Below are positions 1 through 64,000 of a stretch of DNA of 64,000 bases, in pieces. Positions within the stretch are counted from its first letter, which is position 1; every line of letters begins with the position of its first letter. This DNA is from Candidatus Aenigmatarchaeota archaeon (GTDB lineage: Archaea > Aenigmatarchaeota > Aenigmatarchaeia > GW2011-AR5). Both the position numbers and the translations under genes were made by a program. Location: NCBI GenBank assembly GCA_016193585.1, contig JACPRW010000008.1:1-64000 (forward strand), given 5' to 3'. The notes under the pieces were generated by a model. That model was not told the DNA's origin and did not search any database. It saw only the letters and a program-made list of their open reading frames with translations.

Positions 1-140
1 CACCTTGTATTACTTCCTTGTTTGCTATATGTGAAGCAAATGTATAATATCGGTATTATTTATTTGCTTCACTATAACGCGCAATTTTCTATAGGTGAAT
101 TGCAAATAATATCAGGACATAACCAGTGCAATTCACCATA
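1..140. repeat. Composite palindrome cluster 1 (part H, D, C)
   Basis: Starts inside an H element cut by the window edge (TTACTTCCTTGTTTGCTATA, 10-29). Then comes a full D palindrome (about 30-76, arms GTGAAGCAAAT and ATTTGCTTCAC), the short linker AACGCGCAATTTTCTATA, and a full C palindrome (94-137, arms GGTGAATTGCA and TGCAATTCACC). The same order recurs at 48.5 kb and 38.4 kb in the other orientation. Not protein coding. Confidence 0.85.
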
Positions 141-264
141 TTTAAGATTAGCCGGCATATAAGGCATGATACCTGTGGATGGCGCATCAGACCGTTTCCT
201 TGCCGAAGCCAACCAGCGCTACGAAACGCTTTCTGGACTGGTGCAACGCTATCCTGCGGCATGA

Positions 265-1401
265 TCATCCGATCACCTTGAGTTCACCATGGCGCATCGC
301 TTCGTCCACAAGCTTTCGTATGCTCAGCTTCCTCTCCATTCTGGCAACTTCTTTTTTGTCCGCTTTCGTCGCCGGGTGCTTTGCCGTCATGTAGGTGCAG
401 CAGTCGCTGTATGGCATGATGGACGTTTCGTAGGTGCCGATGTGCTTTGCCAGCGCTGTTATTTCCTCCTTGTTCATGCCGGCAAGCGGGGCGAACACAG
501 GATGCTCCGATGCGCTGTAGATGACATTGAGGTTCTCGAGCGTCTGCGACGCGACCTGGCCGACGCTGTCGCCGGTGACAAAGCCCTTCGCTTTCTCTTT
601 TTCAAGGATGCACGCAGCTATCCTGAGCATGAACCTGCGGTAGATGAGGAAGCGGTAGCGCGGTTCAATTTTTTCTATGATTTTTTCCTGGAGCTTTTTG
701 AAGGGCACAACATAGAGCTTCGACTTCCCTTGATAGAGCGCCAACTCCTCGACGAGTTTCGGTATCTTCTCGTCAAGGAGGAGATCATAGTTGTGGAAAT
801 GGACGAAAACCATCTTGCAGCCGCGTTTCATCATCAGGAATGAAGAAACCGGCGAGTCGATGCCGCCGGACATCAGAGAAACGAGCGTGCCGCTGCTGCC
901 AACCGGCAGGCCGCCGATGCCGGGAATTTTTTCCGTGTAGGCAAACGCTTCTTTGCTTCCGATTTCGATGAATACCGTCATCTGCGGGTTTTCCAGGTCA
1001 ACCGACATGCCTGTTTTCTCTTTGACGTGGGCACCGATGAGCTCGTTGACCTGCCGCGATGTGTAGGGGAACCGCTTGTCCGAGCGCGAGGCGGTGATGC
1101 GGAAGCTCTTTGCTCTGGACCGCCGTGCAAGCATGAGCGACGTTCTCTTGATGCCGGCAAGCGTGAGCCGGGCTTCAACAGCAAAGGAAAAGTGCGCTAT
1201 GCCGGGAGTGCATGCCAGCGCCTCTTGTATTTTCCCTGCCGCGGAGCTTTTATCCAGGATGACGATGATGCTGCCGAACCGTCGTTCTATTTTTTCCTTG
1301 ACAGCTCGCCTGATGTTGTTGACAAGTACCTTCTCAAAATAGCCCCTGTTCTTTCCCTTGAGACCGATTTCAGCGTAGTGCACGATAACGTGGGTGAACA
1401 T
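265..1401 (-). CDS. thiI: tRNA 4-thiouridine synthase ThiI
   Basis: Probable sulfurtransferase that makes 4-thiouridine at position 8 of tRNA, in the cytoplasm. The 378-residue protein has an N-terminal ferredoxin-like part, a THUMP RNA-binding domain (about residues 60-165), and a PP-loop adenylation domain with the ATP motif SGGIDSP near residue 180. A Cys pair (YSDCCTYM) lies near residue 330. No C-terminal rhodanese domain is present, as is usual in archaea. The start is placed at 1401 because the protein then begins MFTHVIVHYAEIGLKG, the family N terminus; the longer frame upstream looks non-homologous. It ends close to repeat cluster 1 and is probably transcribed alone. Confidence 0.93.
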   Translation of the reverse strand: MFTHVIVHYAEIGLKGKNRGYFEKVLVNNIRRAVKEKIERRFGSIIVILDKSSAAGKIQEALACTPGIAHFSFAVEARLTLAGIKRTSLMLARRSRAKSFRITASRSDKRFPYTSRQVNELIGAHVKEKTGMSVDLENPQMTVFIEIGSKEAFAYTEKIPGIGGLPVGSSGTLVSLMSGGIDSPVSSFLMMKRGCKMVFVHFHNYDLLLDEKIPKLVEELALYQGKSKLYVVPFKKLQEKIIEKIEPRYRFLIYRRFMLRIAACILEKEKAKGFVTGDSVGQVASQTLENLNVIYSASEHPVFAPLAGMNKEEITALAKHIGTYETSIMPYSDCCTYMTAKHPATKADKKEVARMERKLSIRKLVDEAMRHGELKVIG

Positions 1402-1457
1402 GAGATACCTTCCCTCACAAGGTTTAAAAGTATTGTTGGAAAGTAAAAGAAGTGCAT

Positions 1458-1883
1458 ATGAATGGACGGTATCGCATAAGCAAGAGCCACAGGGATGCTG
1501 CCACAAGGTGCAGAGAAAAAGTCACTGAACTGGTGAACGGCGGTCACGAGGGCTACGTGCCATTGTTCCTGCCGCCGACGCCGCCCTACCCTGCGCTGAA
1601 CGGCGATAACCCCCCGTGGACGTTCGGCACCGGCAAGAGAGGCGCCACGATTGATTACCACGTTCATAATGGCGTGCTCTACCGCGAATACGTGGCAGGC
1701 GGCATTGGAGAAAGCTGGGATGGCGGCTTTTCAACAACCCGCCGCAAACGGATAAAGATATCACCGAAACAGGTGCCGTTTAAGCAGTACTTTCCAATCC
1801 AGCTGGAGCAGATTGAGGCGCGCCTGGATGAGGTACTTGCCCGGGCAAGAAAGAAGCACGAGCAACTCACCAATGCTGCCTAG
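1458..1883 (+). CDS. Hypothetical protein, 141 aa
   Basis: Not recognised. A soluble, basic protein with a proline-rich segment near residue 40 (FLPPTPPYPALN), an aromatic and glycine-rich middle, and a helical, charged C terminus (about residues 105-141). It is divergent to thiI with about 55 bases between the starts. An in-frame GTG lies 6 bases upstream (1452); the ATG at 1458 follows the purine-rich stretch GGAAAGTAAAAGAAG and is preferred. Its end overlaps the end of the Rieske gene by 4 bases, tail to tail. Codon use looks like that of its neighbours, so I take it as a real gene of unknown function. Confidence 0.6.
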   Translation: MNGRYRISKSHRDAATRCREKVTELVNGGHEGYVPLFLPPTPPYPALNGDNPPWTFGTGKRGATIDYHVHNGVLYREYVAGGIGESWDGGFSTTRRKRIKISPKQVPFKQYFPIQLEQIEARLDEVLARARKKHEQLTNAA

Positions 1884-2182
1884 ACATCCACGAAAACGTC
1901 ATCGCTCCTGACTTCAACCTTGTACGTCTGTATCTTGATGCTCGGCATGATGACGTTGATGCCGCTCGCAACGTTGAACCGCCAGCCGTGCCACGGACAG
2001 GTAATGACCTCGTTATCAAGAACTCCCTCACCGAGCGGCCCGCCGCGGTGGGCGCACGTATTCGTCGTCGCGTAGAATTTCCCGTTCACCCGGTAGAGCG
2101 CAATGGGCGTGCCGTTCGCGTCGACGACCTTCGCTTCGCCGTCTTTGAGGTCATGAATGGTTGCGACTTTGATGAATGTCAT
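1880..2182 (-). CDS. Rieske [2Fe-2S] ferredoxin
   Basis: Small soluble electron carrier of the Rieske type, 100 residues. Both cluster-binding boxes are present: CAHRGGPLGEG (about residues 43-53) and CPWHGW (about residues 62-67), giving the two Cys and two His ligands. There is no transmembrane anchor and no oxygenase partner next to it, so it resembles the free ferredoxins of the NirD/biphenyl-ferredoxin type. The partner enzyme cannot be told from context. A TTTAAA box sits about 30 bases upstream of the start (near 2210), between the gene and the E/F palindrome cluster. Confidence 0.92.
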   Translation of the reverse strand: MTFIKVATIHDLKDGEAKVVDANGTPIALYRVNGKFYATTNTCAHRGGPLGEGVLDNEVITCPWHGWRFNVASGINVIMPSIKIQTYKVEVRSDDVFVDV

Positions 2183-2223
2183 GATAACACAGAGTAATTG
2201 TACAAAGGCTTTAAAAATAGGTC

Positions 2224-2412
2224 TTATAGCAGATTGTAATAATAATGGAACTTTATATCACAATCTGCTATAGGGAAAGAACATTGTAAAATGTTCCAAA
2301 ATCAATGTTCTTTACTATTATAGTAGGTTCACGTAATAACCAAACTTTTCGCCTGAACCTGCTATACGGTATGTTCAGTACAAAATGTTCCAAAATCAAC
2401 TGAACATACTAT
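2224..2412. repeat. Palindrome array E1-E2-F1-F2
   Basis: Four palindromes in a row. E1: AGCAGATTGTA at 2228 with ACAATCTGCT at 2260. E2: AAAGAACATTG at 2276 with CAATGTTCTTT at 2303. F1: AGTAGGTTCA at 2322 with TGAACCTGCT at 2354. F2: TATGTTCAGT at 2370 with ACTGAACATA at 2399. The arms of E and F differ, but the loops agree: E1 and F1 share an AACTTTT stretch, and E2 and F2 share AAAATGTTCCAAAATCA. Joints are TATA or TATTA. Confidence 0.88.
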
Positions 2413-2882
2413 TACGTTCTTCGCTTTTTTCCTGGGGTCCGTGACGCTGGCAACGTACTGCCCAACGCGTCGCTTTCCTCCATAAAACTCTTGATTGATT
2501 GGCCGACATCAGAACCAAAAGGGAGCATCGTGCTCCTCATCACTCCCTCGCGCTGATTGTGGTACCTGACACACACCTCCCCACCGTACTGCGGGGGTTC
2601 CGTGAATAAAACGTATCGTTCGATGATTACCGTACCCTGCTCGCCAGTGAGAGAGGCTACGTATCGCAAGCCGTCGCCATAGTCGCCTGCAGGCTTAGAC
2701 CCGAGTACATCGCACTTCATGCCAATGCCGGCTAAGTGCTCAATTACAGCCGCCACATCGGCATACGCTTGCCGGGCAGGTTCGGGCACGTTGACGCGTA
2801 TGCGCGGGACATAGATACCGAATTGTCCTGCATACCACCTGAGTTCTTCTCTGAAAAATGCTTCCGGGGATGCGACTTTCAT
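2412..2882 (-). CDS. Hypothetical protein, 156 aa
   Basis: Not recognised. A soluble protein with no signal peptide, membrane segment or clear motif. The N terminus (MKVASPEAFFREEL) is helical; residues 50-120 look like alternating strands with conserved-looking aromatics; the last 12 residues are basic and probably disordered (SRTPGKKRRT). Its stop codon, TAA at 2412-2414, lies exactly at the edge of the F2 palindrome, so the repeat may have set the present C terminus. Upstream is the palindrome pair at 2910-2997. No operon partner is evident. Confidence 0.6.
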   Translation of the reverse strand: MKVASPEAFFREELRWYAGQFGIYVPRIRVNVPEPARQAYADVAAVIEHLAGIGMKCDVLGSKPAGDYGDGLRYVASLTGEQGTVIIERYVLFTEPPQYGGEVCVRYHNQREGVMRSTMLPFGSDVGQSIKSFMEESDALGSTLPASRTPGKKRRT

Positions 2883-2909
2883 GCAGAACCCTCTCCTTCG
2901 TGTAGTAAT

Positions 2910-2998
2910 TATAGCATGTGACAGAACTATTCAGACGAAGTTCTGTCCTTGCTATAAGGAGATGACATGAGGAACTGTACGAAAACTAATGTCATCGA
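2910..2998. repeat. Palindrome pair I1-I2
   Basis: Two palindromes between two hypothetical genes. I1 pairs AGCATGTGACAGAACT (from 2912) with AGTTCTGTCCTTGCT (to about 2953). I2 pairs GATGACAT (2961) with ATGTCATC (about 2990). The joint is TATAAGGA. The layout matches the E/F pairs (two hairpins, TATA joint) but the arms are different, so this is either another isoform of the same class or a degraded one. Confidence 0.65.
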
Positions 2999-3004
2999 CT
3001 ATAT

Positions 3005-3595
3005 TCATGCTGCAGGCGGCTGGCTGGCAAGCCGCTCCAGCACTCTCAGCGCAAACACCTGATACGCATCGAAATCAGCTCTCGTCATTTCCCGTACTGG
3101 CTTTCCAGGAATCTGCTGGATATATGGCAGCCTTCTGTACTCGGCCGTTGGCCTGAGTATTGTAGACGAAGGATAGAGCAGCGTCACCACCTCAGAGCGC
3201 TGCGGACCAATGGTAACTTTGATAGGGATGGGATACGGCCATTTCTGCTCGACCTCATCAAATGGGGGCTTGGCCATCGCCTTTATGGAACGCGGAAACA
3301 TGCTTCGTGAAAAAGTGATATCGGTCTCCACGTGCACCCGTGCAGGATTGTACCATGCGGGCACGTCAGCCAGTTCAAGCGGCACTTCAGGAACTCTGTA
3401 TAAGAACGAAGGGTAGTATCCTCTTCGCCGTGTTCCCACTCCCTCAAATTCCCCATAATCAGCGACAATCCCGTGGTAGAGCCCGTATAAATCCTCAACT
3501 TCTTCTGGAGTCAGCAGCGCATCAGCAACTGCCGGTGCCTCCGGCTGTCTGAAAAGCCACAGCCCCAGATTCCTGAAGAACTGCACCATGTGCAT
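3005..3595 (-). CDS. Hypothetical protein, 196 aa
   Basis: Not recognised. The N terminus MHMVQFFRNLGLWLFRQPE could be a short amphipathic or membrane-associating helix. After a helical stretch (residues 25-50) the middle is rich in Tyr and Pro (RRGYYPSFLYRVPEVP), and residues 90-150 look like a beta domain. A start at MVQFF (3589) is equally possible. The gene lies 17 bases before the Mrp gene in reverse sense and on the same strand as it, so the two could be co-transcribed, with mrp first. Function unknown. Confidence 0.6.
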   Translation of the reverse strand: MHMVQFFRNLGLWLFRQPEAPAVADALLTPEEVEDLYGLYHGIVADYGEFEGVGTRRRGYYPSFLYRVPEVPLELADVPAWYNPARVHVETDITFSRSMFPRSIKAMAKPPFDEVEQKWPYPIPIKVTIGPQRSEVVTLLYPSSTILRPTAEYRRLPYIQQIPGKPVREMTRADFDAYQVFALRVLERLASQPPAA

Positions 3596-3612
3596 CAGGA
3601 TGACTGCAATCT

Positions 3613-4395
3613 TTAAATGTGCTCGTTTAGAGACTCTCTGAGTCGTGCTGTTATTTCTCTGAACTGTTCAGCAAGCTGCTCGTGCTCAAGGGCAGGGGGC
3701 ACGCCTCTGTCGCCAAGCTCGCTGATGCGCTTGTCAAGCACGATGCTGCCGAGGAACGGCATGCCTGCTGCCTCGGCCAGCTGTTTGCCGCCTCCTGAAC
3801 CGAATGCTCCGCCTGCCATGTTTTCGATGATGCCGAGAACCGGCGCGCCGAGCCGCTGCGCCATGGCTATCGATTTGTGTGTGTCCTGCAGCGCTGCTGC
3901 CTGCGGCGTCGTCACTGCAACAATGCCGCTTAGCCCGAGCTGCATGACCGTGAGGGGGATATCGCCTGTTCCAGGTGGCATATCGATGACAAGATAATTC
4001 GTGCCGCCAAGCTCTGCTGCCGCGAGCATCTGCATGAGCGCGTGGTGCTTGAGGGGTCCGCGCATGATTGCCAGCGAATCGGCGTCCATGAGAAAAGCAG
4101 CAGACAGTATACCCATGCCGTATTTTTCTGCCGGCAGCAGCGTCCGTTGCTCCGACACAGACAGCCGCTGCTCAATGCCGAGCATCCTGCCGACATCCGG
4201 GCAGTCGATATCCGCATCCAGCAGTGTCACGCGGTGGCGTTGCGCAAGCGTTGCGGCAAGGTTTATAGCCACGGTTGTCTTGCCAACGCCGCCTTTGCCG
4301 GAGTGAACGCCGATTTTGCACGGAATGGAAGAAAGCTTCTCCCTGACCCGCTCCTCGCGCTCAAGCATCTGCTGGAACGGGTTTTTGACAAGCAT
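3613..4395 (-). CDS. Mrp/NBP35-family Fe-S carrier ATPase
   Basis: P-loop ATPase of the Mrp/ApbC/NBP35 family, which holds and delivers [4Fe-4S] clusters to apo-proteins in the cytosol. The 260-residue protein has a deviant Walker A motif GKGGVGKTT near residue 34, a Walker B region LLDADIDCPDVGRMLG (about residues 58-73), and the DMPPGTGDI motif near residue 138, all typical. The usual C-terminal CxxC is not visible, so cluster binding by this copy is inferred rather than seen. It has no N-terminal DUF59 domain. Starts are well separated from the neighbours. Confidence 0.9.
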   Translation of the reverse strand: MLVKNPFQQMLEREERVREKLSSIPCKIGVHSGKGGVGKTTVAINLAATLAQRHRVTLLDADIDCPDVGRMLGIEQRLSVSEQRTLLPAEKYGMGILSAAFLMDADSLAIMRGPLKHHALMQMLAAAELGGTNYLVIDMPPGTGDIPLTVMQLGLSGIVAVTTPQAAALQDTHKSIAMAQRLGAPVLGIIENMAGGAFGSGGGKQLAEAAGMPFLGSIVLDKRISELGDRGVPPALEHEQLAEQFREITARLRESLNEHI

Positions 4396-4443
4396 ACTGA
4401 CGTATGGAAGACGAATTATTAAAACTGCATTGGAGAAACCGGC

Positions 4444-4869
4444 CTATACGGTCACGACGCTGCCGACAGGCTTCCTGTCGCCGTAGCCTTCCTGAAGGCG
4501 GTGCCAGAATCGTATCTCCCTCTCTCCGTATTTCCAGCACAGGAACACGAGCTCGCCGTCAATCTCGTGGTAAAAATCAACGAGGCCGACCGAGAGGTCC
4601 TTCACCACGCCGCCGAACTGGCGTATGTCCTCAATCCGCTGCTGCAGCCGTTCAAGCAGTTCGTTTCGCTCGCGCAGCTTTTCATTGTACATCTTGTTGT
4701 CAGGATTGCCGGCCTCATGCACAGCTTCGTTCCAGATGTCGAAGAGCTCCTTGATGCCATTCGTCACGTGCTTTATGCTGTCGTGAATCTCCATAATCTC
4801 CTTGACAATGGTTGTCAGCGGCGGCAGGGCAGCATTTGCTTCCTCGACAGAAAAGATGTGCGGCTTCAT
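4444..4869 (-). CDS. DUF2203 family protein
   Basis: A 141-residue helical protein of the DUF2203 family, function unknown. The family signature is visible: an N-terminal FSVEEANAALPPL (residues 6-18), a long coiled region (20-95), then GGVVKDLSVGLVDF and ELVFLCWKYGE...FWHRLQEGYGDRKP at the C terminus. The start at 4869 gives the family N terminus. Upstream in the same frame lies ATG GGA TAC GAC (4888-4899), followed by a CGCC-GAA-GGCG hairpin and GGGGTATTT before the real ATG. The same leader occurs before four ribosomal protein genes, which argues that translation begins at 4869 and the leader is regulatory. Confidence 0.88.
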   Translation of the reverse strand: MKPHIFSVEEANAALPPLTTIVKEIMEIHDSIKHVTNGIKELFDIWNEAVHEAGNPDNKMYNEKLRERNELLERLQQRIEDIRQFGGVVKDLSVGLVDFYHEIDGELVFLCWKYGEREIRFWHRLQEGYGDRKPVGSVVTV

Positions 4870-4899
4870 AAATACCCCGCCTTCGGCGTCGTATCCCAT
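4870..4899 (-). promoter_or_regulatory. GGGATACGAC leader hairpin before the DUF2203 gene
   Basis: The leader reads ATGGGATACGAC, a 4-bp hairpin CGCC-GAA-GGCG, then GGGGTATTT directly before the start codon at 4869. GGGATAC and GGGGTAT form an imperfect direct repeat around the hairpin. The arrangement recurs before uS5, eS4 and uL24, and in part before uL30. The role is unknown; masking or presenting the ribosome binding site is the simplest idea. Confidence 0.55.
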
Positions 4900-4913
4900 A
4901 TTATACTGTCACT

Positions 4914-5750
4914 TTATCTGATGCCCAGCACTTCCCGCGACATGCTGTACATGACGACGCTGCCGAACGACGCGTATGCCAGGACGCGGAAGAGGTAATC
5001 GATTTTCCCCGGCGACCTGTTGACAAGACCGAGCATCTTCTTGCCGACGATGCGCTTGGGCCAGATGTAGTTCTCGTCCATGTAGTGCATGACCTGGTCG
5101 TAGGAAAGCTGCAGCCGCGCGACCGCGTAGTCCATAATCACCTTGAGCGGCGCATACTCGGTCACGAGCGTTGTCCTGCCCTTGTTGATTGCCTTGAGCA
5201 CGTCCTCGGTGTCGTGCGCCTGCACGCGCACCATGCCGTAGCCGAGCATGTCGATGGTATGCGCGTCGCTGCCTGCGGTCATCGGCATGCGGTGCTTCTC
5301 CGCGAATGCGCGCGCCTTGTCGTTGCCGATGCGCTCGGCATTGAGCGGGTTGAAAACCTCGACAGCATCGCAGTTCCGCGCAAGGTAGCGCACGCCTTCC
5401 TTCTTGATGTCAAAAGGGTGCGCGGCAATCGCGATGCCGCCCTGCTCGCGGATGCGGTCAACGGTTTCCCAGACCGTCAGCCCCGGCGGCACCGTCTCCT
5501 GGATGCCGATGGCGAGGACATGCCCGTTGGCGCTCGAGACCTCCTCGCCCGGTATGATCATGATGCCTTTCTTCGCGGCAAAGCGCTTCGCCCTGGGCAG
5601 GCCTGCCATGGTGTCGTGGTCCGCGAGCGTTATCGCGTTCAGGCCGAGCTGGTGCGCGCGGGCGATCATCTGCTCGGGCGAGTGGATGCCGTCAAAGTGC
5701 ACCTTCCCCCGTTTCGAGTAGTACGAGTGCGCGTGGAGCTCAACGAGCAT
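4914..5750 (-). CDS. PHP-domain metal-dependent phosphoesterase
   Basis: A PHP-fold phosphoesterase of 278 residues. The metal ligands are visible: HAH at residues 5-7, DHD in ITLADHD (about residue 42), GEE in IIPGEE (about residue 67), AAHP near residue 108, and GSDAH in MTAGSDAHT near residue 155. This matches the stand-alone archaeal and bacterial PHP proteins related to nucleoside-bisphosphate phosphatases. The C-terminal 90 residues are family-specific and may contact membranes (VLAYASFGSVVMYSMS). The start at 5750 puts the HAH motif at its usual place; an in-frame ATG at 5768 is possible. The substrate cannot be deduced. Confidence 0.9.
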   Translation of the reverse strand: MLVELHAHSYYSKRGKVHFDGIHSPEQMIARAHQLGLNAITLADHDTMAGLPRAKRFAAKKGIMIIPGEEVSSANGHVLAIGIQETVPPGLTVWETVDRIREQGGIAIAAHPFDIKKEGVRYLARNCDAVEVFNPLNAERIGNDKARAFAEKHRMPMTAGSDAHTIDMLGYGMVRVQAHDTEDVLKAINKGRTTLVTEYAPLKVIMDYAVARLQLSYDQVMHYMDENYIWPKRIVGKKMLGLVNRSPGKIDYLFRVLAYASFGSVVMYSMSREVLGIR

Positions 5751-5820
5751 ATGCTTCCCGTTATACATTCCCCGCCGGTCTTTTTAAGATTGCTGAACAG
5801 GGGACAAAAGACGGCGCAGC

Positions 5821-6756
5821 TTAGCCAGGAACAAACATCGCTCCTGCGCCCAGTATGCGCGGCAGCGTCTGCTTCGTGCTCGCGAGGAGGCACTGCTGCT
5901 CGGCATACCATGCGGCAGGCTGGTCTAACGACAGTGTCAGCAGCGGATCGGCGCTTTCAATACGGCAGGCGATGACCTGCAGGCCGACCGAGAGAAGTAG
6001 CTGCCCGCCTGTGGTTGGCGTTTCGCGGCTGAATCTGCTTTTGGTGAACATGACGCTCGCGTGCTGTGCGACGTGCGCATTCGCGCACAGCACGTAGCCG
6101 CGCTTCAGGTCGCTGGCGTCGACGCCTTTCAGGCTGAGCCCCACGCGCATGCCGGCGTGCGCGGCGTCAACGTCCTTGTCCTGCGACTGAATGCCCTTCA
6201 CGACTGCCTGTGCGCCGAGCGGCTGCACCGCAAGCGTATCGTGCTTCTTCACTGTCCCGCTGCGCACGACGCCCAGCACGACCGTTCCGACGCTTTTTAC
6301 GCTGAAGGAATTGTCAATCGGTATCCACACGCTTCCTTCGGTCGCAGCAGCAGGGACCGACGTAAGCTGCTCGCGAAGCTCGCGCTCGTCGCGCACCCAC
6401 GTATAGCGCTCAAGCGTTGTTCCCTTGATGAGCTGCCTGAGCTGTTCGTTCTGCGAGAGGATGAAGCCGCGACCAAAGCCGAACGCGTCCAGTGCGACTA
6501 GCTGCTCGGCGAGTTCGCGCGTTACGGCATCAGCCGCGACGACAGGAACGTCAATCAGCTGGACGACCTGAAGCAATGGCTTGATTTCAGGAGAATTCGG
6601 CGAGGCGAACGTCCAGATGCGCTCCGAATCGGCGTGGTGCGTGAGCAGGATGTCGTTCGTCGTCCCCTGCTTGCCCATCTTTTTGGCGAGTGCGGCGTCG
6701 CCGAACACGCCGATGGTGAGGTGCTGCACGGCAGATTCCTGCAACAGAACATTCAT
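5821..6756 (-). CDS. EF-Tu/SelB-like protein lacking a GTPase P-loop
   Basis: A 311-residue protein. The middle (about residues 145-235) is an EF-Tu domain 2-like beta barrel (SVKSVGTVVLGVVRSGTVKKHDTL, then GMRVGLSLKGVDASDLKRGYVL), as in SelB and EF1A. The rest resembles domain 3. The N-terminal 110 residues take the place of the GTPase domain, but I see neither GxxxxGKS nor NKxD. Related archaeal proteins are annotated as EF-Tu-like or SelB-like without a known role. It is probably a translation-factor-derived RNA or tRNA binding protein, not an active GTPase. It is transcribed on its own. Confidence 0.72.
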   Translation of the reverse strand: MNVLLQESAVQHLTIGVFGDAALAKKMGKQGTTNDILLTHHADSERIWTFASPNSPEIKPLLQVVQLIDVPVVAADAVTRELAEQLVALDAFGFGRGFILSQNEQLRQLIKGTTLERYTWVRDERELREQLTSVPAAATEGSVWIPIDNSFSVKSVGTVVLGVVRSGTVKKHDTLAVQPLGAQAVVKGIQSQDKDVDAAHAGMRVGLSLKGVDASDLKRGYVLCANAHVAQHASVMFTKSRFSRETPTTGGQLLLSVGLQVIACRIESADPLLTLSLDQPAAWYAEQQCLLASTKQTLPRILGAGAMFVPG

Positions 6757-6863
6757 AAAGCAGTGTGCATGGGCCCGCGCGATGACAGGCCGGCTCGCGA
6801 ATGCGCCCAGGAAGACCAGCTAATACACAGTCCCCAAAAAAGCTTTATGAGTTACAATGCTAA

Positions 6864-7035
6864 AAAATCAGAAGCTTGGAGGTAAATTGCCCGAAAGTAT
6901 TAACAGAATTGATAAAGGAATTTAGTGGACAGCCTACTAGATGCTTTCAGATACGTATTCTTATTGTGCTCAAAATTCTCCGCGACACTGGGTTGACTCG
7001 CGAGGAGTTCGTAGAACTTGTGAAAAATTCCTAAA
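6864..7035 (+). pseudogene. Probable gene fragment, no start codon
   Basis: In the 270-base gap between two minus-strand genes the plus strand holds an open frame that reads like protein (LTELIKEFSGQPTRCFQIRI, then LKILRDTGLTREEFVELVKN) and ends at TAA near 7035. There is no ATG, and a perfect GGAGGT at 6878 is not in phase with any start for this frame. It looks like the tail of a decayed gene or one with an unusual start. Nothing else is seen in the gap except the twin-hairpin module that follows. Confidence 0.35.
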
Positions 7036-7044
7036 GATGCCGTC

Positions 7045-7108
7045 CTACTTGTACAAGGAGAACATTCGTTCTCCGGTACAGTAGGTTGCTTTTGCAACCT
7101 ACTTGTAC
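7045..7108. repeat. Twin-hairpin module with outer stem
   Basis: Outer stem GTACAA (from 7051) with TTGTAC (to 7106). Inside are the hairpins GGAGAAC-ATTC-GTTCTCC and GTAGGTTGC-TTTT-GCAACCTAC, joined by GGTACA. It forms a three-way junction when folded. The TFS stop codon TAG (7099-7101) lies in the right arm. Confidence 0.75.
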
Positions 7109-7512
7109 TCCCGCCACACGTGCCTGCACTTCGTGCACCTGAAGAACTGCGTCGGCGGCTCGTCCGCGCTCCGCGTCTGCTGGAGCCACCAGTGCGCCTT
7201 CGGGTTGTCGCACTTTTCGCATGCCTTGTCGGTTACCGGCAGTATCGTCTCGTCCTTCTCGAGGACGACGATGCCCTTCGGCGCTTTCTTCTCCTCGACG
7301 ATGCGCAGCCCATGGATGTTCTTTTGTATCTCGTAGCCGCATGACCTGCACTTGAGGAACGTGTTCTTCCTGCGCTTCTCCGGAATCATTATGGAGCCGC
7401 ATTTCTTGCAGAACTCGATAGCCGCTTTCTTCTCTTTCGGAGCCGGCTTTTCTTTTGCTGGTTGCGCTGCTTTCGACCTTCGATTTCTCTGCTGCACTGT
7501 TTTTTTTGGCAT
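7099..7512 (-). CDS. tfs: Transcription factor S (TFIIS/RPB9-like)
   Basis: Archaeal transcript-cleavage factor that rescues backtracked RNA polymerase. Residues 1-32 are a basic, Lys/Ala-rich extension. An RPB9-type zinc ribbon follows (CKKCG at 35-39, CRSCG at 55-59), then a linker and a C-terminal TFIIS zinc ribbon (CEKCDNP near 98, CTKC near 127) with the acidic hairpin residues DE in RSADEPPTQFF that reach the active site. The length of 137 is above the usual 105 because of the extension. A TATA box (TATATATA on the minus strand, 7575-7585) lies upstream. The last codons and the stop fall in the twin-hairpin module. Confidence 0.93.
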   Translation of the reverse strand: MPKKTVQQRNRRSKAAQPAKEKPAPKEKKAAIEFCKKCGSIMIPEKRRKNTFLKCRSCGYEIQKNIHGLRIVEEKKAPKGIVVLEKDETILPVTDKACEKCDNPKAHWWLQQTRSADEPPTQFFRCTKCRHVWREYK

Positions 7513-7704
7513 CGATACTCACCGCCGCAAACGTCGCGTTGCGGAAGAAGTTACCGCTAGTATTGTGCACAGAGGTATATATAGGCGTGGTGGGATATAC
7601 CAAAAAAGCAATTTGAATTGCAGAGGCATTTTTCAGGGAAGAAAAGCGCGGGCACATGGAGCGTGTGGTCCCATGCGCCGCGAAAAGACGGGGTGTGAAC
7701 AGTA

Positions 7705-8106
7705 TCAGCCTGCGGCTTTTGTCCTGTCTGTCCGCATTTTCTTGACGAAGCCCGACGCTGCGAGGTCCTTCTCCAGCCGCTTGGGCGCCTTGCAGCGGGT
7801 GACATCGATGACCGCCTCCCATGCAACCAGGCTGCCGCGCTTGAGCGTCCTGCTTTCGCTCATGAGGATGTCGCACTGGTGCCGCGAAAAAACGTCGACT
7901 ATCTTGGCGAGCGATCCCGGCTTGTCGCTGATGACAAGCGAGATGCGCGATGTGCCCTCGAGAAACGGCATGACCTTGAATTCCTTCTTTTCGTTGCTGG
8001 AGAGGACGAGCTGCGCCCCTTCCCTGAGTCCCAGATAATCCCGTATGTGGTAGGGCACCGTAATCCTTCCTTTCGAATCTATCTTGACGACGTTCGCGTT
8101 TTTCAT
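7705..8106 (-). CDS. AbrB-like DNA-binding protein with ACT-type domain
   Basis: A 133-residue putative regulator. Residues 1-45 form a SpoVT/AbrB swapped-hairpin DNA-binding domain (VVKIDSKGRITVPYHIRDYLGL). Residues 50-115 look like an ACT ligand-binding domain (SRISLVISDKPGSLAKIVDVFSRHQCDILMSESRTL). This fusion suggests a metabolite-responsive regulator. The start at 8106 overlaps the stop of the preceding AbrB gene as ATGA, so translation is coupled. The basic tail (KKMRTDRTKAAG) is probably disordered. The effector and targets are unknown. Confidence 0.85.
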   Translation of the reverse strand: MKNANVVKIDSKGRITVPYHIRDYLGLREGAQLVLSSNEKKEFKVMPFLEGTSRISLVISDKPGSLAKIVDVFSRHQCDILMSESRTLKRGSLVAWEAVIDVTRCKAPKRLEKDLAASGFVKKMRTDRTKAAG

Positions 8107-8321
8107 GCAGCTCCCCCCTGGGGAAAACCGCGCTTGTCCCGCGCCAGCTCGGCACCGGGCACAGGCATGTCGCCTGCCTTGAGCGGCACGAGGACGATTT
8201 CCTTCTGCTCGTTCATGTCGATGACGAGCTCGTCGCCTATGTCGAGACCGAACAGGTTGCGCAGATGGAACGGTATTGAAATCCTTCCCTTCGAATCCAT
8301 CGTCGTCACGTTGATTTTCAC
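8103..8321 (-). CDS. AbrB-family DNA-binding protein
   Basis: A 72-residue protein whose first 48 residues are an AbrB domain (MDSKGRISIPFHLRNLFGLDIGDELVIDM). The motif is close to that of the next gene, so the two probably arose by duplication and may form a mixed dimer. It starts with GTG at 8321, overlapping the stop of the small upstream gene as GTGA, and overlaps the AbrB-ACT gene by 4 bases. A PIN toxin gene is not adjacent, so this is not a standard VapBC antitoxin. Confidence 0.85.
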   Translation of the reverse strand: MKINVTTMDSKGRISIPFHLRNLFGLDIGDELVIDMNEQKEIVLVPLKAGDMPVPGAELARDKRGFPQGGAA

Positions 8322-8443
8322 ACGACCGCCTCATGCGCCTTCAGGTATGACACCGCCCCGCACCAGCCGCACTCGAGCTCGAGGAATCTACCTAATGCAA
8401 CCCTGACGTCCATCGGGAAGCCGCAGCAATAGGGGATGCGCAT
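8318..8443 (-). CDS. Small zinc-ribbon-like protein, 41 aa
   Basis: A short gene beginning MRIPYCCGFP. It holds Cys6-Cys7-Gly and a second knuckle CGWCG (residues 25-29), spaced like a minimal zinc ribbon. It is the first gene of a three-gene set with two AbrB genes: its stop overlaps the GTG start of the next gene by 4 bases. The exact coupling and the paired Cys are the main support; the length makes homology hard to judge. It may be a partner or sensor for the AbrB proteins, which is inference. Confidence 0.6.
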   Translation of the reverse strand: MRIPYCCGFPMDVRVALGRFLELECGWCGAVSYLKAHEAVV

Positions 8444-8469
8444 CACAGAGAACGTAAGCCGGCGGGATG

Positions 8470-8645
8470 ATATAAAAAGCTCCTAAAACGCTTGTTATAA
8501 TATTTTGCAAAAAGTGGGAAAAATAGGGGAAATTTGTGGGTAAAATTATACAATATTTGTTGTAATACTATAAAACCATTCATAGCCTTTTTATAGGTTT
8601 GCTTTGTATACTATACAAAGGGATAGCTGAACAGGTGCTTCTTTC
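8470..8645 (+). promoter_or_regulatory. AT-rich regulator promoter with 19-bp palindrome
   Basis: The region upstream of the winged-helix gene is AT-rich. It carries the candidate TATA TTTTTATAGG (near 8589) and a perfect palindrome CTTTGTATA-C-TATACAAAG at 8602-8620, about 26 bases before the start. The position fits an operator, possibly for self-regulation. Confidence 0.6.
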
Positions 8646-9572
8646 ATGAAAACATTGTTCGTTGAGCACAGCGGCGACAGGCAGAAAATATACCGCAGCC
8701 TGCTCATCGAGCCGAAAAAACTCAATATTCTCAGCAGCGATCTTGCAATCAGGATTGTCGCCGAGCTCGGCAGCCAGCAGCAGTGCGCCATGGACCTTGC
8801 GCGGGCGCTCAAGCAGCACGAGCAGAAAATCTATTATCACCTGCGCAACCTCGAGAAGGCCGGCATCGTCAGGCAGGTCGGCACGGAAAACCGCTACGGC
8901 ATGACCGCGAAGATTTACGACGTGGTGTCGCCGGTCGTCGCGGCGAAGCTGTACGAGGGCGGACACACCATTGAAAACCCGCGACCTATCAAAGACCATG
9001 ACGTTGAGGAATTTCTGAGGCCGTTTATTATCGATGGGAAACTGAACGCGCTGACGATTTTTGGCTATCCCTACTCGCATGGAAAATACGACGCGGCAGC
9101 GAAGGGGGATGCGCACGCGTTTGACTTAGCCCTGCTTCTGGGGAGCTTTCTCAGGGAAGTAAACTTTCCTAATTACATGTACGACGTGGATGCGCGGGAA
9201 GGCGACGTAAAAAACAATCTGATACTCATCGGCAATACCAAGTCGAATACGATTATCGACAAAATGAACGGGGGCTTTCAGATAGCATTTGACGAGGAAG
9301 GCAATGTCATATCGAAGAAGTCCGGGAAAACGTACAAGGACCCGAGTGTGGGCGTGGTAATCAAGTGCGCCAATCCCTTCAGCAAGAATAAAAAGATTTT
9401 GCTTTTATATGGGATACGGACACGCGGCATACGGACGGCGATAATGGCGATTACCAACAAGCTTAATGAGCTGGTAAAAGGCGCTGAAGACGACGGGAGC
9501 CTCGTGCGGATTGTCGAGGGCCTTGACCGGGACGGCGACAAGGTCATAGACCATGTCGAGATTTTGGAATAG
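8646..9572 (+). CDS. Winged-helix regulator with C-terminal S-layer-like domain
   Basis: A 308-residue protein. Residues 30-95 form an ArsR-like winged helix (LAIRIVAELGSQQQCAMDLARALKQHEQKIYYHLRNLEKAGIV in parts), and the rest is an alpha/beta domain. Its segment NNLILIGNTKSNTIIDKMNGG recalls the nucleotide-binding-like domain found in archaeal S-layer-associated proteins. No signal peptide is present, so it is cytoplasmic. It probably represses or activates genes in response to a ligand. It overlaps the next gene start region by a few bases and may lead the operon that ends with the PfkB kinase. Confidence 0.75.
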   Translation: MKTLFVEHSGDRQKIYRSLLIEPKKLNILSSDLAIRIVAELGSQQQCAMDLARALKQHEQKIYYHLRNLEKAGIVRQVGTENRYGMTAKIYDVVSPVVAAKLYEGGHTIENPRPIKDHDVEEFLRPFIIDGKLNALTIFGYPYSHGKYDAAAKGDAHAFDLALLLGSFLREVNFPNYMYDVDAREGDVKNNLILIGNTKSNTIIDKMNGGFQIAFDEEGNVISKKSGKTYKDPSVGVVIKCANPFSKNKKILLLYGIRTRGIRTAIMAITNKLNELVKGAEDDGSLVRIVEGLDRDGDKVIDHVEILE

Positions 9573-9580
9573 TGAGTTGT

Positions 9581-10432
9581 ATGTATACACCATCGGCTGT
9601 TTCCCGGATTGCACAGGCGACTCTTTGGCCCTTGTACCGTTCTCTCGTCAACACCCATTACGGCAGGAGGGTGGTAATCGAAGAACTAGCGAGGGAGTCC
9701 AGAGACGGCGATGAGTTCAGGCAGCTGCTCAGGAAATACGGCGGAGAGGAGGTCGCGCGGCAGTTCCTTGAAGTACAGGGACCGCAGCCAGAAAGCTGGT
9801 CCCTGAAACTCGAACGAACACCGTACCAGATAGCCGAGCAAATAGACAATGAAAGGCGTGGCCATCCGGTCCTGTGGGCTCCCATCCAGACAGGTGGCGA
9901 AACAGAAGGGGCGGACATTGCAAAGTATCTCAGAGCACTTGGTGTACCATATCAGAAAATTTCCGTCACCAGAGACCGAAAAAAAGGGAAAATTTATCCA
10001 CATGGACGCGAACTGGTAGAACGGATAGATCAGGTACGCTACGCCAACGATGCGGACCGGCTACTCATCGTGTGCTGGGACGACGTGCTGTCCACCGGTG
10101 CTGACGTTTCCATGGAATTAGACGAGCTCTCCAAGCTGCCTCACGGAAGGGTGCTTGGCATTCGGGTAGGAGCAGTCCTCGATCGTGTCGGCGGTGCTGA
10201 TTCTGGCTATGCCGCTCTACGAACAACGAAGCCCGTTTTTGTTGGCAAGGAAGAAATGCTTGCACTTTACAGGTCATCCGGATCGGTAGGAGAATTCCGT
10301 GATCGTGTTGCTACCTTGAGGGATTTGTATCTGGCCCCTGAGGAGGTAGTGGTGGATAGGGCAATCGCCGTTGAAGAGCGGGTAATGAGGGACTTGATCG
10401 GGCTATTGAAGGCAAGAAATTGTAGTGGATGA
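9581..10432 (+). CDS. Phosphoribosyltransferase-like protein
   Basis: A 283-residue cytoplasmic protein. The segment LLIVCWDDVLSTGADVSMEL (about residues 163-182) matches the PRPP-binding signature of type I phosphoribosyltransferases (hydrophobic strand, DD, then sTGa). WAPIQTGGETEG near residue 103 could be the second phosphate loop. The rest is divergent and I cannot assign a base substrate. The ATG at 9581 is preferred; an in-frame GTG at 9572 overlaps the previous stop. It sits in one operon with a shorter relative and a sugar/nucleoside kinase, pointing to nucleoside or ribose-phosphate metabolism. Confidence 0.62.
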   Translation: MYTPSAVSRIAQATLWPLYRSLVNTHYGRRVVIEELARESRDGDEFRQLLRKYGGEEVARQFLEVQGPQPESWSLKLERTPYQIAEQIDNERRGHPVLWAPIQTGGETEGADIAKYLRALGVPYQKISVTRDRKKGKIYPHGRELVERIDQVRYANDADRLLIVCWDDVLSTGADVSMELDELSKLPHGRVLGIRVGAVLDRVGGADSGYAALRTTKPVFVGKEEMLALYRSSGSVGEFRDRVATLRDLYLAPEEVVVDRAIAVEERVMRDLIGLLKARNCSG

Positions 10433-10874
10433 TAGTATGGGCATCAACCAGGGACAGGCAATAAATCGGATAACTGAGGAGACGAGCCTCGATGCATTGT
10501 ACGGATTTGTGCCGCGCGGTAGTAAAGTAACCATATTCAGAACTGAAGAAGCAAGCACGTACGCAAATATACTTGCTTCTCTGCTAGGGATCCGCGGCAG
10601 AGGCATCGAGCAGTATCCTCTGAATAGGGAACATGCCCCTCAAGTTAGGCAACGGGCAACTGGTGCTGACCGGGTACTCGTCGTGTACGAAACTGGTGGC
10701 AACGGCTCGTATCCTCTGACAAATGCACTGGATATTTTCAGAAGGGCTGCCGAAAAAGGGACGATACTGGAGGGCAACGTGGGCGTCATAGTTGTGGAGG
10801 CGGAACCGTTTGCCATCGTGCCCCTCGCAAAAGCCATAGAGGAACACCCCTATCAACGGAGACGAAGGCACTGA
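10425..10874 (+). CDS. Phosphoribosyltransferase-like short protein
   Basis: A 149-residue protein overlapping the previous gene by 8 bases. The strand-loop GADRVLVVYETGGNGSYPLT (about residues 84-103) parallels DADRLLIVCWDDVLSTGADV of its neighbour, but the acidic DD pair is replaced by ET. So it looks like a truncated, probably non-catalytic relative that may pair with it. A start at MGINQG (10437) is also possible. The C terminus is very basic (YQRRRRH). Function unknown beyond this. Confidence 0.55.
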   Translation: MDDSMGINQGQAINRITEETSLDALYGFVPRGSKVTIFRTEEASTYANILASLLGIRGRGIEQYPLNREHAPQVRQRATGADRVLVVYETGGNGSYPLTNALDIFRRAAEKGTILEGNVGVIVVEAEPFAIVPLAKAIEEHPYQRRRRH

Positions 10875-10875
10875 T

Positions 10876-11952
10876 ATGCCCCCGCGGCGAGCGGTTCTTT
10901 CTGTTGACCACGATACTTTCCTCGTTCCCGAGCGGCCCAACCTCGGCGTGTATGGTGAGATGGGAAGACGATATGGCATAGAAGTGCCGTACACGACGCT
11001 TGCACCATACACCGGCTCAGGTGCTCTGCCGAGGCGCCGCCTTGTGGAGGAACTCGGCTTTCCTATTTCGACAGAAGAACTGAGAAGAATAGGAATTTCT
11101 GAAGACTACCACGACCTCGTTGCCGTCGGCAGCGCTGTTATAGATATACTGTATACGCCTGATGGAACGTTCAGGAAAACAGGCGGCGCTGCGAGCACCA
11201 CTGCCATCAGGCTCGGCTCGTGGGGTTACCGGACAGGATTCATCGGAAGAATCGGCAATGACGGAGTCGGAAAATTGCTTCTTGAGGAATTTGCGGCGCA
11301 TCGCGTCGATACCAGCCGGTTGCGGGTAGACGCGTACCCAACCGATAGCATCGATGTACGCGTCACGCCGGCAGAAAGCCACATCCAATACACACAGAAG
11401 CGCAGGCAGATACGCTGGTCAGCAAACGATGCGCACTACACAGGATGTGCTGCAGCAGTGTACGTACGGGCAGGAAGCTCACTGTTTATGCCAGTCGCGC
11501 AAACTGCAAAGGACTCCAGCACACGACTGTTCGTTTCGCTCAACGGCCTGGGGCACGATGCCGAAGACCTCCGCCTCCTTGGCGCGGCGCGCATGGATGC
11601 GGTATTCGGCAATGAAAAGGAGTTCAGCAGCATCGAACGCATTGCAGGCGACATCCTTGGCAATGGTGCCATGATTGTGGTGACCAGAGGAAACAAAGGA
11701 TGTACCATAATGAGGGATGTATCAGAAAGATCATATCCTGCGTATCGCGTCAGGTGCCTCGACCCAACAGGCGCAGGGGACGCGTTCGCTGCCGGTTTCA
11801 TCCACGGTTACCTGCAGCAATGGAGCATTGATGAGGCGGCACCGTTCGCCAATGCCTGCGGCGCGCTTGCAACGACGCAGTATGGCGCGCGGAGCGTGCT
11901 CCCGACAGTTGACGAAGTGCGCGCCTTCATGTCGTCACGAAGGAATGAATAA
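10876..11952 (+). CDS. PfkB-family sugar or nucleoside kinase
   Basis: A ribokinase-fold kinase of 358 residues. The first 75 or so residues are an unusual extension. The PfkB body then starts at YHDLVAVGSAVIDILYTPDG; motif 1 is GGAASTTAIRLGSWGYRTGFIGRIGNDGVG (residues about 108-137, in parts). Motif 2, with the catalytic Asp, is DPTGAGDAFAAGF near residue 298. The substrate is not clear. It starts 1 base after the previous stop, so it is co-translated with the two phosphoribosyltransferase-like genes, consistent with salvage of a nucleoside or ribose. Confidence 0.86.
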   Translation: MPPRRAVLSVDHDTFLVPERPNLGVYGEMGRRYGIEVPYTTLAPYTGSGALPRRRLVEELGFPISTEELRRIGISEDYHDLVAVGSAVIDILYTPDGTFRKTGGAASTTAIRLGSWGYRTGFIGRIGNDGVGKLLLEEFAAHRVDTSRLRVDAYPTDSIDVRVTPAESHIQYTQKRRQIRWSANDAHYTGCAAAVYVRAGSSLFMPVAQTAKDSSTRLFVSLNGLGHDAEDLRLLGAARMDAVFGNEKEFSSIERIAGDILGNGAMIVVTRGNKGCTIMRDVSERSYPAYRVRCLDPTGAGDAFAAGFIHGYLQQWSIDEAAPFANACGALATTQYGARSVLPTVDEVRAFMSSRRNE

Positions 11953-11977
11953 ATAGACTGCGCCGCACATCTATAGC

Positions 11978-12499
11978 ATGAAGGTGGCATATGCGCTCCT
12001 GGTGCTGTCGATAGCGCTCATGCCGCTGCTCTATGTTGCGTTCGGGCTGAAGCTGCTGGTCATTTATGCGCTCATCTGGACGGACAAGCTTCTTATCGGG
12101 CTCGTGAAACCGCTGCGGCTTGTTGGTGTAGACCTGTCGACGTTTGCGGCTGTGCTTGCCGGCATGGCATATGGCCCCCTTGCTGCCTTTGTGTTCGTGC
12201 TCATTGTCTACACCTTTCTGTGGTCGCTGCGCTACCTCCTGGTGCCGATACTGCTGCCTGACTGGCCGCTCTTTGTCCCCGACCGCTACGGCGTCGTCTA
12301 CGCATCCGCAGGCATCATCGCCGGATTCATGGCGGCGTCTTCGTTCAGCATGATTATGATTACCGCGGTGGCAGCGAAAATCCTGATTCACGGGACGGCT
12401 GAACTGCTTCTGGGGAAGCCTGTCCGCGTGATACAGTTTATCGGTACCATCGTGTTTCACGCTCTTGTCATAATTCCCTTCGGCATGGCACTCGTATAA
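11978..12499 (+). CDS. Integral membrane protein, about five helices
   Basis: A 173-residue, strongly hydrophobic protein. Segments 4-24, 26-46, 55-78, 100-125 and 150-172 look like membrane helices. The stretch VDLSTFAAVLAGMAYGPLAAFVFVL recalls substrate-binding (S) components of ECF-type vitamin transporters, but no ECF ATPase genes are nearby, so this is only a suggestion. It lies 25 bases after the PfkB gene and 30 bases before the Lrp gene, all on the plus strand. It may belong with either. Confidence 0.6.
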   Translation: MKVAYALLVLSIALMPLLYVAFGLKLLVIYALIWTDKLLIGLVKPLRLVGVDLSTFAAVLAGMAYGPLAAFVFVLIVYTFLWSLRYLLVPILLPDWPLFVPDRYGVVYASAGIIAGFMAASSFSMIMITAVAAKILIHGTAELLLGKPVRVIQFIGTIVFHALVIIPFGMALV

Positions 12500-12529
12500 T
12501 TTTAAATGCCTTCTGGAAAAATATTCCAT

Positions 12530-12955
12530 ATGCTCTCGAAAAAGGATGAAAGAATCCTGTCATTGCTTAAAAAGAACGCAAAATTATCCAGCAAGCAAAT
12601 CAGCGGGCAGACCGGCATCCCCGTCACGACGGTGCACAACCGCATCAAGAAGCTGGAGAGGGACGGAGTGATACGCGGGTACCGCGCCATCGTGGCGCGG
12701 GAGAAGACGGGAAAAAACGTCCATGCGTTCGTGCACATCGAGCTCGGCATGAAGCGCGAGCAGGCCGTGGTCAAGACCCTCGAGCAGATGCCGGAGGTCG
12801 AGGCGTGGTACATTCTTACCGGCGAGACCGACATCCTCCTGAAAGTATCCGTCGCGGACGTCCACGAGCTCAACGACCTCGTGCTCAACAAGCTCAAGAC
12901 AGTCAAAAGCATCAAGAAAACCCAGACGTCGCTTGTGCTGAAAGGCTCTGACTGA
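12530..12955 (+). CDS. Lrp/AsnC-family transcriptional regulator
   Basis: A 141-residue feast/famine regulator. An N-terminal helix-turn-helix (KDERILSLLKKNAKLSSKQISGQTGIPVTTVHNRIKKLER, residues 4-44, in parts) is followed by an Lrp ligand domain (RAM fold, residues 60-135, with VEAWYILTGETDILLKVSV). Such proteins form dimers and octamers and sense amino acids. The start MLSKKDERI at 12530 is preferred over an upstream in-frame ATG. It is followed by a 190-base gap, so it ends the operon. The target is unknown; the arginine genes nearby are possible. Confidence 0.9.
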   Translation: MLSKKDERILSLLKKNAKLSSKQISGQTGIPVTTVHNRIKKLERDGVIRGYRAIVAREKTGKNVHAFVHIELGMKREQAVVKTLEQMPEVEAWYILTGETDILLKVSVADVHELNDLVLNKLKTVKSIKKTQTSLVLKGSD

Positions 12956-13105
12956 AGCGAAAACGAAATGGCGTTATTTCTTTTGGTACCGAGTATAGAG
13001 GCAGGTAGTTCACGAAAATTCCGAACATTTAAGACTGTTGGTGAAAATTAAGCTTTCTGCGGCAACTTGACCATACTACCTTCCATGCTTTCTTTTGGCA
13101 TTCTC

Positions 13106-13153
13106 TCATAGTAAGTTCAGTTGATAATCAGACTTTTTCTGAACTTGCTATGA
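13106..13153. repeat. Palindrome G
   Basis: Arms AGTAAGTTCAG (13110-13120) and CTGAACTTGCT (13139-13149) around the loop TTGATAATCAGACTTTTT. Read on the minus strand, the loop contains TCTGATTAT, like the core of element B. The stop codon of the DUF2283 gene is the TAG made by the left end of this element on the minus strand. Otherwise the 190-base gap 12956-13147 shows nothing I can name. Confidence 0.75.
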
Positions 13154-13351
13154 AGGAGATTTGGTAGATATGAAGTTCACTAATGTACCGAATCGACTAT
13201 CAGAAGCGTTGAGAATTTCAATTGACAGTATCTTGCCGTCTTTCGTGTAATCGATTATCACGCCTTTGTCTATTTCTTTACTTACTTCGTACTTGCCCTT
13301 CTGGAATTCGATATCCATTGAATCTGTTTCTGGGTCGTATACAATTTCCAT
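13148..13351 (-). CDS. DUF2283 family protein
   Basis: A 67-residue protein of the DUF2283 family, known only as small conserved proteins of archaea and bacteria. The signature is present: MEIVYDPETDSMDIEF at the start, then KGVIIDYTKDGKILSIEILNAS. The start at 13351 has AGGTGA in front at the right distance; ATG and GTG codons lie 6 and 9 bases upstream in frame. The stop is supplied by palindrome G. It is isolated between two repeat clusters. Confidence 0.85.
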   Translation of the reverse strand: MEIVYDPETDSMDIEFQKGKYEVSKEIDKGVIIDYTKDGKILSIEILNASDSRFGTLVNFISTKSPS

Positions 13352-13385
13352 ATGCATCACCTATACCTCTCTAGCTCTGAATGAT

Positions 13386-13618
13386 ATGCTCCTATATACC
13401 ACCGACTGATTCATGGAGAGCAGAGCTCTCCTGAATTTCATAGAAACTTCTGGTTTCTGATGAAAAGTCGGTGGTTTCCATGGAGCATGGCATCTGCAAC
13501 TGCGGAAAGTGGAAGCTTTCCGCAGTTGAGATCTCAAAGAGCTCTGCTCTTTGAAGATCCCGAATGCCTTGTGTTTTATCTGCTGTCTAAGGGCAGCAGT
13601 TTTCAAGGCATTCAAGAT
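13386..13618. repeat. Filled J palindrome with two inserted hairpin blocks
   Basis: A J palindrome enlarged by two insertions. Compared with the simple copy at 22658, CCGACT...AAGTCGG is opened by a block with GGAGAGC-A-GCTCTCC and a second hairpin. GGCATC...CCCGAATGCC is opened by AACTGCGGAAAG...CTTTCCGCAGTT, a GAGATCTC palindrome and CAAAGAGC-TCT-GCTCTTTG. The right part is the nested GAATGCCTTG / CTGCTG...CAGCAG / CAAGGCATTC hairpin. The CAAAGAGC hairpin arm is identical to one in the tRNA-Gly intron. Confidence 0.8.
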
Positions 13619-13691
13619 AATACGATGTTATAACCTTTAGAAAAGCTGTTAAAAAACTTCTTAGACGATCGGCGACCTACTCCCCTATTCG

Positions 13692-15038
13692 TCACGCAAC
13701 CAGCGCCTGCACGCGCGACGCGAAGCGCGACCGTTCCTGCTGCAGCGATGACTGCTCCTTCTGCAGCCACTTCTCCACCTTGTCGATGCCGAGGTTTCCC
13801 GGAGCGCCGAGGTGCTTCCGCGTCCTGATGGTCCTGTCCGGGTTGCTTTTTTCGAGCGCGATGAAATTGTATTCGACTTCCTTGTACGCGTCCCTGAACG
13901 GTACCCCGCGGCTGACGAGCTCGAACGCCTTGTCGGCGGCGAAAATTTCCGGCGTGAACGATTTCATGAGCTTTTCCTTGTTGACTTTCAGGTCTTTCAT
14001 GAGCATCGTAGCCATCTGCAGGCATGACTTCGTTGTTTCGAGCCCTTTGATGAGCGGCTCCTTCGTCTCCTGGAAATCGCGGTTATAGCCCGACGGCAGG
14101 TCCTTGATGATGCCGATAGTCTGGTGGTAGTACGCGAACACCTTGTTGCTGCGGGCGCGGATGAGCTCGAGTATGTCGGGATTCCGCTTTTTCGGCATGA
14201 TGCTCGAGCCGGTGCAGTATTCCTCCGGTATCTCGAAGAAGCCGAACTCGTCCGTCGAGAAGAGTATGACGTCGTTCGCCATCTTGGTGAGGTCGAGCAT
14301 GACCTGGGAGAGCGCGCCGAGAACGACCGACTCTATTTTGCCGCGGCTGTTCTGGACGTACAGCACGTTGTTCTGCACCTTGCCGAAGCCGAGCAGGCTG
14401 GCAGTCATCTGACGATCAATCGCGACGGGAACGCCGTAGCCGGCGGCGCTGCCGAGCGGGCACTGGTCATTGAGCGCATACGCTGCCTTGAGCAGATCGA
14501 GGTCGTCGAGCAGCGATTCGGCATAGGCTAATGCCCACAAGGCGACCGAGGACGGCATCGCCTTCTGCAGGTGCGTGTAGCCGGGCATCGGTATGTCAGA
14601 TTTCCGGGAGAAAGCGATGAGCGCTGCGCATAACGAGAGTAACTCTTCCTCCACTTCGAGCATCCTGTCTTTCGTGTAGAGCCGCGTATCAAGAATAATC
14701 TGGTCGTTGCGGGAGCGCGCGGTGTGTATTTTCTTGCCGATTTCGCCGAGCTCGCGCGTGAGATGCAGCTCAACCTTCGTGTGGACGTCTTCGTCGTCAA
14801 CCGAGAGTTTGAATTTTTTTTCCGCGTTCAGCTTGAGTATGTGCTTCATCGATTTCCTGAGCTTGTCGAGCTCGTCCTTCGTGAGGACACCGATTTTCTG
14901 GAGCATGGTCGCGTGCGCGATGCTGCCGATGACGTCGTAGTGCACGAGATGCTGGTCGAGCAGGACGTCGTCGCCCGCGGTGAATTCGCTGACCTCTTTC
15001 CTGAGCTTTCCGCTGAAGTCTTCTTCCCAGAGTTTCAT
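13692..15038 (-). CDS. argH: Argininosuccinate lyase
   Basis: Last enzyme of arginine synthesis: splits argininosuccinate to arginine and fumarate. The 448-residue protein begins MKLWEEDFSGKL, has HTARSRNDQ (about residue 105), TGYTHLQ-like PGYTHLQKAMPSS (about 155), and the fumarase/aspartase signature GSSIMPKKRNP near residue 277, with the catalytic Ser in the flexible loop. The length is normal. The start at 15038 drops a non-homologous upstream extension. A TATA box (CTTTATAAATC, 15107-15117 minus) suggests its own promoter, separate from the permease gene. argF and argG lie 7-10 kb away. Confidence 0.96.
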   Translation of the reverse strand: MKLWEEDFSGKLRKEVSEFTAGDDVLLDQHLVHYDVIGSIAHATMLQKIGVLTKDELDKLRKSMKHILKLNAEKKFKLSVDDEDVHTKVELHLTRELGEIGKKIHTARSRNDQIILDTRLYTKDRMLEVEEELLSLCAALIAFSRKSDIPMPGYTHLQKAMPSSVALWALAYAESLLDDLDLLKAAYALNDQCPLGSAAGYGVPVAIDRQMTASLLGFGKVQNNVLYVQNSRGKIESVVLGALSQVMLDLTKMANDVILFSTDEFGFFEIPEEYCTGSSIMPKKRNPDILELIRARSNKVFAYYHQTIGIIKDLPSGYNRDFQETKEPLIKGLETTKSCLQMATMLMKDLKVNKEKLMKSFTPEIFAADKAFELVSRGVPFRDAYKEVEYNFIALEKSNPDRTIRTRKHLGAPGNLGIDKVEKWLQKEQSSLQQERSRFASRVQALVA

Positions 15039-15123
15039 GGCAATCACGCAGGCAACTGAGGAAAAGCGCACCGGCTTGCAGTCTGCTTACAATGTTCACC
15101 GTACAAGATTTATAAAGGTTTTG

Positions 15124-16362
15124 CTACCAGGCGAGGAAAAGCCAGTACACGGCGACATTGATGATGGTGAGCGGAATGCCTATCTTTGCAAATTCAAGGA
15201 ACGATATGGTTGTCCCCTGCTTCTCCGCCCTCTGGATGATAATCACGTTGCTCGCGGCGCCGAGAATGAGCGCATTGCCGGCAATGGTGCTGCCGGCGGC
15301 GAGCGCCATGAGCGACGCAGTGGACGCATGGAGATGGCCGAGCAGCGGAAGGTAGAGCGCGACAAGCGGCACGTTGGAGAGCACCTGACTGAGCAGCACG
15401 CTGACGATGAAAATCGCATGCACTGACGTTATGTCGTAGCCGTTTATGAACGACTGGAAGAAGCCCGTCTCCCAGACGCTTGCCATGAGGACGAACATGG
15501 ACGCGAAAAAGACGAGCGTCTGCCAGTCTATGGAGCGCACGATTTCGATGCGCCGCGGGCTCAGCGCCACGACGGGAAGCGCTGCAATGAGCGCGATGTA
15601 CGTCAGCCGGAAATCAGCGGATACGCCGGCGAAAAGGAGCGCTATCTTGGCGGCAACGAGAAGCAGCACGAGCAGGAGGGATACCTTTGCGAGCTGTGCG
15701 AGCGCGTGGTCTTTGATGGGCTCGGCTGCATGGTTGAGCCTGCGCCGATGAAAATGGCTGCGATAAAATATTTTGAGCACGGCAAATGCCAGCAACAGGT
15801 TTATTATGGTGGGGATGAAAAGGTAGCTGAAAAATGTCGCGAAAGGGTTGTGCATGTTTCCCTGCGTGGCAATGAGCAGATTCTGCGGATTGCCGATGGG
15901 GCTCATGACGCTCCCTATGGTAACGGCGAAGGCGAGCGCAAGGAGCAGGACAACCGGCGGCATGTCGTTCTTCCGTGCGAGCAGGAGGACAACCGGCGTG
16001 CCGATGATGGCGAGCATGTCGTTGAGCAGGAATGCCGACGCGATGCCCATGACGAAAAGGATAAAGAGCACGAGCATGTCAGCGGTGCGCGCCCGCCTGA
16101 AGAACGTGTACGCGAGGTGCGAAAGGTAGCCGCTTTCTTCCATAGCCCGCCCGACGATGAACATGCCAGAGAGGAACAGGAGCACGTCGAAATTGACCGC
16201 CGCGAGCGCATGGGGCAGCGTTATCTGGCCGGCGAGCAGGACGGCAAGCGCTCCGCCAAGCATCACCTGCCACATCGGGAGCCTGAAGCCTCCTATGTTC
16301 CGGAAGGCTGTGAGGACGAAGACGGCAAACAGCACGGCAACAGGAAGGAACACTGCATTCAC
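15124..16362 (-). CDS. ArsB/SLC13-type ion transporter
   Basis: Integral membrane anion or cation/H+ antiporter-type permease of the ArsB/NhaD/DASS superfamily, 412 residues with about 11-12 helices. Family landmarks are the SGMFIVGRAMEESGYLS region (about 65-82), the hairpin motif GSVMSPIGNPQNLLIATQG (about 150-168), and a matching second half ending in AAGSTIAGNALILGAASNVIIIQRAEKQG. The substrate is not clear; arsenite, sulfate, dicarboxylate or Na+ are possible. It overlaps the GNAT gene upstream as ATGA and is the last gene of the 15.1-20.5 kb operon. Confidence 0.85.
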   Translation of the reverse strand: MNAVFLPVAVLFAVFVLTAFRNIGGFRLPMWQVMLGGALAVLLAGQITLPHALAAVNFDVLLFLSGMFIVGRAMEESGYLSHLAYTFFRRARTADMLVLFILFVMGIASAFLLNDMLAIIGTPVVLLLARKNDMPPVVLLLALAFAVTIGSVMSPIGNPQNLLIATQGNMHNPFATFFSYLFIPTIINLLLAFAVLKIFYRSHFHRRRLNHAAEPIKDHALAQLAKVSLLLVLLLVAAKIALLFAGVSADFRLTYIALIAALPVVALSPRRIEIVRSIDWQTLVFFASMFVLMASVWETGFFQSFINGYDITSVHAIFIVSVLLSQVLSNVPLVALYLPLLGHLHASTASLMALAAGSTIAGNALILGAASNVIIIQRAEKQGTTISFLEFAKIGIPLTIINVAVYWLFLAW

Positions 16363-16856
16363 CGGTTTCCGTTAGACGGAAGCCGGAAAACAACCGTTTG
16401 CTCCCTGCATCCGCGCTTGTAAAGGGGGCAGCGTATGCAGTCACGCTGCAGCTTTTCCAGAGGGCGATATGCAGCAGGCTCAAAACCGTTCGACTCGAAA
16501 ACACCGAGCGCTTCCTTGTTCACCAGCGCATAGAGCACCTCGTGGCCTGCTTCTGCTGCACGCTGTTTCCCGTATTCGAGCAGCGCCCTGCCAACGCCTC
16601 TTTCACGATATTCCCTTGCAACAACAAAGGACCGCAGTTCCGCGATGCCGTTGTAGTCCAGCACCGACGCGCAGCCTGCCAGTGAACCATCGTCATCCGC
16701 GACAAAAAAGCGCCCATCGTCGGCAATGCTACGAATTTCTTCTGTATCAACGGGTATCAGGTACCCTGAGCCGTCTTCCCTGAACGTGTGCGCGTCTATC
16801 AGTTCATGGATGCGCTCGGCATCACCGTGTGCGGCAGGCCTGACAACAAGTTTCAT
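16359..16856 (-). CDS. GNAT N-acetyltransferase with C-terminal Cys cluster
   Basis: A 165-residue acetyl-CoA-dependent acetyltransferase. The GNAT core runs from KLVVRPAAHGDAERIHEL to YALVNKEALGVFESNGFEPA; the acetyl-CoA loop is REYRERGVGRALLEYG (about residues 87-102). The tail CIRCPLYKRGC holds three Cys, a feature of ArgA-like N-acetylglutamate synthases and their relatives. A closely related gene sits between argF and argG at 22.8 kb, so a role in arginine synthesis is plausible. The start at 16856 matches that paralogue; upstream in-frame residues are not homologous. Co-transcribed with the glycosyltransferases. Confidence 0.85.
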   Translation of the reverse strand: MKLVVRPAAHGDAERIHELIDAHTFREDGSGYLIPVDTEEIRSIADDGRFFVADDDGSLAGCASVLDYNGIAELRSFVVAREYRERGVGRALLEYGKQRAAEAGHEVLYALVNKEALGVFESNGFEPAAYRPLEKLQRDCIRCPLYKRGCREQTVVFRLPSNGNR

Positions 16857-16875
16857 TGATTGACACCGTGCAATG

Positions 16876-17997
16876 CTAGGAGCTGGCGAGCTGCCGGTAG
16901 AGATCGAGATACGCATCAGTCATTGCTGCAGCGCTGAAATGCCGCACAACACGCTCCCTGCAGGCAGACGGCCGTATCCTGTGGATGTACTGCACTGCCT
17001 TTCCCATCTCGCCAGCTGTTTCAACGATGTACCCCGTCCTTCCGTCATCGATGACTTCAGGAACAGACCCCCTGTTGTAGGCGATAACCGGCGTCCCTGA
17101 AGCCATCGCTTCTACCATAACGAGTCCGAACGGCTCTTCCCATGCTATTGGCATGAGAAATGCCTTTGCGTGGGCGTACAGCGGCCTCTTCTGTGCATCA
17201 TTCACTGGGCCTGCGTACACGATCCGGGCATTCTGGCTGGGTACGAGAGAACGGTAAGCATGGAACTTGTCGACTTCTGGAGAAATATCGTGCGTCAGAT
17301 GAGGGCGTACCCGCTCATCGAAATAGTCTTTATTTCCTACATTTCCTGCTATGATGACATCCAGACCTGCTCTTTCCCCGATATCAAGCGCAACGTGCTG
17401 CCCCTTGTGCGGCGCGATGCCGCCAAGAATGAGCAGGTAATCTGCTTTTGTACCCGAAAATTCGAAGCTGTCGGGGTCTATGCCGTTATAGACGACATGC
17501 CCGACATGGTAACCGGCACGCTCGTACGTTCTTCTCTGGCTTTCGCTAATTGCTACCATGCGCGCGCCAAGCTGCGCCACAGACGGAAATGTGCGCGGAT
17601 CCCAGAACCCCCCCTCGCAGTCGCTGTGCAGCGTCAGCAGGGAAGGCCGTTTAATCAGTCCCATGAACGGCAACAGGTAATCGTCGTGCACATGGACTAC
17701 ATCAACAGCTTCGTTGCTCGCATAACCAAGCGATTTGTGAACATGCCAGAGCAATGAATATGAATCGCCAAACGCAAGACCTTCGCCTTTGTCCAGTACG
17801 CCTGTAATGCCCATTTCATGCGAAAGCGTAGGAAGCAGTGTCCCCGACGTCGCCGATGTTGCTGGCCCTGCAACATACGAGTCAATGCCGCGCTCAGTGA
17901 GGCCGCGGTCGAGCAGGTACACAATGCGCTCGGTGCCGCCGTAGGCGAGGTCTTTTTTCACCGGCAGGAACGGGGTTGATATCTGGAGCGCTTTCAT
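16876..17997 (-). CDS. GT4-family glycosyltransferase
   Basis: Retaining glycosyltransferase of the GT-B fold, 373 residues. The N-terminal half starts MKALQISTPFLPVKKDLAYGGTERIV, with the glycine-rich loop that binds the acceptor. The C-terminal half holds the sugar-nucleotide site: GGIAPHKGQ (about residue 192) and EEPFGLVMVEAMASGTPVIAYN in parts (about residues 290-310, the EX7E motif). No membrane helix is seen, so it works at the cytoplasmic face. It lies 13 bases after the GT-A glycosyltransferase, so the two probably build one glycan. The sugar is unknown. Confidence 0.9.
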   Translation of the reverse strand: MKALQISTPFLPVKKDLAYGGTERIVYLLDRGLTERGIDSYVAGPATSATSGTLLPTLSHEMGITGVLDKGEGLAFGDSYSLLWHVHKSLGYASNEAVDVVHVHDDYLLPFMGLIKRPSLLTLHSDCEGGFWDPRTFPSVAQLGARMVAISESQRRTYERAGYHVGHVVYNGIDPDSFEFSGTKADYLLILGGIAPHKGQHVALDIGERAGLDVIIAGNVGNKDYFDERVRPHLTHDISPEVDKFHAYRSLVPSQNARIVYAGPVNDAQKRPLYAHAKAFLMPIAWEEPFGLVMVEAMASGTPVIAYNRGSVPEVIDDGRTGYIVETAGEMGKAVQYIHRIRPSACRERVVRHFSAAAMTDAYLDLYRQLASS

Positions 17998-18010
17998 AAA
18001 GAACCGCCTG

Positions 18011-19414
18011 TCAGCTCATCCTGCGCATCGGCTTGGGGATTGTTGCCGCCGCATCGAGTATTGAAGGCCAGGCGGCCATCGTGCCATTAATGACATCGAG
18101 CTCATGCCGTATCCGCGCATTCATTGCTGTATGGAATGCGTCCGCATCAAAGCCTGCATAGGCGTCGCGAAACTGCGAGGCAAAGGCAAGATATGCGCCG
18201 CGGTTTGTTTCGCCCTCCGCCGCACGCCGCACAGCAGCATCATAAAAATGCCTGGCGGCAGCCACAAGGCTGCGGGCTTCTTCGTTGCTCACCTCGCCGT
18301 TTTTCCCGAAACGGAGCGTTAATCCGTCTGCGTGCTCAAGGGTCTCACGGAGCACGCCCTTAAGGAAATTTGCGTGCGCCTCGTTGTGGAAATCTTTGGG
18401 TATGGATTCCCTACTGTACGGATCCCGGTAGTGGCTCTGGATTGCATCAACATGCACAGTGGCGACATCAGCATGCTGCCGTGACCACAAACGGTAGGCG
18501 TAATCCTCGCAGCGGAGCTTTGTCGGAAGAAAAGGCGGCAGGCCACCGGTGTTGTCGTAGCCGGAAACGCCGCAATCGATGCGCCAGTTGTTCTGGGAAA
18601 CGAATGGGCGATGCGCCTTCTGCACATACTTTATGCTCATGTCATTGACCGCGAGCATCTCAGGCCCTCCTGGTCTGAGAAATTCCTCTGCATAGTCATG
18701 GGCATCAACGTCGTATGAGCCTGTCCTGAATGTCTGTGCAATTTTAATGCGTGCATTCGGATTCACGTGCCCGTCAACAAGGGAAAGCGCGTTGCTCCTC
18801 CCTTCGCAAATGGAGCCAACGGTTGTATTGGTATAGAGGTCGGTCATATCGTCCCGCACGGCGGCGGCAACAGGTACGCCGGACCCTGTGAATGCGGAAA
18901 CAGGTTTTCCAAGGAACTGGAGGAATGCGCCGGCGATATCCTGTTCTTCTTTCCGGTATGTGGGGCTGTTCACATGAACAAACACGCCCTTTGCAACCTC
19001 GGGATAGTGCAGACCTTCTGGCGTGTTGTGCAGCAGCGCATGAGGGCGCATATCATCGTCAACGCTGATACACATGCCGCCGAGCGTGTAGGCAACTGTG
19101 AAATTCCTGTTGCCGCCATAGCTCGGCTTGAAGGTTTCACCTAACGCCCGCGCTGGCACGTCTGCGCCGAGAGTGCCGGCCATGCGGTCGAGGAATGCGG
19201 CTTTTTCTTCAGGTCCGGCGTAGAAAACGCCTCCTGGATTGGATATGTAACGAAGCTGGCCCGCGCTCTGCTGCGAGCGCTGGTGCCCGGAATCGTCAAA
19301 AACGATGATAGGGACCTCGTGCCCGTAACGGGCGAAATTGTGCGCGTATGCAGAAACAACCCTGCTCGCATGCTCTATGCGGTAGGTCGGTATAACCAGT
19401 GCAACATCATTCAT
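18011..19414 (-). CDS. GT-A-type glycosyltransferase
   Basis: A 467-residue enzyme. The N terminus NDVALVIPTYRIEHASRVV and VPIIVFDDSG are typical of GT2-like GT-A folds. The metal-binding DXD motif is CISVDDDMRPH near residue 118. The central 150 residues carry His- and Asp-rich segments, and the C-terminal 120 residues are helical. Its length and divergence leave the donor open. The start at 19414 gives the family N terminus. Together with the GT4 gene it suggests a pathway for surface or cytoplasmic glycan made by this operon. Confidence 0.75.
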   Translation of the reverse strand: MNDVALVIPTYRIEHASRVVSAYAHNFARYGHEVPIIVFDDSGHQRSQQSAGQLRYISNPGGVFYAGPEEKAAFLDRMAGTLGADVPARALGETFKPSYGGNRNFTVAYTLGGMCISVDDDMRPHALLHNTPEGLHYPEVAKGVFVHVNSPTYRKEEQDIAGAFLQFLGKPVSAFTGSGVPVAAAVRDDMTDLYTNTTVGSICEGRSNALSLVDGHVNPNARIKIAQTFRTGSYDVDAHDYAEEFLRPGGPEMLAVNDMSIKYVQKAHRPFVSQNNWRIDCGVSGYDNTGGLPPFLPTKLRCEDYAYRLWSRQHADVATVHVDAIQSHYRDPYSRESIPKDFHNEAHANFLKGVLRETLEHADGLTLRFGKNGEVSNEEARSLVAAARHFYDAAVRRAAEGETNRGAYLAFASQFRDAYAGFDADAFHTAMNARIRHELDVINGTMAAWPSILDAAATIPKPMRRMS

Positions 19415-19492
19415 ACAGGAATCACCTGCCATTGATGCTAAAGATGCTGGTGAGCACATCCTTCTTGACTGCCGGCATCTCCTGGGAAACAG

Positions 19493-19618
19493 CTATTCGA
19501 CAATCACCAGTGAACACGATGAACAATAGGCGTGATCCCCCTTATGTATAAAGGTGTGCAGCCTGCATCCCGGGCAGTATGCCGTCTGGGAGAGGTGGGA
19601 CACTTTAAGGAGTTTCAT
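19493..19618 (-). CDS. Small zinc-ribbon protein, 41 aa
   Basis: A short gene whose product starts MKLLKVSHLSQTAYCPGC. It carries two CxxC knuckles, CPGC (15-18) and CSSC (32-35), 13 residues apart, a clean zinc-ribbon pattern. It lies 26 bases after an upstream minus-strand frame and 78 bases before the GT-A gene, in the same direction. The Cys spacing makes it a credible gene despite its size. Role unknown; a small metal-binding adaptor is possible. Confidence 0.6.
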   Translation of the reverse strand: MKLLKVSHLSQTAYCPGCRLHTFIHKGDHAYCSSCSLVIVE

Positions 19619-19644
19619 GCGTGTCTCTCATGCAAACAAGCGCA

Positions 19645-19884
19645 TCACGCAGGCCTTCCGTATGCGTTTTTTTCCGGCGTGCGCTGCGGCGCATAGTCCG
19701 GATAGCGGCGGTGGAGATCGGCAAGCATTGCCCGTGCCCATGGCTGGCGCTCTTCCTGGGCGATTGCCGCGCCCTTATACACGCCGCTGTTCATCGCCTC
19801 GAAAATGCACGACCTTTCAGCAGTGTATGCGCGGCGCCTGCAATGCCGGAATGCATTCCCACGCATAAGTGAGTCGATTCTCAT
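19645..19884 (-). CDS. Hypothetical protein, 79 aa
   Basis: A basic protein with no recognised motif (MRIDSLMRGNAFRHCRRR... ends NAYGRPA). Residues 45-70 look helical (AQEERQPWARAMLADLHRRY). It is spaced 27 bases from the gene before and 26 bases from the gene after on the same strand, which fits an operon member. Coding character is plausible but no family is evident. A second in-frame ATG lies at residue 7. Confidence 0.42.
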   Translation of the reverse strand: MRIDSLMRGNAFRHCRRRAYTAERSCIFEAMNSGVYKGAAIAQEERQPWARAMLADLHRRYPDYAPQRTPEKNAYGRPA

Positions 19885-19911
19885 GAGACCAACCCCGATG
19901 CCATCCGTGCA

Positions 19912-20178
19912 CTAGAGCGGAAGTCCATTGCTGATGAACGGCCGGTAAGCGTCGAAGGAAATTGCCGCCCTGTAGCCGTGCTCGCTGGCGAGTTCCCTGA
20001 TGTCATCAGCATACCTGCGGATTCGCTGCGCATTTTCCGGGGTGCCGAGGCTGCCAAGCTGCCCGCTCACCAGATACGTTCTGCCAGCGCTCATGACGAG
20101 CTGGAAGTCCTCCCGTAGGTGCGATGGCACCTGCAACCCGTTGCGGCGATTACCGGTGAGTTCTGCTATTACATACAC
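19912..20178 (-). CDS. Hypothetical protein, 88 aa
   Basis: A small soluble protein, not recognised. It starts with GTG at 20178; GGAGGGGG, made by the last codons of the preceding regulator gene, lies at the right distance to be its ribosome binding site. The stretch ENAQRIRRYADDIRELASEHGYRAAISFDAYRPF looks like a helix followed by strands. It is separated from the regulator by 4 bases, so the two are co-transcribed. Confidence 0.5.
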   Translation of the reverse strand: MYVIAELTGNRRNGLQVPSHLREDFQLVMSAGRTYLVSGQLGSLGTPENAQRIRRYADDIRELASEHGYRAAISFDAYRPFISNGLPL

Positions 20179-20182
20179 TGTT

Positions 20183-20548
20183 CTACCCCCTCCATTCTGT
20201 GGAATGTTCGCTCCCTTTCACAATGCTCCTCGCCATTTTCCTTCTCGTCTTCTCCACCGAAATAATCATGTCCTTGGCGGCCTGCATGATGCTTTCAGGC
20301 GAATGGGCGTAGTAGACGTACTTGAGGCGCTTGTCTTCCACAACTTTTTTGAAGACAAAATTTCTCTCGGTCAGGTCGTCAAGGTATGTCCGCAGCATCC
20401 GCTCGGACATGTGCGACGCCTTCTGGAGCTGTTTGATGGTCATCGGCTTCTTCATGAGTATCTCGAATATCTGGAGCTCGTGGCCTTTCATGCTGAAGAG
20501 CGTGAACAACGGGAGAATGGCAGCTGCAGGCGCGATTCGAACTGGCAT
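20183..20548 (-). CDS. Winged-helix transcriptional regulator
   Basis: A 121-residue DNA-binding protein. After an Ala/Pro-rich start, residues 25-85 form a winged helix (ILMKKPMTIKQLQKASHMSERMLRTYLDDLTERNFVF, in parts). Residues 90-110 form a helix (SIMQAAKDMIISVEKTRRKMA), probably for dimerisation. A TTTAAATA box (minus strand, 20571-20578) is about 26 bases before the ATG at 20548, which supports this start and a leaderless mRNA. As first gene of the 15.1-20.5 kb operon it is a candidate autoregulator of that set. Confidence 0.78.
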   Translation of the reverse strand: MPVRIAPAAAILPLFTLFSMKGHELQIFEILMKKPMTIKQLQKASHMSERMLRTYLDDLTERNFVFKKVVEDKRLKYVYYAHSPESIMQAAKDMIISVEKTRRKMARSIVKGSEHSTEWRG

Positions 20549-20690
20549 ACAGTTATTACATCCGGCAACTATTTAAATCTATGCAAAAATAGTGCAGACG
20601 TAAGAAAAAATAGAGCAATGATGCAGACGAGCAGGTGACCGTGCAGTAGAAAACCGAGAGCGCCCTGTGTTCGTTGGCCGGATGAACTGG

Positions 20691-21284
20691 TCATCGTATG
20701 CCGATGCTTTCGAGAGTTTCGACGACTTTTGACAAATCCCTTTTGTCGAATACGAGTATGGTGTCGGTATAGCAGCTGTACGTTTCCTCAATGTTTATCC
20801 CCCGCTCGGCGAGCGCGGAGCATACGTACGCCATGACGCCTATGGCATTTTCTATTTCTGGCGGGCTTATTATTTTCACCTCGAGCATGTTTTCCTTCTT
20901 CTTGATGCAGTCGATGTCAAGTGCGTAGTCCGTAAGCACCGTTACTGCGCTGCTGCCTTTCACCAGGTGAAGATACGCTGATTTCTGGATGTCGCGTATG
21001 GCATGCGGTCTGACGATGTAGACGTTCACTCCTGTCTTTATCTCCAGGCGGCTTCTCCTGAAGAGGTCTATCAATTCCTTCCCCGTGGATTTCAGCACGC
21101 GTATGTCCCTCTGGAATCTCCGCACAGCCACGATAACGGCGTCGAAATTCCTGATGCCCAGCTCTCTCTGTATCTCCCGCGAAACAGAGGAGAAGTTTAT
21201 CACATCCTTCTTGAGCGCGTAGACTAGGTACGGCCGTTCCCTCAGCCACGCGTAGACGAGCTTAGCCACCGACCGCCCCGCCAT
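20691..21284 (-). CDS. HTH-ACT domain protein
   Basis: A 197-residue regulator-like protein. Residues 5-45 look like a winged helix or small helical domain (AKLVYAWLRERPYLVYALKKD). A second region (55-90) is helical. The C-terminal 80 residues are an ACT domain (MLEVKIISPPEIENAIGVMAYVCSALAERGINIEETYSC in parts). It resembles archaeal ACT proteins thought to sense amino acids. A TTTTAAATA box (21308-21316) is about 28 bases before the ATG at 21284, favouring that start over the ATG at 21302. It is divergent to the argF operon, so it may regulate arginine genes; that is inference. Confidence 0.75.
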   Translation of the reverse strand: MAGRSVAKLVYAWLRERPYLVYALKKDVINFSSVSREIQRELGIRNFDAVIVAVRRFQRDIRVLKSTGKELIDLFRRSRLEIKTGVNVYIVRPHAIRDIQKSAYLHLVKGSSAVTVLTDYALDIDCIKKKENMLEVKIISPPEIENAIGVMAYVCSALAERGINIEETYSCYTDTILVFDKRDLSKVVETLESIGIR

Positions 21285-21381
21285 ATGTCCTGTATATGTC
21301 ATAAAAGTATTTAAAATGTTCTATTCTAGACATAAGATATTTATACTGCGGCGGGGATAGATTGGGATTGCGGTGTAGGGT

Positions 21382-21708
21382 ATGGCGCTCAGGAAAGTAC
21401 TATACGTGAAGGAAAAAGAGGAGTATGAGGAAGGTAAAGGTTATCACAAGTACTGGGCAGGACCGTCCAACGAGCGGTACGGCGCGGAAGGATACCAGCA
21501 TCTAGCGACGTTCATTTCCCAAAAGGTGTGGGTGCCGCTCCCGCCGCTGGGTGAAATTGCGCGGGAAGGCAACGAAGCGCTGTTTGCTGGACTGGAATCG
21601 TTGTTCCCAAGTTACGGGGATGTGGTTATAGAGTACCAAGGCACCTGGACTGGAAGTGGAAGGTTTGGCAATTTTCCCCCTCACTGGACTGTCTACGGGA
21701 AAAAGTGA
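21382..21708 (+). CDS. Hypothetical protein, 108 aa, first gene of the argF operon
   Basis: A soluble protein, not recognised. Rich in Tyr and Trp (YHKYWAGPSNERYGAEGYQHLATF; also EYQGTWTGSGRFGNFPPHW). It has no Cys and no membrane segment. A TATA box (ATATTTATAC, 21337-21346) lies upstream and GGTGTAGGG precedes the ATG. The end lies 14 bases before the argF start, so it is co-transcribed with argF. A role linked to carbamoyl transfer or arginine control is possible but not shown. Confidence 0.6.
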   Translation: MALRKVLYVKEKEEYEEGKGYHKYWAGPSNERYGAEGYQHLATFISQKVWVPLPPLGEIAREGNEALFAGLESLFPSYGDVVIEYQGTWTGSGRFGNFPPHWTVYGKK

Positions 21709-21722
21709 ATGGTGATGAAAGT

Positions 21723-22652
21723 ATGAATCTCCTCTCGATAAACGATATTGAAGCGCACCAGTTCAAGGAAATACTCGAACTCGCGCACCACATAAAAGTG
21801 TATCCGGAGTACTGCACCAATGTGCTCAAAGGCAAGATGTTAGTCCTCTACTTCGAGAAGCCTTCGACGAGAACGAGGCTGAGCTTTGAGGCAGCCATGA
21901 AACAGCTCGGTGGCCATGCGCTCTTTTTCGACATCCCGAACTCGCATCTAGGAAAGGGGAAGGAAGATCTGAGGGATACTGCACAGGTTATAGCGCAGTA
22001 TGCAGACATCATTGCGGCGAGAGTATACAAGAACGAAACGCTGGAGAAGATTGCGTCATATGTGGAGATACCGGTCATCAACGCGCTTTCGGACAAGGAG
22101 CATCCGTGCCAGGCGCTTGCCGACGTGCTCACCATACTCGAGCATAAGGGGAAGACAGCAAAAGTCGCCTATGTAGGCGACGGGAATAACGTGTGCAATT
22201 CGCTCGCGCTGGCATGCGCAAAGCTCGGCATATCTATAACGGTTTCCTGCCCACCGGGATACGAGCCCGCTGCCACAGTTTCGGTAGTGCGCGATCCGGC
22301 CGAGGCAGTGCAGGACGCGGATGTGGTGTACACCGACGTGTGGGTTTCCATGGGCAATGAGCATGAAGCAAAACAAAGGGAAAAGGATTTCATGCCCTAC
22401 CAGGTCGATGCGGCGCTCATGGAACGCGCGAAACCGGGCGCCATCTTCATGCACTGCCTGCCGGCGGTGAAGGGGAGTGAAGTAAGCGCGGACGTTATAG
22501 AAGGCCCGCAATCTGTCGTGCTCCAGCAGGCAGCCAATCGTCTTCATGTGCAGAAGGCGCTGCTGCTCCTTTTGAACGAGACGGCGGGGAAAAGGGAGAG
22601 CGCATGCGCCCCTGCGCAGTTCGTTTCCACAGGCGAGTCGTATGACTGGTGA
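21723..22652 (+). CDS. argF: Ornithine carbamoyltransferase
   Basis: Makes citrulline from ornithine and carbamoyl phosphate; works as a trimer in the cytosol. The 309-residue protein has the carbamoyl-phosphate site FEKPSTRTRLSFE (about 40-52), HPCQALADV (about residue 124) and the ornithine-binding HCLPA loop (about residue 254). The start at 21723 follows GGTGATGAAAGT. The C terminus (ETAGKRESACAPAQFVSTGESYDW) is longer than usual. The end overlaps an in-frame ATG of the GNAT reading frame by 11 bases, and J sequence follows directly. Confidence 0.96.
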   Translation: MNLLSINDIEAHQFKEILELAHHIKVYPEYCTNVLKGKMLVLYFEKPSTRTRLSFEAAMKQLGGHALFFDIPNSHLGKGKEDLRDTAQVIAQYADIIAARVYKNETLEKIASYVEIPVINALSDKEHPCQALADVLTILEHKGKTAKVAYVGDGNNVCNSLALACAKLGISITVSCPPGYEPAATVSVVRDPAEAVQDADVVYTDVWVSMGNEHEAKQREKDFMPYQVDAALMERAKPGAIFMHCLPAVKGSEVSADVIEGPQSVVLQQAANRLHVQKALLLLLNETAGKRESACAPAQFVSTGESYDW

Positions 22653-23256
22653 ATGGTATGCTCCTGTATACCACCGGCTGAAGTCGGTGGTTTCTGTGGA
22701 GCATGGCATCCCGAATGCCTTGTTGCATCTGCTGCCTGAAGGCAGCAGTTTTCAAGGCATTCAAGATCACAAAGAGGCTTTCATACGGAAAGCGGGCGAC
22801 GGCGACGTTACTGCAATCCATGAGCTTATACAACAGCACCGCTTCAAAGCTGACGGTTCAGGGCAGCTCATTCCGGTGAATAAAACGACGCTGTATGCGC
22901 TCGCAGAAGCAGGGAAATTGTTTGTCGCTGAACACGGCGGCGTAATAGGCTGCGGCTCGGTGATAAGCTACGACGGCATCGCCGAATTGCGGTCGGTTGT
23001 TGTCGCACCCGAGAACCAAAAAAGGGGGTATGGCAACGCTCTCATTGAATACGGAAAAAGGCTCGCGGCTGAACTCGGCTACAGCGAACTGTATGCGCTC
23101 GTGAATCCCGAAGCGCTGCCGGCGTTTCGGTCAAGCGGCTTCAGCGTTGTTTCGCCAAGGCCCCTGCAAAAGATAGAGCGCGACTGCGTGCAGTGCCCGC
23201 TCTACAAAAACGGATGCAGGGAAAAAACGCTCGTCTGCAGGCTGGAAGGGCGGTAA
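22642..23256 (+). CDS. GNAT acetyltransferase with J-repeat-derived N terminus
   Basis: A 204-residue frame whose GNAT domain begins at AFIRKAGDGDVTAIHEL (near residue 46). It is a clear paralogue of the gene at 16.4 kb: same core, loop PENQKRGYGNALIEYG, and the tail CVQCPLYKNGC. Its place between argF and argG suggests an N-acetylglutamate-synthase-like role. The paralogue starts right at the domain, but here no ATG is present at that point. The frame instead stays open through a J palindrome (22658-22768) back to an ATG overlapping argF. Translation may start there or at a GTG in the repeat. The first 45 residues are thus repeat-derived or untranslated. Confidence 0.75.
   Translation: MTGEWYAPVYHRLKSVVSVEHGIPNALLHLLPEGSSFQGIQDHKEAFIRKAGDGDVTAIHELIQQHRFKADGSGQLIPVNKTTLYALAEAGKLFVAEHGGVIGCGSVISYDGIAELRSVVVAPENQKRGYGNALIEYGKRLAAELGYSELYALVNPEALPAFRSSGFSVVSPRPLQKIERDCVQCPLYKNGCREKTLVCRLEGR
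22658..22768. repeat. Simple J palindrome inside the argF-GNAT junction
   Basis: ATGCTCC...GGAGCAT forms the outer stem of the left half, with CCACCGGCT-GAA-GTCGGTGG inside. GAATGCCTTG...CAAGGCATTC forms the outer stem of the right half, with CTGCTGCCT-GAA-GGCAGCAG inside. This copy lacks the extra blocks found at 13386-13618. The right end is GGCATTCAAGAT, as in the other two copies. Confidence 0.82.
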
Positions 23257-23260
23257 TTTA

Positions 23261-23354
23261 TAGTGGACCAACAAAAGAATACCGACATATTACTTTTGTT
23301 GTCCGCTATAAGTGAACCAAGATATAATACCTGATTATTTACTTGGTTCACTAT
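23261..23354. repeat. A-B palindrome pair, no module between (empty site)
   Basis: A: AGTGGACCAACAAAAG (23262-23277) and CTTTTGTTGTCCGCT (23293-23307). B: AGTGAACCAAG (23311-23321) and CTTGGTTCACT (23342-23352). They are joined by TAT/TA with no twin-hairpin module; at 38.3 and 49.8 kb a module sits exactly at this joint. The right edge CACTATAAATAC supplies a TATA box about 33 bases before the argG start. Confidence 0.88.
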
Positions 23355-23387
23355 AAATACATGATGAACGGAGTATTGGTGGATAGC

Positions 23388-24623
<1,236 letters not shown>

Positions 24624-24677
24624 CAATCGATAGCATGTGAAACACGGACATATAACGCTTGCATACCACTGATTATC

Positions 24678-24980
24678 GTGAAGAAAGGTAGTATTGAGGA
24701 CTGGCTTTTGGTACTTCTGTTTTTCAGTATCGTTACCAGTCTTATAACAAGTTCTATGAATAATCAGGCGCAAACAAACTCCTATTATCGACAGCCTGTA
24801 TACGATGATTCTAGGACATTACTAACTTGTGATAAAGTAATTGAAGCGTGTTTGGCGGGCTGCAAAGATGCTTCCATGAAAAAGTACGGTTATGTAACTG
24901 AAGATACGTATACTGGTTGTATGCTATACTTTTGCGAAGAAGAAAGAGAGAAGTGTAAGTTTAATACGGTGGCTAAATGA
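24678..24980 (+). CDS. Small membrane-anchored Cys-rich protein, 100 aa
   Basis: Not recognised. Starts with GTG. Residues 8-26 are a membrane anchor (DWLLVLLFFSIVTSLITSS). The rest is probably outside the cell and holds six Cys (residues about 51 to 93), which could form three disulfides. Base composition is clearly more AT-rich than the neighbours, which hints at transfer or relaxed selection. It stands between argG and the convergent signal peptidase gene. Confidence 0.6.
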   Translation: MKKGSIEDWLLVLLFFSIVTSLITSSMNNQAQTNSYYRQPVYDDSRTLLTCDKVIEACLAGCKDASMKKYGYVTEDTYTGCMLYFCEEEREKCKFNTVAK

Positions 24981-24993
24981 TTTCCCACACCCG

Positions 24994-25425
24994 TCACACG
25001 CCTACCGCATACAGCAGCAGCCGCGGGTAGCCGAGCAGCGGCATGGCAATCCAGACCTTGCCGAGTACCTGCTCCTTCGTGACGATAGCCCGGTCAGGAG
25101 CGGCGTTGTGGTCGCCCTTGAGCACGTAGCCCTCGTCGGTGATGCCGATGATGCGGTGCACGATGGTGATGCGCGCCTGCGGATGCTCGTAGATGACGAT
25201 GTCACCGACAGCGGGGTTGTCGACGCCAGTGACGAGCAGCAGGTCACCCCGATATAATATAGGCTCCATCGAGTTGCTCACCACGGACACGATGGGCATC
25301 GGCGTGTCCAGAGCGAATGCAAGCCCGTGGTAGAAGAGCCACGCGACGAAGAAGTAGAAGGCTACTTCGAGCGCTTCCCGTACATAGTTGTTTTTGATAG
25401 ACCTGAACATAACAGTCAATTTCAT
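24994..25425 (-). CDS. Type I signal peptidase (archaeal, SEC11-like)
   Basis: Membrane serine protease that removes signal peptides from secreted proteins. The 143-residue protein has one N-terminal helix (residues 17-36), the nucleophile box SNSMEPILYRGDLLLV (about residues 49-64), and ITIVHRIIGI, where His takes the place of the bacterial catalytic Lys as in archaeal and eukaryotic enzymes. GYVLKGDHN supplies the Asp. A C-terminal second hydrophobic segment is short. The large secreted proteins at 30-38 and 43-46 kb are likely substrates. Confidence 0.92.
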   Translation of the reverse strand: MKLTVMFRSIKNNYVREALEVAFYFFVAWLFYHGLAFALDTPMPIVSVVSNSMEPILYRGDLLLVTGVDNPAVGDIVIYEHPQARITIVHRIIGITDEGYVLKGDHNAAPDRAIVTKEQVLGKVWIAMPLLGYPRLLLYAVGV

Positions 25426-25484
25426 GTATGCGGCGCATACTTTAAATGTTGTTAGTCAGGGTGCGCCACAATCGCAGCCATGAT

Positions 25485-25785
25485 ATAGTGAACCAAGTAA
25501 ATAATCATGTATTATAGCAGATTGTAATAATAATGGAACTTTTAGCTGCAATCTGCTATATGGAAAGAACATCATAAAATGTTCCAAAATCAATGTTCTT
25601 TACTATTATATCTTGGTTCACTTACACGCAAAAAGCAAAGCTTTTTGGTGCACCGGAAAACTTTGTTTTCCGCGTGTAGCGGACAACAAAAGTACTATGT
25701 CGGTATTCTTTTGTTGGTCCACTATATGCTCCTGTATACCACCGGCTCAAGTCGGTGGTTTCCGCGGGGCATGGCATTCAAGATT
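25485..25785. repeat. Nested composite: B containing E, twin-hairpin module, A, partial J
   Basis: B arms AGTGAACCAAG (25487) and CTTGGTTCACT (25612) are split by a full E1-E2 pair (25514-25608), showing insertion of one element in the loop of another. Next is a module with outer stem CACGC...GCGTG (25624-25677) and hairpins of AAAAAGC and GGAAAAC type. Then comes A in reverse (25678-25725), and a left J half ending GGCATTCAAGAT. The stop codon of the next minus-strand gene begins at this edge. Confidence 0.87.
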
Positions 25786-25993
25786 ATGAAGAAGATGCAA
25801 GGGGCTCGTAGCCGAGCGCGCGCAGTTGGGCAAGCCGGTCAGGCCGCAACCAGAGACGCCCACTGGTAGGACGTCTCAGGAGGATTGGAAATGCTGACGA
25901 TGCCGGCATCGTGTCTGCGACATAAACGCTTACGCCGAGACGTGCTACAACCGGTGAACGTGTTGCAAAATCCATCGTTCCGGTGAATTGCAT
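25784..25993 (-). CDS. Hypothetical protein, 69 aa
   Basis: A small protein starting MQFTGTMDFATRSPVVARLG, not recognised. It looks like a mixed alpha/beta domain with a Leu- and Arg-rich C terminus (LRRPTSGRLWLRPDRLAQLRALGYEP). Its stop codon lies where the J repeat begins, so the C terminus may have been reshaped by the insertion. It is 50 bases downstream of the DUF99 gene on the same strand. Confidence 0.5.
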   Translation of the reverse strand: MQFTGTMDFATRSPVVARLGVSVYVADTMPASSAFPILLRRPTSGRLWLRPDRLAQLRALGYEPLASSS

Positions 25994-26043
25994 TGTATAC
26001 CAACGGCATTGTATGCCAGCGTTCACAAAGCTTAAATTTCCGC

Positions 26044-26613
26044 TTACGCCCCTCCCCTGCTTTCGCCGCTCATGCCCGACGCGACAAGGTGCGCAACGCG
26101 GAGCGGCTCCGGGACGGCGCTGCGGACGCAGGTGAGGCGCAGCAGCGCTTCGCACTCGGCGATGCCGATGCCCGATTTCTGGTAGAACAACTCCTTCTCT
26201 CCCAACAAGCAGCGGAATATCTTCCCTGCGCTTCGCACTGCAGCCGCCCTCGCGGGATAATCCCTGAACGAGTGCAGCGCTTCGTCGAATGTTCTTCTGT
26301 TTGGCATCTTCCGCTGCACGGCGATGACCGGAAGCTTGGTGGTACGGTGCAGCAGCCCGATGTCAGCGATGTTGAGCCCGCCGAAACTGATGCCGTCGAG
26401 CATGATGTACGAAAGCTGGTCGTAGTGCCGCGAACGGACGATGCACGCAGCTATCTTCGTCGTTGCATCCGTGCCGTCCTTCGTGATGCGCGTCGAGAGC
26501 ATGCCGTCAATGACTGAACTGCCCCTGAAGACGACGCCGACGAGCCGCACGGTCTTCTGGCCGAAGCGGAACGCGCAGTCGTCCCATGCCACTATTCGGA
26601 CTTCTGGCTTCAT
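26044..26613 (-). CDS. DUF99 family protein (endonuclease V-like fold)
   Basis: A 189-residue protein of the archaeal DUF99 family, which is related to endonuclease V. Typical segments are IVAWDDCAFRF (residues 7-17), VGVVFRGSSVIDGMLSTRITKDGTDAT in parts (26-52), and LDGISFGGLNIADI (72-85), which include the conserved acidic residues. Known or predicted role: cleavage at deaminated bases or nucleic-acid processing; activity of this copy is not proven. No operon partner with a clear link. Confidence 0.9.
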   Translation of the reverse strand: MKPEVRIVAWDDCAFRFGQKTVRLVGVVFRGSSVIDGMLSTRITKDGTDATTKIAACIVRSRHYDQLSYIMLDGISFGGLNIADIGLLHRTTKLPVIAVQRKMPNRRTFDEALHSFRDYPARAAAVRSAGKIFRCLLGEKELFYQKSGIGIAECEALLRLTCVRSAVPEPLRVAHLVASGMSGESRGGA

Positions 26614-26626
26614 AATGAGTTCACGT

Positions 26627-26836
26627 TTACAGAAGCTGAAGAAATTCCTGTCTGGTAAGACCAGATTGCCTGATAATTTCCAGAAGTGTGCCTTTATCTA
26701 CTTCCATGTGATTTGGAATAACTACTGCTTTCTTTTTCCCGTTGGAAAATTTAACAAGTACAATGTGGCTTCCTTTTTGTCTGGATTCAGAAAAACCGAC
26801 CTTAGAAAGAGCCTTTACAACGTCATGCCCTGACAA
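26627..26836 (-). CDS. hicA: HicA-family toxin
   Basis: A 69-residue mRNA interferase of the HicA (YcfA) family with a double-stranded RNA-binding-like fold. GFSESRQKGSHIVLVKF contains the catalytic His in GSH (about residue 23), and VVIPNHMEVDKGTLLEIIRQSGLT is the family C-terminal motif. It overlaps the antitoxin gene by 14 bases, with the antitoxin first, so the two are co-translated. Confidence 0.92.
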   Translation of the reverse strand: MSGHDVVKALSKVGFSESRQKGSHIVLVKFSNGKKKAVVIPNHMEVDKGTLLEIIRQSGLTRQEFLQLL

Positions 26837-27059
26837 TACTGGAAGCTTTGGGATCTATAACCACCTCAAAACTCGCTATTATGGTGTCAGTTTTTCCAGT
26901 ACCTTCGGGAACCCCCATTTCCTCTATGTAAAGTTCCACAGCTTCTTTGAGATTTTTCAGCGCCGCTTCCACCGTATAGCCCTGGCTGACAACGTCCAGT
27001 TCCGGGCACAAAGATACATATTGCTTTTCGCCCTTTTTGATTATTGCCGTGAAATCCAT
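26823..27059 (-). CDS. hicB: HicB-family antitoxin
   Basis: A 78-residue antitoxin with the partial RNase H fold of HicB: MDFTAIIKKGEKQYVSLCPELDVVSQGYTVEAALKNLKEAVEL in parts. There is no C-terminal DNA-binding domain, so repression may rely on another protein. It comes before hicA and overlaps it. A TTTAAATAATAA stretch at about 27080 could be the promoter. Confidence 0.92.
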   Translation of the reverse strand: MDFTAIIKKGEKQYVSLCPELDVVSQGYTVEAALKNLKEAVELYIEEMGVPEGTGKTDTIIASFEVVIDPKASSIVRA

Positions 27060-27088
27060 AGTTACTACTGCCCAAGGTTATTATTTAA

Positions 27089-27250
27089 AACTATCCCCAT
27101 ATTTCGGCTTTGTGTGAAAGAAATATTGGTACGCACTATGCAGATACGTTTATTGGCGACAGAAAGGCGTATGCGCGCGGCAGACTGGAAGCCGTGAGAG
27201 AACTCGCCGCAGAACAGCTGAGTGCCACCCAAGCCGCCCCAGCAATGTAA
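27089..27250 (+). pseudogene. Gene remnant upstream of VapBC
   Basis: An open frame without a start codon ends in TAA at 27248-27250, just before the vapB promoter. Its product segment FIGDRKAYARGRLEAVRELA resembles GDDRKVYLRVELEAVEHVAE, coded in another decayed frame at 28065-28140 on the other side of VapBC. So it is probably a broken paralogue and not a working gene. Confidence 0.45.
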
Positions 27251-27252
27251 AC

Positions 27253-27274
27253 TTTATATACTTGTTTAACAAGT
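27253..27274 (+). promoter_or_regulatory. vapB promoter with palindromic operator
   Basis: A TATA box TTTATATA (27253-27260) is followed at once by the perfect palindrome ACTTGTT-T-AACAAGT (27260-27274), 1-2 bases before the vapB ATG. A dimeric antitoxin bound here would block the start of transcription. Confidence 0.72.
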
Positions 27275-27275
27275 A

Positions 27276-27539
27276 ATGCACATGTCAAAGACAACCGTTA
27301 CCGTCAGGGATGTTGACGAAGAAATATTCAGAAAATTCAGGGCATTGTCCGTGGAAGAAAAAGCTAAGCTTGGCGATGCACTCAGCGTGGCTATGAAGCA
27401 CTGGTTAGAATATGCGGAAAATAAAAATGGCAGACCTGATCCTAAGAACCTTCTGAAAATAAAAGGGATTGTAACCACGAGGAAAAAGGTTAAATGGAGT
27501 GAAGAAATAGACGGGTTTCTTTACGGGTTGAAGAAATGA
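27276..27539 (+). CDS. VapB-like antitoxin
   Basis: An 87-residue antitoxin. The N terminus (KTTVTVRDVDEEIFRKFRALSVEEKAKLGDALSVAMKHWLE in parts) reads like a ribbon-helix-helix DNA-binding domain with its first strand TTVTV. The C-terminal third (RKKVKWSEEIDGFLYGLKK) probably wraps the toxin. A second ATG lies 6 bases downstream. It overlaps the PIN toxin gene as ATGA. Likely binds the palindrome next to its start. Confidence 0.82.
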   Translation: MHMSKTTVTVRDVDEEIFRKFRALSVEEKAKLGDALSVAMKHWLEYAENKNGRPDPKNLLKIKGIVTTRKKVKWSEEIDGFLYGLKK

Positions 27540-27937
27540 TATTCCTTGATTCGAGCTTTTTGATATCGGTGGAAGTTGACACCGACCAGAATCATAAAAA
27601 GGCGTCCGTGATAACGGATGGGATTGCATCCGGAAAGTATGGTATGCCTGCTATTTCAGATTACATTTTCGATGAGGTTATCACGGTGACTTTTGGCAGA
27701 ACGAAAGACTTGGAAAAAGCTGTGCTGGTTGGGGAGAAATTGAATGAGTCGGCAGAGATGATTAAAATTGAGGATTTGTATTTCAGGGAAGCTTGGGAGA
27801 TCTTCAAAGACCAGAAAGATACCAGGCTGAGTTTTACCGACTGCACAACGCTGGCTCTGATGAGAGGCAGGGGAATAAAAACGATTGCCACGTTTGACGG
27901 GGATTTCAAGAAAGTAAAGGGAATTACTGTTGTTTGA
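27536..27937 (+). CDS. VapC-like PIN-domain toxin
   Basis: A 133-residue PIN ribonuclease. Acidic residues of the active site are visible: MIFLDSSFL (Asp5), FDEVITV (Asp/Glu near 43), DCTTLALM (Asp near 101) and TFDGDFKKV (Asp near 122). Partner of the preceding antitoxin by overlap. The target RNA is unknown; many VapC enzymes cut tRNA or rRNA. Confidence 0.9.
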   Translation: MIFLDSSFLISVEVDTDQNHKKASVITDGIASGKYGMPAISDYIFDEVITVTFGRTKDLEKAVLVGEKLNESAEMIKIEDLYFREAWEIFKDQKDTRLSFTDCTTLALMRGRGIKTIATFDGDFKKVKGITVV

Positions 27938-28143
27938 GTCCGCTTAAGAACGCTCATGAAAGAGTACGCGCATGACCGAATGCAGATGCCGTATGGTATG
28001 TAGCCCATCTTGTCCAACAGTATAGACCTGACAGGATTTCTATCGGGACGCGACAATCGTTAGCCTGGTGACGACAGGAAGGTGTATCTGCGCGTCGAAT
28101 TGGAAGCGGTAGAACACGTTGCAGAGCACGTCGGAATGAAGGC

Positions 28144-28410
28144 CTATTTGAACTCCTTCTCGACCTTCCTGCGCAGCTCCTCGATGTCGTCGACGATTTG
28201 AGCGGCAGCGTCGAGCAGCGCCTTCTTGGGGTTCTTGCTCCTCACCAGCAGCACAGGCTTGGTAAGGTACGGGTGCTCCACTTTGTACGATGACACGTCG
28301 ACGCCGCTTTGTTTCCAGACATTCTCGTTGAGCAGGTTGACCAGCGTGAGGCTGCCGTCGACCTCGATTTTCAGCTTGTCTTTCTCGTTTTCAAGCACGG
28401 TGATTTTCAT
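28144..28410 (-). CDS. rpo11: DNA-directed RNA polymerase subunit L
   Basis: An 88-residue subunit of the archaeal RNA polymerase (RPB11/AC19 and alpha-NTD family), which pairs with subunit D in assembly. The family motif ENVWKQSGVDVSSYKVEHPYLTKP in parts (28-52) and the helical C terminus are present. Length is normal. It stands alone: the gap on one side holds the VapBC-associated remnant, and that on the other side a C and a K palindrome. Confidence 0.93.
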   Translation of the reverse strand: MKITVLENEKDKLKIEVDGSLTLVNLLNENVWKQSGVDVSSYKVEHPYLTKPVLLVRSKNPKKALLDAAAQIVDDIEELRRKVEKEFK

Positions 28411-28477
28411 ATCAGCGCCTCCAACATTCTGACTCTATCTGTTCTCTGTGAAATGAATTTTTGGCCCAGACAAATAT

Positions 28478-28572
28478 ATGGTGAATTGCACTGGTTATGT
28501 CCTGATATTATTTGCAATTCACCTATAGAAAATTGCGCGTTAATACGACATAAGCTGCGCAATTATCTATAT
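28478..28572. repeat. C and K palindromes
   Basis: C arms GGTGAATTGCA (28480-28490) and TGCAATTCACC (28512-28522) enclose CTGGTTATGTCCTGATATTATT. Then the tail TATAGAAAATTGCGCG joins a K arm, ATACGACATAAGCTGCGC with AATTATCTATA. K recurs in reverse at 45930. The rest of the gap, to 28677, shows nothing I recognise. Confidence 0.82.
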
Positions 28573-28677
28573 CTTGGTCAGTGTTCCCGTGGATACCACA
28601 GCATAAGGTCCAGACATAACCAAAACAACCTCATTCCTTGTAGAGTACGTTCCTGTTTGCATTCCAAAAACCATGCA

Positions 28678-29613
28678 TCACAAATATTCGATGTCCTCGG
28701 CATTGATGAGCGGCTTGGCGAAATGATCGTCCATGATGCGCGGGCACGCGGTGTTGACGAAGGCGTCGACCTTCAGCCCCTCAAGCTTGGCGCTCGTGAC
28801 CTCATCCATAATAAGCACGTAAGCTTTTTTATCCTTTTCCTCGAGCTGCTGCCTGACGCGTTCTGCGGCGCCGAGCAGCTCGCGCTGGCCTTCCTTCGTG
28901 GAAACGATGATGCCGAACGTCTTCGCGTCTTTCGCCTTGTAGATAGCCGCAAACCGCCGCTTCTCGAAAAGCGCAGTGTCCAGCTTCTCGACGGCCTTCG
29001 TTTCCAGGTCGAACGTATAGACCGGCTTGCCGCGCATGCCGAGCGGATGGAATTTGCCCGAGCCGACGAACAGGAACGCATCCACATTGCTTTCAATCTT
29101 CTGGGCGGGCAGCGTATAGCAGCCGAGGATATTCCCTGCGAAAAAAGGCTTCTTGCCTGCCTTGACAAGAAGGTCGCGGACTTCGCTGAGGAGATCGGTG
29201 TGCTGCACCGTGGTCACGATGCCGATGTGTTCCTCGTGTATGGATGAAAAATCAGCTCCGTCGAGGGAGGCGCGCATGTTCCACGGAAAGTAGAGAACAG
29301 GGACAGCGGTGCCAAAGTCGCGGTAAAACTTCGAATGGCCGATGTGCACGAGCAGGTCGCACTGCATCGCCTGCGCCTCCTTGTCCGCGAGGTCGCAGGC
29401 GCCATAGGTGGCGTCGCACGAGATGACGGTGCTGATGCCTGACTGCCCGAGCAGCGACGCTAGGGCGATGACGCTCGTCCTGAGCCCCTCGGGAGCCTGC
29501 AGCAGCACGCGCCGCGCATTCCTCTGCCGCAGTTCTTCCAGAAGCGCATGGGCGTTGCGCTCGAAAGAAGTCTGGGGAACAGGAGCATGAGCCGTGCCTG
29601 CATTGGGTTGCAT
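28678..29613 (-). CDS. dph2: Diphthamide synthase Dph2
   Basis: Catalyses the first step of diphthamide formation on the His of elongation factor 2: transfer of the 3-amino-3-carboxypropyl group of S-adenosylmethionine by a radical mechanism. The 311-residue protein has three Cys that hold the [4Fe-4S] cluster: CDATYGACDL (about residue 72), NILGCYT (about 165) and VNTACPRI (about 290). Archaeal enzymes act as homodimers. Length is close to the family. Upstream on the same strand is an unrelated hypothetical gene. Confidence 0.93.
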   Translation of the reverse strand: MQPNAGTAHAPVPQTSFERNAHALLEELRQRNARRVLLQAPEGLRTSVIALASLLGQSGISTVISCDATYGACDLADKEAQAMQCDLLVHIGHSKFYRDFGTAVPVLYFPWNMRASLDGADFSSIHEEHIGIVTTVQHTDLLSEVRDLLVKAGKKPFFAGNILGCYTLPAQKIESNVDAFLFVGSGKFHPLGMRGKPVYTFDLETKAVEKLDTALFEKRRFAAIYKAKDAKTFGIIVSTKEGQRELLGAAERVRQQLEEKDKKAYVLIMDEVTSAKLEGLKVDAFVNTACPRIMDDHFAKPLINAEDIEYL

Positions 29614-29653
29614 GGAAACACCTGAAGCATACCTGCCGCGAAACGCTTAAGAA

Positions 29654-30148
29654 TCACGTCGAAGATGGGAATTGGAACAGAAGCTTGCCGCCCCGTCCAT
29701 AGTTCCACCGGGCTTCCTTGACATCCTCTGAAGTGAACGTTCCCTTTCTCCCGTATACGAGCATCGGCTGCCGTGATGTCAACCGGGCTCCACGTGTATT
29801 GCATGGGCAGACAAGCAGTACGTCGTATGCACCATCGTGCGCATCGACCCATTCCTGAACAGAAGCGAGAGGCACAGATTCATGTCTTGTGCTCCTGTCA
29901 GCGTACCAGAACCCGCTGGCATCCGAGCGCCCATGAGCAGCCAGTACCCTGACCGTTCGCGCCGGGTTGCCTCGTCCCTGCACTACGCGAAGCATATCCG
30001 CCGCATCGAACCTGAGAAAATCCTCGGCATCAGATTCCGCTTCAGAAGCATGCCCGCGAAACTGCCCCTCCCTAATTGCCCTCATGTAGCCGGAGAGCAC
30101 TTCCACAGATACGTCGATGACACCGCTTTGAGCGGCAGTTGTTTTCAT
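29654..30148 (-). CDS. Hypothetical protein, 164 aa
   Basis: Not recognised. A soluble protein with a helical first third, then RTVRVLAAHGRSDASGFWYADRS and GAYDVLLVCPCNTRGARL, which look like two strand-loop units of an alpha/beta fold of the hydrolase or CHAT type. The C-terminal part is basic and aromatic (ARWNYGRGGKLLFQFP). The start lies next to the E palindrome pair at 30167-30262. No partner is evident. Confidence 0.55.
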   Translation of the reverse strand: MKTTAAQSGVIDVSVEVLSGYMRAIREGQFRGHASEAESDAEDFLRFDAADMLRVVQGRGNPARTVRVLAAHGRSDASGFWYADRSTRHESVPLASVQEWVDAHDGAYDVLLVCPCNTRGARLTSRQPMLVYGRKGTFTSEDVKEARWNYGRGGKLLFQFPSST

Positions 30149-30166
30149 ATGGGGTAGTAGAATGTA

Positions 30167-30262
30167 ATAGTAAAGAACATTGATTTTGGAACATTTTATG
30201 ATGTTCTTTCCATATAGCAGATTGCAGCTAAAAGTTCCATTATTATTACAATCTGCTATAAT
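30167..30262. repeat. E2-E1 palindrome pair
   Basis: E2: TAAAGAACATTG with ATGTTCTTT (30170-30209). E1: AGCAGATTG (30216) with CAATCTGCT (30250-30258). The same pair stands at 25514, 48738 (E2 only) and 2224. It lies between two genes with divergent and convergent ends and is the only feature in this gap. Confidence 0.87.
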
Positions 30263-30296
30263 CTATAAATATCTTCGGACTACCGGGAAGAAAACG

Positions 30297-31766
30297 TCAG
30301 CGCGCCTTGTAGCTGAAGCCGCCCTTTGGCTGCCGCTTGTAGTAGTATGCTGCGCCGACAATCGCGATGACAACCAGGCCGACAAAGCCGAGAATGAGCA
30401 TGTCTGTGCCCCCGCTTGGGGCAGCACCCGGCGGCTGCTGACCCGGCACTGTTGTTGTGGTGGTGGTCGCCGCTCCTGCCTGAGGCACCGTGGTGGTTGT
30501 CGTGGCAGCTGATGGCTGCGAACCGGTGATGGCAAAGACCGACAGCCCCGGCGACTGCGCCGAATAGGATACGTGCGTGGTGTTGCTGCTGAGTTTCGTT
30601 GTCGTCAGTTTTCTCCACCCACTGCTCTCATAGCGGTTGAGCGCGACCGTCGATTCGTCAATGTTATTTGCCGTGAGCCACGCCTTTTCGACCTGGAAGT
30701 CTATGGTTGCCGAACTCACGTCACTGTCAGTAAAGTTGGTCTTGTCGACTTTCAGATAGTGGTATACCGTTTCTGAGGGGTTGGTCACTTCAGCGGGCTT
30801 GTCAGCCGGCTTCTCCACGATGATCTGGATGTTCTTGACCGCATTCACGACGGTTACGGATATTTTTTTGACATTCGTTTCCTCGATCTTTGTCACATTA
30901 ACAAGCGCCGCCTTGCCTGCTGCAACGCTGGGAATGGTGATGGTTGCCTTGCCCTTGGTAATGGTCACCTTCGTTCCTGGCTGCACTTCGCCTGCAGCGC
31001 CGCCAGAAGTGGTGCCGCCAGTTGTCGCTGCCGCCGTGGTAGTGGTTGTCGTGCTCACCGTGACGCTCGTCGTGCCTGATGACGTGCCACCCGGCGTGCC
31101 GGAAACGGCAAGCGAGAACGCGCACGTGCCGGCAGACGACGGCGCGGTCACCGTCCAGCTTTGGGAGGAAGATGAAGAGCCTGCAATGGTGCCTATCGAT
31201 CGCGTGGCGCTGGCAATGCTGCAGCTGCCTGAGGTGCTTGATAGCGTCGCGGCCACGGCAGTCGTGCCGCCTGCTGCTTCAGTGCCGCCGTTCTGGATGG
31301 TGGCGGAAACGGTGAACGACGCACTAGTTGCAACAGTTGTTGAAGATGGTGTTATGGAAACGACTGAAAGTTCAGCTGGAGACGTCACCGACACCTGCGT
31401 GCAGTCTGCGGTGCACGTCCCGCCCATGCTCACGCACACGTCCTGCGAGCCTGCGGTGTTCGGCGTGAGCGTAAAGGACACTGATTTCGATTCGCCTGCG
31501 CTGATGCTCGAGATGACCTGTGACGTCGTCTCGCCGGTGAACCAGCTGCCGAGCAGTGTCGCGGCCACGCTTGACTGGGTCTGCGACTGCTGGTTGGTCA
31601 CGCTTACCTCAAGCGTTCCTGACGTGCCCCTTGTCATCGTGCTCGTGGTGAGCGAGCAGGTGTACTGCGACGACGAGCAGGCATTGTTGCATGCCGCAAA
31701 GGTCACCGGGACACTCAGCGCGAACAATGTAAGCGCGATTACAATGCCCAACAGTTTGTGGTTCAT
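30297..31766 (-). CDS. PGF-pre-PGF domain surface protein
   Basis: A 489-residue exported protein. A signal peptide spans about residues 1-24 (LLGIVIALTLFALSVPVTFA). Residues 30-130 and 135-235 look like CARDB/Ig-like domains. A Thr-rich linker follows, then a PGF-pre-PGF type domain (about 285-430, KNIQIIVEKPADKPAEV...YHYLKVDKTNFT...DFQVEKAWLTANNID...LNRYESSGWRKL). A second Thr/Pro linker leads to a C-terminal anchor helix (MLILGFVGLVVIAIVGAAYYY) and a basic tail. It starts 10 bases after the stop of the giant gene, so both are one operon. Confidence 0.85.
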   Translation of the reverse strand: MNHKLLGIVIALTLFALSVPVTFAACNNACSSSQYTCSLTTSTMTRGTSGTLEVSVTNQQSQTQSSVAATLLGSWFTGETTSQVISSISAGESKSVSFTLTPNTAGSQDVCVSMGGTCTADCTQVSVTSPAELSVVSITPSSTTVATSASFTVSATIQNGGTEAAGGTTAVAATLSSTSGSCSIASATRSIGTIAGSSSSSQSWTVTAPSSAGTCAFSLAVSGTPGGTSSGTTSVTVSTTTTTTAAATTGGTTSGGAAGEVQPGTKVTITKGKATITIPSVAAGKAALVNVTKIEETNVKKISVTVVNAVKNIQIIVEKPADKPAEVTNPSETVYHYLKVDKTNFTDSDVSSATIDFQVEKAWLTANNIDESTVALNRYESSGWRKLTTTKLSSNTTHVSYSAQSPGLSVFAITGSQPSAATTTTTVPQAGAATTTTTTVPGQQPPGAAPSGGTDMLILGFVGLVVIAIVGAAYYYKRQPKGGFSYKAR

Positions 31767-31776
31767 GGAAGGTCCT

Positions 31777-34700
31777 CTATACCGACTCAAAGCTGTACGT
31801 CGTCGACAGGGTGCTCATGAGCGTTGAAGCAGGAACGACGGTGATGGTGCCGGTCCAGTTGCCTGCCTGCGTCACGTTCATGGTCCAGTTGAGCATCACG
31901 ATGCCCGACGTGCCGACAGCCGCATTGGTGTAGACAAGGCTTGTCAGGTTGTTGGCAATTGCCGATGAATTGGTCGCGTGCTGCGCCCTGGTTATGGTGA
32001 CATTGGCACTCACGCTGCTGCTTGACGGATTGCTGAACGATAATGACAGGTTGATGTTGGTCTGGTTAGTTCTGTTGCCGCTTACAGAGCGAAGCCTCTG
32101 GCTGCCGCTCACATACACAATGGTCGAGTCATTTGCAGCGTGTATCGTCTTGCCCTCGATGCGAAGGTTCTTCTGCGAAACCGTGATATACCTGCCGCCG
32201 CCTGTTGACGCATTGCCATAGGTGATGATGTATTCAATCCACAGCTGCCCGGTCGGCCAGACAAAGCTTCCGGCAGGCGCGATGCTCACGTTGCCGTGGC
32301 CGGTTGAGTTCGTAATCGACGATACAAGCAACCAGTTCGATACGGTCGTGTTGACGTCCTGCCACGTGTTGTAGTTGCGCACCCTCCTGAGCGAAACGTT
32401 GGCGCCGCCGCGAGGAACGGTGCGGTCGAAATCGGTGAAGACGCGCAATTCAGATGAGATATTCCCATTCGGCGCTATATCAGCGAGACCATTGACGTTC
32501 GACACCCATGGGAAGACGACATATGCGTAGGTGCCAAACTGCGACTGGCTGCCTGAGCTCGTCCCACGAACATCAACCGTATAATACGCCGAACCCCACT
32601 GGCTGGTGTACCATGTGCTGTTAGCACCTGGCGGCGTCAGGTTGATGATTTCGTTCGAGCTTGCAAGGGTCCTGCCGATGGTGATGACAAAGCTCCTGCT
32701 GACGCAGGTGTAATCGCAATCATAGTAGGTGAACGTCGCGTTCGTGATGTTAACGCCAGACGTGCCGCTGACGTTAAGCATCATAGTTTCGTTGATATAA
32801 TAATCCCTGTACGTGCCGTTGCTGCTGCCTGCAGGTTGCAGCATCGTGCCGCTGACGGCAAATGACGCTATCTTAATGCCGATGCCGACACTCGCCACTG
32901 CATTCTGCGTGTCGTTTGCCTGGACATTCATCCAGTACTGGCCCTGCGACAGGCCTGACGTGTTGAGCTGGAGCCTGAGGGTCGTTGCATTGAACGCGTA
33001 ATTCAGCGTGGACACGTTGACGCTTGAGCAGCTGCTGCTTGTGCAGGAGCCCATCTGGGTGATCCGTGCATTGGAGAGCGTGACCGGGCTGCCGCTCGGG
33101 TTGTAGACGCTGAGCTGTATCGTCACATTTTCTCCTGCCGTATATTCGTACCGGTCGGTAAATGCCTGGATATAGAATGACACAACCTCAAAGGTGGCAT
33201 CCGCGTATGCTGCATTGCCGCTCGCATCGGTGACCTTCAACTTGGCGCGATACTGCCCGGTCGGCAGGCCTGACCCGAGTGGCGTGAGGTTGGCATCCAT
33301 GTTGCCCGCATTCGAAGGGTTGCCGGTCAGGCCAACATTCCTGTAGTGGGTGCCGTTGACGAGCAGCGTGCCGTTCTGCATGTTCTCCACACTGACGACT
33401 TCGACCGTCACCTGGCCATTGTAGTAGCCGCCGCCGCCCGGCGCGCCGACAAAGACCTTGAGCGTCACGTTGTTGTTCGGGTGGTTGCTCCATCGCTCGC
33501 TCCACGCCCACACATCGAAGAGGCGGACGTCGAACCATGAACGGACTTCCACGCTGCCGCCGCTTCTGATGCCGTTGATGTCAACGCGCGAGAGGTTAGT
33601 AGTAACTTCATACATGCCTTCCTGCCAGTTGCCTGACCTGGAAAGATTGATGCGGAGGCGGGCAGGACCCCCATTGAAATCAGTACTATTGTCTGCCACA
33701 ACAGTGACGCCTGACACGGCGCTCTTCGTCCACGTGGCCTTGTCGTAGCGGTACACAACGACTTCAGCGCTACCGGTCGAGTTGCTCACGTTGATGCGCT
33801 GCGGCTGGTTGTTGACCCGTCCTTCCGCGTTGATGGTGACGTTTTCGCCTGACCCGTAGTTCCAGCGCTGCGCCCACGCGAACGCATCGAAGTCCTTGAC
33901 ATCGAACCAGATGTAGCTGCGCTTGATGTCCGAGGACTCATTAACCTTAATGACAGCCTGATAGAAGCCGTTCGACAGGCTCTGGTTGAGTACGATGGTC
34001 GCCGGCGTGCCGTATTGCTTTGCAGCAGCCCAACTGCTGCTGGAAACGGCCGCACCGGTCATGCTATTGGTGACGCTCTCGACCTGCCATTCGACAGAAC
34101 CTGCATACTGCTGGTTACTTGACGGGTTCGTAGCAGAGCAGCTTACGTTGACCTGCATGCCTGACTGCAGCTGTCCCCACGCAAGCCGGTTGCAGCTCGC
34201 GAAGAACGTCTCGACGCTAAAGCCCCACTGGGCGTCTTCGGTACCCGAGGAAGTGTTGAATGAAGCAATGACCTGATAGTCTCCCGTTGACCAGCCGCCG
34301 CTTGTCGTTGGAACAAGCTTGAAGCTGCCGGTGCCCGGAATCACGATGTTGCCGGTGCCTTTGATGGTGCCGTCTGCGCTGGTAACATTATAATTGGTGA
34401 TTTCAGCAAGCGCCGTTTGCGTGCCGCTCTGGAAGTTGTGCCGCACCACGCGGACACTCCTGAGCGTGGCGTTGAAGTAGCTGAATCCCTGGTTTGCATT
34501 GACCGTCAGCCCGGTTGACCCGCCAACACCGCCGCCACCTGTCGCGCTGAGATCCTGTATGTATTCGACTGACCAGTTGGTTGGGTTGCCGCCTCCAGTA
34601 TCCCCGGGCCCGCGCATGCTCAGCTTGTACTGCGTGTTTGACGTCGTGTTCAGGCAATAGAAGCGGGCACCGGTTGCATTATAGGTGCCTGTTGCCGTTG

Positions 34701-37700
34701 TGTTAGTGGCACTTCTCCATCCGCTGAGCGGCATGAAGCCTGTCCCTGAGCAGCTGAATGAAAACGGATTGTATTCAGGAAGTACCTTTTCGCTGTCGGC
34801 ACAGTCGCTCCACGACGCATTGATGCACCCCATGAACGCGATGCTTGCATTGGCAAGCGCCGACAGGTTGACCGCGCCTGTGGTCTGGTTTGCAATGGTT
34901 ATGTTGATGTCTTTGACCATATCGCCATTGACATCATGGCCGATGCCGAGGTCAAAGGTCCGCAGCTCAAGTATTGACTGGGGACCGCCACCAGGTCCTC
35001 CCGGAGGCGGCCCGCCGCCCCCTCCGCCGCTCGAACCCTGCTGGCAGCTCGGGTCCCCTGCCGGACAGCCGCCGCCGAAACGCTGGCGCATCCATGACGG
35101 GTCAGAGGAAATAGTAACGTTGAAGGTAACGGTGTCAGTTTTTCCGTAGCGCCACTGGCCCGTGCTTAATTCAGCGAAGAAATTCCTCACCATAAAGAAG
35201 CCTTCCACTGAATCTGAGTGGGTACCGTTGGTGACGCTGAATACGGCAAGATACTGTCCGTTGCCCCAGCCACCGGTCGGCGGCGCAAGCGACATCAGCA
35301 CCCCGCCGTCTGCAGCAGTCGTTCCCTGGGACACCGATCTGTCGTACGACAGCTCACCCGGCGGGAACTGGGCGAAACTGAGTATCTTGCTGAAGGTAAC
35401 CGTGAGGTTTGCCGCGGGCCTGAAGTTAACGACATCGAACACATCGACCCTGAGCGATACGTTCTCGTTCGAACCGACGGTGAAATCATCCTGCAGTGTC
35501 GTCGGGTTGACCGGCCTGCCGAAGCCCTCGAACACCTTGGACATCATGAAGCCCTGGCCGGTGTCAATCTGGCCTGAAACGTTCACTTGCACCTGCACGA
35601 TATAGAATCCTGATTTCCAGCCGGTTGACGGCGCCGGGATGACAACGCTGCCGGTCCCGCTCGTGGTTTCGAACGACCTGTTGGTGCCTTCTATCTTTTT
35701 CGGCGGGAAGATAAACTCGCCTGCATTGCCGCCATAGAAGACACCGAGAACGGTTATGTTCGCCCCCTGGCTGATGGTTTGCCAGATACCAGGTTCCCTG
35801 ATGGTAACAGAAACATTGACCCCTGTTGTGGGACCGACATTCCACGAGCCGAAACTCTGGAAGCCGAATGAGGAGGCAGTATTGGTGGTATTCGCCTGCG
35901 CCAGCACGTCCATGAAGAAGCGCCGCACCTCGAAGAAGCCTTCCGCGTCATCGGTCTTGTTGTCGCTTGTTGACACGTTGACGAATGCGATGAAGAAGCC
36001 GCCGGTCCAGTTCTGGCCGTTGACGTTCGACTTCATGCTGAGCGCGCAGTTGCCTGCGCTGTTGGTGACGCAGTTGGTGAGCGTGATGGACGATGTCCAG
36101 TCCTCCTCGGTATTGACGTTGATGACCTTGGTAACCGTAACCTGCGCGCCCTGCACCGCCGAGCCGCCGCCAATGCCGAAGAGCCCGCCCTCGATATTCT
36201 GCGGCCCGCCGCCGAATGAGCCCTTGGTCATGAAGCCCCCGTCACCCTGCGACTCGCTTGCAGTCGTCACCGACACGTTCAACTGTACCGTGTCGTTCGG
36301 CCTGAAGAACCAGAAGAACCCTGGCCCGAATGACGGGCCTGATGCCCCGCCAGGACCGCCGCCGCCTCCTGCGCTCACCGGGCGTATCGACACGTCAAGC
36401 GACTTGACGAAGAACACGCCGCCGACGCTGGTCTCACCGAGGGGAGTACTTACTTTTGCACTAACAGAATAATCGCCGCCATTCTTTGGCGCGGTAAGAT
36501 TGAGATACGTATAATTGCCGGACGTGTAGTTTGCCGGGGTGCCGAACAGCAATGTCTTGTCAGCACCAGACTTGTCGGTAATAGTGAAGCTGCTGATGGC
36601 GGTGACAGGCACGGTGCCGGACGAATTCTGGGCCGAGAATCGCAGGACGATTGACTTTCCTGCTATATAGTCCCGCACCGGCAGGCCGTCAGGGAATTTG
36701 TCGAGTGACACCATGGTGCCCTTTGCCCGCTGTATGGAGAAGTAACCGGTCGCCGAGCCGGAGCCAAATGAATCGTTGATAGAGAGTTTGAGCTTGTACG
36801 TGCCGGATGCGTATGCCGACGAGATGGTGAAATCGATGCGGTAGCGGCCGTCAGCAGCCACACGGTCGGTAATCGTCGGCGTGATGCCGGTGTCGACATT
36901 GGATGGGTCGAGTACCTTTGCGTTTGACGCCAGCGTGAGCGCCTTCCCGGCGATGTTGTCGCCGGTCGACGCGTTCTTCAGCTTGAGCCCGAGCGACACC
37001 GTCGAGCCGGGGTAAAATACCGTCTGTCCTTCCCATGGACCTATTTCAAGCAGGTAGGAGCGCACGTCGAAGCTGCCGAACAGCTCTTTAGTGATGTTTG
37101 AGCCCTGCGGCGTGATGGTGGCGACAACGCTGTACGCGCCCTCAAGGTCAGAATTAAACGTGTTTTCATAGACACCCGTTATCGACGTGCCGCCGGAATC
37201 AGCTGCCTGCGTCATCGGGCTGATGGTCGTCTTCGTGCCGTTCGGCGCGGTGATGACGAGCTGCCGCGTCGAGGCGGTGATGCCGTTCCCATTGGTGTTC
37301 TTGACCGATACCCTGACGGTGACATTGACATTCTTGCCAACAACGGTCGGCGAAACCTTCATGGACACGCTGAAACCGCCGACAAGAAGCGAAACGACTG
37401 CCTCGTAGTTGTTAAGCTCGAGAATATACTCGCCTTCAGTTTCGGGAACACCGAAGGTGATCGAACACGTGCCTGCGCTACCGGTCGTGCAGGACGACGG
37501 CGTACTGATGAGCGTGCCATTCTGGTAGCGGACCTTCGGCGATATGACGACGCCTGCCACTGCGTTGTTGTTTGCGTCAAGGGCGGTCGTGGTAAACGTG
37601 CCGTTGGCGCCCGGCGTGTAGGAAGGCTTGTCGAGGGCGACAAGGATGGTGGAATATGAAAGGACCTTGATGAAGTGCGAAACAACCGTGCCGGAAGCGT

Positions 37701-37998
37701 TTGCTTCGATGGTGTAGTTGCCTGTTGCAGTCAGCGAGAACGTGTAGTTGGCGCCGCCCGTGGCATTGGTGGTGAGCGTTGTGGTAGCGATGCCCGAGCC
37801 GGTGGAATTCTTGACGGTGAACGCGACGCTCTGGTTCGAAATCGCAGTGCTGTTTTCCAGTGTTGACACAGTGACGTAGATGCTTTCGTTAACGGTATAG
37901 GTATACTTGTTGGTCGTCTCAAAGACATCAAGCGCGAAGGATACGCTTGCGTTAAGCAGGAAAAGTGCAGCAACGGTAATGAAGAGCGTCTTGTTCAT
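31777..37998 (-). CDS. Giant secreted multi-domain Ig-like protein, 2073 aa
   Basis: Probable cell-surface or extracellular protein, by far the largest here. A signal peptide covers residues 1-22 (LFITVAALFLLNASVSFA). The rest is a chain of beta-sandwich domains of about 100-140 residues that recall the MG2 domains of alpha-2-macroglobulin and Ig-like invasin repeats; repeated cues are YxxGENVTIxxxV and tails of the form GFFxVRxFFA. Two glycine-rich loops sit near residues 549 and 1000. Many NxS/T sites suggest heavy N-glycosylation. No thioester motif GCGEQ and no membrane anchor are seen; the co-transcribed PGF protein may hold it. A TATA box lies at 38035-38045. Confidence 0.85.
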   Translation of the reverse strand: MNKTLFITVAALFLLNASVSFALDVFETTNKYTYTVNESIYVTVSTLENSTAISNQSVAFTVKNSTGSGIATTTLTTNATGGANYTFSLTATGNYTIEANASGTVVSHFIKVLSYSTILVALDKPSYTPGANGTFTTTALDANNNAVAGVVISPKVRYQNGTLISTPSSCTTGSAGTCSITFGVPETEGEYILELNNYEAVVSLLVGGFSVSMKVSPTVVGKNVNVTVRVSVKNTNGNGITASTRQLVITAPNGTKTTISPMTQAADSGGTSITGVYENTFNSDLEGAYSVVATITPQGSNITKELFGSFDVRSYLLEIGPWEGQTVFYPGSTVSLGLKLKNASTGDNIAGKALTLASNAKVLDPSNVDTGITPTITDRVAADGRYRIDFTISSAYASGTYKLKLSINDSFGSGSATGYFSIQRAKGTMVSLDKFPDGLPVRDYIAGKSIVLRFSAQNSSGTVPVTAISSFTITDKSGADKTLLFGTPANYTSGNYTYLNLTAPKNGGDYSVSAKVSTPLGETSVGGVFFVKSLDVSIRPVSAGGGGGPGGASGPSFGPGFFWFFRPNDTVQLNVSVTTASESQGDGGFMTKGSFGGGPQNIEGGLFGIGGGSAVQGAQVTVTKVINVNTEEDWTSSITLTNCVTNSAGNCALSMKSNVNGQNWTGGFFIAFVNVSTSDNKTDDAEGFFEVRRFFMDVLAQANTTNTASSFGFQSFGSWNVGPTTGVNVSVTIREPGIWQTISQGANITVLGVFYGGNAGEFIFPPKKIEGTNRSFETTSGTGSVVIPAPSTGWKSGFYIVQVQVNVSGQIDTGQGFMMSKVFEGFGRPVNPTTLQDDFTVGSNENVSLRVDVFDVVNFRPAANLTVTFSKILSFAQFPPGELSYDRSVSQGTTAADGGVLMSLAPPTGGWGNGQYLAVFSVTNGTHSDSVEGFFMVRNFFAELSTGQWRYGKTDTVTFNVTISSDPSWMRQRFGGGCPAGDPSCQQGSSGGGGGGPPPGGPGGGPQSILELRTFDLGIGHDVNGDMVKDINITIANQTTGAVNLSALANASIAFMGCINASWSDCADSEKVLPEYNPFSFSCSGTGFMPLSGWRSATNTTATGTYNATGARFYCLNTTSNTQYKLSMRGPGDTGGGNPTNWSVEYIQDLSATGGGGVGGSTGLTVNANQGFSYFNATLRSVRVVRHNFQSGTQTALAEITNYNVTSADGTIKGTGNIVIPGTGSFKLVPTTSGGWSTGDYQVIASFNTSSGTEDAQWGFSVETFFASCNRLAWGQLQSGMQVNVSCSATNPSSNQQYAGSVEWQVESVTNSMTGAAVSSSSWAAAKQYGTPATIVLNQSLSNGFYQAVIKVNESSDIKRSYIWFDVKDFDAFAWAQRWNYGSGENVTINAEGRVNNQPQRINVSNSTGSAEVVVYRYDKATWTKSAVSGVTVVADNSTDFNGGPARLRINLSRSGNWQEGMYEVTTNLSRVDINGIRSGGSVEVRSWFDVRLFDVWAWSERWSNHPNNNVTLKVFVGAPGGGGYYNGQVTVEVVSVENMQNGTLLVNGTHYRNVGLTGNPSNAGNMDANLTPLGSGLPTGQYRAKLKVTDASGNAAYADATFEVVSFYIQAFTDRYEYTAGENVTIQLSVYNPSGSPVTLSNARITQMGSCTSSSCSSVNVSTLNYAFNATTLRLQLNTSGLSQGQYWMNVQANDTQNAVASVGIGIKIASFAVSGTMLQPAGSSNGTYRDYYINETMMLNVSGTSGVNITNATFTYYDCDYTCVSRSFVITIGRTLASSNEIINLTPPGANSTWYTSQWGSAYYTVDVRGTSSGSQSQFGTYAYVVFPWVSNVNGLADIAPNGNISSELRVFTDFDRTVPRGGANVSLRRVRNYNTWQDVNTTVSNWLLVSSITNSTGHGNVSIAPAGSFVWPTGQLWIEYIITYGNASTGGGRYITVSQKNLRIEGKTIHAANDSTIVYVSGSQRLRSVSGNRTNQTNINLSLSFSNPSSSSVSANVTITRAQHATNSSAIANNLTSLVYTNAAVGTSGIVMLNWTMNVTQAGNWTGTITVVPASTLMSTLSTTYSFESV

Positions 37999-38034
37999 TC
38001 AACCACGCAGCTAACTAGATTTATGCCCGAATGC

Positions 38035-38045
38035 GGTATATAAAG
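38035..38045 (-). promoter_or_regulatory. TATA box of the giant surface-protein operon
   Basis: CTTTATATACC on the minus strand, about 40 bases before the start at 37998, giving a short leader. The rest of the gap up to the tRNA gene (38046-38166) shows no gene. Confidence 0.6.
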
Positions 38046-38166
38046 TTTTTAGAAGGAGAAAAATTCATACGAAGTATGCATCGTCACTGCGCAGATACGG
38101 GTAAAAAAAGTTTTTCGTGAACCGTCAGAAAAAGAAGGGATTTCACGGGCTGCGAAGACAGCGTAA

Positions 38167-38516
38167 AGCTGGGTGGGAGAGTCGAACTCCCTTATCCGGC
38201 TCTCTGCATAAGGGCAAGAACCTAAGGTTCTCGCCCTTATCAACCCCACACTCCTAGGTATATAGCGGACCAACAAAAGAATACCGACATATTACTTTTG
38301 TTGTCCGCTACACGCGGAAAACAACGTTTTCCGGTGCACCAAAAAGCTTTGCTTTTTGCGTGTAAGTGAACCAAGATATAATACCTGATTATTTACTTGG
38401 TTCACTATATGTCCTGATATTATTTGCAATTCACCTATAGAAAATTGCGCGTTATAGTGAAGCAAATAAATAATACCGATATTATACATTTGCTTCACAT
38501 ATTCTGCCAACCCAGC
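38167..38516 (-). tRNA. Interrupted tRNA gene, probably tRNA-Cys (GCA)
   Basis: The 5' end GCTGGGT (38510-38516) pairs perfectly over 7 bases with ACCCAGC (38168-38174), followed by discriminator U. A full T arm is present (GGGAG-TTCGACT-CTCCC). The anticodon part reads TGCAGA with U33 and GCA; GCA and U73 both point to Cys. Between GGCAGA of the D arm and CCTAGGAGTGT, which would complete it, lie about 245 bases of D, C, B, module and A elements (38259-38502). A second insert, an ATAAGGGC...GCCCTTAT hairpin, sits in the anticodon arm. The variable region (GGATAA) is one base longer than usual. Whether the RNA matures is unknown. Confidence 0.55.
38259..38502. repeat. Composite A - module - B - C(half) - D inside the tRNA gene
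   Basis: Order on the plus strand: A (38264-38309), twin-hairpin module with outer stem CACGC...GCGTG (38311-38362; hairpins GGAAAAC-AAC-GTTTTCC and AAAAAGC-TTT-GCTTTTT around GGTGCACC), B (38365-38406), right half of C with tail, and D (38456-38498). The A-B joint is the filled version of the joint at 23308. Confidence 0.88.
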
Positions 38517-38586
38517 TGCCGTACGTTTTAAGTGTTGTGCGGTTTATAATAAACCATCGGATTAATTTATATAAGGGGTGGTAGTG

Positions 38587-39159
38587 ATGCAGGAGAACGT
38601 CAAGGAGCTCCTTGAGGAAGTGAAGAACCTTTCTGAACTCATGCTCGACCTCGCGCATTCGTCGGTATTTTTCGAGAGCAAGGAAATAGCCAAGGAAGTG
38701 CTGCTGCTCTACAGCAACCTCGAGGACATGGAGGAGCGCCTGTACCTGCACCTGTTTGCCGCGTCGCGGGGAAGGCCTGCCGAGCGCCTCATCAGCGTCA
38801 TGGGGCTGCTCGAAAGCGAGAAGATGGTCGCCAACGCGGCGCGCAACATGAGCGAGATGGTGCTCGAAGGCACCGCGCTCCATCCCATTGTCAAGGAGGC
38901 GCTGCAGGGAAGCGACGAAAGCATCACCCGCGTCACCCTCAAAAGCAGGAGCATACTCATCGACAAGACGATAGGCGAGCTGAAGCTGCGGACCGAGACC
39001 GGCATCAACGTCATCGCCATCCGCCGGGGGAACAAATGGCTATTCAGCCCGGGAAAGCACACCCAGCTGCTGGAAAACGACATTCTCATTGGCACGGGCC
39101 CGAACGCGAGCTGCATCAAGATGGAGAAACTTGCCAAAGGGGGATTGCGAAAGGTATGA
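38587..39159 (+). CDS. PhoU-TrkA_C domain protein
   Basis: A 190-residue cytoplasmic regulator. Residues 1-100 form a PhoU-like helical bundle (VKELLEEVKNLSELMLDLAHSSVFF in parts). Residues 108-185 are a TrkA_C (RCK_C) ligand-binding domain (ITRVTLKSRSILIDKTIGELKL...NVIAIRRGNKWLFSPGKHTQLLENDILIGTG). Such fusions are found next to ion channels and transporters; here three MgtE-type genes follow on the same strand, the first only 3 bases away. It is probably the regulator of these transporters. The start at 38587 follows AGGGGTGG. Confidence 0.9.
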   Translation: MQENVKELLEEVKNLSELMLDLAHSSVFFESKEIAKEVLLLYSNLEDMEERLYLHLFAASRGRPAERLISVMGLLESEKMVANAARNMSEMVLEGTALHPIVKEALQGSDESITRVTLKSRSILIDKTIGELKLRTETGINVIAIRRGNKWLFSPGKHTQLLENDILIGTGPNASCIKMEKLAKGGLRKV

Positions 39160-39162
39160 GGC

Positions 39163-40437
39163 ATGAAGATGACCCCTCGCAGCGTTCACACTATACCGGG
39201 CAGCGCGCCGCGCGCACGTGAAAGCACCGCGCAGTGGCTCAGCCGCCAGAAGCGGGACATCAGGGAGAGCTCGTTCGCCCTTGTCCTGAGCATCCTGACC
39301 GGCATCGGCGCCGGCCTGGTGCTCGGCCATGCACAGGAGACCCTGCTGCTGTTGCCAGGACTGGTTATTCTCATACCGGCCGCAATGGGCATGCGCGGCA
39401 GCATCGGCGCGGCGCTCGGCTCGCGCATTGCGACGGGCCTGCACCTCGGCACCATCAGCACGTTTTCTGCAGCCAACAAGACCGTGCGCGCCAACGTGTA
39501 CGCCGCGCTCATGCTCTCAATTCTTCTGTCTGTTTTTCTCGCGTTCCTTTCAAAATCACTTTCTGATGCGTTCGGGCTGGCGAGCATCAGCCTGTCGTCG
39601 TTCATCGTCATTTCGGTCATCGGCGGCACCATAGCGGGCCTCGTTCTCGTCGCGGTGACCTTCGCGACAGCCGTTGCGTCGTACCGGAGAGGCTGGGACC
39701 TTGACAACATACAGGCACCGCTCATCACCGCCGCCGGCGACCTGTTCACCATCCCCTCGCTGCTGTTCGCAGCGTACCTGACGCAGATGTACAGCTCCTC
39801 CGTCGACGAAGCGGCCCTGGCGATACTCGCTGGCTGCGGTCTGATGGTGGCGTACCTCATACTGAAAAAAGACATGCATCCGGATTCGTACCGCACCATC
39901 GTCGTGCAGTCGGTGCTCGTCCTGGCTGCTGCAGGAACCATAGACGCTGTTGCCGGCGGGCTGCTCGAGGGCCGGATACAAAACCTTGCGACAGTGCCCG
40001 TCCTTCTGGTGCTGCTGCCGGTGTTCCTCGAGGAAGGAGGGAACATAGGGAACACGCTCGCCTCGCGGCTGTCTACCAAGCTGCACCTCGGCACCATCAG
40101 CACGCGCATGAAGCTTACCGTCAGTCTGAAGCGGGAATTCATGCTGTCCTTCCTCCTCTCGCTGTTCATCTTTCCGCTTACCGGGCTGCTTGTCTATGCG
40201 GCGAGCGCCCTGGCAGGCGTCAATGGCATCGCCCCCGGCAAGCTCGTCCTCGTCACGGCAGTCTCAGGGTATGTCCTCACCGCCGTCATCATGGCAACGA
40301 CGTACCTGATATCCGTCTGGTCGTACCGCTACAATTTCGACCCTGACAGCACGACGATTCCCATCGTGACGGCGCTCGCCGACATCCTCGGCGTGCTCGT
40401 GCTGCTGTCCGTCGCCTCGTCGTTCGGCATTTTCTGA
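39163..40437 (+). CDS. MgtE/SLC41-type divalent cation transporter, two-domain
   Basis: A 424-residue membrane protein made of two repeats of the MgtE transmembrane domain, each with about five helices. The repeats share PGLVILIPAAMGMRGSIGAALGSRIATGLHLGTI (about 65-98) and LPVFLEEGGNIGNTLASRLSTKLHLGTI (about 285-312), with the acidic and polar residues that line the Mg2+ path. The cytoplasmic N and CBS domains of bacterial MgtE are absent, as in eukaryotic SLC41. Regulation may pass to the PhoU-TrkA_C protein just upstream. Confidence 0.88.
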   Translation: MKMTPRSVHTIPGSAPRARESTAQWLSRQKRDIRESSFALVLSILTGIGAGLVLGHAQETLLLLPGLVILIPAAMGMRGSIGAALGSRIATGLHLGTISTFSAANKTVRANVYAALMLSILLSVFLAFLSKSLSDAFGLASISLSSFIVISVIGGTIAGLVLVAVTFATAVASYRRGWDLDNIQAPLITAAGDLFTIPSLLFAAYLTQMYSSSVDEAALAILAGCGLMVAYLILKKDMHPDSYRTIVVQSVLVLAAAGTIDAVAGGLLEGRIQNLATVPVLLVLLPVFLEEGGNIGNTLASRLSTKLHLGTISTRMKLTVSLKREFMLSFLLSLFIFPLTGLLVYAASALAGVNGIAPGKLVLVTAVSGYVLTAVIMATTYLISVWSYRYNFDPDSTTIPIVTALADILGVLVLLSVASSFGIF

Positions 40438-40481
40438 GAGCTTCTGAAAACCTATTTATGCAGCCTGCGGCAACTACATCT

Positions 40482-41015
40482 ATGGACAGGGATTTCCGGG
40501 AAATCCTGACCACCGAGCTCATATCGGTGACCGGCGGGCTGCTCGCCGGCGTCCTGCTCGCTTTTGCGACCAATCAGATAGAGCTCATACCGGGCGTCCT
40601 CATCCTCCTTCCCGGCTTTCTCGAGATGCGCGGCAACATTTCCGGCTCGCTGAGCGGCCGCCTCTCGTCAGGATTGTTTCTCGGTGCATTGAAGCCCGAA
40701 GTGAGGAATAACCGCGTGCTGCGCGGCAACATAGCGGCGGCACTACTGCTCGTTATACTGGTGAGCACGCTTCTCGGCATCGTCGCGTACGCGGCAACAT
40801 ACTATGTGTTCGGCATCGGCAGCCCGAAGATTATACTGATAGCATTCGCTGCCGGATTGCTGTCGAGCATCATTGAAATCCCGCTCACTATCATCACGAC
40901 GTTCTGGCTGTTCAGGCACGGCCATGACCCGAACAACATCATGGGGCCGTATGTCACCACAACCGGAGATATCGTCAGTATCGCGTCGCTCTTGTTCGCC
41001 ATGGTGATCGTATGA
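40482..41015 (+). CDS. Single MgtE-domain membrane protein
   Basis: A 177-residue membrane protein equal to one MgtE repeat: LIPGVLILLPGFLEMRGNISGSLSGRLSSGLFLG (about 36-69), then four more helices ending HDPNNIMGPYVTTTGDIVSIASLLFAM. A CTATTTATG box about 28 bases before the ATG at 40482 supports that start and a separate promoter. It overlaps the next gene as ATGA, so the two half-size proteins probably form a heterodimer like the two-domain gene before them. Confidence 0.85.
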   Translation: MDRDFREILTTELISVTGGLLAGVLLAFATNQIELIPGVLILLPGFLEMRGNISGSLSGRLSSGLFLGALKPEVRNNRVLRGNIAAALLLVILVSTLLGIVAYAATYYVFGIGSPKIILIAFAAGLLSSIIEIPLTIITTFWLFRHGHDPNNIMGPYVTTTGDIVSIASLLFAMVIV

Positions 41016-41710
41016 AAGGCAGCTTGAAACTTCTCATGAGAAGGATTGTCAAGCTCAGGAGGAAATACCACCACCCGCTCATTCACCGTGCGCACAAAAA
41101 TCACCGCATCTCGAGGAAAACGCTCTTCTACATGAAGGAGTACGGCCCGCGCTCGAATGTGGCAGCGACTATTGTCAAAGAGAGCGTGAAGATTCTCATC
41201 CTCGCGTCTGTCCTGAGCTCGGTAGGCGGCATAAGCTTGCGGATGGTAAGGGCCGAGCTTCTCACGGTGCTGCCGCTGCTCATCCTGCTGCCGGCGCTCA
41301 ATGACATGATTGGCGACTTCGGGACGATTATTTCATCGAAGTTCACGACGATGCTGTACACAGGAAAAGCCGGGGAACGCTGGTGGCAATCACCTGACGT
41401 CAGGAAGCTCCTGAAAACCATAGGGATTGTGGCGCTTATTTCCTCCGTATACATGGGCATGCTCGCCTACGGCATCGCGTACGTGAAGGGCTTCCCGTTC
41501 TCGGTGGCGCTGCTCGGAAAGGTTGTAGGCATCTCGCTGCTTGCAACAGGCGTGCTCGTCAGCATCATAGCCTTCATCTCCTTCACGCTCGGCATCTACG
41601 TGTACCAGCGCAATGAAGACCCGAACAATTTCCTCATCCCCATCGCGACCGCCGTTGCCGACGTGGGCAGCATGCTCGTGTTCGCCGCGCTCGTCATGTG
41701 GATGTTTTGA
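41012..41710 (+). CDS. MgtE-domain membrane protein with basic N-terminal extension
   Basis: A 232-residue protein. The first 50 residues are strongly basic (LLMRRIVKLRRKYHHPLIHRAHKNHRI in parts) and probably cytoplasmic. The MgtE-like domain follows: LLTVLPLLILLPALNDMIGDFGTIISSKFTTMLYTG (about 86-121), with a more divergent motif (ALNDMIGDFG in place of the usual MRGNIG), and ends NEDPNNFLIPIATAVADVGSMLVFAAL. It is the partner of the preceding single-domain protein by overlap. The changed motif suggests different ion choice or a structural role. Confidence 0.82.
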   Translation: MKGSLKLLMRRIVKLRRKYHHPLIHRAHKNHRISRKTLFYMKEYGPRSNVAATIVKESVKILILASVLSSVGGISLRMVRAELLTVLPLLILLPALNDMIGDFGTIISSKFTTMLYTGKAGERWWQSPDVRKLLKTIGIVALISSVYMGMLAYGIAYVKGFPFSVALLGKVVGISLLATGVLVSIIAFISFTLGIYVYQRNEDPNNFLIPIATAVADVGSMLVFAALVMWMF

Positions 41711-41763
41711 TGCGGGGCGGCGAGTGAGCAAAATTAAAATGTATTGGTGCATACAGTAATGCT

Positions 41764-42417
41764 ATGACAGAACACCCTAGAACAAGGTATACGCCAGAAC
41801 AGCGGACTTATCTGGGAAAGTTGCATGCGGTGCTCGGGCGAACGTACGACCCTCAGAAATGTGCACTCAGCAGAGGCGAATTCGAGAGGGTCAGAAACAG
41901 TCTTGTGTTTCATGCATACGCAGATTGCATTAATGCGGGCATCGAGCCTGCTGCATCAAGGCTGATGGATGCGTACCTGCCGCAATGGAGGCGGCATGAT
42001 TCGCAGCAACCGGTGCTGCTCCGCTCGCTCGACGCGCTGGTTGAACGCACCACGCCGGAAGCGATCGAAGCCGAAAGGAAAAAGCACGAAACGCTGGACA
42101 ACCGGCGAAGGCAAAAGTACACGCTGGAAGATGCCGACCGTCTTCTCGCCGAGCTCGCCCGTGACCCGCTGCTCCGGCACACTGAAGAAACGCAGGCACG
42201 TGCGTGGAGAAAGGTTCCAGACGCAGAAATCGATAAAAACCCGGATTACCACGTGATTAATTTCGGGGGCAGATGGTACACCAGAGAGGGCGCAGGCATC
42301 TATTGCGGACCGGATGAGAAGCGCTACAAGCTTGTTGCGCTCGAGCACGATGGTAAAATCGTGAAAACCGAGATGACGCCGCTGCCGGAAACGGCACCAG
42401 TCACTGATGCTCCTTGA
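41764..42417 (+). CDS. Hypothetical protein, 217 aa
   Basis: Not recognised. Mostly helical and charged in residues 1-150 (RTRYTPEQRTYLGKLHAVLGRTYDP; LEDADRLLAELARDPLLRHTEETQARAW). The C-terminal part is a short beta domain with YHVINFGGRWYTREGAGIYCGPDEKRYKLVALEH. No signal peptide or membrane helix. Its end overlaps that of the carbonic anhydrase gene on the other strand by 17 bases. Confidence 0.6.
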   Translation: MTEHPRTRYTPEQRTYLGKLHAVLGRTYDPQKCALSRGEFERVRNSLVFHAYADCINAGIEPAASRLMDAYLPQWRRHDSQQPVLLRSLDALVERTTPEAIEAERKKHETLDNRRRQKYTLEDADRLLAELARDPLLRHTEETQARAWRKVPDAEIDKNPDYHVINFGGRWYTREGAGIYCGPDEKRYKLVALEHDGKIVKTEMTPLPETAPVTDAP

Positions 42418-42814
42418 CGATGTCGACCATGCCGCTCTTCATGTCGGCAAACGAGATGATGATTTCCTTTTCAGGGAACTCGCGGTGCAGGATGTCCTTC
42501 GCCGCCTCGAGGTCGTTGAAATGCGTGTCCAGCTCGCCCTCCCTGTCCGCGAAGGCCCCGGAGCCGCCGTAGGCGCCGCAGTCGCGGTGGTTCACGAGGA
42601 CGATTTTGTCGACGCTGTGCAGCGTGACGGACAGCCGGATGTTTTCGAGCACCGGCGAATGGACGCCGTCGTCGACGATGCTCTTGACCCCGCCGGGGAA
42701 CGAGATGATGTCCATGGTCTGTATTTTATACAGGCTCTTGACGACGTTCGACACCTTCTCCCAGAACCTGAAGTCGATGCACGTCACGAGCAGGGCGTCT
42801 GCATGAGACGACAT
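42401..42814 (-). CDS. Beta-carbonic anhydrase-like protein
   Basis: A 137-residue zinc enzyme of a short beta-carbonic-anhydrase clade. The zinc ligands are visible: Cys and Asp in VTCIDFRFWEKV (about residues 11-16) and His and Cys in VNHRDCGAYGG (about residues 75-85). It should interconvert CO2 and bicarbonate; bicarbonate could feed carbamoyl phosphate for argF, which is inference. It is shorter than plant-type enzymes and lacks long loops. Upstream, in the same direction, is the interrupted tRNA-Gly gene. Confidence 0.85.
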   Translation of the reverse strand: MSSHADALLVTCIDFRFWEKVSNVVKSLYKIQTMDIISFPGGVKSIVDDGVHSPVLENIRLSVTLHSVDKIVLVNHRDCGAYGGSGAFADREGELDTHFNDLEAAKDILHREFPEKEIIISFADMKSGMVDIVKEHQ

Positions 42815-42878
42815 ACAAGGAGAATATGGCGAAGCCTTTAAAGCATTCCGCTGCCGGCGAAGGTTTAAAAGGGTTGTA

Positions 42879-43107
42879 TGCGCCCGCTGGGATTCGAACC
42901 CAGGTCAACAGCTTGCTTAACCGCAGGAACCTGAGGTTCCATCAGTTGCTGCAAAGAAGCTTCGCTTCTTTGAGCTCTCAAAGAGCTCCGCTCTTTGATG
43001 ATCAAGTTCTTCCTGATTCCTCCTATGGAATCGTATTACCTGCTGTGCGGTGTGGAAGGCTTCCCATCATGTGCATGACTGTGGTCCTACCACTAGACTA
43101 CAGGCGC
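42879..43107 (-). tRNA. tRNA-Gly (UCC) with two introns
   Basis: GCGCCTG (43101-43107) pairs with CGGGCGC, discriminator A; D arm GTCT-AGTGGTA-GGAC; T arm CTGGG-TTCGAAT-CCCAG. Mature anticodon arm: ACAG + C, loop CTTCCAA, GCTGT; anticodon UCC at 43054-43056. Intron 1 is 19 bases (43060-43078) between 30 and 31. Intron 2 is 139 bases (42914-43052) at the canonical 37/38 site: ACCGCA pairs with TGCGGT as inner helix, CTTC faces TAAG as core with one mismatch, with 3-base bulges at both cut points. Without introns the tRNA is 71 nt with a perfect anticodon stem, as for archaeal tRNA-Gly. Confidence 0.85.
42953..43000 (-). repeat. Twin-hairpin module inside tRNA-Gly intron 2
   Basis: Hairpins CAAAGAGC-GGA-GCTCTTTG and CAAAGAAGC-GAA-GCTTCTTTG, joined by AGAGCT, lie inside the intron. 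The first has the same arms as a hairpin in the J element at 13.5 kb. A further hairpin, GGAACC-TCA-GGTTCC (42926-42940), is like the AGAACC-TTA-GGTTCT hairpin in the tRNA-Cys anticodon arm. Confidence 0.75.
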
Positions 43108-43142
43108 ATGAACGTATGTTAGGTGGTGCAACCTTAAAAGAA

Positions 43143-43706
43143 TTACAGCGCGCCTGCCAGCATTGCAATCCCGAACGCGATAAAGACGATGCCGGATACC
43201 GTCTTTATCGTCTTCAGGGGGACTTTCTGTGCGACGTGCTTCCCGATGTAGACCGCAGGGAACGTGAGCAGCGCCACTGCGGCAAGGGAGCCGAGGAACA
43301 CGCCTGCAGGGTCGTGCATGCTTGCGGCGAGCACCATCACCGCGAGTTGCGTCTTGTCGCCAAGTTCAGAAAATGCGACCAGCGAGAAGGAGGCAATGAA
43401 CGGGCCCTTCCCGCGCTTGACTGATACCTCCTTGCTGTCGTTGCTCATGATAATATACAGCCCCATCACTACAAACGCGCCTGCGGAAACCAGTTTCAGG
43501 TGCGCTAGCTGCACGAACTCGGCGACAACAGACGCGAAGATAACGGACAGGAAGAAAAGCAGCGCGAAGCCGCAGAGCGCGCCGAGGAATACGGCGGCGT
43601 GGTGCTTCCTGAACCGCGCGCCAAGCAGCATTGCAGCGAGCTGCGAGCGGTCGCCGAACTCGCTGAGCGCGACGAGCGCGAATGCAGGGACAAGTCCTTC
43701 GAGCAT
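43143..43706 (-). CDS. GDT1/TMEM165 (UPF0016) family cation transporter
   Basis: A 187-residue membrane protein with two repeats of three helices. Each repeat has the family signature: ALSEFGDRSQLAAM (about 10-23) and AFSELGDKTQLAVM (about 106-119), ExGD[KR][ST]. Members export Mn2+ or Ca2+ in exchange for protons. The start at 43706 is chosen because a TTTAAAG box (43730-43738) lies about 27 bases upstream, giving a leaderless mRNA; an ATG at 43727 is in frame. It may balance metal uptake by the MgtE set nearby. Confidence 0.92.
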   Translation of the reverse strand: MLEGLVPAFALVALSEFGDRSQLAAMLLGARFRKHHAAVFLGALCGFALLFFLSVIFASVVAEFVQLAHLKLVSAGAFVVMGLYIIMSNDSKEVSVKRGKGPFIASFSLVAFSELGDKTQLAVMVLAASMHDPAGVFLGSLAAVALLTFPAVYIGKHVAQKVPLKTIKTVSGIVFIAFGIAMLAGAL

Positions 43707-43740
43707 ATGATTGTCTACGATGCGCATCGCTTTAAAGAAA

Positions 43741-45864
43741 TCATAGTGTTATTTTCGGGTAATTGGTTCTCACCGTAATGGTGGCTGCTGAGGTGTTGCC
43801 TGCCCAGTATGCAACGTTGAGGTCGTGGACAGTGAGAAAGCCGTAGCCTTCCGTATTGTCCTTGGTTATCTTGACGATCATGGTGCCATTGTGCCCTGCG
43901 ACGGTTATGTGGCCGAACGGATTGGGCCGCAGCGTATGGCCGGTTGCCGTCGTCACCGGAGTGACCGGCCTGTTGGGAAGTGCCATGACGCCTTGGGTAT
44001 TGGTTGTTCCTGAAATCTCAGGGGTGTTGTCGATAATCTCCGTAAAAGCATCTTTCTGGTAGAACGCAATCTGCGCAGAGGCGATGATGCCTCCCGTAGC
44101 ATTGAGTACCTGGACACTGGTGGCAAGAGGCGTGTCATAGAGGTATTCACCGAAGTACCCCCGTCGGTGGTTGTAATGCGCGTTCATGCCGCCTGCCGTA
44201 TGGCTCTCGAAGTACGTGCCATCGCGGTACGGCGACGTGTCCCCGCCGCCCATGAGGCCGCCGTACGGGAACACAATTTGATCGAATCCATACGCCGGCA
44301 GGTTTGACGCAGGCACGACATTGCCGTTGCCGTCCTGCACCTGTACGCCCCTGTTGGGAGGATCGGTTGCAAGGTTCATCCTATACAAATCGATGATGCC
44401 GAGCTGGTGTGCCATCTCGTGAATGAGCCCCCAGTCTATCGTCGCAGCAAATATGCTCACGTAATTGAGCCATGCACCGCCCTGTCCGTTGGCGTTCGTG
44501 GCGTCGCCGTCGGCAAACTGCCACCTGCCGTCGATAAGAAACTGGTCAGGGTCGCTGTTCATCGGCGACGAGCCGCCGTCAAGATTCTCTGCAACGACAA
44601 TCTTGTCGATGCGAAGCCTGTCCCGTACACCACCGGGCGCAGTTTGGTATCGCGCCTGTTCAAACCGCTCGTTCAGCTTCGCGACCTGTGCCTGTATCCA
44701 GTCCTCGAACGAATATGAACCGGCGAGGTTTGTCCTGTTGTTGAACAGTTCGTAGATGCCGCGCTCAGCCCAGATGCTGATAGTAAGGTCGTGCGAGCCT
44801 ATGGTGCGCTCGTTGTTCGTTTCAACAGTTTCTGGAATGGCGCTGTTCTGGTCAACCCTGAAGGTGATGTTCTGCAGAATCAAAGTCCACGCCATCGAAT
44901 AGGTTAGTGCTGCATCCTGCCCCGGCGCGATGCTGCCGTGCGTCCCGGACGCAACGCTGGCATTGTTGACGAGCCACTGGTACCCGAACGAACCGGGCGT
45001 GTTGTTTCCTTTGTTGATGACGTGCGCGGTGTAGGCGACCGTTTCGCCGGTTGCGGGCCACCGCTTCTGGTTCTCGGTCCCCGCGCGGAGCTGCGGCAGA
45101 TTGTCCACGTATACGACATCGTACCGGTAATAACGGGGCGTCCGCGCTATGTAGGTGACGTCAAGGTCTGAGCCGATAAGCGTCGGGATGGTGGTCGTCG
45201 TGGTGGTAGGCGGCAGGGTTGTCGTGGTTGTCACGGTGGTGGTCGTTGTTCCGGTTGAAACGCACGCTCCGTCAACGCATCCATTGGCGCACGGATACGT
45301 CTCAGCAGTTGCCGTATTGTCCGCCCGGCAATAATATTCGTACAGCAGACCGCCGGAGCAGAAATCTGTGGCATTGAGGTTGCCGTCAAAAACAGAGCCT
45401 TTCGTACCGTAGACCTTGCCGCCATCAGAATCAGTGCATGTTCGTTGTGGTACTGTCGTCGTTGTCGCTGGCACCGTGGTAGTTGTTGTCGCATTTGATG
45501 GCGTGGTGGTTGACGTAGTGGTGGAGGGCAGGGTTGTGGTTGTACTGGTCGTCGCGGTTGTAGAGGTTGTGGTGGACAGTGTTGTAGCATTAGTTGTGGC
45601 AGTGGTGGTTGTTGGTGAAGTTATAGTAGTTGCAGGCAGCGTCGTTGCTGTCTGGACTGTGGTGGTTGTGATGGTGTTCGCGGGGATTGATGGTGGTGTA
45701 CGTGCCGCCGTTGTGCTTGTTGTAGGTCGGCTTGTTGGCATAATGGTTGTGGTAGTTGTCGGCTCAGGCTGCCGCATGGCAATCAACGTGATTGCGCTGA
45801 CCGAGACAGTAACGGCTACAGCAACGAGCACAGCGATGACGACGACCTGCATGACGCCGCGCAT
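43741..45864 (-). CDS. Secreted metzincin-like metalloprotease with Thr-rich stalk
   Basis: A 707-residue exported protein. Residues 5-29 are a signal anchor. Residues 35-140 are a Thr/Pro/Ser-rich mucin-like stalk, followed by a small Cys-rich domain (about 143-200), a second Thr-rich linker, and a CARDB-like domain (about 228-350). Near residue 490 is HEMAHQLGIID, which fits HExxHxxGxxD with Asp as third zinc ligand; LMGGGD about 55 residues later could be the Met-turn. The C-terminal 150 residues look beta-rich. The TATA box TTTTAAAC (45886-45895) is about 26 bases before the ATG at 45864. Confidence 0.8.
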   Translation of the reverse strand: MRGVMQVVVIAVLVAVAVTVSVSAITLIAMRQPEPTTTTTIMPTSRPTTSTTAARTPPSIPANTITTTTVQTATTLPATTITSPTTTTATTNATTLSTTTSTTATTSTTTTLPSTTTSTTTPSNATTTTTVPATTTTVPQRTCTDSDGGKVYGTKGSVFDGNLNATDFCSGGLLYEYYCRADNTATAETYPCANGCVDGACVSTGTTTTTVTTTTTLPPTTTTTTIPTLIGSDLDVTYIARTPRYYRYDVVYVDNLPQLRAGTENQKRWPATGETVAYTAHVINKGNNTPGSFGYQWLVNNASVASGTHGSIAPGQDAALTYSMAWTLILQNITFRVDQNSAIPETVETNNERTIGSHDLTISIWAERGIYELFNNRTNLAGSYSFEDWIQAQVAKLNERFEQARYQTAPGGVRDRLRIDKIVVAENLDGGSSPMNSDPDQFLIDGRWQFADGDATNANGQGGAWLNYVSIFAATIDWGLIHEMAHQLGIIDLYRMNLATDPPNRGVQVQDGNGNVVPASNLPAYGFDQIVFPYGGLMGGGDTSPYRDGTYFESHTAGGMNAHYNHRRGYFGEYLYDTPLATSVQVLNATGGIIASAQIAFYQKDAFTEIIDNTPEISGTTNTQGVMALPNRPVTPVTTATGHTLRPNPFGHITVAGHNGTMIVKITKDNTEGYGFLTVHDLNVAYWAGNTSAATITVRTNYPKITL

Positions 45865-45924
45865 GAGAACTATTCGCAGAAGTATTGTTTAAAAGCATGT
45901 ACGCCCGCCGTATGCACTGAAAAA

Positions 45925-46163
45925 GTTTGCTATAGATAATTGCGCAGCTTATGTCGTATTATAGCAATACAAGGAAATAAACACGATACGAGGAGAATCG
46001 AAGATTCTCCTGTACAGGTGGATTCATGGAATCCACCTTGTATTACTTCCTTGTTTGCTATACATGGTGAACTTTACCATGTATGTGAAGCAAATGTATA
46101 ATATCGGTATTATTTATTTGCTTCACTATAAAAGTTCCATTATTATTACAATCTGCTATAAAT
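45925..46163. repeat. Composite K - H(with module) - D - half E1
   Basis: K (45930-45960), then H (45961-46063) whose loop holds hairpins GGAGAATC-GAA-GATTCTCC and GGTGGATTC-ATG-GAATCCACC joined by TGTACA. Next are a short ATGGTGAACTTTACCAT hairpin, D in reverse (46080-46130), and a half E1 ending CAATCTGCTATA. The E1 half cuts into a small Cys-rich reading frame. Confidence 0.85.
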
Positions 46164-46274
46164 CCTGAATCCCTTCCCGCAGAAATTGCAGAATGAAGCG
46201 CGGGTAATGCCTTCTCCATCTTTTTTGTCGCAGAAAAGATAGCTGGGTAACGTGTTGTGCAGGATTTTCCCACC
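46146..46274 (-). pseudogene. Small Cys-rich frame truncated by an E element
   Basis: The minus strand reads LPSYLFCDKKDGEGITRASF, then CNFCGKGF, a zinc-finger-like spacing of Cys residues. It then runs into TATAGCAGATTGTAA of the E1 half, whose TAA ends the frame. No ATG lies upstream before a stop, though GAGGTGG is present near 46270. Probably the remains of a small zinc-binding protein gene. Confidence 0.4.
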
Positions 46275-46379
46275 TCAGGTATCGCTTGCATCGGGGCTGT
46301 CGCGGCCTCCGAGCAAACGGGCCGGGGAATGCGACGGCAATAGAACAGTGGGCGGATACAACGGGCCAATTGTGAACTG

Positions 46380-46682
46380 TTACTCGAGCTGTCCCCTGCC
46401 GCGCAGGCCATTAACAGCCTTCCTCAGCACCTCAATCCATACATGTGGCTGGGCGTAGACAAGCTTCTCCGCGTACACGGCAGCTGTTTCGCGTCCGCGT
46501 CCCATATCGGCAGTGAGCAGAGCATAGGCATGGCCATCACGCTCCACGAGCGTCAGCGTCGCGTCATTTCCCGTGCTTCCATAGATATTGAAGCCGTTCG
46601 CCACGGTGACGCGCGTGCCGTTGCGCATCACCGACGGCAGCTGACGCAACTGGCTAATGTATGGAGCGACATCATCGCCCAA
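46380..46682 (-). CDS. Hypothetical protein, about 100 aa, start uncertain
   Basis: Not recognised. The product has NGTRVTVANGFNIYGSTGNDATLTLVERDGHAYALLTADMG in parts, which looks like a beta domain, and a C-terminal helix (AQPHVWIEVLRKAVNGL). The TTG at 46682 is the only start codon I can offer. The frame stays open and protein-like upstream to about 46800 (FRKDFPEWAPVPGDEQLPFD, then ELDAKGYRLG) without ATG or GTG. So either the gene uses a rare start or its 5' end has been lost or frameshifted. It is divergent to secY. Confidence 0.45.
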   Translation of the reverse strand: MGDDVAPYISQLRQLPSVMRNGTRVTVANGFNIYGSTGNDATLTLVERDGHAYALLTADMGRGRETAAVYAEKLVYAQPHVWIEVLRKAVNGLRGRGQLE

Positions 46683-46839
46683 TCGGTAGCCTTTCGCATC
46701 AAGCTCGTCAAAGGGAAGCTGCTCATCGCCCGGAACAGGCGCCCATTCCGGGAAATCTTTCCTGAACTGCCATTTCAGCCATGCAGCATGTCTGCCATTC
46801 GTTTATGCCCGGCCATGCAGCACGATTTGCTGCAGCGCA

Positions 46840-46847
46840 TTTAAAGC
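46840..46847 (+). promoter_or_regulatory. secY TATA box
   Basis: ATTTAAAG, centred about 25 bases upstream of the ATG at 46869. GAGGACAG, near 46859-46866, could serve as ribosome binding site if transcription starts further upstream. The presence of a promoter here fits secY being expressed apart from the ribosomal operon. Confidence 0.55.
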
Positions 46848-46868
46848 TTCATTCCAAAGAGGACAGTT

Positions 46869-48437
46869 ATGGGCTTCTACGACAAGCTCGTTTCGAGCCT
46901 TCCCGGCATCGCTGAACCGAAAGGTCACCTGAGCTTCAAGTCGCGGCTCAAGTGGACCGCGGCCGCGCTGCTGCTGTTCCTTGTCATGGGGCAGATTACG
47001 CTCTACGGCGTCGCGCCTGCTGCGCTCGGCAGGTTCCAGTTCTTCGAAATGATTCTCGGCTCCTCGATAGGCTCACTCGTCACGCTGGGTATCGGCCCCA
47101 TCGTCACGGCTTCCATTATCCTGCAGCTGCTCGTGGGCAGCAAAATCATACCGTGGGACCTCAAGACGCCCGAGGGCAAGAAGCGCTTCCAGGGAACGCA
47201 GAAGCTCATGGCGATATTCTTCTGCATCTTCGAGGCGGTCGCCTTCGTCAGCTTCGGCGCGGTACAGCCGGTTAACGCCGAGGCAACCACCTTCGCGCTG
47301 CTCGTCCTCCAGCTTGCGTTCGGCGCATTTCTGTTGCTGCTCCTCGACGAGGTCGTCAGCAAGTGGGGCATCGGCTCCGGCATATCGCTGTTCATCGCCG
47401 CGGGCGTCGCAAAGACCATTTTCGTCGGCATGTTCAACCCGTGCGTCCCGCTCACCGACGAAGTCACCGGCAGGGTCGTCTGCGGCGCGCCTGACGCAAG
47501 CAGGGGCTCGTTCTCGGCAGGGCGCATACCCCAGTTCGTCGAGTACCTGCAGATAGGCGACACGTATCTCGCGTTCACGTCGCTGCTGCCGGTCATAGCG
47601 ACGATGGTCGTTTTTGCGATTGTTGTCTACGCCCAGGCGCTCAAGGTAGAGATACCGCTCGCTTTCGGCGCGCTGCGCGGCTTCTCGCGGCGCTGGCCGC
47701 TCAAGCTCATCTACACGAGCAACATCCCGGTCATCCTCATGGCAGCCCTGCTCGCGAACATACAGCTCGTCGGCAATCTTTCCGCGCGGCCCACGGAAGA
47801 GGCAACGCGCTGCGGATTCCTCGGCTGCTTCGACGAACAGGGAAGCCCGGTGGGCGGTCTAGTGTATTATCTTACCATCCCACAGTCGTTGTCAATCCAA
47901 GTGCTGTTCCTTGTCTGGCTGCTCGTTGTTTTTGCTGCCGGTTTCATGGCGTTCTACCTGCGGTATAAAAGCCCGCCCAAGGTCATCCTCGCCTCGCTGC
48001 TCGCCGGTTTCGTCATCGCGCTTGCGGCGACGAGCGCGTTCGTCAGCCTGCCGACCAGCACGGAAATACTGCGGGTGCTCGTGTACTTCTTCGTTCTGGT
48101 CACGGGCGCGACCATCTTCTCGATTTTCTGGATATCGACATCGGGTATGGATGCCAAGAGCGTCGCCGAGCAGATAGAAGGCATGGGCATGCAGGTGCCC
48201 GGTTTCAGGCGCGACCCGCGCATCGTCGAGCAGGTACTTGAACGGTATATACCGACGCTTTCCATAATCTCGGGTGTTTTCATCGGCACGCTCGCGGCAG
48301 TCGCTGACTTCACGCAGGCAATCGGCTCAGGAACGGGCATCCTGCTCTCCGTCATGATAATATACAACTTCTACGAGCAGATTTCCATGCGCTACATGGA
48401 AGACATGCACCCGGCGCTCAGGAAATTCTTCGGGTGA
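46869..48437 (+). CDS. secY: Protein translocase subunit SecY
   Basis: Central pore of the Sec translocon, 522 residues with about ten membrane helices. It has the archaeal SecY N terminus (FYDKLVSSLPGIAEPKGHLSFK), a plug region (FQFFEMILGSSIGSLVTLGIGPIVTASIILQLLVG in parts), and the conserved cytoplasmic loops. Two longer external loops (residues 195-220 and 310-330) are slightly larger than usual. In most archaea it follows uL15; here it lies 3.5 kb away on the other strand, with its own promoter. After the stop a T-rich stretch (GCTATTTTTTCTG) may end transcription. Confidence 0.95.
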   Translation: MGFYDKLVSSLPGIAEPKGHLSFKSRLKWTAAALLLFLVMGQITLYGVAPAALGRFQFFEMILGSSIGSLVTLGIGPIVTASIILQLLVGSKIIPWDLKTPEGKKRFQGTQKLMAIFFCIFEAVAFVSFGAVQPVNAEATTFALLVLQLAFGAFLLLLLDEVVSKWGIGSGISLFIAAGVAKTIFVGMFNPCVPLTDEVTGRVVCGAPDASRGSFSAGRIPQFVEYLQIGDTYLAFTSLLPVIATMVVFAIVVYAQALKVEIPLAFGALRGFSRRWPLKLIYTSNIPVILMAALLANIQLVGNLSARPTEEATRCGFLGCFDEQGSPVGGLVYYLTIPQSLSIQVLFLVWLLVVFAAGFMAFYLRYKSPPKVILASLLAGFVIALAATSAFVSLPTSTEILRVLVYFFVLVTGATIFSIFWISTSGMDAKSVAEQIEGMGMQVPGFRRDPRIVEQVLERYIPTLSIISGVFIGTLAAVADFTQAIGSGTGILLSVMIIYNFYEQISMRYMEDMHPALRKFFG

Positions 48438-48530
48438 AATTCCCAAGAAAAAACTACAGTTGCTATTTTTTCTGTCATCATTTTCTTCACAGGTGCAACT
48501 GCATTGATCCAGATTCCTGCCTTTTTGATT

Positions 48531-48790
48531 ATATGGTGAATTGCACTGGTTATGTCCTGATATTATTTGCAATTCACCTATAGAAAATTGCGCGTTATAG
48601 TGAAGCAAATAAATAATACCGATATTATACATTTGCTTCACATACATGGTAAAGCAAAGCTTTACCTGTACAGGTGAAACGTTGTTTCACTCCTCGTATC
48701 GTGTTTATTTCCTTGTATTGCTATAACCGCAATCTGCTATATGGAAAGAACATTGTAAAATGTTCCAAAATCAATGTTCTTTACTATTAG
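48531..48790. repeat. Composite C - D - module - part H - E2
   Basis: C (48534-48580), linker, D (48598-48643), then hairpins GGTAAAGC-AAA-GCTTTACC and GTGAAAC-GTT-GTTTCAC around TGTACA, the right half of H (TCGTATCGTGTTTATTTCCT...), a piece of E1 and full E2 (48742-48788). The stop TAA of the methyltransferase gene is at the E2 edge. Bases 48438-48530 show only a T-rich stretch. Confidence 0.85.
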
Positions 48791-49293
48791 ATTTTTCTAG
48801 AGGGAATTAGTGAATTTTTTTTCCATACAAACCGCAGCTCCTCTACCGGTATGAACGGGACGAAGAACCGCTCATAGAGGCGGGGGAATCTGTTGACAAA
48901 GGACGACATGATGCTGTTCCCCACGATGAGCTTCCTCCATACCATCTCATACTTCGTCCCCAGAATGTCATTGGTGGTCTTTGTATCAGTGGCATACCAG
49001 CTCCAATACGTTTTATGATTCCAATGGTATGAACCAGAGAGACGGAAGTACGGAACGATGGCATGGAGTTCCCCGCCATCTTTCAAGACACGGTGTATTT
49101 CCCCCAACAATCGTTCGATTCCATGAACATGTTCAAGGAAATGCGTCGCATAGATTCTGTCTACTGATGCCGTCCTGAACGGGAGACCATGCTCCAGATC
49201 AGCCCTCACGTCAAGGTCCTCGTTCACGATAAAGTCGATGCCAATGCACCCATCCTTTTTCTTGCTCCCGCAACCAATGTCAAGGCTTATCAT
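48787..49293 (-). CDS. SAM-dependent methyltransferase
   Basis: A 168-residue class I methyltransferase. Motif I is ISLDIGCGSKKKDGCIGID (residues 2-20), acidic strand 2 is DVRADLEHGLPF (about 30-41), and motif IV is VDRIYATHFLEHV (about 44-56), typical of small-molecule or lipid methyltransferases. The C terminus (LRFVWKKNSLIPSRKI) and stop lie at a repeat edge, so the protein may be shortened compared with relatives. Base composition is more AT-rich than its surroundings, which hints at acquisition. It overlaps the next membrane protein gene by 14 bases. Confidence 0.87.
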   Translation of the reverse strand: MISLDIGCGSKKKDGCIGIDFIVNEDLDVRADLEHGLPFRTASVDRIYATHFLEHVHGIERLLGEIHRVLKDGGELHAIVPYFRLSGSYHWNHKTYWSWYATDTKTTNDILGTKYEMVWRKLIVGNSIMSSFVNRFPRLYERFFVPFIPVEELRFVWKKNSLIPSRKI

Positions 49294-49471
49294 GCTTTGG
49301 TATCAACTCCTTCCATATGACGTACAAGGAAAATACCAAAAGGCTGAAACCTGCTGCAACATCTATGATGCGGGAAAATGGGTGCAATTCGTTCCCCTGA
49401 GCAAGCAAGTAGAAGAGAGAAATAAGAACCGCCGTAATTGCCGCAACATAATCGAACGTATTCCGTTTCAT
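49280..49471 (-). CDS. Small two-helix membrane protein, 63 aa
   Basis: Not recognised. MKRNTFDYVAAITAVLISLFYLLAQG and FSRIIDVAAGFSLLVFSLYVIWKEL form two membrane helices with a short loop. The start at 49471 is the only one that gives a sensible protein; the longer frame upstream is repeat sequence. It precedes and overlaps the methyltransferase gene by 14 bases, so both are co-translated. It may anchor the methyltransferase to the membrane; this is a guess. Confidence 0.6.
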   Translation of the reverse strand: MKRNTFDYVAAITAVLISLFYLLAQGNELHPFSRIIDVAAGFSLLVFSLYVIWKELIPKHDKP

Positions 49472-49558
49472 AAAAACCCCTTCATCCACATACTCATGCT
49501 CATAAGATATGGCTGCCACGAATCGCTGCCGTTGGTGGAGAAGATAACTATCAGCATG

Positions 49559-49690
49559 TATAGCAAACAAGGAAGTAATACAAGGTGGATTCCATGAATC
49601 CACCTGTACAGGAGAATCTTCGATTCTCCTCGTATCGTGTTTATTTCCTTGTATTGCTATAATACCTGATTATTTACTTGGTTCACTCTA
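49559..49690. repeat. H palindrome with module, half B
   Basis: H left arm AGCAAACAAGGAAGTAA (49562) and right arm TTATTTCCTTGTATTGCT (49640-49658). The loop holds GGTGGATTC-ATG-GAATCCACC, TGTACA and GGAGAATC-TTC-GATTCTCC. Then a half B (AATACCTGATTATTTACTTGGTTCACT). Confidence 0.85.
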
Positions 49691-49707
49691 AATGAAATCG
49701 CCTTGCT

Positions 49708-49735
49708 TGCACAGCACGTTAGGCGGCTATCTTCC
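49708..49735. repeat. 28-base direct repeat, copy 1
   Basis: TGCACAGCACGTTAGGCGGC followed by TATCTTCC. It is repeated exactly at 49954-49981, with composite cluster 49781-49946 in between. A diverged form is in the truncated Cys-rich frame at 46232-46262 (minus). Confidence 0.8.
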
Positions 49736-49780
49736 CTACAACTCACCTCTTTTTCATACGCAGTGAAATCCTTATATATG

Positions 49781-49946
49781 GTGAATTGCACTGGTTATAG
49801 TGGACCAACAAAAGAATACCAACATATTACTTTTGTTGTCCGCTACACGCGGAAAACAAAGTTTTCCGGTGCACCAAAAAGCTTTGCTTTTTGGGTGTAA
49901 GTGAACCAAGATATAATACCTGATTGTTTACTTGGTTCACTATATC
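49781..49946. repeat. Composite half C - A - module - B (filled site)
   Basis: Left half of C (GGTGAATTGCACTGGT), then A (49799-49844), module CACGC...GGGTG (49846-49898; hairpins GGAAAAC-AAA-GTTTTCC and AAAAAGC-TTT-GCTTTTT around GGTGCACC), and B (49900-49942). Same order as 38264-38406, with single-base differences. Confidence 0.88.
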
Positions 49947-49953
49947 TATATCA

Positions 49954-49981
49954 TGCACAGCACGTTAGGCGGCTATCTTCC
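49954..49981. repeat. 28-base direct repeat, copy 2
   Basis: Identical to 49708-49735. What follows to 50074 holds no gene on the minus strand that I can support; the plus strand is open but lacks family features. Confidence 0.8.
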
Positions 49982-50074
49982 TGCGGCGTGAATAATGGTA
50001 TGCCGATGTATCGGTACGCACGAGGGTTGCATCCCCCGGCTCGTTTGTTCGGAGGCTGCAACTTAATAATCAAC

Positions 50075-50407
50075 CTACACCACGATTCCCTCCCTGAGCG
50101 CTTCGCTGACGATAGATACTTTCTTCTTTTCGCGCTCGAATTCTTCAGGGGTGTAGCATATGAAATCAGCAGGATAGCCCAGCTTCCAGTATTTGCGCAA
50201 GCCAAGAGACCGCTTCAAAAAGCTCTTTTGCGAAAATTTTTTGCTCACCAGTATAAGGTCTACATCGCTATGCTCGCTCATATCGCCGCGAGCTGCAGAA
50301 CCGAATATGATTATTTTTTCTATTCCTATATTTTTTTTTGAAACTTGCTTGAAGTCCCTTACACCTTCGATTATTTTTTTGTTTTCTTCAGACTTTCCTT
50401 TGCCCAT
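50075..50407 (-). CDS. MNT-type minimal nucleotidyltransferase
   Basis: A 110-residue protein with the nucleotidyltransferase motif IIFGSAARGDMSEHSDVDLILV (about 33-54, in parts): GSxxRG and the catalytic DxD. This family (MntA) is the antitoxin of HEPN toxins and inactivates them by adding AMP to the HEPN protein. It overlaps the HEPN gene by 37 bases, with HEPN first. The C-terminal half (LRKYWKLGYPADFICYTPEEFERE) is typical of this archaeal group. Confidence 0.9.
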   Translation of the reverse strand: MGKGKSEENKKIIEGVRDFKQVSKKNIGIEKIIIFGSAARGDMSEHSDVDLILVSKKFSQKSFLKRSLGLRKYWKLGYPADFICYTPEEFEREKKKVSIVSEALREGIVV

Positions 50408-50739
50408 GTAACCACCTCTTTGCCGTAGGAAAGAGCCTCCTCTGCTTTTGCCTCTGTATACTCCTCGTCAAGCGGGTACCTTGTCACAAGATAATGCGGG
50501 TTTAGTTTATCGCACGTGTCGACCACGTCCTCAGGCGCACCAGCCTTTTCTGCCAAATCCACAAGATTGTGTATTTTCCACAGCCTTTTGAATTTCAGTA
50601 TGTACAGCGCTTTCAACGCCTTCTCAGCCGCTTGGTGGGAAAGGAAAGCGGAAACATCGAATAGTTTCTGTTGCAAATTTATTTCAGCAGCCACGAGGTC
50701 GTGCTCAGCCTTCTTCATCCACCTTCCCGCTTCTTCCAT
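50371..50739 (-). CDS. HEPN-domain protein (toxin partner of MNT)
   Basis: A 122-residue all-helical HEPN protein (EAGRWMKKAEHDLVAAEINLQQKLFDVSAFLSHQAAEKALKALY in parts). HEPN toxins usually carry an Rx4-6H RNase motif near the C terminus. I do not see a clear one here, although LNPHYLVTRYPLDEEYTEAKAEEAL is the corresponding area. So it belongs to the HEPN_DNA-binding type common in archaea, whose RNase activity is doubtful. Forms a toxin-antitoxin-like pair with MNT. Confidence 0.88.
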   Translation of the reverse strand: MEEAGRWMKKAEHDLVAAEINLQQKLFDVSAFLSHQAAEKALKALYILKFKRLWKIHNLVDLAEKAGAPEDVVDTCDKLNPHYLVTRYPLDEEYTEAKAEEALSYGKEVVTWAKESLKKTKK

Positions 50740-50761
50740 AGAAATAGTTAGCTACCACCTT

Positions 50762-51250
50762 TTATATGCTCTTGGTGAGCGCCTCCTTCAGCTTCCCGTA
50801 CGTCGTCTCCAATGATTCGGAAACCAGTTTCGCCTCGGCGACGGTCGCCATGAAGTTGGCGTCGCCGCTCCATCGCGGCACGAGGTGCGTGTGCAGGTGA
50901 GGAAATCCTGCTCCCGCCGCCTTGCCAAGGTTGGTGCCGATGTTGAAGCCGTCGGGCTTCGTCGTGCTCCTGAGCGCTGCGATGGCCCGGCGGAGCGCAT
51001 CCTGCTGCTCGGCAAATTCTTCATTAGTGAGGTCGCCGTACTCGGTCACGTGGCGGTACGGAGCGACCATGAGATGGCCGGGGTTGTAGGGATATAAGTT
51101 AAGCAGCATGAATGTGTGCGTGCCGCGCCAGAGAATGAAACATTCTTTGTCGCCGCCATCCGGCCTGCTGCAGAAGATGCACTCGAATGTCTTGCCGCGC
51201 GCGATGTCAGCCATGAACTGCGACCGCCACGGCGCCCACAATCGCTCCAT
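50762..51250 (-). CDS. HIT-family hydrolase/nucleotidyltransferase
   Basis: A 162-residue protein of the histidine triad superfamily. The catalytic triad is FPHLHTHLVPRW (about residues 115-126, HxHxH). The N-terminal MERLWAPWRSQFM and CIFC (about residue 26), together with the full length, match the Ap4A phosphorylase/hydrolase-like branch. The likely substrate is a dinucleoside polyphosphate or nucleotide-adenylate. It is separate from the HEPN-MNT pair by 22 bases on the same strand. Typical length. Confidence 0.92.
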   Translation of the reverse strand: MERLWAPWRSQFMADIARGKTFECIFCSRPDGGDKECFILWRGTHTFMLLNLYPYNPGHLMVAPYRHVTEYGDLTNEEFAEQQDALRRAIAALRSTTKPDGFNIGTNLGKAAGAGFPHLHTHLVPRWSGDANFMATVAEAKLVSESLETTYGKLKEALTKSI

Positions 51251-51337
51251 GCCATACTCTTATACCGTACGCTTTAAATGCCTTAGAAGATAGTAGCTTT
51301 AAATAGGAGAAATTACTAGGAATATATAGGTGATGGT

Positions 51338-51586
51338 ATGGGGATAACGAAAGTGACGAGGAACTATCAGGTGACGCTGCCCAAGGACGTACGGGAAGCG
51401 GAGGAAATAAGGGTAGGGGACAGATTTATCGCAGTGCCAAGGGAAGACGGCATATTCCTCAAGAAGCTGGATAAAGATTTCATCAGGAAAACTGCAGGAA
51501 TTTGGAAGTCAAAGGGCAGCGGGTTGGCGTACGTCAGGAAAATAAGGGATGAAGAGGAGAAGAAGCTGAAAAGGCTTGGGCTATGA
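51338..51586 (+). CDS. AbrB-type antitoxin
   Basis: An 82-residue antitoxin with an AbrB DNA-binding domain (ITKVTRNYQVTLPKDVREAEEIRVGDRFIAV in parts) and a C-terminal arm (AYVRKIRDEEEKKLKRLGL) that should bind the toxin. A CTTTAAATAG box (51297-51306) and TATATAGGTGATGG precede the start. It overlaps the PIN gene as ATGA. Confidence 0.88.
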   Translation: MGITKVTRNYQVTLPKDVREAEEIRVGDRFIAVPREDGIFLKKLDKDFIRKTAGIWKSKGSGLAYVRKIRDEEEKKLKRLGL

Positions 51587-51966
51587 AAAGAATTTTGATA
51601 GATGCTGCTATTTTCATAGACCATTTCAGAAACTACGAACCTGCAACAAAGCTTATGGAAGCTATTTCAGGCGAAGACAGCAGTATCGTGGCATCAGTTC
51701 TCACAGTAGCCGAAGTGCTTTCGGGGGAAGATTGTAGTGAAACTGCCATCAGAACGCAAATTGGGGAATTCTTTGCTCCTGTAGAAAAGCTGGATGTGGA
51801 TATGGATATCGCCAGAAAGGGTGCTGAATTCAGAAGGGTTTACGGCATTCCGCTTGTCGATGCACTGATAGCAGCCACGGCATTCAGATTGAACGTTCCT
51901 TTGTACAGCCGAAACAAAAAGGATTTCGGCAGGATTAAGGAAATCAGGCTCGTCGTACCTTATTGA
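51583..51966 (+). CDS. VapC-like PIN-domain toxin
   Basis: A 127-residue PIN ribonuclease. Active-site acidic residues: ILIDAAIFIDHF (Asp6), TVAEVLSGED (Glu near 47), PLVDALIAATA (Asp near 93), and the last position in SRNKKDFGRI (Asp near 112). Partner of the AbrB antitoxin. Its end overlaps that of uL15 by 7 bases, tail to tail, where secY would be expected in most archaea. Confidence 0.9.
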   Translation: MKRILIDAAIFIDHFRNYEPATKLMEAISGEDSSIVASVLTVAEVLSGEDCSETAIRTQIGEFFAPVEKLDVDMDIARKGAEFRRVYGIPLVDALIAATAFRLNVPLYSRNKKDFGRIKEIRLVVPY

Positions 51967-52361
51967 GCCGCAACTTCGGCGCTGACAACCTTCCCGCCCG
52001 CCTTCTCTATCTTTTCCTTCGCTTTCGGCGAGCAGTAGGCGACGTGAACGGTAAGAGAAACAGCAACCGTGCCGCGCGAAAGAAGCCTGCCGTAGCCGAA
52101 CTCGGCGAGGTGTACCGTGCCGTTGCTCGCAAGCTTCTGCAGCTCGCCGACGTTGATTGCCATCACCTTGCGGCCGAGCGGGTGGAAGCCCGTGTGGCCG
52201 AAGTGGTCGCGGGCGTACGAGTACACGTACGAGCGGTTGTGTTTGGTTGACCCGCCCCATCCCTTGCCACCCTTGCTTCCCTTGCCGCGGTGCTTTTTTT
52301 TGCTGCCGTAGCCGCGGCGGTAGCCGCGCATTTTATGGACTTTCTTCGTTCGGCGCTTCAT
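51960..52361 (-). CDS. rpl15: Ribosomal protein uL15
   Basis: A 133-residue large-subunit protein. The N terminus is a Gly/Lys/Arg-rich extension that enters the ribosome core (RRTKKVHKMRGYRRGYGSKKKHRGKGSKGGKG in parts); the globular part includes VMAINVGELQKLA and VHVAYCSPKAKEKIEKAGGKVV. It is the last ribosomal gene of the operon. It is separated from uL30 by 180 bases of repeat-rich DNA, while other genes in the operon overlap or nearly so. Confidence 0.94.
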   Translation of the reverse strand: MKRRTKKVHKMRGYRRGYGSKKKHRGKGSKGGKGWGGSTKHNRSYVYSYARDHFGHTGFHPLGRKVMAINVGELQKLASNGTVHLAEFGYGRLLSRGTVAVSLTVHVAYCSPKAKEKIEKAGGKVVSAEVAAQ

Positions 52362-52379
52362 AACTATTCACTTTGTTTC

Positions 52380-52592
52380 CTTTCGTCGCTTTCTTTATTA
52401 TGCAATTTTTCTTTCTTTGCTCAGAAACCAAAGTTTCTGGCATGCCAAAATGCGCTGCACATAGCCGGGTGCCATGTTATTTTTCTTTTCCCAAGGCTTT
52501 TCTTTTTCTAAAAGAAAAGGCTTAAAGAAAAGGGCCTACATTGTGTGATTGGTATACAATCGCACAAGTTGTGAAGATGGAATCTTCACAAC
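52380..52592. repeat. Long intergenic repeat plus twin-hairpin module
   Basis: 52423-52470 (TTTCTTTCTTTGCTCAGAAA, then CC..GTTTCTGGCA and GCCAAAATGCGCT) is shared with 62600-62660. The T-rich end TTTTCTTTTTCTAAAAGAAAAGG is also shared. 52542-52592 is a module: hairpins GTTGTGAAGAT-TCC-ATCTTCACAAC and GTGCGATTG-TATAC-CAATCACAC. The uL30 stop codon lies in the arm of the first hairpin. The A-rich/T-rich hairpin may work as a terminator. Confidence 0.75.
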
Positions 52593-52969
52593 ATCATCTT
52601 CTTGACGAGTATCCCGATGTCCTTTCCCCAGTAGCCGACGTCGCCTTTCGGGTAGCGGCGGGAAAGCGACCTGAATCCTTTGAGCGGCGGCTTGAGGTGC
52701 ATGCGCTTCCGCTCGCCGAGCGCAGCCTTCAGCTCGTTGTCGAGCTCGCCCCACGCCAGGCAGCTCTCGGCCTTTTTGACCATGCCAACAATGGAGTCGG
52801 TGCGGGGCAGGATGACGAGCGTGTGCTTGCGCTTGAGGCCGAGCATGGCCATGGTGTCCTCAATCGTTCCCCGCTTTCCGACACCCCTGCGTATGCGCAC
52901 CACGACCAATGTCCCATGAGCTGCTTGACGCACCTGTGGCGCGTCGTTTCGCTTCGTGTCGTATCCCAT
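52586..52969 (-). CDS. rpl30: Ribosomal protein uL30
   Basis: A 127-residue protein of the archaeal/eukaryotic uL30 type (GTLVVVRIRRGVGKRGTIEDTMAMLGLKRKHTLVIL in parts; C terminus FRSLSRRYPKGDVGYWGKDIGILVKKM). The first 18 residues (MGYDTKRNDAPQVRQAAH) are not typical and begin at ATGGGATACGAC, the leader motif found before other genes. A TTG or GTG about 19-21 codons in could be the true start. The last codon and stop come from the hairpin module downstream. Confidence 0.9.
   Translation of the reverse strand: MGYDTKRNDAPQVRQAAHGTLVVVRIRRGVGKRGTIEDTMAMLGLKRKHTLVILPRTDSIVGMVKKAESCLAWGELDNELKAALGERKRMHLKPPLKGFRSLSRRYPKGDVGYWGKDIGILVKKMML
52958..52969 (-). promoter_or_regulatory. ATGGGATACGAC leader motif at uL30
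   Basis: Exact 12-base match to the motif before uS5 (53991-54002), eS4 (58427-58438), uL24 (59003-59014) and DUF2203 (4888-4899). Here it coincides with the annotated start of the frame. The complete hairpin plus GGGGTAT part is not obvious at this copy. Confidence 0.5.
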
Positions 52970-52976
52970 GCTCCAT

Positions 52977-53273
52977 TCACCTGATTTTTTCTGTTACCAG
53001 CTTCGCCATCTGGTATCCGGCGAGCCCGCTCATCGCGTATATCAGCCAGAGAATGATCGGCCAGTCGCCGTCGACGTAATGCCACAGGTTAAGCGTGATG
53101 CCGACGTACTCGATCAGCGCTGCGAGCGCGAGCGCAGAAGCTGCAAACACGACGTTTTGCCTAGTTTCGTTCTTCTTTCGGTAGCTTGCGCGGTACAAGA
53201 AGATAACGGCAAAGAGAGCGAGCGGTATTGCAAGGAGCGCGAACCAGTTGGCGCTGAACGTGGTGTATATCAT
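52977..53273 (-). CDS. Small membrane protein within the ribosomal operon, 98 aa
   Basis: Not recognised. Three membrane helices (about residues 8-27, 40-60 and 68-92), with charged residues KKNETRQN between the first two. It overlaps the end of uS5 as ATGA and ends 8 bases before uL30, so it is a true member of the operon. A membrane protein at this point is not part of the usual archaeal spc order. It might assist the translocon or membrane attachment of ribosomes; no motif shows this. Confidence 0.7.
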   Translation of the reverse strand: MIYTTFSANWFALLAIPLALFAVIFLYRASYRKKNETRQNVVFAASALALAALIEYVGITLNLWHYVDGDWPIILWLIYAMSGLAGYQMAKLVTEKIR

Positions 53274-53965
53274 ACCGCTGCCTCCGCCACGGCTGCGGGC
53301 TTGTTTTCTTCAATTTCGGCAAGCTTCATGCGGTTTATTGCCTTGAATGCGTTGTACAGCGCAAAGGCTGCGTTCACCCTGCTGCCGGTGTTGCCGTGGC
53401 TTTTTGACCAGATATCGCGGATGCCGGCGATGTGCATGATCTTTTTCGACTCATCGCTGATGCAGAGGCCGATGCCTTTCGGCGCAGGCTTGAGCAGCAC
53501 GCTGACCGAGCCTGACTTGCCGCTCACTTCGACCGGTATCGAGTGCTTTTCGTTGCAGGCGCATTCCCATGAACCGCAGCTCCGGCGGACCGGCATGATG
53601 GCGAGCTTCGCGTTCTGCGTTGCCTTTTCTATGGCAGCCCGGTGCTCCTTGGATTCGCTCTTGCCGATGCCGAAATACCCGTTGCCGTTGCCGATGATGG
53701 CAACCGCGGAGATCGTGTACCTCCGGCCCGAGCGGTGCATGCGCGTTGTCCGCTTGGTCGGCGTGCGCCTCTTGCCGCCTCCCTTGCCCGACGAACCGCC
53801 GACGAAAATGATTTCTGTCTTGAGGTTCGGAAGCAGCTTGTCGATGATTTCAGGTTCCTTGATCTTCCTCCCGGCAGCGAAAACTTCGTCCAGCGAGGTG
53901 ACCTTCCCTTCCATGACCTCTTTCCCCAGTTCTGTTTTGGGGACCCAGTTCGCTAGTGATGCCAT
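53270..53965 (-). CDS. rps5: Ribosomal protein uS5
   Basis: Small-subunit protein at the decoding site and mRNA entry channel, 231 residues. The N-terminal double-stranded-RNA-binding domain includes RRTPTKRTTRMHRSGRRYTISAVAIIGNGNGYFGIG in parts; the C-terminal domain includes VLLKPAPKGIGLCISDESKKIMHIAGIRDIWSKSHGNTGS. A short acidic tail is present. The start at 53965 is preceded by the leader-hairpin motif. It overlaps the next gene by 4 bases. Confidence 0.95.
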   Translation of the reverse strand: MASLANWVPKTELGKEVMEGKVTSLDEVFAAGRKIKEPEIIDKLLPNLKTEIIFVGGSSGKGGGKRRTPTKRTTRMHRSGRRYTISAVAIIGNGNGYFGIGKSESKEHRAAIEKATQNAKLAIMPVRRSCGSWECACNEKHSIPVEVSGKSGSVSVLLKPAPKGIGLCISDESKKIMHIAGIRDIWSKSHGNTGSRVNAAFALYNAFKAINRMKLAEIEENKPAAVAEAAV

Positions 53966-54002
53966 AGTCGTAATACCCCGCGTTTTGCGCGTCGTATCCC
54001 AT
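53966..54002 (-). promoter_or_regulatory. Leader hairpin before uS5
   Basis: ATGGGATACGAC (53991-54002), then CGCG...CGCG hairpin around CAAAA, then GGGGTATTACGACT and ATG. The frame beginning at the upstream ATG does not match the uS5 frame, so the motif acts at DNA or RNA level or codes a short leader peptide. Confidence 0.55.
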
Positions 54003-54013
54003 ATGAGTTAAAG

Positions 54014-54628
54014 TTATTTAACGTCCTCCCATGCTTCCTCTTCTTCCCCGGCTTCTGAAGGTGCTGCGTTGAACTTAGCGAGAATGGCGTTTTTGACTTC
54101 TTCGAAATGAGCGGGCAGCTGCTCGGGTTCGAGTGCCTGCCTGAGGTACGCGGAGAACTGCCGCTGGTAGCGTTCCTTGCCTGCAGCTTTCAGTTTCTTC
54201 GCGTAGTCCGCGATATGCGTGCCGGCAATCCGTTCCTTGCCGGGCACGATCTCGCTGCCGAGCGGCAGCATGATGCCAGCGTCCCTGATGCCGGCAGCGC
54301 ATGCGTAGAGCGCTGACCCCTTCACCGACGTCTGCAGGCCGGTGGCGAGAACCGCTTCGTTGATCCCCTTCGCGCGCGCCTGCAACCCGGCGAGTAGCCC
54401 CGTCAGGTACGCCGCGGGCAGGTTGCTGCAGTGGCCTTTCCAGCCGTAGTTCCGGAGGCTTTTGGATATCGTTTCGGATGCTGTCCGGTCGCCGCGCTGC
54501 TCATACACAATGAACTGCACGTGCATGTGCGCGAGCCCCCTTCTGACGACTACCCGCATCTTGCCGGACCTGAGCAGCGCAAGACGCTGCCGGTAGTCCG
54601 TTTTCTGCTCGCGTCGTCTGCGGAACAT
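54014..54628 (-). CDS. rpl18: Ribosomal protein uL18
   Basis: 5S-rRNA-binding protein, 204 residues. It contains the basic start MFRRRREQKTDYRQRLALLRSGK, then RVVVRRGLAHMHVQFIVY and GWKGHCSNLPAAYLTGLLAGLQA, as in archaeal uL18. The C-terminal 20 residues are acidic and likely disordered (SEAGEEEEAWEDVK). It follows the 69-aa small gene by 51 bases and precedes uS5 by 48 bases. Confidence 0.95.
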   Translation of the reverse strand: MFRRRREQKTDYRQRLALLRSGKMRVVVRRGLAHMHVQFIVYEQRGDRTASETISKSLRNYGWKGHCSNLPAAYLTGLLAGLQARAKGINEAVLATGLQTSVKGSALYACAAGIRDAGIMLPLGSEIVPGKERIAGTHIADYAKKLKAAGKERYQRQFSAYLRQALEPEQLPAHFEEVKNAILAKFNAAPSEAGEEEEAWEDVK

Positions 54629-54679
54629 GCTTTAACCCTTGCTGATTTGATACCTGAACGTATCCCCAGTCGAACCAAG

Positions 54680-54889
54680 CTATTCGACGCGGACATCGGT
54701 GCCGGCACGCCTGATTGCTTTTTCCAGGACATCCGACGTTATCGTTCTCGTCACAATACCATCCACATACGTTCGGGGAGTTTTATATACGAAGTACTGC
54801 CGACCGGAATTTTGTTTCATGTCGCCGGCTACCTTCGTCGCAAACGCTTCAGGCTTGAACGGTTCCTGCGATGAAGGCTGCGTTACCAT
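54680..54889 (-). CDS. Small hypothetical protein in the ribosomal operon, 69 aa
   Basis: Not recognised. It begins MVTQPSSQEPFKPEAFATKV, with a start 5 bases after the eL19 stop. The second half (GRQYFVYKTPRTYVDGIVTRTITSDVLEKAIRRAGTDVRVE in parts) looks like a compact beta-alpha unit. Its tight spacing behind eL19 supports translation. No equivalent is part of the standard operon order. Confidence 0.62.
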   Translation of the reverse strand: MVTQPSSQEPFKPEAFATKVAGDMKQNSGRQYFVYKTPRTYVDGIVTRTITSDVLEKAIRRAGTDVRVE

Positions 54890-54894
54890 GCGTA

Positions 54895-55344
54895 TCACTT
54901 CTTCAGCATGTTGTTTTTTTCCATGTAGCCCGTGAGGTGTGCCTTGCTCCTGAACATGCCGCTTTTCGATATCATGTAGAGCTTGCGGAACGTTTTCTTT
55001 TCCAGTTTCCCTTCGTCGCGGAGCTGTTTCAGCAGGACCCTGATGGTCCTGATGCGCTTGACCCATGCCCGCTTGCGGGTGCCGGCTACCCGCCCCTTGC
55101 GCGAGCCGGTGCTCCTCCGGCGCCCCTTCGTTTTCTGCTTCATGAGGACGCGCGCCCGGTAGCTGCTGAGGCCGCGTTTCGGCGCGGCGGTAATGATGCC
55201 GTCGCGGACGAGGCGCCGCACGTCAGCCGCGGTGATTGCGTCCGCTATGTCGCTGTTCCGGCCGGGGTCAAGGCGCACCCGCGAAACGCCGCACTTGAGG
55301 ACCCGTGCCGCTATCTGCTTCTGTGACTTGAGATCCATACGCAT
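54895..55344 (-). CDS. rpl19e: Ribosomal protein eL19
   Basis: Large-subunit protein found only in archaea and eukaryotes, 149 residues. Motifs: LKSQKQIAARVLKCGVSRVRLDP at the start, and KQKTKGRRRSTGSRKGRVAGTRKRAWVKRIRTIR in parts, with a helical C terminus. The start at 55344 is chosen because this ATG shares its A with the stop codon of the preceding small gene (TGATG), which couples their translation. In-frame codons lie 9 bases upstream and 6 downstream. Confidence 0.94.
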   Translation of the reverse strand: MRMDLKSQKQIAARVLKCGVSRVRLDPGRNSDIADAITAADVRRLVRDGIITAAPKRGLSSYRARVLMKQKTKGRRRSTGSRKGRVAGTRKRAWVKRIRTIRVLLKQLRDEGKLEKKTFRKLYMISKSGMFRSKAHLTGYMEKNNMLKK

Positions 55345-55529
55345 CAGTTCCACATTGTTTCATCAGTTTCCGCTTGCTGGTGCATCGACACCGAAAAGTC
55401 ATTGAATGCAACGTCGCAGCGCCGGCAATGAAATATTGTGCTGATTGCATAGCAATCGCACAATTTGCCGGATTCCTCTGAATCTGGCAATATCCCCCGC
55501 TGCAGCTCCCTGCCAATAGTGATTATCAC
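55344..55529 (-). CDS. Small zinc-finger-like protein with in-frame hairpin insertion, 61 aa
   Basis: Starts with GTG, 7 bases after GGAGG that follows the eL32 stop, and ends in TGATG with eL19; both ends thus look like a translated gene. The first 12 residues are MIITIGRELQRG and the last 32 hold FHCRRCDVAFNDFSVSMHQQ, half of a C2H2-type finger (CxxC then His 13 residues on). Between them, LPDSEESGKLCDCYAIST is coded by a twin-hairpin module (55433-55494), so the module keeps the frame. Function unknown. Confidence 0.55.
   Translation of the reverse strand: MIITIGRELQRGILPDSEESGKLCDCYAISTIFHCRRCDVAFNDFSVSMHQQAETDETMWN
55433..55494 (-). repeat. Twin-hairpin module inside a small coding frame
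   Basis: Hairpins TTGCCAGATTC-AGAG-GAATCCGGCAA and TTGTGCGATTGC-TATG-CAATCAGCACAA (near-perfect arms) lie back to back within the small gene before eL19. Both are multiples that keep the reading frame. Confidence 0.7.
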
Positions 55530-55544
55530 GCGTCATCCTCCGTT

Positions 55545-56060
55545 TCAGATTGCCGCTTTTCCTGTTCCTTCGTGCTGCACTGGTGCAGCGTTTTCCTTCT
55601 GCTCTTCTGCTTCCCTTGTCTTCTTTGCTTCTTTTTTCTCCTTTGCTTTCGCCTCTTCCTTCTTTTTCTCCTCCTTTTTGCTCTCCCTTCGTTTCGCAAG
55701 CGCCGCGGTGAGCTTCTCGGCGCGCCGGAGCTTGTTCATGTTCATGATGTGCAGGCCGAGTTCCTTTGCTTTCGCTCCGAGAACTGCCGTTTTCCGGCTG
55801 CCGATTGACGAAGCAATGATGATTGCTTTCTTGTCCATCGCCTTCACGCGTTCGAGGTCTGCCTCGTTGGCGACCATTGCAACGCTGTAGCCGCGCACGG
55901 AATATCGCGTCTCCCGCGGCGTCCGGTAGCCGGCTGACGCCTTGATGCCGCTGCCCGGCTTGCGGACGCGCTGCTTGCTGTGCCGGCCTTTCGGCTTTCG
56001 CCAGCGCGTGCCGAGCCTCTTGAGGCGGTGATAGTCTTGAGTCTTAAATCGTTTCGACAC
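55545..56060 (-). CDS. rpl32e: Ribosomal protein eL32
   Basis: A 171-residue archaeal/eukaryotic large-subunit protein: YHRLKRLGTRWRKPKGRHSKQRVRKPGSGIKASAGYRTPR in parts, then GYSVAMVANEADLERVKAMDKKAIIIASSIGSRKTAVLGAKAKELG. The C-terminal 65 residues are a Lys/Glu/Ala-rich extension, unusual for the family. The start is GTG at 56060, one base after the uL6 stop, with GAGGAGCTG as binding site. Confidence 0.94.
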   Translation of the reverse strand: MSKRFKTQDYHRLKRLGTRWRKPKGRHSKQRVRKPGSGIKASAGYRTPRETRYSVRGYSVAMVANEADLERVKAMDKKAIIIASSIGSRKTAVLGAKAKELGLHIMNMNKLRRAEKLTAALAKRRESKKEEKKKEEAKAKEKKEAKKTREAEEQKENAAPVQHEGTGKAAI

Positions 56061-56061
56061 G

Positions 56062-56622
56062 TTACAGCTCCTCTCCGTTCTGCAGGTATTTACCGGCGAT
56101 AAAGATGCCGTCCTGGAAGATGCGGCGGTCGCGGCCGGTGATTCTGCACGCCTGCTCGATATTGCTCGCCGTCTGCCCGACATCATCCTTGCTGATGTCG
56201 GTTATGGTGATTTCTTCCTTGTCTGTTTTGACGCTGCAGTCGCCGATGATGCGGGCGATGCGGAGCCCCTTTTCGCCGAGGAAATTCTTTATCTGGACCT
56301 CCTTGTCCTTGACCGTCACGGTCAGCGGGAAGTGTGAATAGGTTATCTTCATGACGTACTTGTAGCCAACGGAGACGCCGGTAATCATGTTCTCGACGTG
56401 CGACTGGATGGTGCCCGCTATCGCCTTGTGGGTACGCCGCTCACTTGCCGACGTTATCTTGACACCGCCGTTTTTCTCTATCCTGACGGTCTCGCTGAAG
56501 CGCGGATTGAAGAAATCTTTTTCGAGCGTTCCTTTGGGGCCCTTGACCGTGACGACGGCACCGGCTATCTCAACGCTCACGTTTTCCGGAATCGTGACCA
56601 CCTTGACAACTGCAGGCTCCAT
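56062..56622 (-). CDS. rpl6: Ribosomal protein uL6
   Basis: Large-subunit protein with two related beta domains, 186 residues. Segments: VEIAGAVVTVKGPKGTLEKDF, THKAIAGTIQSHVENMITGV and CRITGRDRRIFQDGIFIAGK at the C terminus, as in archaeal uL6. The length is normal. It lies 10 bases after uS8. Confidence 0.96.
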   Translation of the reverse strand: MEPAVVKVVTIPENVSVEIAGAVVTVKGPKGTLEKDFFNPRFSETVRIEKNGGVKITSASERRTHKAIAGTIQSHVENMITGVSVGYKYVMKITYSHFPLTVTVKDKEVQIKNFLGEKGLRIARIIGDCSVKTDKEEITITDISKDDVGQTASNIEQACRITGRDRRIFQDGIFIAGKYLQNGEEL

Positions 56623-56632
56623 GGGGAATCAC

Positions 56633-57019
56633 TCAATACAAGTATGCAACGAGCTTGCCGCCGAGCTCGCTCGATGCCGCGTCTTTCTGGCTCATGACGC
56701 CTTTCGGCGTGGAAACGATGAGGATGCCGAAATCACGTGCAGGAAGGAATCGCTTCTCCCATTTCTCGTATTCATTCTTCTTGACGGCGAAGCGCGGCTT
56801 GATAGTGCGCGATTTGTTGATGCGGCCGATGAGCTCGACCTCGAATTTACCGCCCTTGCCATCGTCGATGAACTCGAATCTCCCGATGTATCCTTCTTTC
56901 TGGACGACGAGGAGCACGTTCTTGATGAGCCTTGAGGACGGAACGATGCATGTTTTCTTGCCTGTCTGCTCCGCGGTATTGAGCACGAACAGCACATCAG
57001 CAAGCAGGTCTTGTTTCAT
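56633..57019 (-). CDS. rps8: Ribosomal protein uS8
   Basis: Small-subunit assembly protein, 128 residues. It has [21 protein letters not shown] at the start, [35 protein letters not shown] in parts, and the C-terminal rRNA-binding [18 protein letters not shown]. Length normal. It follows uS14 by 4 bases. Confidence 0.96.
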
Positions 57020-57023
57020 AGTG

Positions 57024-57182
57024 TCACCAGTATTTCTTGAAACCGAGGTCGGGTGCTATCTCGCGGAAGCAGCGGCGGCAGTACATGAGGTCGTACTTTC
57101 GTATGACGCCGTGGAGCGAGCCGCAGCGCACGCACTGGTGCGCGCCTTTCCCCATCTTTCGTTTCACTTTTTTCAAACGCAT
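57024..57182 (-). CDS. rps14: Ribosomal protein uS14 (zinc type)
   Basis: A 52-residue protein of the small zinc-binding uS14 type. It begins [20 protein letters not shown]; the zinc ligands are CVRC (17-20) and CRRC (35-38); the end is [16 protein letters not shown], close to the universal end RxxFRE...GFxKYW. It fills the space between uL5 (ends 57187) and uS8 (starts 57019) with gaps of 4 bases. Confidence 0.93.
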
Positions 57183-57186
57183 AATC

Positions 57187-57675
57187 TCATTCCTCAATCT
57201 GGACGCCGAATTTTTCTTTTGCGAACTGCATGGCTTCCTCGTGCGTGATGCGGTGCTTCTTGCCGACCGGTACCGGCAGCCGCCGCCGTTTCACCGCGTA
57301 GCCGGGCCGCTCAAGCGTTACGCATACGTCCATGCCAACGATGCCCAGTTTTGGGTCGTATTCCATGCCCGGTATGTCTATGTACTCCCTGATGCCGAAG
57401 GCGAAGTTTCCGTATGCATCGAAGTTGCCCGGCGAGAGCCTGTTTTCTTTTGACTCGAGCAGGCGCTTGACAAATGCCTCGGCACCTTTTCGCACGGTCA
57501 CCTTGCAGCCGATGGGCTTGTTTTTCGGGACATTGAAGGTCGAGCGGCGCTTTGTTTTCGTGATGACCGCTTTTGCTCCGGCCACGCGCTCGATCACGGT
57601 CCGCGCGTTCTCGATGGGAAGCGTGGTGCCGCACCCTATATTCAGGACTACTTTCTCGATGCGTATCCGCTTCAT
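57187..57675 (-). CDS. rpl5: Ribosomal protein uL5
   Basis: 5S-rRNA- and P-site-tRNA-contacting protein, 162 residues. Segments [46 protein letters not shown] in parts and [39 protein letters not shown] fit archaeal uL5. It follows eS4 by 47 bases. Confidence 0.95.
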
Positions 57676-57722
57676 CGGGTGCGGTTTGGGAACCGTGACG
57701 CTTGTCTGGATACTCGCTCACC

Positions 57723-58409
57723 TTATTGGATTGTTACGGCAGGCTTGCCGTCTCCGATTACAAAAATATAATGTTCGGGTATCGGTATCGTTTCGCTGTC
57801 TGCTTCCACGATAACCGTGTTCGGCTGCGGCGTCCTTGTCACCACGCGTTCCACGACCTTGCCGATCATTCCCCGCTTGTTGCCGTTGGTGACCATGATA
57901 GCAGCGCCCTTCTTCAGCTTGAGCACGCTCTTGATCGATTTCGCCTCGAGGTCGAAGACGACGGTGTCCTTTGTCTTGTATTCGTCGCGGGGAACGAGTA
58001 TGTTCCTGCCGTCGTGCAGGTTGAGCTGCACGCCGTTTCGCGTGTAGGTTTTGTCCAGTATCTTGAGCAGCTTGAGCTTCGCATCCTCGCCGCTTGTTTT
58101 CTGGAGCCGGAGACCCTTGCGGTCCGGAAGCATGCGGTACGTTTCGTCGCCGACCGTCAGGATGTCCATGAGCCCGACCGGCAGGCGGTGGTCCCTCCGC
58201 ACCGTCGAGTCGACGCGCACCTGTCCCTGGCGAAGGATGTGCTTCGCCTCGCGAAGCGTTTCCGCGTAGTCAAGCACGTCCCTGAGGACGATGCCGAGCG
58301 GTATGCACGACCGTTTCGCGTGGGCTCCCGGAAGGGGAGCTACCGCAAAACGCGCTGTCTTTCGTTCCATAGGCCAGAATACCGGCGCTTCGGTTCGTTT
58401 GAGATGCAT
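57723..58409 (-). CDS. rps4e: Ribosomal protein eS4
   Basis: Small-subunit protein, 228 residues. The N-terminal part HLKRTEAPVFWPMERK matches the family; an S4-type RNA-binding domain (ETLREAKHILRQGQVRVDSTVRRDH in parts) and a KOW-like domain (KKGAAIMVTNGNKRGMIGKVVER) follow. The start at 58409 lies after the leader-hairpin motif. The upstream MGYD frame is out of phase with the gene. Confidence 0.95.
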   Translation of the reverse strand: MHLKRTEAPVFWPMERKTARFAVAPLPGAHAKRSCIPLGIVLRDVLDYAETLREAKHILRQGQVRVDSTVRRDHRLPVGLMDILTVGDETYRMLPDRKGLRLQKTSGEDAKLKLLKILDKTYTRNGVQLNLHDGRNILVPRDEYKTKDTVVFDLEAKSIKSVLKLKKGAAIMVTNGNKRGMIGKVVERVVTRTPQPNTVIVEADSETIPIPEHYIFVIGDGKPAVTIQ

Positions 58410-58438
58410 AATACCCCACGTTCAGTGTCGTATCCCAT
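58410..58438 (-). promoter_or_regulatory. Leader hairpin before eS4
   Basis: ATGGGATACGAC (58427-58438), a small CAC...GTG hairpin around TGAAC, then GGGGTATT and ATG. Same layout as before uS5, uL24 and DUF2203. Confidence 0.55.
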
Positions 58439-58452
58439 AGTACGCGTTGCTG

Positions 58453-58878
58453 TCATTCCTTCTTCTCGGCTTTGGCAGACTTTTTTGGTTCCGCCCCTTT
58501 CGCCCTGTCGACGGCTTTTTTCCTCATCCGGTCGTCGAGCATAAGCTTGGTTATCTTGACGTTGCTCGGGTCGAGCGCCATCTGCACATCCTGCCCCGAA
58601 ACCTTTTTTACCTTCACGGTATCCACGTAAATCTTCAGCTTTTTCATGTCGACCGTGGCAACGAGTCCCTTCTTCCCCCGGTGCTCGCCGTTCATGACGA
58701 CGACTTCATCGCCCTTCCGCACCTGGAGCGAACGCTTGTTGTACTGCTCGCGCAGCTTTTTGTCGAGGTGCGCTGCCATGAGCTTCTGCCTGACGTGGAG
58801 CGGCGCCTGGTTGCGGTACTTCCGTTGCTTGCGGGGCTGCGTGCTCCTCACCCACGTGCGCGAAAACCGTCTCATCAT
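58453..58878 (-). CDS. rpl24: Ribosomal protein uL24
   Basis: Assembly initiator of the large subunit, 141 residues, archaeal type. It has RSTQPRKQRKYRNQAPLHVRQKLM, a KOW motif (VRKGDEVVVMNGEHRGKKGLVATVDMKKLKIYV in parts) and a Lys/Glu-rich tail. The start is ATGATG at 58878 (58875 possible), preceded by AAGGTGGGGT; the ATG at 58899 is in frame but lies in the hairpin region. Confidence 0.93.
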   Translation of the reverse strand: MMRRFSRTWVRSTQPRKQRKYRNQAPLHVRQKLMAAHLDKKLREQYNKRSLQVRKGDEVVVMNGEHRGKKGLVATVDMKKLKIYVDTVKVKKVSGQDVQMALDPSNVKITKLMLDDRMRKKAVDRAKGAEPKKSAKAEKKE

Positions 58879-59014
58879 ACCCCACCTTCGGTGCGACAAG
58901 GACTTTTGTCAAAGTCCTTGTGCACGCAAAGACCTTTGGTCTTTACTGTGTCGTGCTCAAAGAATCTTCGATTCTTCGTGTACACAAAGACCTCCGGTCT
59001 TTGTCGTATCCCAT
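58879..59014 (-). repeat. Four-hairpin block in the leader of uL24
   Basis: Between ATGGGATACGAC (59003-59014) and GGTGGGGTATGATG lie four hairpins: CAAAGACC-GGA-GGTCTTTG, AAGAATC-GAA-GATTCTT, AAAGACC-AAA-GGTCTTT and AAGGACTTT-GACA-AAAGTCCTT. Spacers include the palindromes GTGTACAC and GTGCAC. A last CACC-GAA-GGTG hairpin touches the start. This looks like two twin-hairpin modules inserted into the short leader seen at eS4. Confidence 0.8.
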
Positions 59015-59030
59015 TTTACAATATCCCGTG

Positions 59031-59432
59031 TTACAGTACCATGCTTGCTATTTTTCCTATGGTCGAAAACCGCTCGACCGCTTCTTTCGCGATGACCGAC
59101 CTGATTTCGGTTCCCTGGGGGTCGAACGTCTTCGGGTTCACCAAGATTGCCGCATTATCGGTGAACTTGACGCGCGTTCCGTCGCTCCTGCGGAATTCCT
59201 TTGTCTGCCTGACGATGACCGCATGGACGACTTGGTGGCGCAACTTCTCCTTGCCCTTGGTGACGCTGCAGATGACGACATCCGCTATGCCTGCTTTCGG
59301 CAGCCTTCGCAGGCGTCCCTTGTAGCCGATGACTGCTATGAGCTCAAGCTCCTTGGCGCCGCTGTTGTCCGCGCACGTGAGGAGCGTCTTGAGCTGGATT
59401 GTCTTCGGTATCGCTCCACTGACTGCTTTCAT
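59031..59432 (-). CDS. rpl14: Ribosomal protein uL14
   Basis: Large-subunit protein at the subunit interface, 133 residues. Family motifs: LLTCADNSGAKELELIAVIGYKGRLRRLPKAGIADVVICSV in parts, then VVHAVIVRQTKEFRRSDGTRVKFTDNAAILVN. It overlaps the uS17 stop as ATGA. Confidence 0.96.
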   Translation of the reverse strand: MKAVSGAIPKTIQLKTLLTCADNSGAKELELIAVIGYKGRLRRLPKAGIADVVICSVTKGKEKLRHQVVHAVIVRQTKEFRRSDGTRVKFTDNAAILVNPKTFDPQGTEIRSVIAKEAVERFSTIGKIASMVL

Positions 59433-59761
59433 TTCGTTCCACCTACTTTTTCAAAAATGACAAAACTCTTCGTCTTGGAGAGTCTCCTGCATTCCGCTAT
59501 GCGGACTATGTCACCGGCCTTGGCGCTGATGCAGACAGGGTTGTGAGCCGCCTTTCTCGTTTTTTTGCGTTCGTACCGCTCGTATTTCGGGATGTAGTGG
59601 TAATAGTTCCATGTGATAATTGCGGTGTTCGCCGGCTTTGATGACACGACCGTCCCCTTGAATATCCTGCCGCGCAGCTTGAGGTGGCCGTGCCAAGGGC
59701 ACTTGTCGCTGCTGCACGCATCCTTCGGCTTCTGTGCATCCAATCCGATGTCGTTTTCCAT
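59429..59761 (-). CDS. rps17: Ribosomal protein uS17
   Basis: Small-subunit OB-fold protein of 110 residues, archaeal/eukaryotic S11-like type. It includes CPWHGHLKLRGRIFKGTVVSSK and IPKYERYERKKTRKAAHNPVCISAKAGDIVRIAECRRLSKTKSFV in parts. The start at 59761 lies 7 bases after GGTGA; an ATG at 59776 is in frame and overlaps the RNase P gene. Confidence 0.94.
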   Translation of the reverse strand: MENDIGLDAQKPKDACSSDKCPWHGHLKLRGRIFKGTVVSSKPANTAIITWNYYHYIPKYERYERKKTRKAAHNPVCISAKAGDIVRIAECRRLSKTKSFVIFEKVGGTK

Positions 59762-59769
59762 GCATTCAC

Positions 59770-60042
59770 CTACCATTTCCGTATCTGCTTCTTGATGCGG
59801 TCTTCAGGCCGCGCGATGATGAAATCGCCTTCGACGTCAATTTTCGTGCCGCCGAGCGTGAACCTGAACACGGTGCCCTGCTTCGGCACCCGCTTGGCGC
59901 CGTCCGCACGTATGACCACCGTTTTCATGGTTTCGTCGATGACCGTTCCCTTTATCCCGACCTGCGATGCGTTTCCTGCCCTGACGACCTCGCATTCCAG
60001 GCCGATGAACTCGTGCCTGAGTATGTTTTTCGGCGTCCTCAA
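59770..60042 (-). CDS. rnp1: Ribonuclease P protein component 1 (POP4/p29)
   Basis: Protein subunit of archaeal RNase P that helps the RNA cut the tRNA 5' leader. A 90-residue Sm-like barrel: RHEFIGLECEVVRAGNASQVGIKGTVIDETMKTVVIR in parts, KRVPKQGTVFRF. Its place between aIF1 and uS17 is standard in archaea. Confidence 0.93.
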   Translation of the reverse strand: MRTPKNILRHEFIGLECEVVRAGNASQVGIKGTVIDETMKTVVIRADGAKRVPKQGTVFRFTLGGTKIDVEGDFIIARPEDRIKKQIRKW

Positions 60043-60072
60043 CGGAATCCACCTGTTCGGTTGTAGTCCGGT

Positions 60073-60387
60073 TTACTCCACTTCTATCATTTCCTTCGGA
60101 AAGCCTTCCTTGACAAGGATGTCCCTGACGCGCTGCTTGTGGTCTCCCTGGAGCTCGATCTCCTTGTTCTTGTACGTTCCGCCGCATGCCAGTCGTGATT
60201 TAAGCTTCTTGATCAGGTCCCTGACATCTATCGTACTCTCGTCGATGCCTTTGATGATGGTCATGTGCTTTCCGTATCGCTTCTGAACAACGGCGACCTT
60301 TATCTTCTGGACTTCCTTTGCTATCGTCTCGCAGACACAGAGTTCTTTCGGCAGACCGCATTTTGGGCATGTTGCTATCTTCACCAC
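60073..60387 (-). CDS. Translation initiation factor aIF1 (SUI1)
   Basis: Controls start-codon choice on the small subunit. A 104-residue SUI1-fold protein: [60 protein letters not shown] in parts. The first 20 residues carry two CxxC-like Cys pairs ([13 protein letters not shown]), a small zinc knuckle known in archaeal aIF1. It lies 7 bases after uL29. Confidence 0.95.
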
Positions 60388-60394
60388 CTCAATC

Positions 60395-60595
60395 TCATTG
60401 CTTCTTCTCCTTCATTATCGTGAGTATGCGCGCTATCGTGCGGCGTATCTCCTTCATCCGCCCCGGGCTCTTCACCGTGCCGCCGACGTTGCCCGCGGCA
60501 CGTTCCTTGGAGAGCTCGAGGCGAAGCTCCCTGAGCTTTTCGTCTATGTCTTTCTGCTGCAATGTCCGCGCCTTTTTTGATGTGAGTATTGCCAT
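60395..60595 (-). CDS. rpl29: Ribosomal protein uL29
   Basis: A 66-residue helical hairpin protein near the exit tunnel. [35 protein letters not shown] and the C-terminal [20 protein letters not shown] fit the family. The start at 60595 is 4 bases after the uS3 stop; the longer open frame upstream is the uS3 tail in another phase. Confidence 0.94.
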
Positions 60596-60599
60596 AGCA

Positions 60600-61319
60600 T
60601 CACCGCTGCCCCTGTTCAGGTTGCTGCTGTACTTGTTCATCCTGCAGTTGCCCCTTCTGCAGCTGTTCCTCTTGTAGCTGCTTCTCTTGCTGCTCGGCTG
60701 CAAGTGCCTGCGTCGCGGCCACGTGAAGCGCGACTTTCTTGGCGAGGTCTTCCCGCTGGTGGAGCATGACCATGACCGTCACGCCGATGTCACCGAGCCG
60801 CGGCTTTGCAGTTGCAAAGCCCTTGAGCACGTCTTTTTTCGCAGGCTCGCCGCATTTTTTCAGGTAGCCTGCGACGAAACGCTCCTTGCGCGAGCGCTCG
60901 CCGGAAAGCTTGCCGGACATGATGAGTTCGCAGCCGATGGCGCCTGCGTTCATAACTCTGTGGATGTAAAAGTTGCCGAGTTTCTTGTAGTTGACGCCGC
61001 TTTCGAGGCTCGCCGCGATGCTTTGCGCAACAATGTTCGGGTCGAGGTCCTCGTTGGCGATTTTCTGGACGTCAATCTGCGGGTTGTCTATCTTGAACTG
61101 CTTCTTGAGCGCGTCGACAAGTTCGTTGATGCGCTCGCCTCCGGAACCGATGACAAGCCCCGGCGTGGTCGTATAGATGACGATCCTCGTCACGATAGGC
61201 GTGTGCTGCACCTCGATGTCACTTATCTTCGCCTGCGTGAAGAAATGCCTGATGAATTCCTTCATGTTGATCTGTTCTTTCGATTTCTGTATGAGTATGC
61301 GTTCTTTCATCATTATCAT
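60600..61319 (-). CDS. rps3: Ribosomal protein uS3
   Basis: Small-subunit protein at the mRNA entry, 239 residues. The KH domain holds TTTPGLVIGSGGERINELVDALKKQF in parts; the C-terminal domain includes GAIGCELIMSGKLSGERSRKERFVAGYLKKCGEPA. The last 35 residues are Gln-rich (QQEKQLQEEQLQKGQLQDEQ), an unusual low-complexity tail. The start at 61319 overlaps the uL22 stop as ATGA; an ATG at 61310 is possible. Confidence 0.95.
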   Translation of the reverse strand: MIMMKERILIQKSKEQINMKEFIRHFFTQAKISDIEVQHTPIVTRIVIYTTTPGLVIGSGGERINELVDALKKQFKIDNPQIDVQKIANEDLDPNIVAQSIAASLESGVNYKKLGNFYIHRVMNAGAIGCELIMSGKLSGERSRKERFVAGYLKKCGEPAKKDVLKGFATAKPRLGDIGVTVMVMLHQREDLAKKVALHVAATQALAAEQQEKQLQEEQLQKGQLQDEQVQQQPEQGQR

Positions 61320-61915
61320 CTCGGTGTCTTTTCTTCCTCGGTCGGCTTTTCTTTTCCCGTCTTGCCTGCGGCTTCTGCCGCCGGCTTGGTTTCTTCCTTA
61401 GTCGGTTTTTCCGTCGTGCCTGCAGGTTCCTTCTTTTCCTCTGCTGCTTTCCGCTCCTTTGCAACCTTCGTGGCAACTTCTTTCACGACCTTTTCGAGGT
61501 CTTCCTTGCTCCTCACTACCTTGATTTTTGATTCCTTGCCTTTTTCGATGAGTATGATTTCGACGTTGGTGTTTTTCATCCGGCTGCCGAACGCTCCCTT
61601 CCTCCGGCGGCGGCGCATGATGGCCCCCTGGTGGGCGCTTGCGTGCACCATCAGCCTCCCTGCGTCCAGCTCGATGCTCTCCGCGTTCTTCTCGCAGCTA
61701 TCGAGAAGCAGCAGCATCTCGCCCGCGGTTTTCGTGTAATACTTTCCTTTGAGGTTTCGCTTGCCGTCGCGCAGGTCGCCGAGCAGCCGCTTCGCCCGCG
61801 TGAGCGGCTTCCTGCTGATCGCCCTGCACAGGAGTACCGCCGACTTCCTGCTGATGCGCAGGTTGCTGCCGTACGCTTTCGCATGCTTCTGTTCCGGACT
61901 GAACGTGTAGGGCAT
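61316..61915 (-). CDS. rpl22: Ribosomal protein uL22 with charged C-terminal tail
   Basis: Large-subunit protein lining the exit tunnel, 199 residues. The body MPYTFSPEQKHAKAYGSNLR to about 150 is normal, with the tunnel loop GRLMVHASAHQGAIMRRRRRKGAFG in parts. The last 50 residues are a Lys/Glu/Pro/Thr-rich tail, likely disordered and exposed. The start at 61915 gives the family N terminus, 4 bases after a small gene. Confidence 0.94.
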   Translation of the reverse strand: MPYTFSPEQKHAKAYGSNLRISRKSAVLLCRAISRKPLTRAKRLLGDLRDGKRNLKGKYYTKTAGEMLLLLDSCEKNAESIELDAGRLMVHASAHQGAIMRRRRRKGAFGSRMKNTNVEIILIEKGKESKIKVVRSKEDLEKVVKEVATKVAKERKAAEEKKEPAGTTEKPTKEETKPAAEAAGKTGKEKPTEEEKTPR

Positions 61916-61919
61916 ATGC

Positions 61920-62069
61920 TCACTCGCTCCTGTGTGATGGCGTTCCTTCTGACACATGGTACAGTTTTCTATAACTTTCAGGAAGCTTCCTCGAATATTC
62001 CATTACCCTGCCGGACACTTCCGAAACCGTTCGTGTGCACACAATGCCGCGGATTGTTTTTGTTTCCAT
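61920..62069 (-). CDS. Small hypothetical protein in the ribosomal operon, 49 aa
   Basis: Not recognised. METKTIRGIVCTRTVSEVSG starts the protein; the C-terminal half (RVMEYSRKLPESYRKLYHVS) looks helical. AGGTGAT, at the right distance from the ATG, is a good binding site. It starts 9 bases after uS19 and ends 4 bases before uL22. The spacing and binding site strongly suggest translation. Standard archaeal operons have uS19 directly before uL22. Confidence 0.65.
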   Translation of the reverse strand: METKTIRGIVCTRTVSEVSGRVMEYSRKLPESYRKLYHVSEGTPSHRSE

Positions 62070-62078
62070 GAATATCAC

Positions 62079-62468
62079 CTACTTGAGCGGCACGAACTTG
62101 CTCGACCGCGTTGCGCCGAGTCCCGGCGAGCTGTGCTGCACCTTTTTTCTGGTGAGCGCGAATTCGCCGAGGCAGTGCCCGATCATGGCCTCGTCGATGA
62201 TGATCGACGCGTATTCCTTGCCGTTGTGGATGCCGATCTTCGAGCCGACCATTTCCGGGAGTATGACCATGTCGCGCGCGTGGGTGCGGATGAGCTTGTC
62301 CTTGCCCTTGTAGCGGCGCACGCCTTCGAGGAGCTTCTTCTGCGTCTTCGACAGTCCGCGCTCAAGGCTCCTGCGCTGGCGCGTCGCGAGGAGCCTGGTG
62401 AAATCCTCCATGTTCATTGCCTGGAGCTCCTCGATGCTCTTCCCCCGGAACGTGAATTTCTTTGCCAT
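62079..62468 (-). CDS. rps19: Ribosomal protein uS19
   Basis: Small-subunit head protein, 129 residues. Motifs: SIEELQAMNMEDFTRLLATRQRRSLERGLSKTQKKLLEGVR in parts, RTHARDMVILPEMVGSKIGIHNGKEY and a C terminus GEFALTRKKVQHSSPGLGATRSSKFVPLK. The start at 62468 is the family position. Confidence 0.95.
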   Translation of the reverse strand: MAKKFTFRGKSIEELQAMNMEDFTRLLATRQRRSLERGLSKTQKKLLEGVRRYKGKDKLIRTHARDMVILPEMVGSKIGIHNGKEYASIIIDEAMIGHCLGEFALTRKKVQHSSPGLGATRSSKFVPLK

Positions 62469-62480
62469 ATCAGAACCCAT

Positions 62481-62762
62481 CCATTTTATGCATAAACACT
62501 CCGTGTTTATCAGCTTCTCCGAAGCCGGAATTTAGTCAGTTCCTGAACCTCCGGTTTACTTCACCTTTTTATTACCATTTTCTTTTTGAACCCAAACCCG
62601 TTTTTCTTTCTTTGCTCAGAAACCACGGTTTCTGGCAATGCCAAAATGCGCTACATTTTGTGCATTAAACCCAAGGGCGTTTTTCTTTCTTTAAACCCAG
62701 GTCGTTTTTCTTTCTTTAAACCCAAGGGCGTTTCTTTCTTTTTCTAAAAGAAAGAAAAGGGC
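62481..62762. repeat. Repeat-rich gap between uL2 and uS19
   Basis: Contains the long intergenic repeat shared with 52.4 kb (about 62600-62660, with CAGAAACC-AC-GGTTTCTG) and three units of AAACCCA..CGTTTTTCTTTCTTT. Also here is CTTTCTTTTTCTAAAAGAAAG at the uL2 end, and CATAAACACTCCGTGTTTATCA (in two parts) near 62490. No gene is visible. Confidence 0.7.
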
Positions 62763-63458
62763 TTACTTCCTCTTCTTCTTGCCCATGCGGCGCGCGGCGA
62801 CCGAGCCGACCTTCTTGCCGGGCGGCATGCTGCGTTTCACCGTCTTGTGCTTGCCGGGCTTGCCCTTGCCGCCGAACGGGTGGTCGACCGGGTTCATGGC
62901 AACGCCGCTGACGCGCGGATACAGCCGGCCGAGCGCCCGCATCGCGTGCCATTTGTTGCCTGCCTTCCTGAAGGGCTTCTCCACGCGGGCGAAGCCGGCG
63001 ACCGTGCCGATGGTGGCGCGGCAGCCCGCCCGAAGCACCTTCTTCTGCTTTGACGGCATCAGAACGATGCACCGGTCCCCTTCCCTGCTGATAAGGGTCG
63101 CCGAGCTTCCCGATGTCCTGCATATCTTGCCTCCGTCTCCCGGCCGCAGTTCAATATTATAAATCTTCGTTCCTTCGGGGATTTTCCTGAGCTCGACGAT
63201 GCTCCCGGCGTCCGGATTCTCGAAACCTATCTGCTCGCCGACTTTCGTCCCTTGGTGCGGCAGGTACAGCACCTTTGCCCCGGCAAAGTTGACGACGGCA
63301 AGGGGCGTCGTTTTTCCCGGCGCGTCGACGATGTCCTCGACGACGCCGGCAGCCGCTCCCTGCGGGATGAAGCGGTAGCTCACCGGGCCGAGATACCGGT
63401 GCGCCGGCGGCCGGTACTTCCCTTTTCCCCGGCGCTGCTGTCGTAAGTTCTTGCCCAT
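62763..63458 (-). CDS. rpl2: Ribosomal protein uL2
   Basis: Core large-subunit protein near the peptidyl-transferase centre, 231 residues. It includes RRGKGKYRPPAHRYLGPVSY, GCRATIGTVAGFARVEKPFRKAGNKWHAMRALGRLYPRVSGVAMNPVDHPFGGK in parts (with the universal Asn-Pro-x-Asp-His-Pro-(Phe)GG segment) and a basic end. It is the first ribosomal gene of the run here; uL23, uL4 and uL3 are not directly upstream. Confidence 0.96.
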   Translation of the reverse strand: MGKNLRQQRRGKGKYRPPAHRYLGPVSYRFIPQGAAAGVVEDIVDAPGKTTPLAVVNFAGAKVLYLPHQGTKVGEQIGFENPDAGSIVELRKIPEGTKIYNIELRPGDGGKICRTSGSSATLISREGDRCIVLMPSKQKKVLRAGCRATIGTVAGFARVEKPFRKAGNKWHAMRALGRLYPRVSGVAMNPVDHPFGGKGKPGKHKTVKRSMPPGKKVGSVAARRMGKKKRK

Positions 63459-63475
63459 GATTATCGCCTTGTTCT

Positions 63476-63844
63476 CTATTTCAGCGTCATGACTATCTTT
63501 TCATTCGGAGGGTCGAGCATGACGCCTGCTGTCTGCATAAGACTTACTCCCAGTATCATGTCTTCCACAAAATTGTCCATGATAACAAACTCGGGTTCGT
63601 TTACCACATGCCCCCTGATGAGTACTTCTTTAAATCTGACTCTTTCTCCCGTAGCGGTGTCGCCGGTAGCCAAGACCGCCTTGTGGATTCCTTCAAAGAT
63701 ATGGAACCCTACGTCTCCGACATCCTCCCCGTCAGCAAGTTTTCTTTTGACATAATTTCGATATGCTCCGCTATCAAATAAAGCGGATATTTTTTTGCTT
63801 TTTAAGGTACCGACAAGTTCCACGTCTTCTCTGATATAGCCCAT
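63476..63844 (-). CDS. Retropepsin-like aspartic protease (clan AA)
   Basis: A 122-residue single-domain protein with the retroviral-protease fold signature: catalytic segment KKISALFDSGAYRNYVK (Asp-Ser-Gly at about 24-26) and the second signature ILGVSLMQTAGVMLDP near residue 103. Such archaeal proteins act as homodimers; substrates are unknown. It starts 3 bases after the stop of the upstream partial gene and so pairs with it. It precedes uL2 by 17 bases on the same strand and might be co-transcribed with the ribosomal set. Confidence 0.8.
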   Translation of the reverse strand: MGYIREDVELVGTLKSKKISALFDSGAYRNYVKRKLADGEDVGDVGFHIFEGIHKAVLATGDTATGERVRFKEVLIRGHVVNEPEFVIMDNFVEDMILGVSLMQTAGVMLDPPNEKIVMTLK

Positions 63845-63847
63845 CCC

Positions 63848-64000
63848 TCAGAACCTCCAAAACTCACCTTTTCTGAATTCCTTTACTTCGCCTGTTGCAG
63901 CATCTATGCTGAATAATGCTGATTTAGCTACCTCAACGGCATTTATTTTTTCCTTAAATTCTATGTTAACTCTCCATACATCCTCTTCCTGCTTCGCAAA
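63848..64000 (-). CDS. PepSY-like protein, 5' part outside the window
   Basis: The last 50 codons of a gene. WRVNIEFKEKINAVEVAKSALFSIDAATGEVKEF in parts fits the PepSY pattern (a strand, then SIDAxTGEV). PepSY domains are often linked to proteases, which fits the aspartic protease 3 bases downstream. The start is beyond the edge. Confidence 0.55.
   Translation of the reverse strand, partial: FAKQEEDVWRVNIEFKEKINAVEVAKSALFSIDAATGEVKEFRKGEFWRF

What the first reader, a model, noticed from the sequence alone, without database searches (positions are those of the whole stretch)
38167..38516. A tRNA gene, probably tRNA-Cys, split by a 245-base composite repeat in its D arm
A perfect 7-bp acceptor stem, U73, a full T arm and a GCA anticodon segment are separated by repeat elements between the D-stem halves, and a further 32-base hairpin breaks the anticodon arm. 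If functional, the precursor needs removal of a large D-arm insertion, which would be an unusual splicing task or a new role for these elements as self-structured introns. If not, the organism needs another tRNA-Cys.
Basis: partly seen in the sequence, partly recalled or inferred. Interest (0 to 1): 0.85.

Follow-up and report, generated by a model that had tools for sequence, protein, structure and literature searches.

The report
Broken tRNA-Cys gene filled with MITEs
In a tiny symbiont-type archaeon, the only detectable gene for the cysteine transfer RNA has lost its middle, anticodon included, and carries a stack of small mobile DNA repeats there, so it looks like a broken gene rather than an oddly spliced one, though the missing working copy leaves a real puzzle.

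Summary
On the minus strand, nt 1-14 (38516-38503) and nt 38-73 (38201-38167) of a tRNA-Cys flank about 300 nt of foreign sequence, with perfect acceptor and T stems. But the D-stem 3' half, the 5' half of the anticodon stem and the anticodon are absent. The "GCA anticodon" (38207-38205) is the 3' end of a position 37/38 intron: GCAG that pairs with CUGC of the real anticodon loop in relatives. The next 58 nt are 86% identical to the intron 3' end of this genome's tRNA-Asp. The remaining 243 nt (38260-38502) are TATA-flanked, nested palindromic MITE-like repeats; a 98% copy of nearly the whole block lies elsewhere in the genome, and one module has 35 copies. Best reading: a tRNA-Cys gene destroyed by MITE insertion plus replacement or deletion, not a D-arm intron. 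The puzzle: CysRS is present, yet no other tRNA-Cys or orphan 5' half was found in the 10-contig assembly (91% estimated complete). A working copy lost from the assembly, a mixed population, or, less likely, a trans-spliced partner remain open. D-arm and T-arm introns appear common in this archaeal family, so that part is not new.

The parts
38503..38516 (-). tRNA-Cys 5' remnant, nt 1-14: acceptor 5' strand GCTGGGT, TG, D-stem 5' strand GCA, GA
   Evidence: Pairs perfectly with ACCCAGC at 38168-38174; identical to nt 1-14 of the relative tRNA-Cys at locus L026
38260..38502 (-). Nested MITE-like repeat block, modules C, B' and A in that order on the minus strand
   Evidence: 98% identical over 239 nt to G000:C3:226932-227170; 42 hits in own genome; TATA at module joints
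38455..38502 (-). Module C: palindrome GTGAAGCAAAT...ATTTGCTTCAC (boundaries approximate)
   Evidence: Other copies in the window at 28-77, 46082-46131 and 48595-48645
38410..38454 (-). Module B' (partial): ACGCGCAATTTTCTATAGGTGAATTGCAAATAATATCAGGACA (boundaries approximate)
   Evidence: Other copies at window 75-141, 28476-28542, 48531-48594; in L101 a whole B sits inside A with a TATA duplication
38265..38405 (-). Module A: 141-nt MITE body GTGAACCAAG...GTTGGTCCGC between TATA and TATA
   Evidence: 13 distinct complete copies read, all 141 nt with TATA on both sides; 35 copies of its left hairpin genome-wide, 0 for the reversed control
38202..38260 (-). 3' part of a tRNA intron at position 37/38, ending GCAG-AG before nt 38; contains the GATAAGGGCGAGAACC..GGTTCTTGCCCTTAT hairpin (38208-38241)
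   Evidence: 86% identical over 58 nt to the 3' end of the tRNA-Asp(GUC) intron of the same genome, G000:C9:4877-4998
38204..38207 (-). GCAG: intron side of the central 4-bp helix of the bulge-helix-bulge; misread as the GCA anticodon
   Evidence: Same place and pairing with nt 32-35 in L023, L024, L026-L028, L030, L031, L036 and own tRNA-Asp
38167..38201 (-). tRNA-Cys 3' half, nt 38-73: A38, GCCGG, ATAA, T arm, acceptor 3' strand, U73
   Evidence: 84-92% identical to tRNA-Cys of relatives; the only tRNA-Cys 3' half in the assembly

Best explanation
This is a dead tRNA-Cys(GCA) gene of an Aenigmatarchaeota-type DPANN archaeon. It once had an ordinary archaeal intron after position 37. Small palindromic MITE-like elements that target TA/TATA entered it; one copy (A) sits exactly at the AT-rich tip of the intron. 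The segment from nt 15 (D loop) through the anticodon to the middle of the intron was then replaced by a C-B'-A repeat block, either by adjacent deletion from an element end or by recombination with the same array elsewhere. Shown: the remnants, intron 3' end, repeat nature and module ends, and absence of the anticodon. Inferred: order of events, mechanism of loss, and that a working tRNA-Cys exists in the cell but is missing from the assembly.
For: Relatives have intact tRNA-Cys, several with a 37/38 intron ending in (G/A)C(A/G)G-NN before A38, as in the window. 38203-38260 matches the tRNA-Asp intron 3' end of the same genome. The 243-nt block is 98% identical to an array at C3:226932 and consists of dispersed modules. 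Element A: 13 of 13 distinct complete copies read are 141 nt between TATA and TATA; B inside A in L101, against uninterrupted A copies, shows insertion with a TATA duplication. No anticodon, no 5' anticodon strand. CysRS is present, so cysteine is decoded.
Against: No other tRNA-Cys was found in the assembly with DNA, pattern or covariance searches. Completeness 90.75% is near the best seen in this family (93%), so the gap may be small. The remnants show little decay: acceptor and T stems are perfect, so the damage is recent or the pieces still serve.
Confidence: 0.66

Rival explanations
1. Assembly effect: the real locus differs (two MITE insertions, or an intact allele in part of the population), and the assembler bridged or chose the repeat-bearing path, dropping the middle as a tiny contig.
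For: Contig tips overlap by exactly 141 nt in at least four pairs, the mark of a k = 141 de Bruijn assembly, and many tips lie in repeats. Both halves of the insert share exact 140-nt stretches with other loci, the longest such a graph can pass.
Against: 140 nt is still below the graph's limit, so the path should be unambiguous. Both junctions are unique sequence and join tRNA-Cys pieces in the right order. Even with a collapse, nt 14 is joined directly to a MITE end, so the D loop would still be interrupted.
Confidence: 0.2
2. Split tRNA: the 3' half here (intron 3' end plus nt 38-73) is transcribed on its own and trans-spliced at 37/38 with a 5' half made elsewhere, the split having been created by MITE insertion.
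For: The split point lies in the position 37/38 intron, as in published split tRNA-Asp (PMC3218864); 3' half and intron 3' end are well preserved; no other tRNA-Cys seen; Nanoarchaeum equitans has split tRNAs (PMC3218864).
Against: No 5' half found by 71-nt DNA search, two patterns, or a 5'-half covariance model; the best hits are in protein-coding frames or at chance level. No intron 5' half without its 3' half was found. A 14-nt 5' remnant still stands upstream of the 3' half.
Confidence: 0.08
3. One reading: a functional cis tRNA-Cys from which a large D-arm insertion and a small anticodon-arm intron are spliced.
For: D-arm introns appear to occur in this genome and family (L104, L105, L025, L023); acceptor and T stems are intact.
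Against: The locus contains no anticodon, no 5' anticodon strand and no D-stem 3' strand to splice together; the block is a mobile repeat, not an intron.
Confidence: 0.02

Closest known systems
tRNA pseudogenes and genes interrupted by MITEs or IS elements in archaea and bacteria
   Same: Conserved ends of a gene separated by short, high-copy, palindromic, TATA-flanked elements that nest in each other
   Different: It is the only tRNA-Cys locus detectable in the assembly, and the coding middle is gone, not merely interrupted
Archaeal split (trans-spliced) tRNAs, e.g. tRNA-Asp of Aeropyrum joined at 37/38 (PMC3218864) and Nanoarchaeum equitans
   Same: A 3' half preceded by the 3' end of a position 37/38 intron with the bulge-helix-bulge partner
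   Different: No 5' half was found, a 5' remnant remains in cis, no expression data
Archaeal bulge-helix-bulge tRNA introns at canonical and noncanonical positions
   Same: The 58 nt before nt 38 belong to such an intron family, shared with tRNA-Asp and tRNA-Ser of this genome
   Different: The repeat block itself is not an intron; the 5' exon part of the splice motif is missing

Membership tests
tRNA-Cys gene remnant | Acceptor stem pairing and tRNA-Cys 3' half sequence | tested here: met
   7/7 bp; 84-92% identity to relatives
functional cis tRNA-Cys | GCA anticodon in a 7-nt loop closed by a 5-bp stem | tested here: not met
   No CCGGC-CTGC partner in the locus; best 8/9 with G-U pairs, chance level
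functional cis tRNA-Cys | D stem with both strands | tested here: not met
   Only the 5' strand GCA remains; nt 15-37 absent
archaeal BHB tRNA intron at 37/38 (3' end only) | Intron -6..-3 pairs with nt 32-35, 2 nt of bulge, then nt 38 | tested here: inconclusive
   3' side matches 9 comparison tRNAs, but its 5' partner is missing here; strict hBHBh' scan failed on positive controls
split tRNA | Separate 5' half elsewhere that completes the tRNA | tested here: not met
   None in the 1.17-Mb assembly; about 9% of the genome may be missing
split tRNA | Expression of both halves and the joined tRNA | not testable with these tools
   No RNA data
MITE | Short, non-coding, terminal inverted repeats, target duplication, many copies | tested here: met
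   141-nt body, ends TATAGTGRACCAA inverted, TATA both sides in 13/13 copies read, 35 copies of the left hairpin
MITE | A related autonomous transposase with the same ends | not tested
   Not searched for

The most novel reading that the evidence does not exclude
MITE insertion into a tRNA-Cys intron has just split the organism's only tRNA-Cys gene, and the cell survives by trans-splicing this 3' half to a 5' half that lies in an unassembled, repeat-bounded piece: a split tRNA caught at birth with its cause still in place.
Probability: 0.07. Interest if true: 0.85.

Novelty: new member of a known kind. Interest (0 to 1): 0.33.

Why it matters
It shows small TATA-targeting repeats destroying an essential-type RNA gene in a reduced archaeal genome. 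It also illustrates how a repeat-interrupted tRNA can be misread as an intron-bearing one: the pairing partner of the anticodon mimics the anticodon itself. If no intact copy exists, how this organism decodes cysteine becomes a direct, testable question bearing on how split tRNA genes arise.

Tried and rejected
ARAGORN and Rfam at gathering threshold find no tRNA in the window. Candidate pieces of a tRNA-Cys 5' half elsewhere (C5:27296, C5:89842, C5:72849, C7:54332-54391) were examined: the first, second and last lie in protein-coding frames and none has the rest of a 5' half. A strict bulge-helix-bulge scan gave 16 motifs in the locus but failed to recover the known introns of the positive controls, so it was discarded. 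An orphan intron 5' half was not found; two intron-3'-like stretches outside tRNAs (C5:107513, C9:58286) are repeats without tRNA sequence. Gene-order support is weak: one relative has mgtE 4.6 kb from tRNA-Cys but in another orientation. Viral contigs hold neither the MITE hairpin nor the intact tRNA-Cys pattern.

Full report
What is there. The window is contig 7 (bases 1-64000) of a 1.17-Mb, 10-contig archaeal genome. The only named relative recovered is a Candidatus Aenigmatarchaeota MAG. Read on the minus strand, 38516-38503 is GCTGGGTTGGCAGA and 38201-38167 is A-GCCGG-ATAA-GGGAG-TTCGACT-CTCCC-ACCCAGC-T. Acceptor and T stems are perfect. Related genomes carry tRNA-Cys(GCA) genes of the same sequence type, some intronless (GCTGGGATGGCAGAGCGGCCATGCGCCGGCCTGCAGAGCCGGATAGGGGAG...), so the isotype is right.

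The anticodon is not there. In relatives with a position 37/38 intron, the intron ends (G/A)C(A/G)G-NN just before A38. Those four nucleotides pair with nt 32-35 (CUGC) of the anticodon loop, as the central helix of the splice motif; the own tRNA-Asp does the same with CUGU. Seven of nine pair 9/9 with the 5' anticodon strand, two 8/9. The true 5' strand (CCGGC-CTGCAG) and nt 15-37 are missing. The best substitute in the locus scores 8/9 with G-U pairs inside a MITE, and windows of that score are expected by chance (frequency 0.0025 per position).

The 58 nt before the exon are intron. 38203-38260 is 86% identical to the 3' end of the tRNA-Asp intron in the same genome, and its inner hairpin also matches the tRNA-Ser intron. 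A G006 tRNA gene appears to carry the same kind of intron in its D loop. D-arm or T-arm introns are also suggested in tRNA-Arg, tRNA-Thr and tRNA-Ser of this genome and in tRNA-Cys of G003, so introns outside the anticodon loop seem ordinary in this family. These assignments are my reading of ARAGORN output, not verified splice sites.

The 243-nt block is mobile repeat. It breaks into module C, part of module B, and module A, joined at TATA. Nearly the whole block (239 nt, 98%) recurs at C3:226932, and parts recur at 42 places in the genome. Modules are found in 16 of 30 related genomes. Element A is 141 nt between TATA and TATA in all 13 distinct complete copies read; its left hairpin has 35 copies against 0 for the reversed control. 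L101 shows element B inside A with the TATA duplicated, against uninterrupted A copies, and L083/L084 show A inside B. The block's right end is a clean A end next to TACCTAGG. The tRNA-Asp intron has TTTTACCTAGG there, at the tip of an AGGTA..TACCT hairpin, so A probably entered the intron tip. The left end joins nt 14 directly to the C palindrome; the outer part of B that usually precedes C is absent. This fits an adjacent deletion from an element end or replacement by recombination with a C-B-A array elsewhere. The order of events is inference.

Is there another tRNA-Cys? CysRS is encoded (C9:101445-102842, 454 bits). A 71-nt tRNA-Cys query, two patterns with mismatches, a full-length covariance model and a 5'-half model found only this locus and chance hits. 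The estimated completeness of 90.75% is close to the best in the family (93%). Contig tips overlap by exactly 141 nt and often lie in repeats, so a gene enclosed by repeats could have dropped out as a tiny contig. The insert's longest exact matches elsewhere are 140 nt, twice: just resolvable at k = 141, but thin support for the join. No reads were available.

Conclusion. The most likely state is a recently broken tRNA-Cys gene with a working copy missing from the assembly. A population mixture or assembly effect is second. A nascent split tRNA is possible but has no positive evidence beyond the missing second copy; published split tRNAs also join at 37/38 (PMC3218864).

Noticed in passing
L108 (G000:C9:4300-5700), 541-896: tRNA-Asp and tRNA-Ser lie side by side with related long introns (GGGTTGATAAGGGAAAGAACCTTAGGTTCTGACC..), as if one intron family has spread between tRNA genes.
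   Followed up: partly
L103 465-800; L104 335-460; L105 about 380-480: tRNA genes with probable introns in the T loop (Ser) and D loop (Arg, Thr), which default tRNA finders miss.
   Followed up: partly
G000:C9:4727, C3:172672, C8:49581, C3:238367, window 38366: Five of 35 copies of the MITE A hairpin lie within about 210 bp of, or inside, a tRNA gene; not tested against intergenic background.
   Followed up: partly
L135 (G000:C5:107513-107565): The tRNA-intron 3' module (CCTAGGAGTTGGGGGTTGATAAGGG..) also occurs outside any tRNA, next to other hairpins, so the intron module itself may be dispersed.
   Followed up: no
L100 (C7:68700-69356) and other contig tips: Several contig tips share a stretch of about 141 nt; at the C7 tip it looks like the 3' end of an IS481/IS3-type transposase gene beside a truncated MITE A. 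The identification is by eye.
   Followed up: no
window 62577-62743 and 52406-52442: T-rich tandem repeats TTTTTCTTTCTTT..AAACCCAAGGGCG, unrelated to the MITEs.
   Followed up: no
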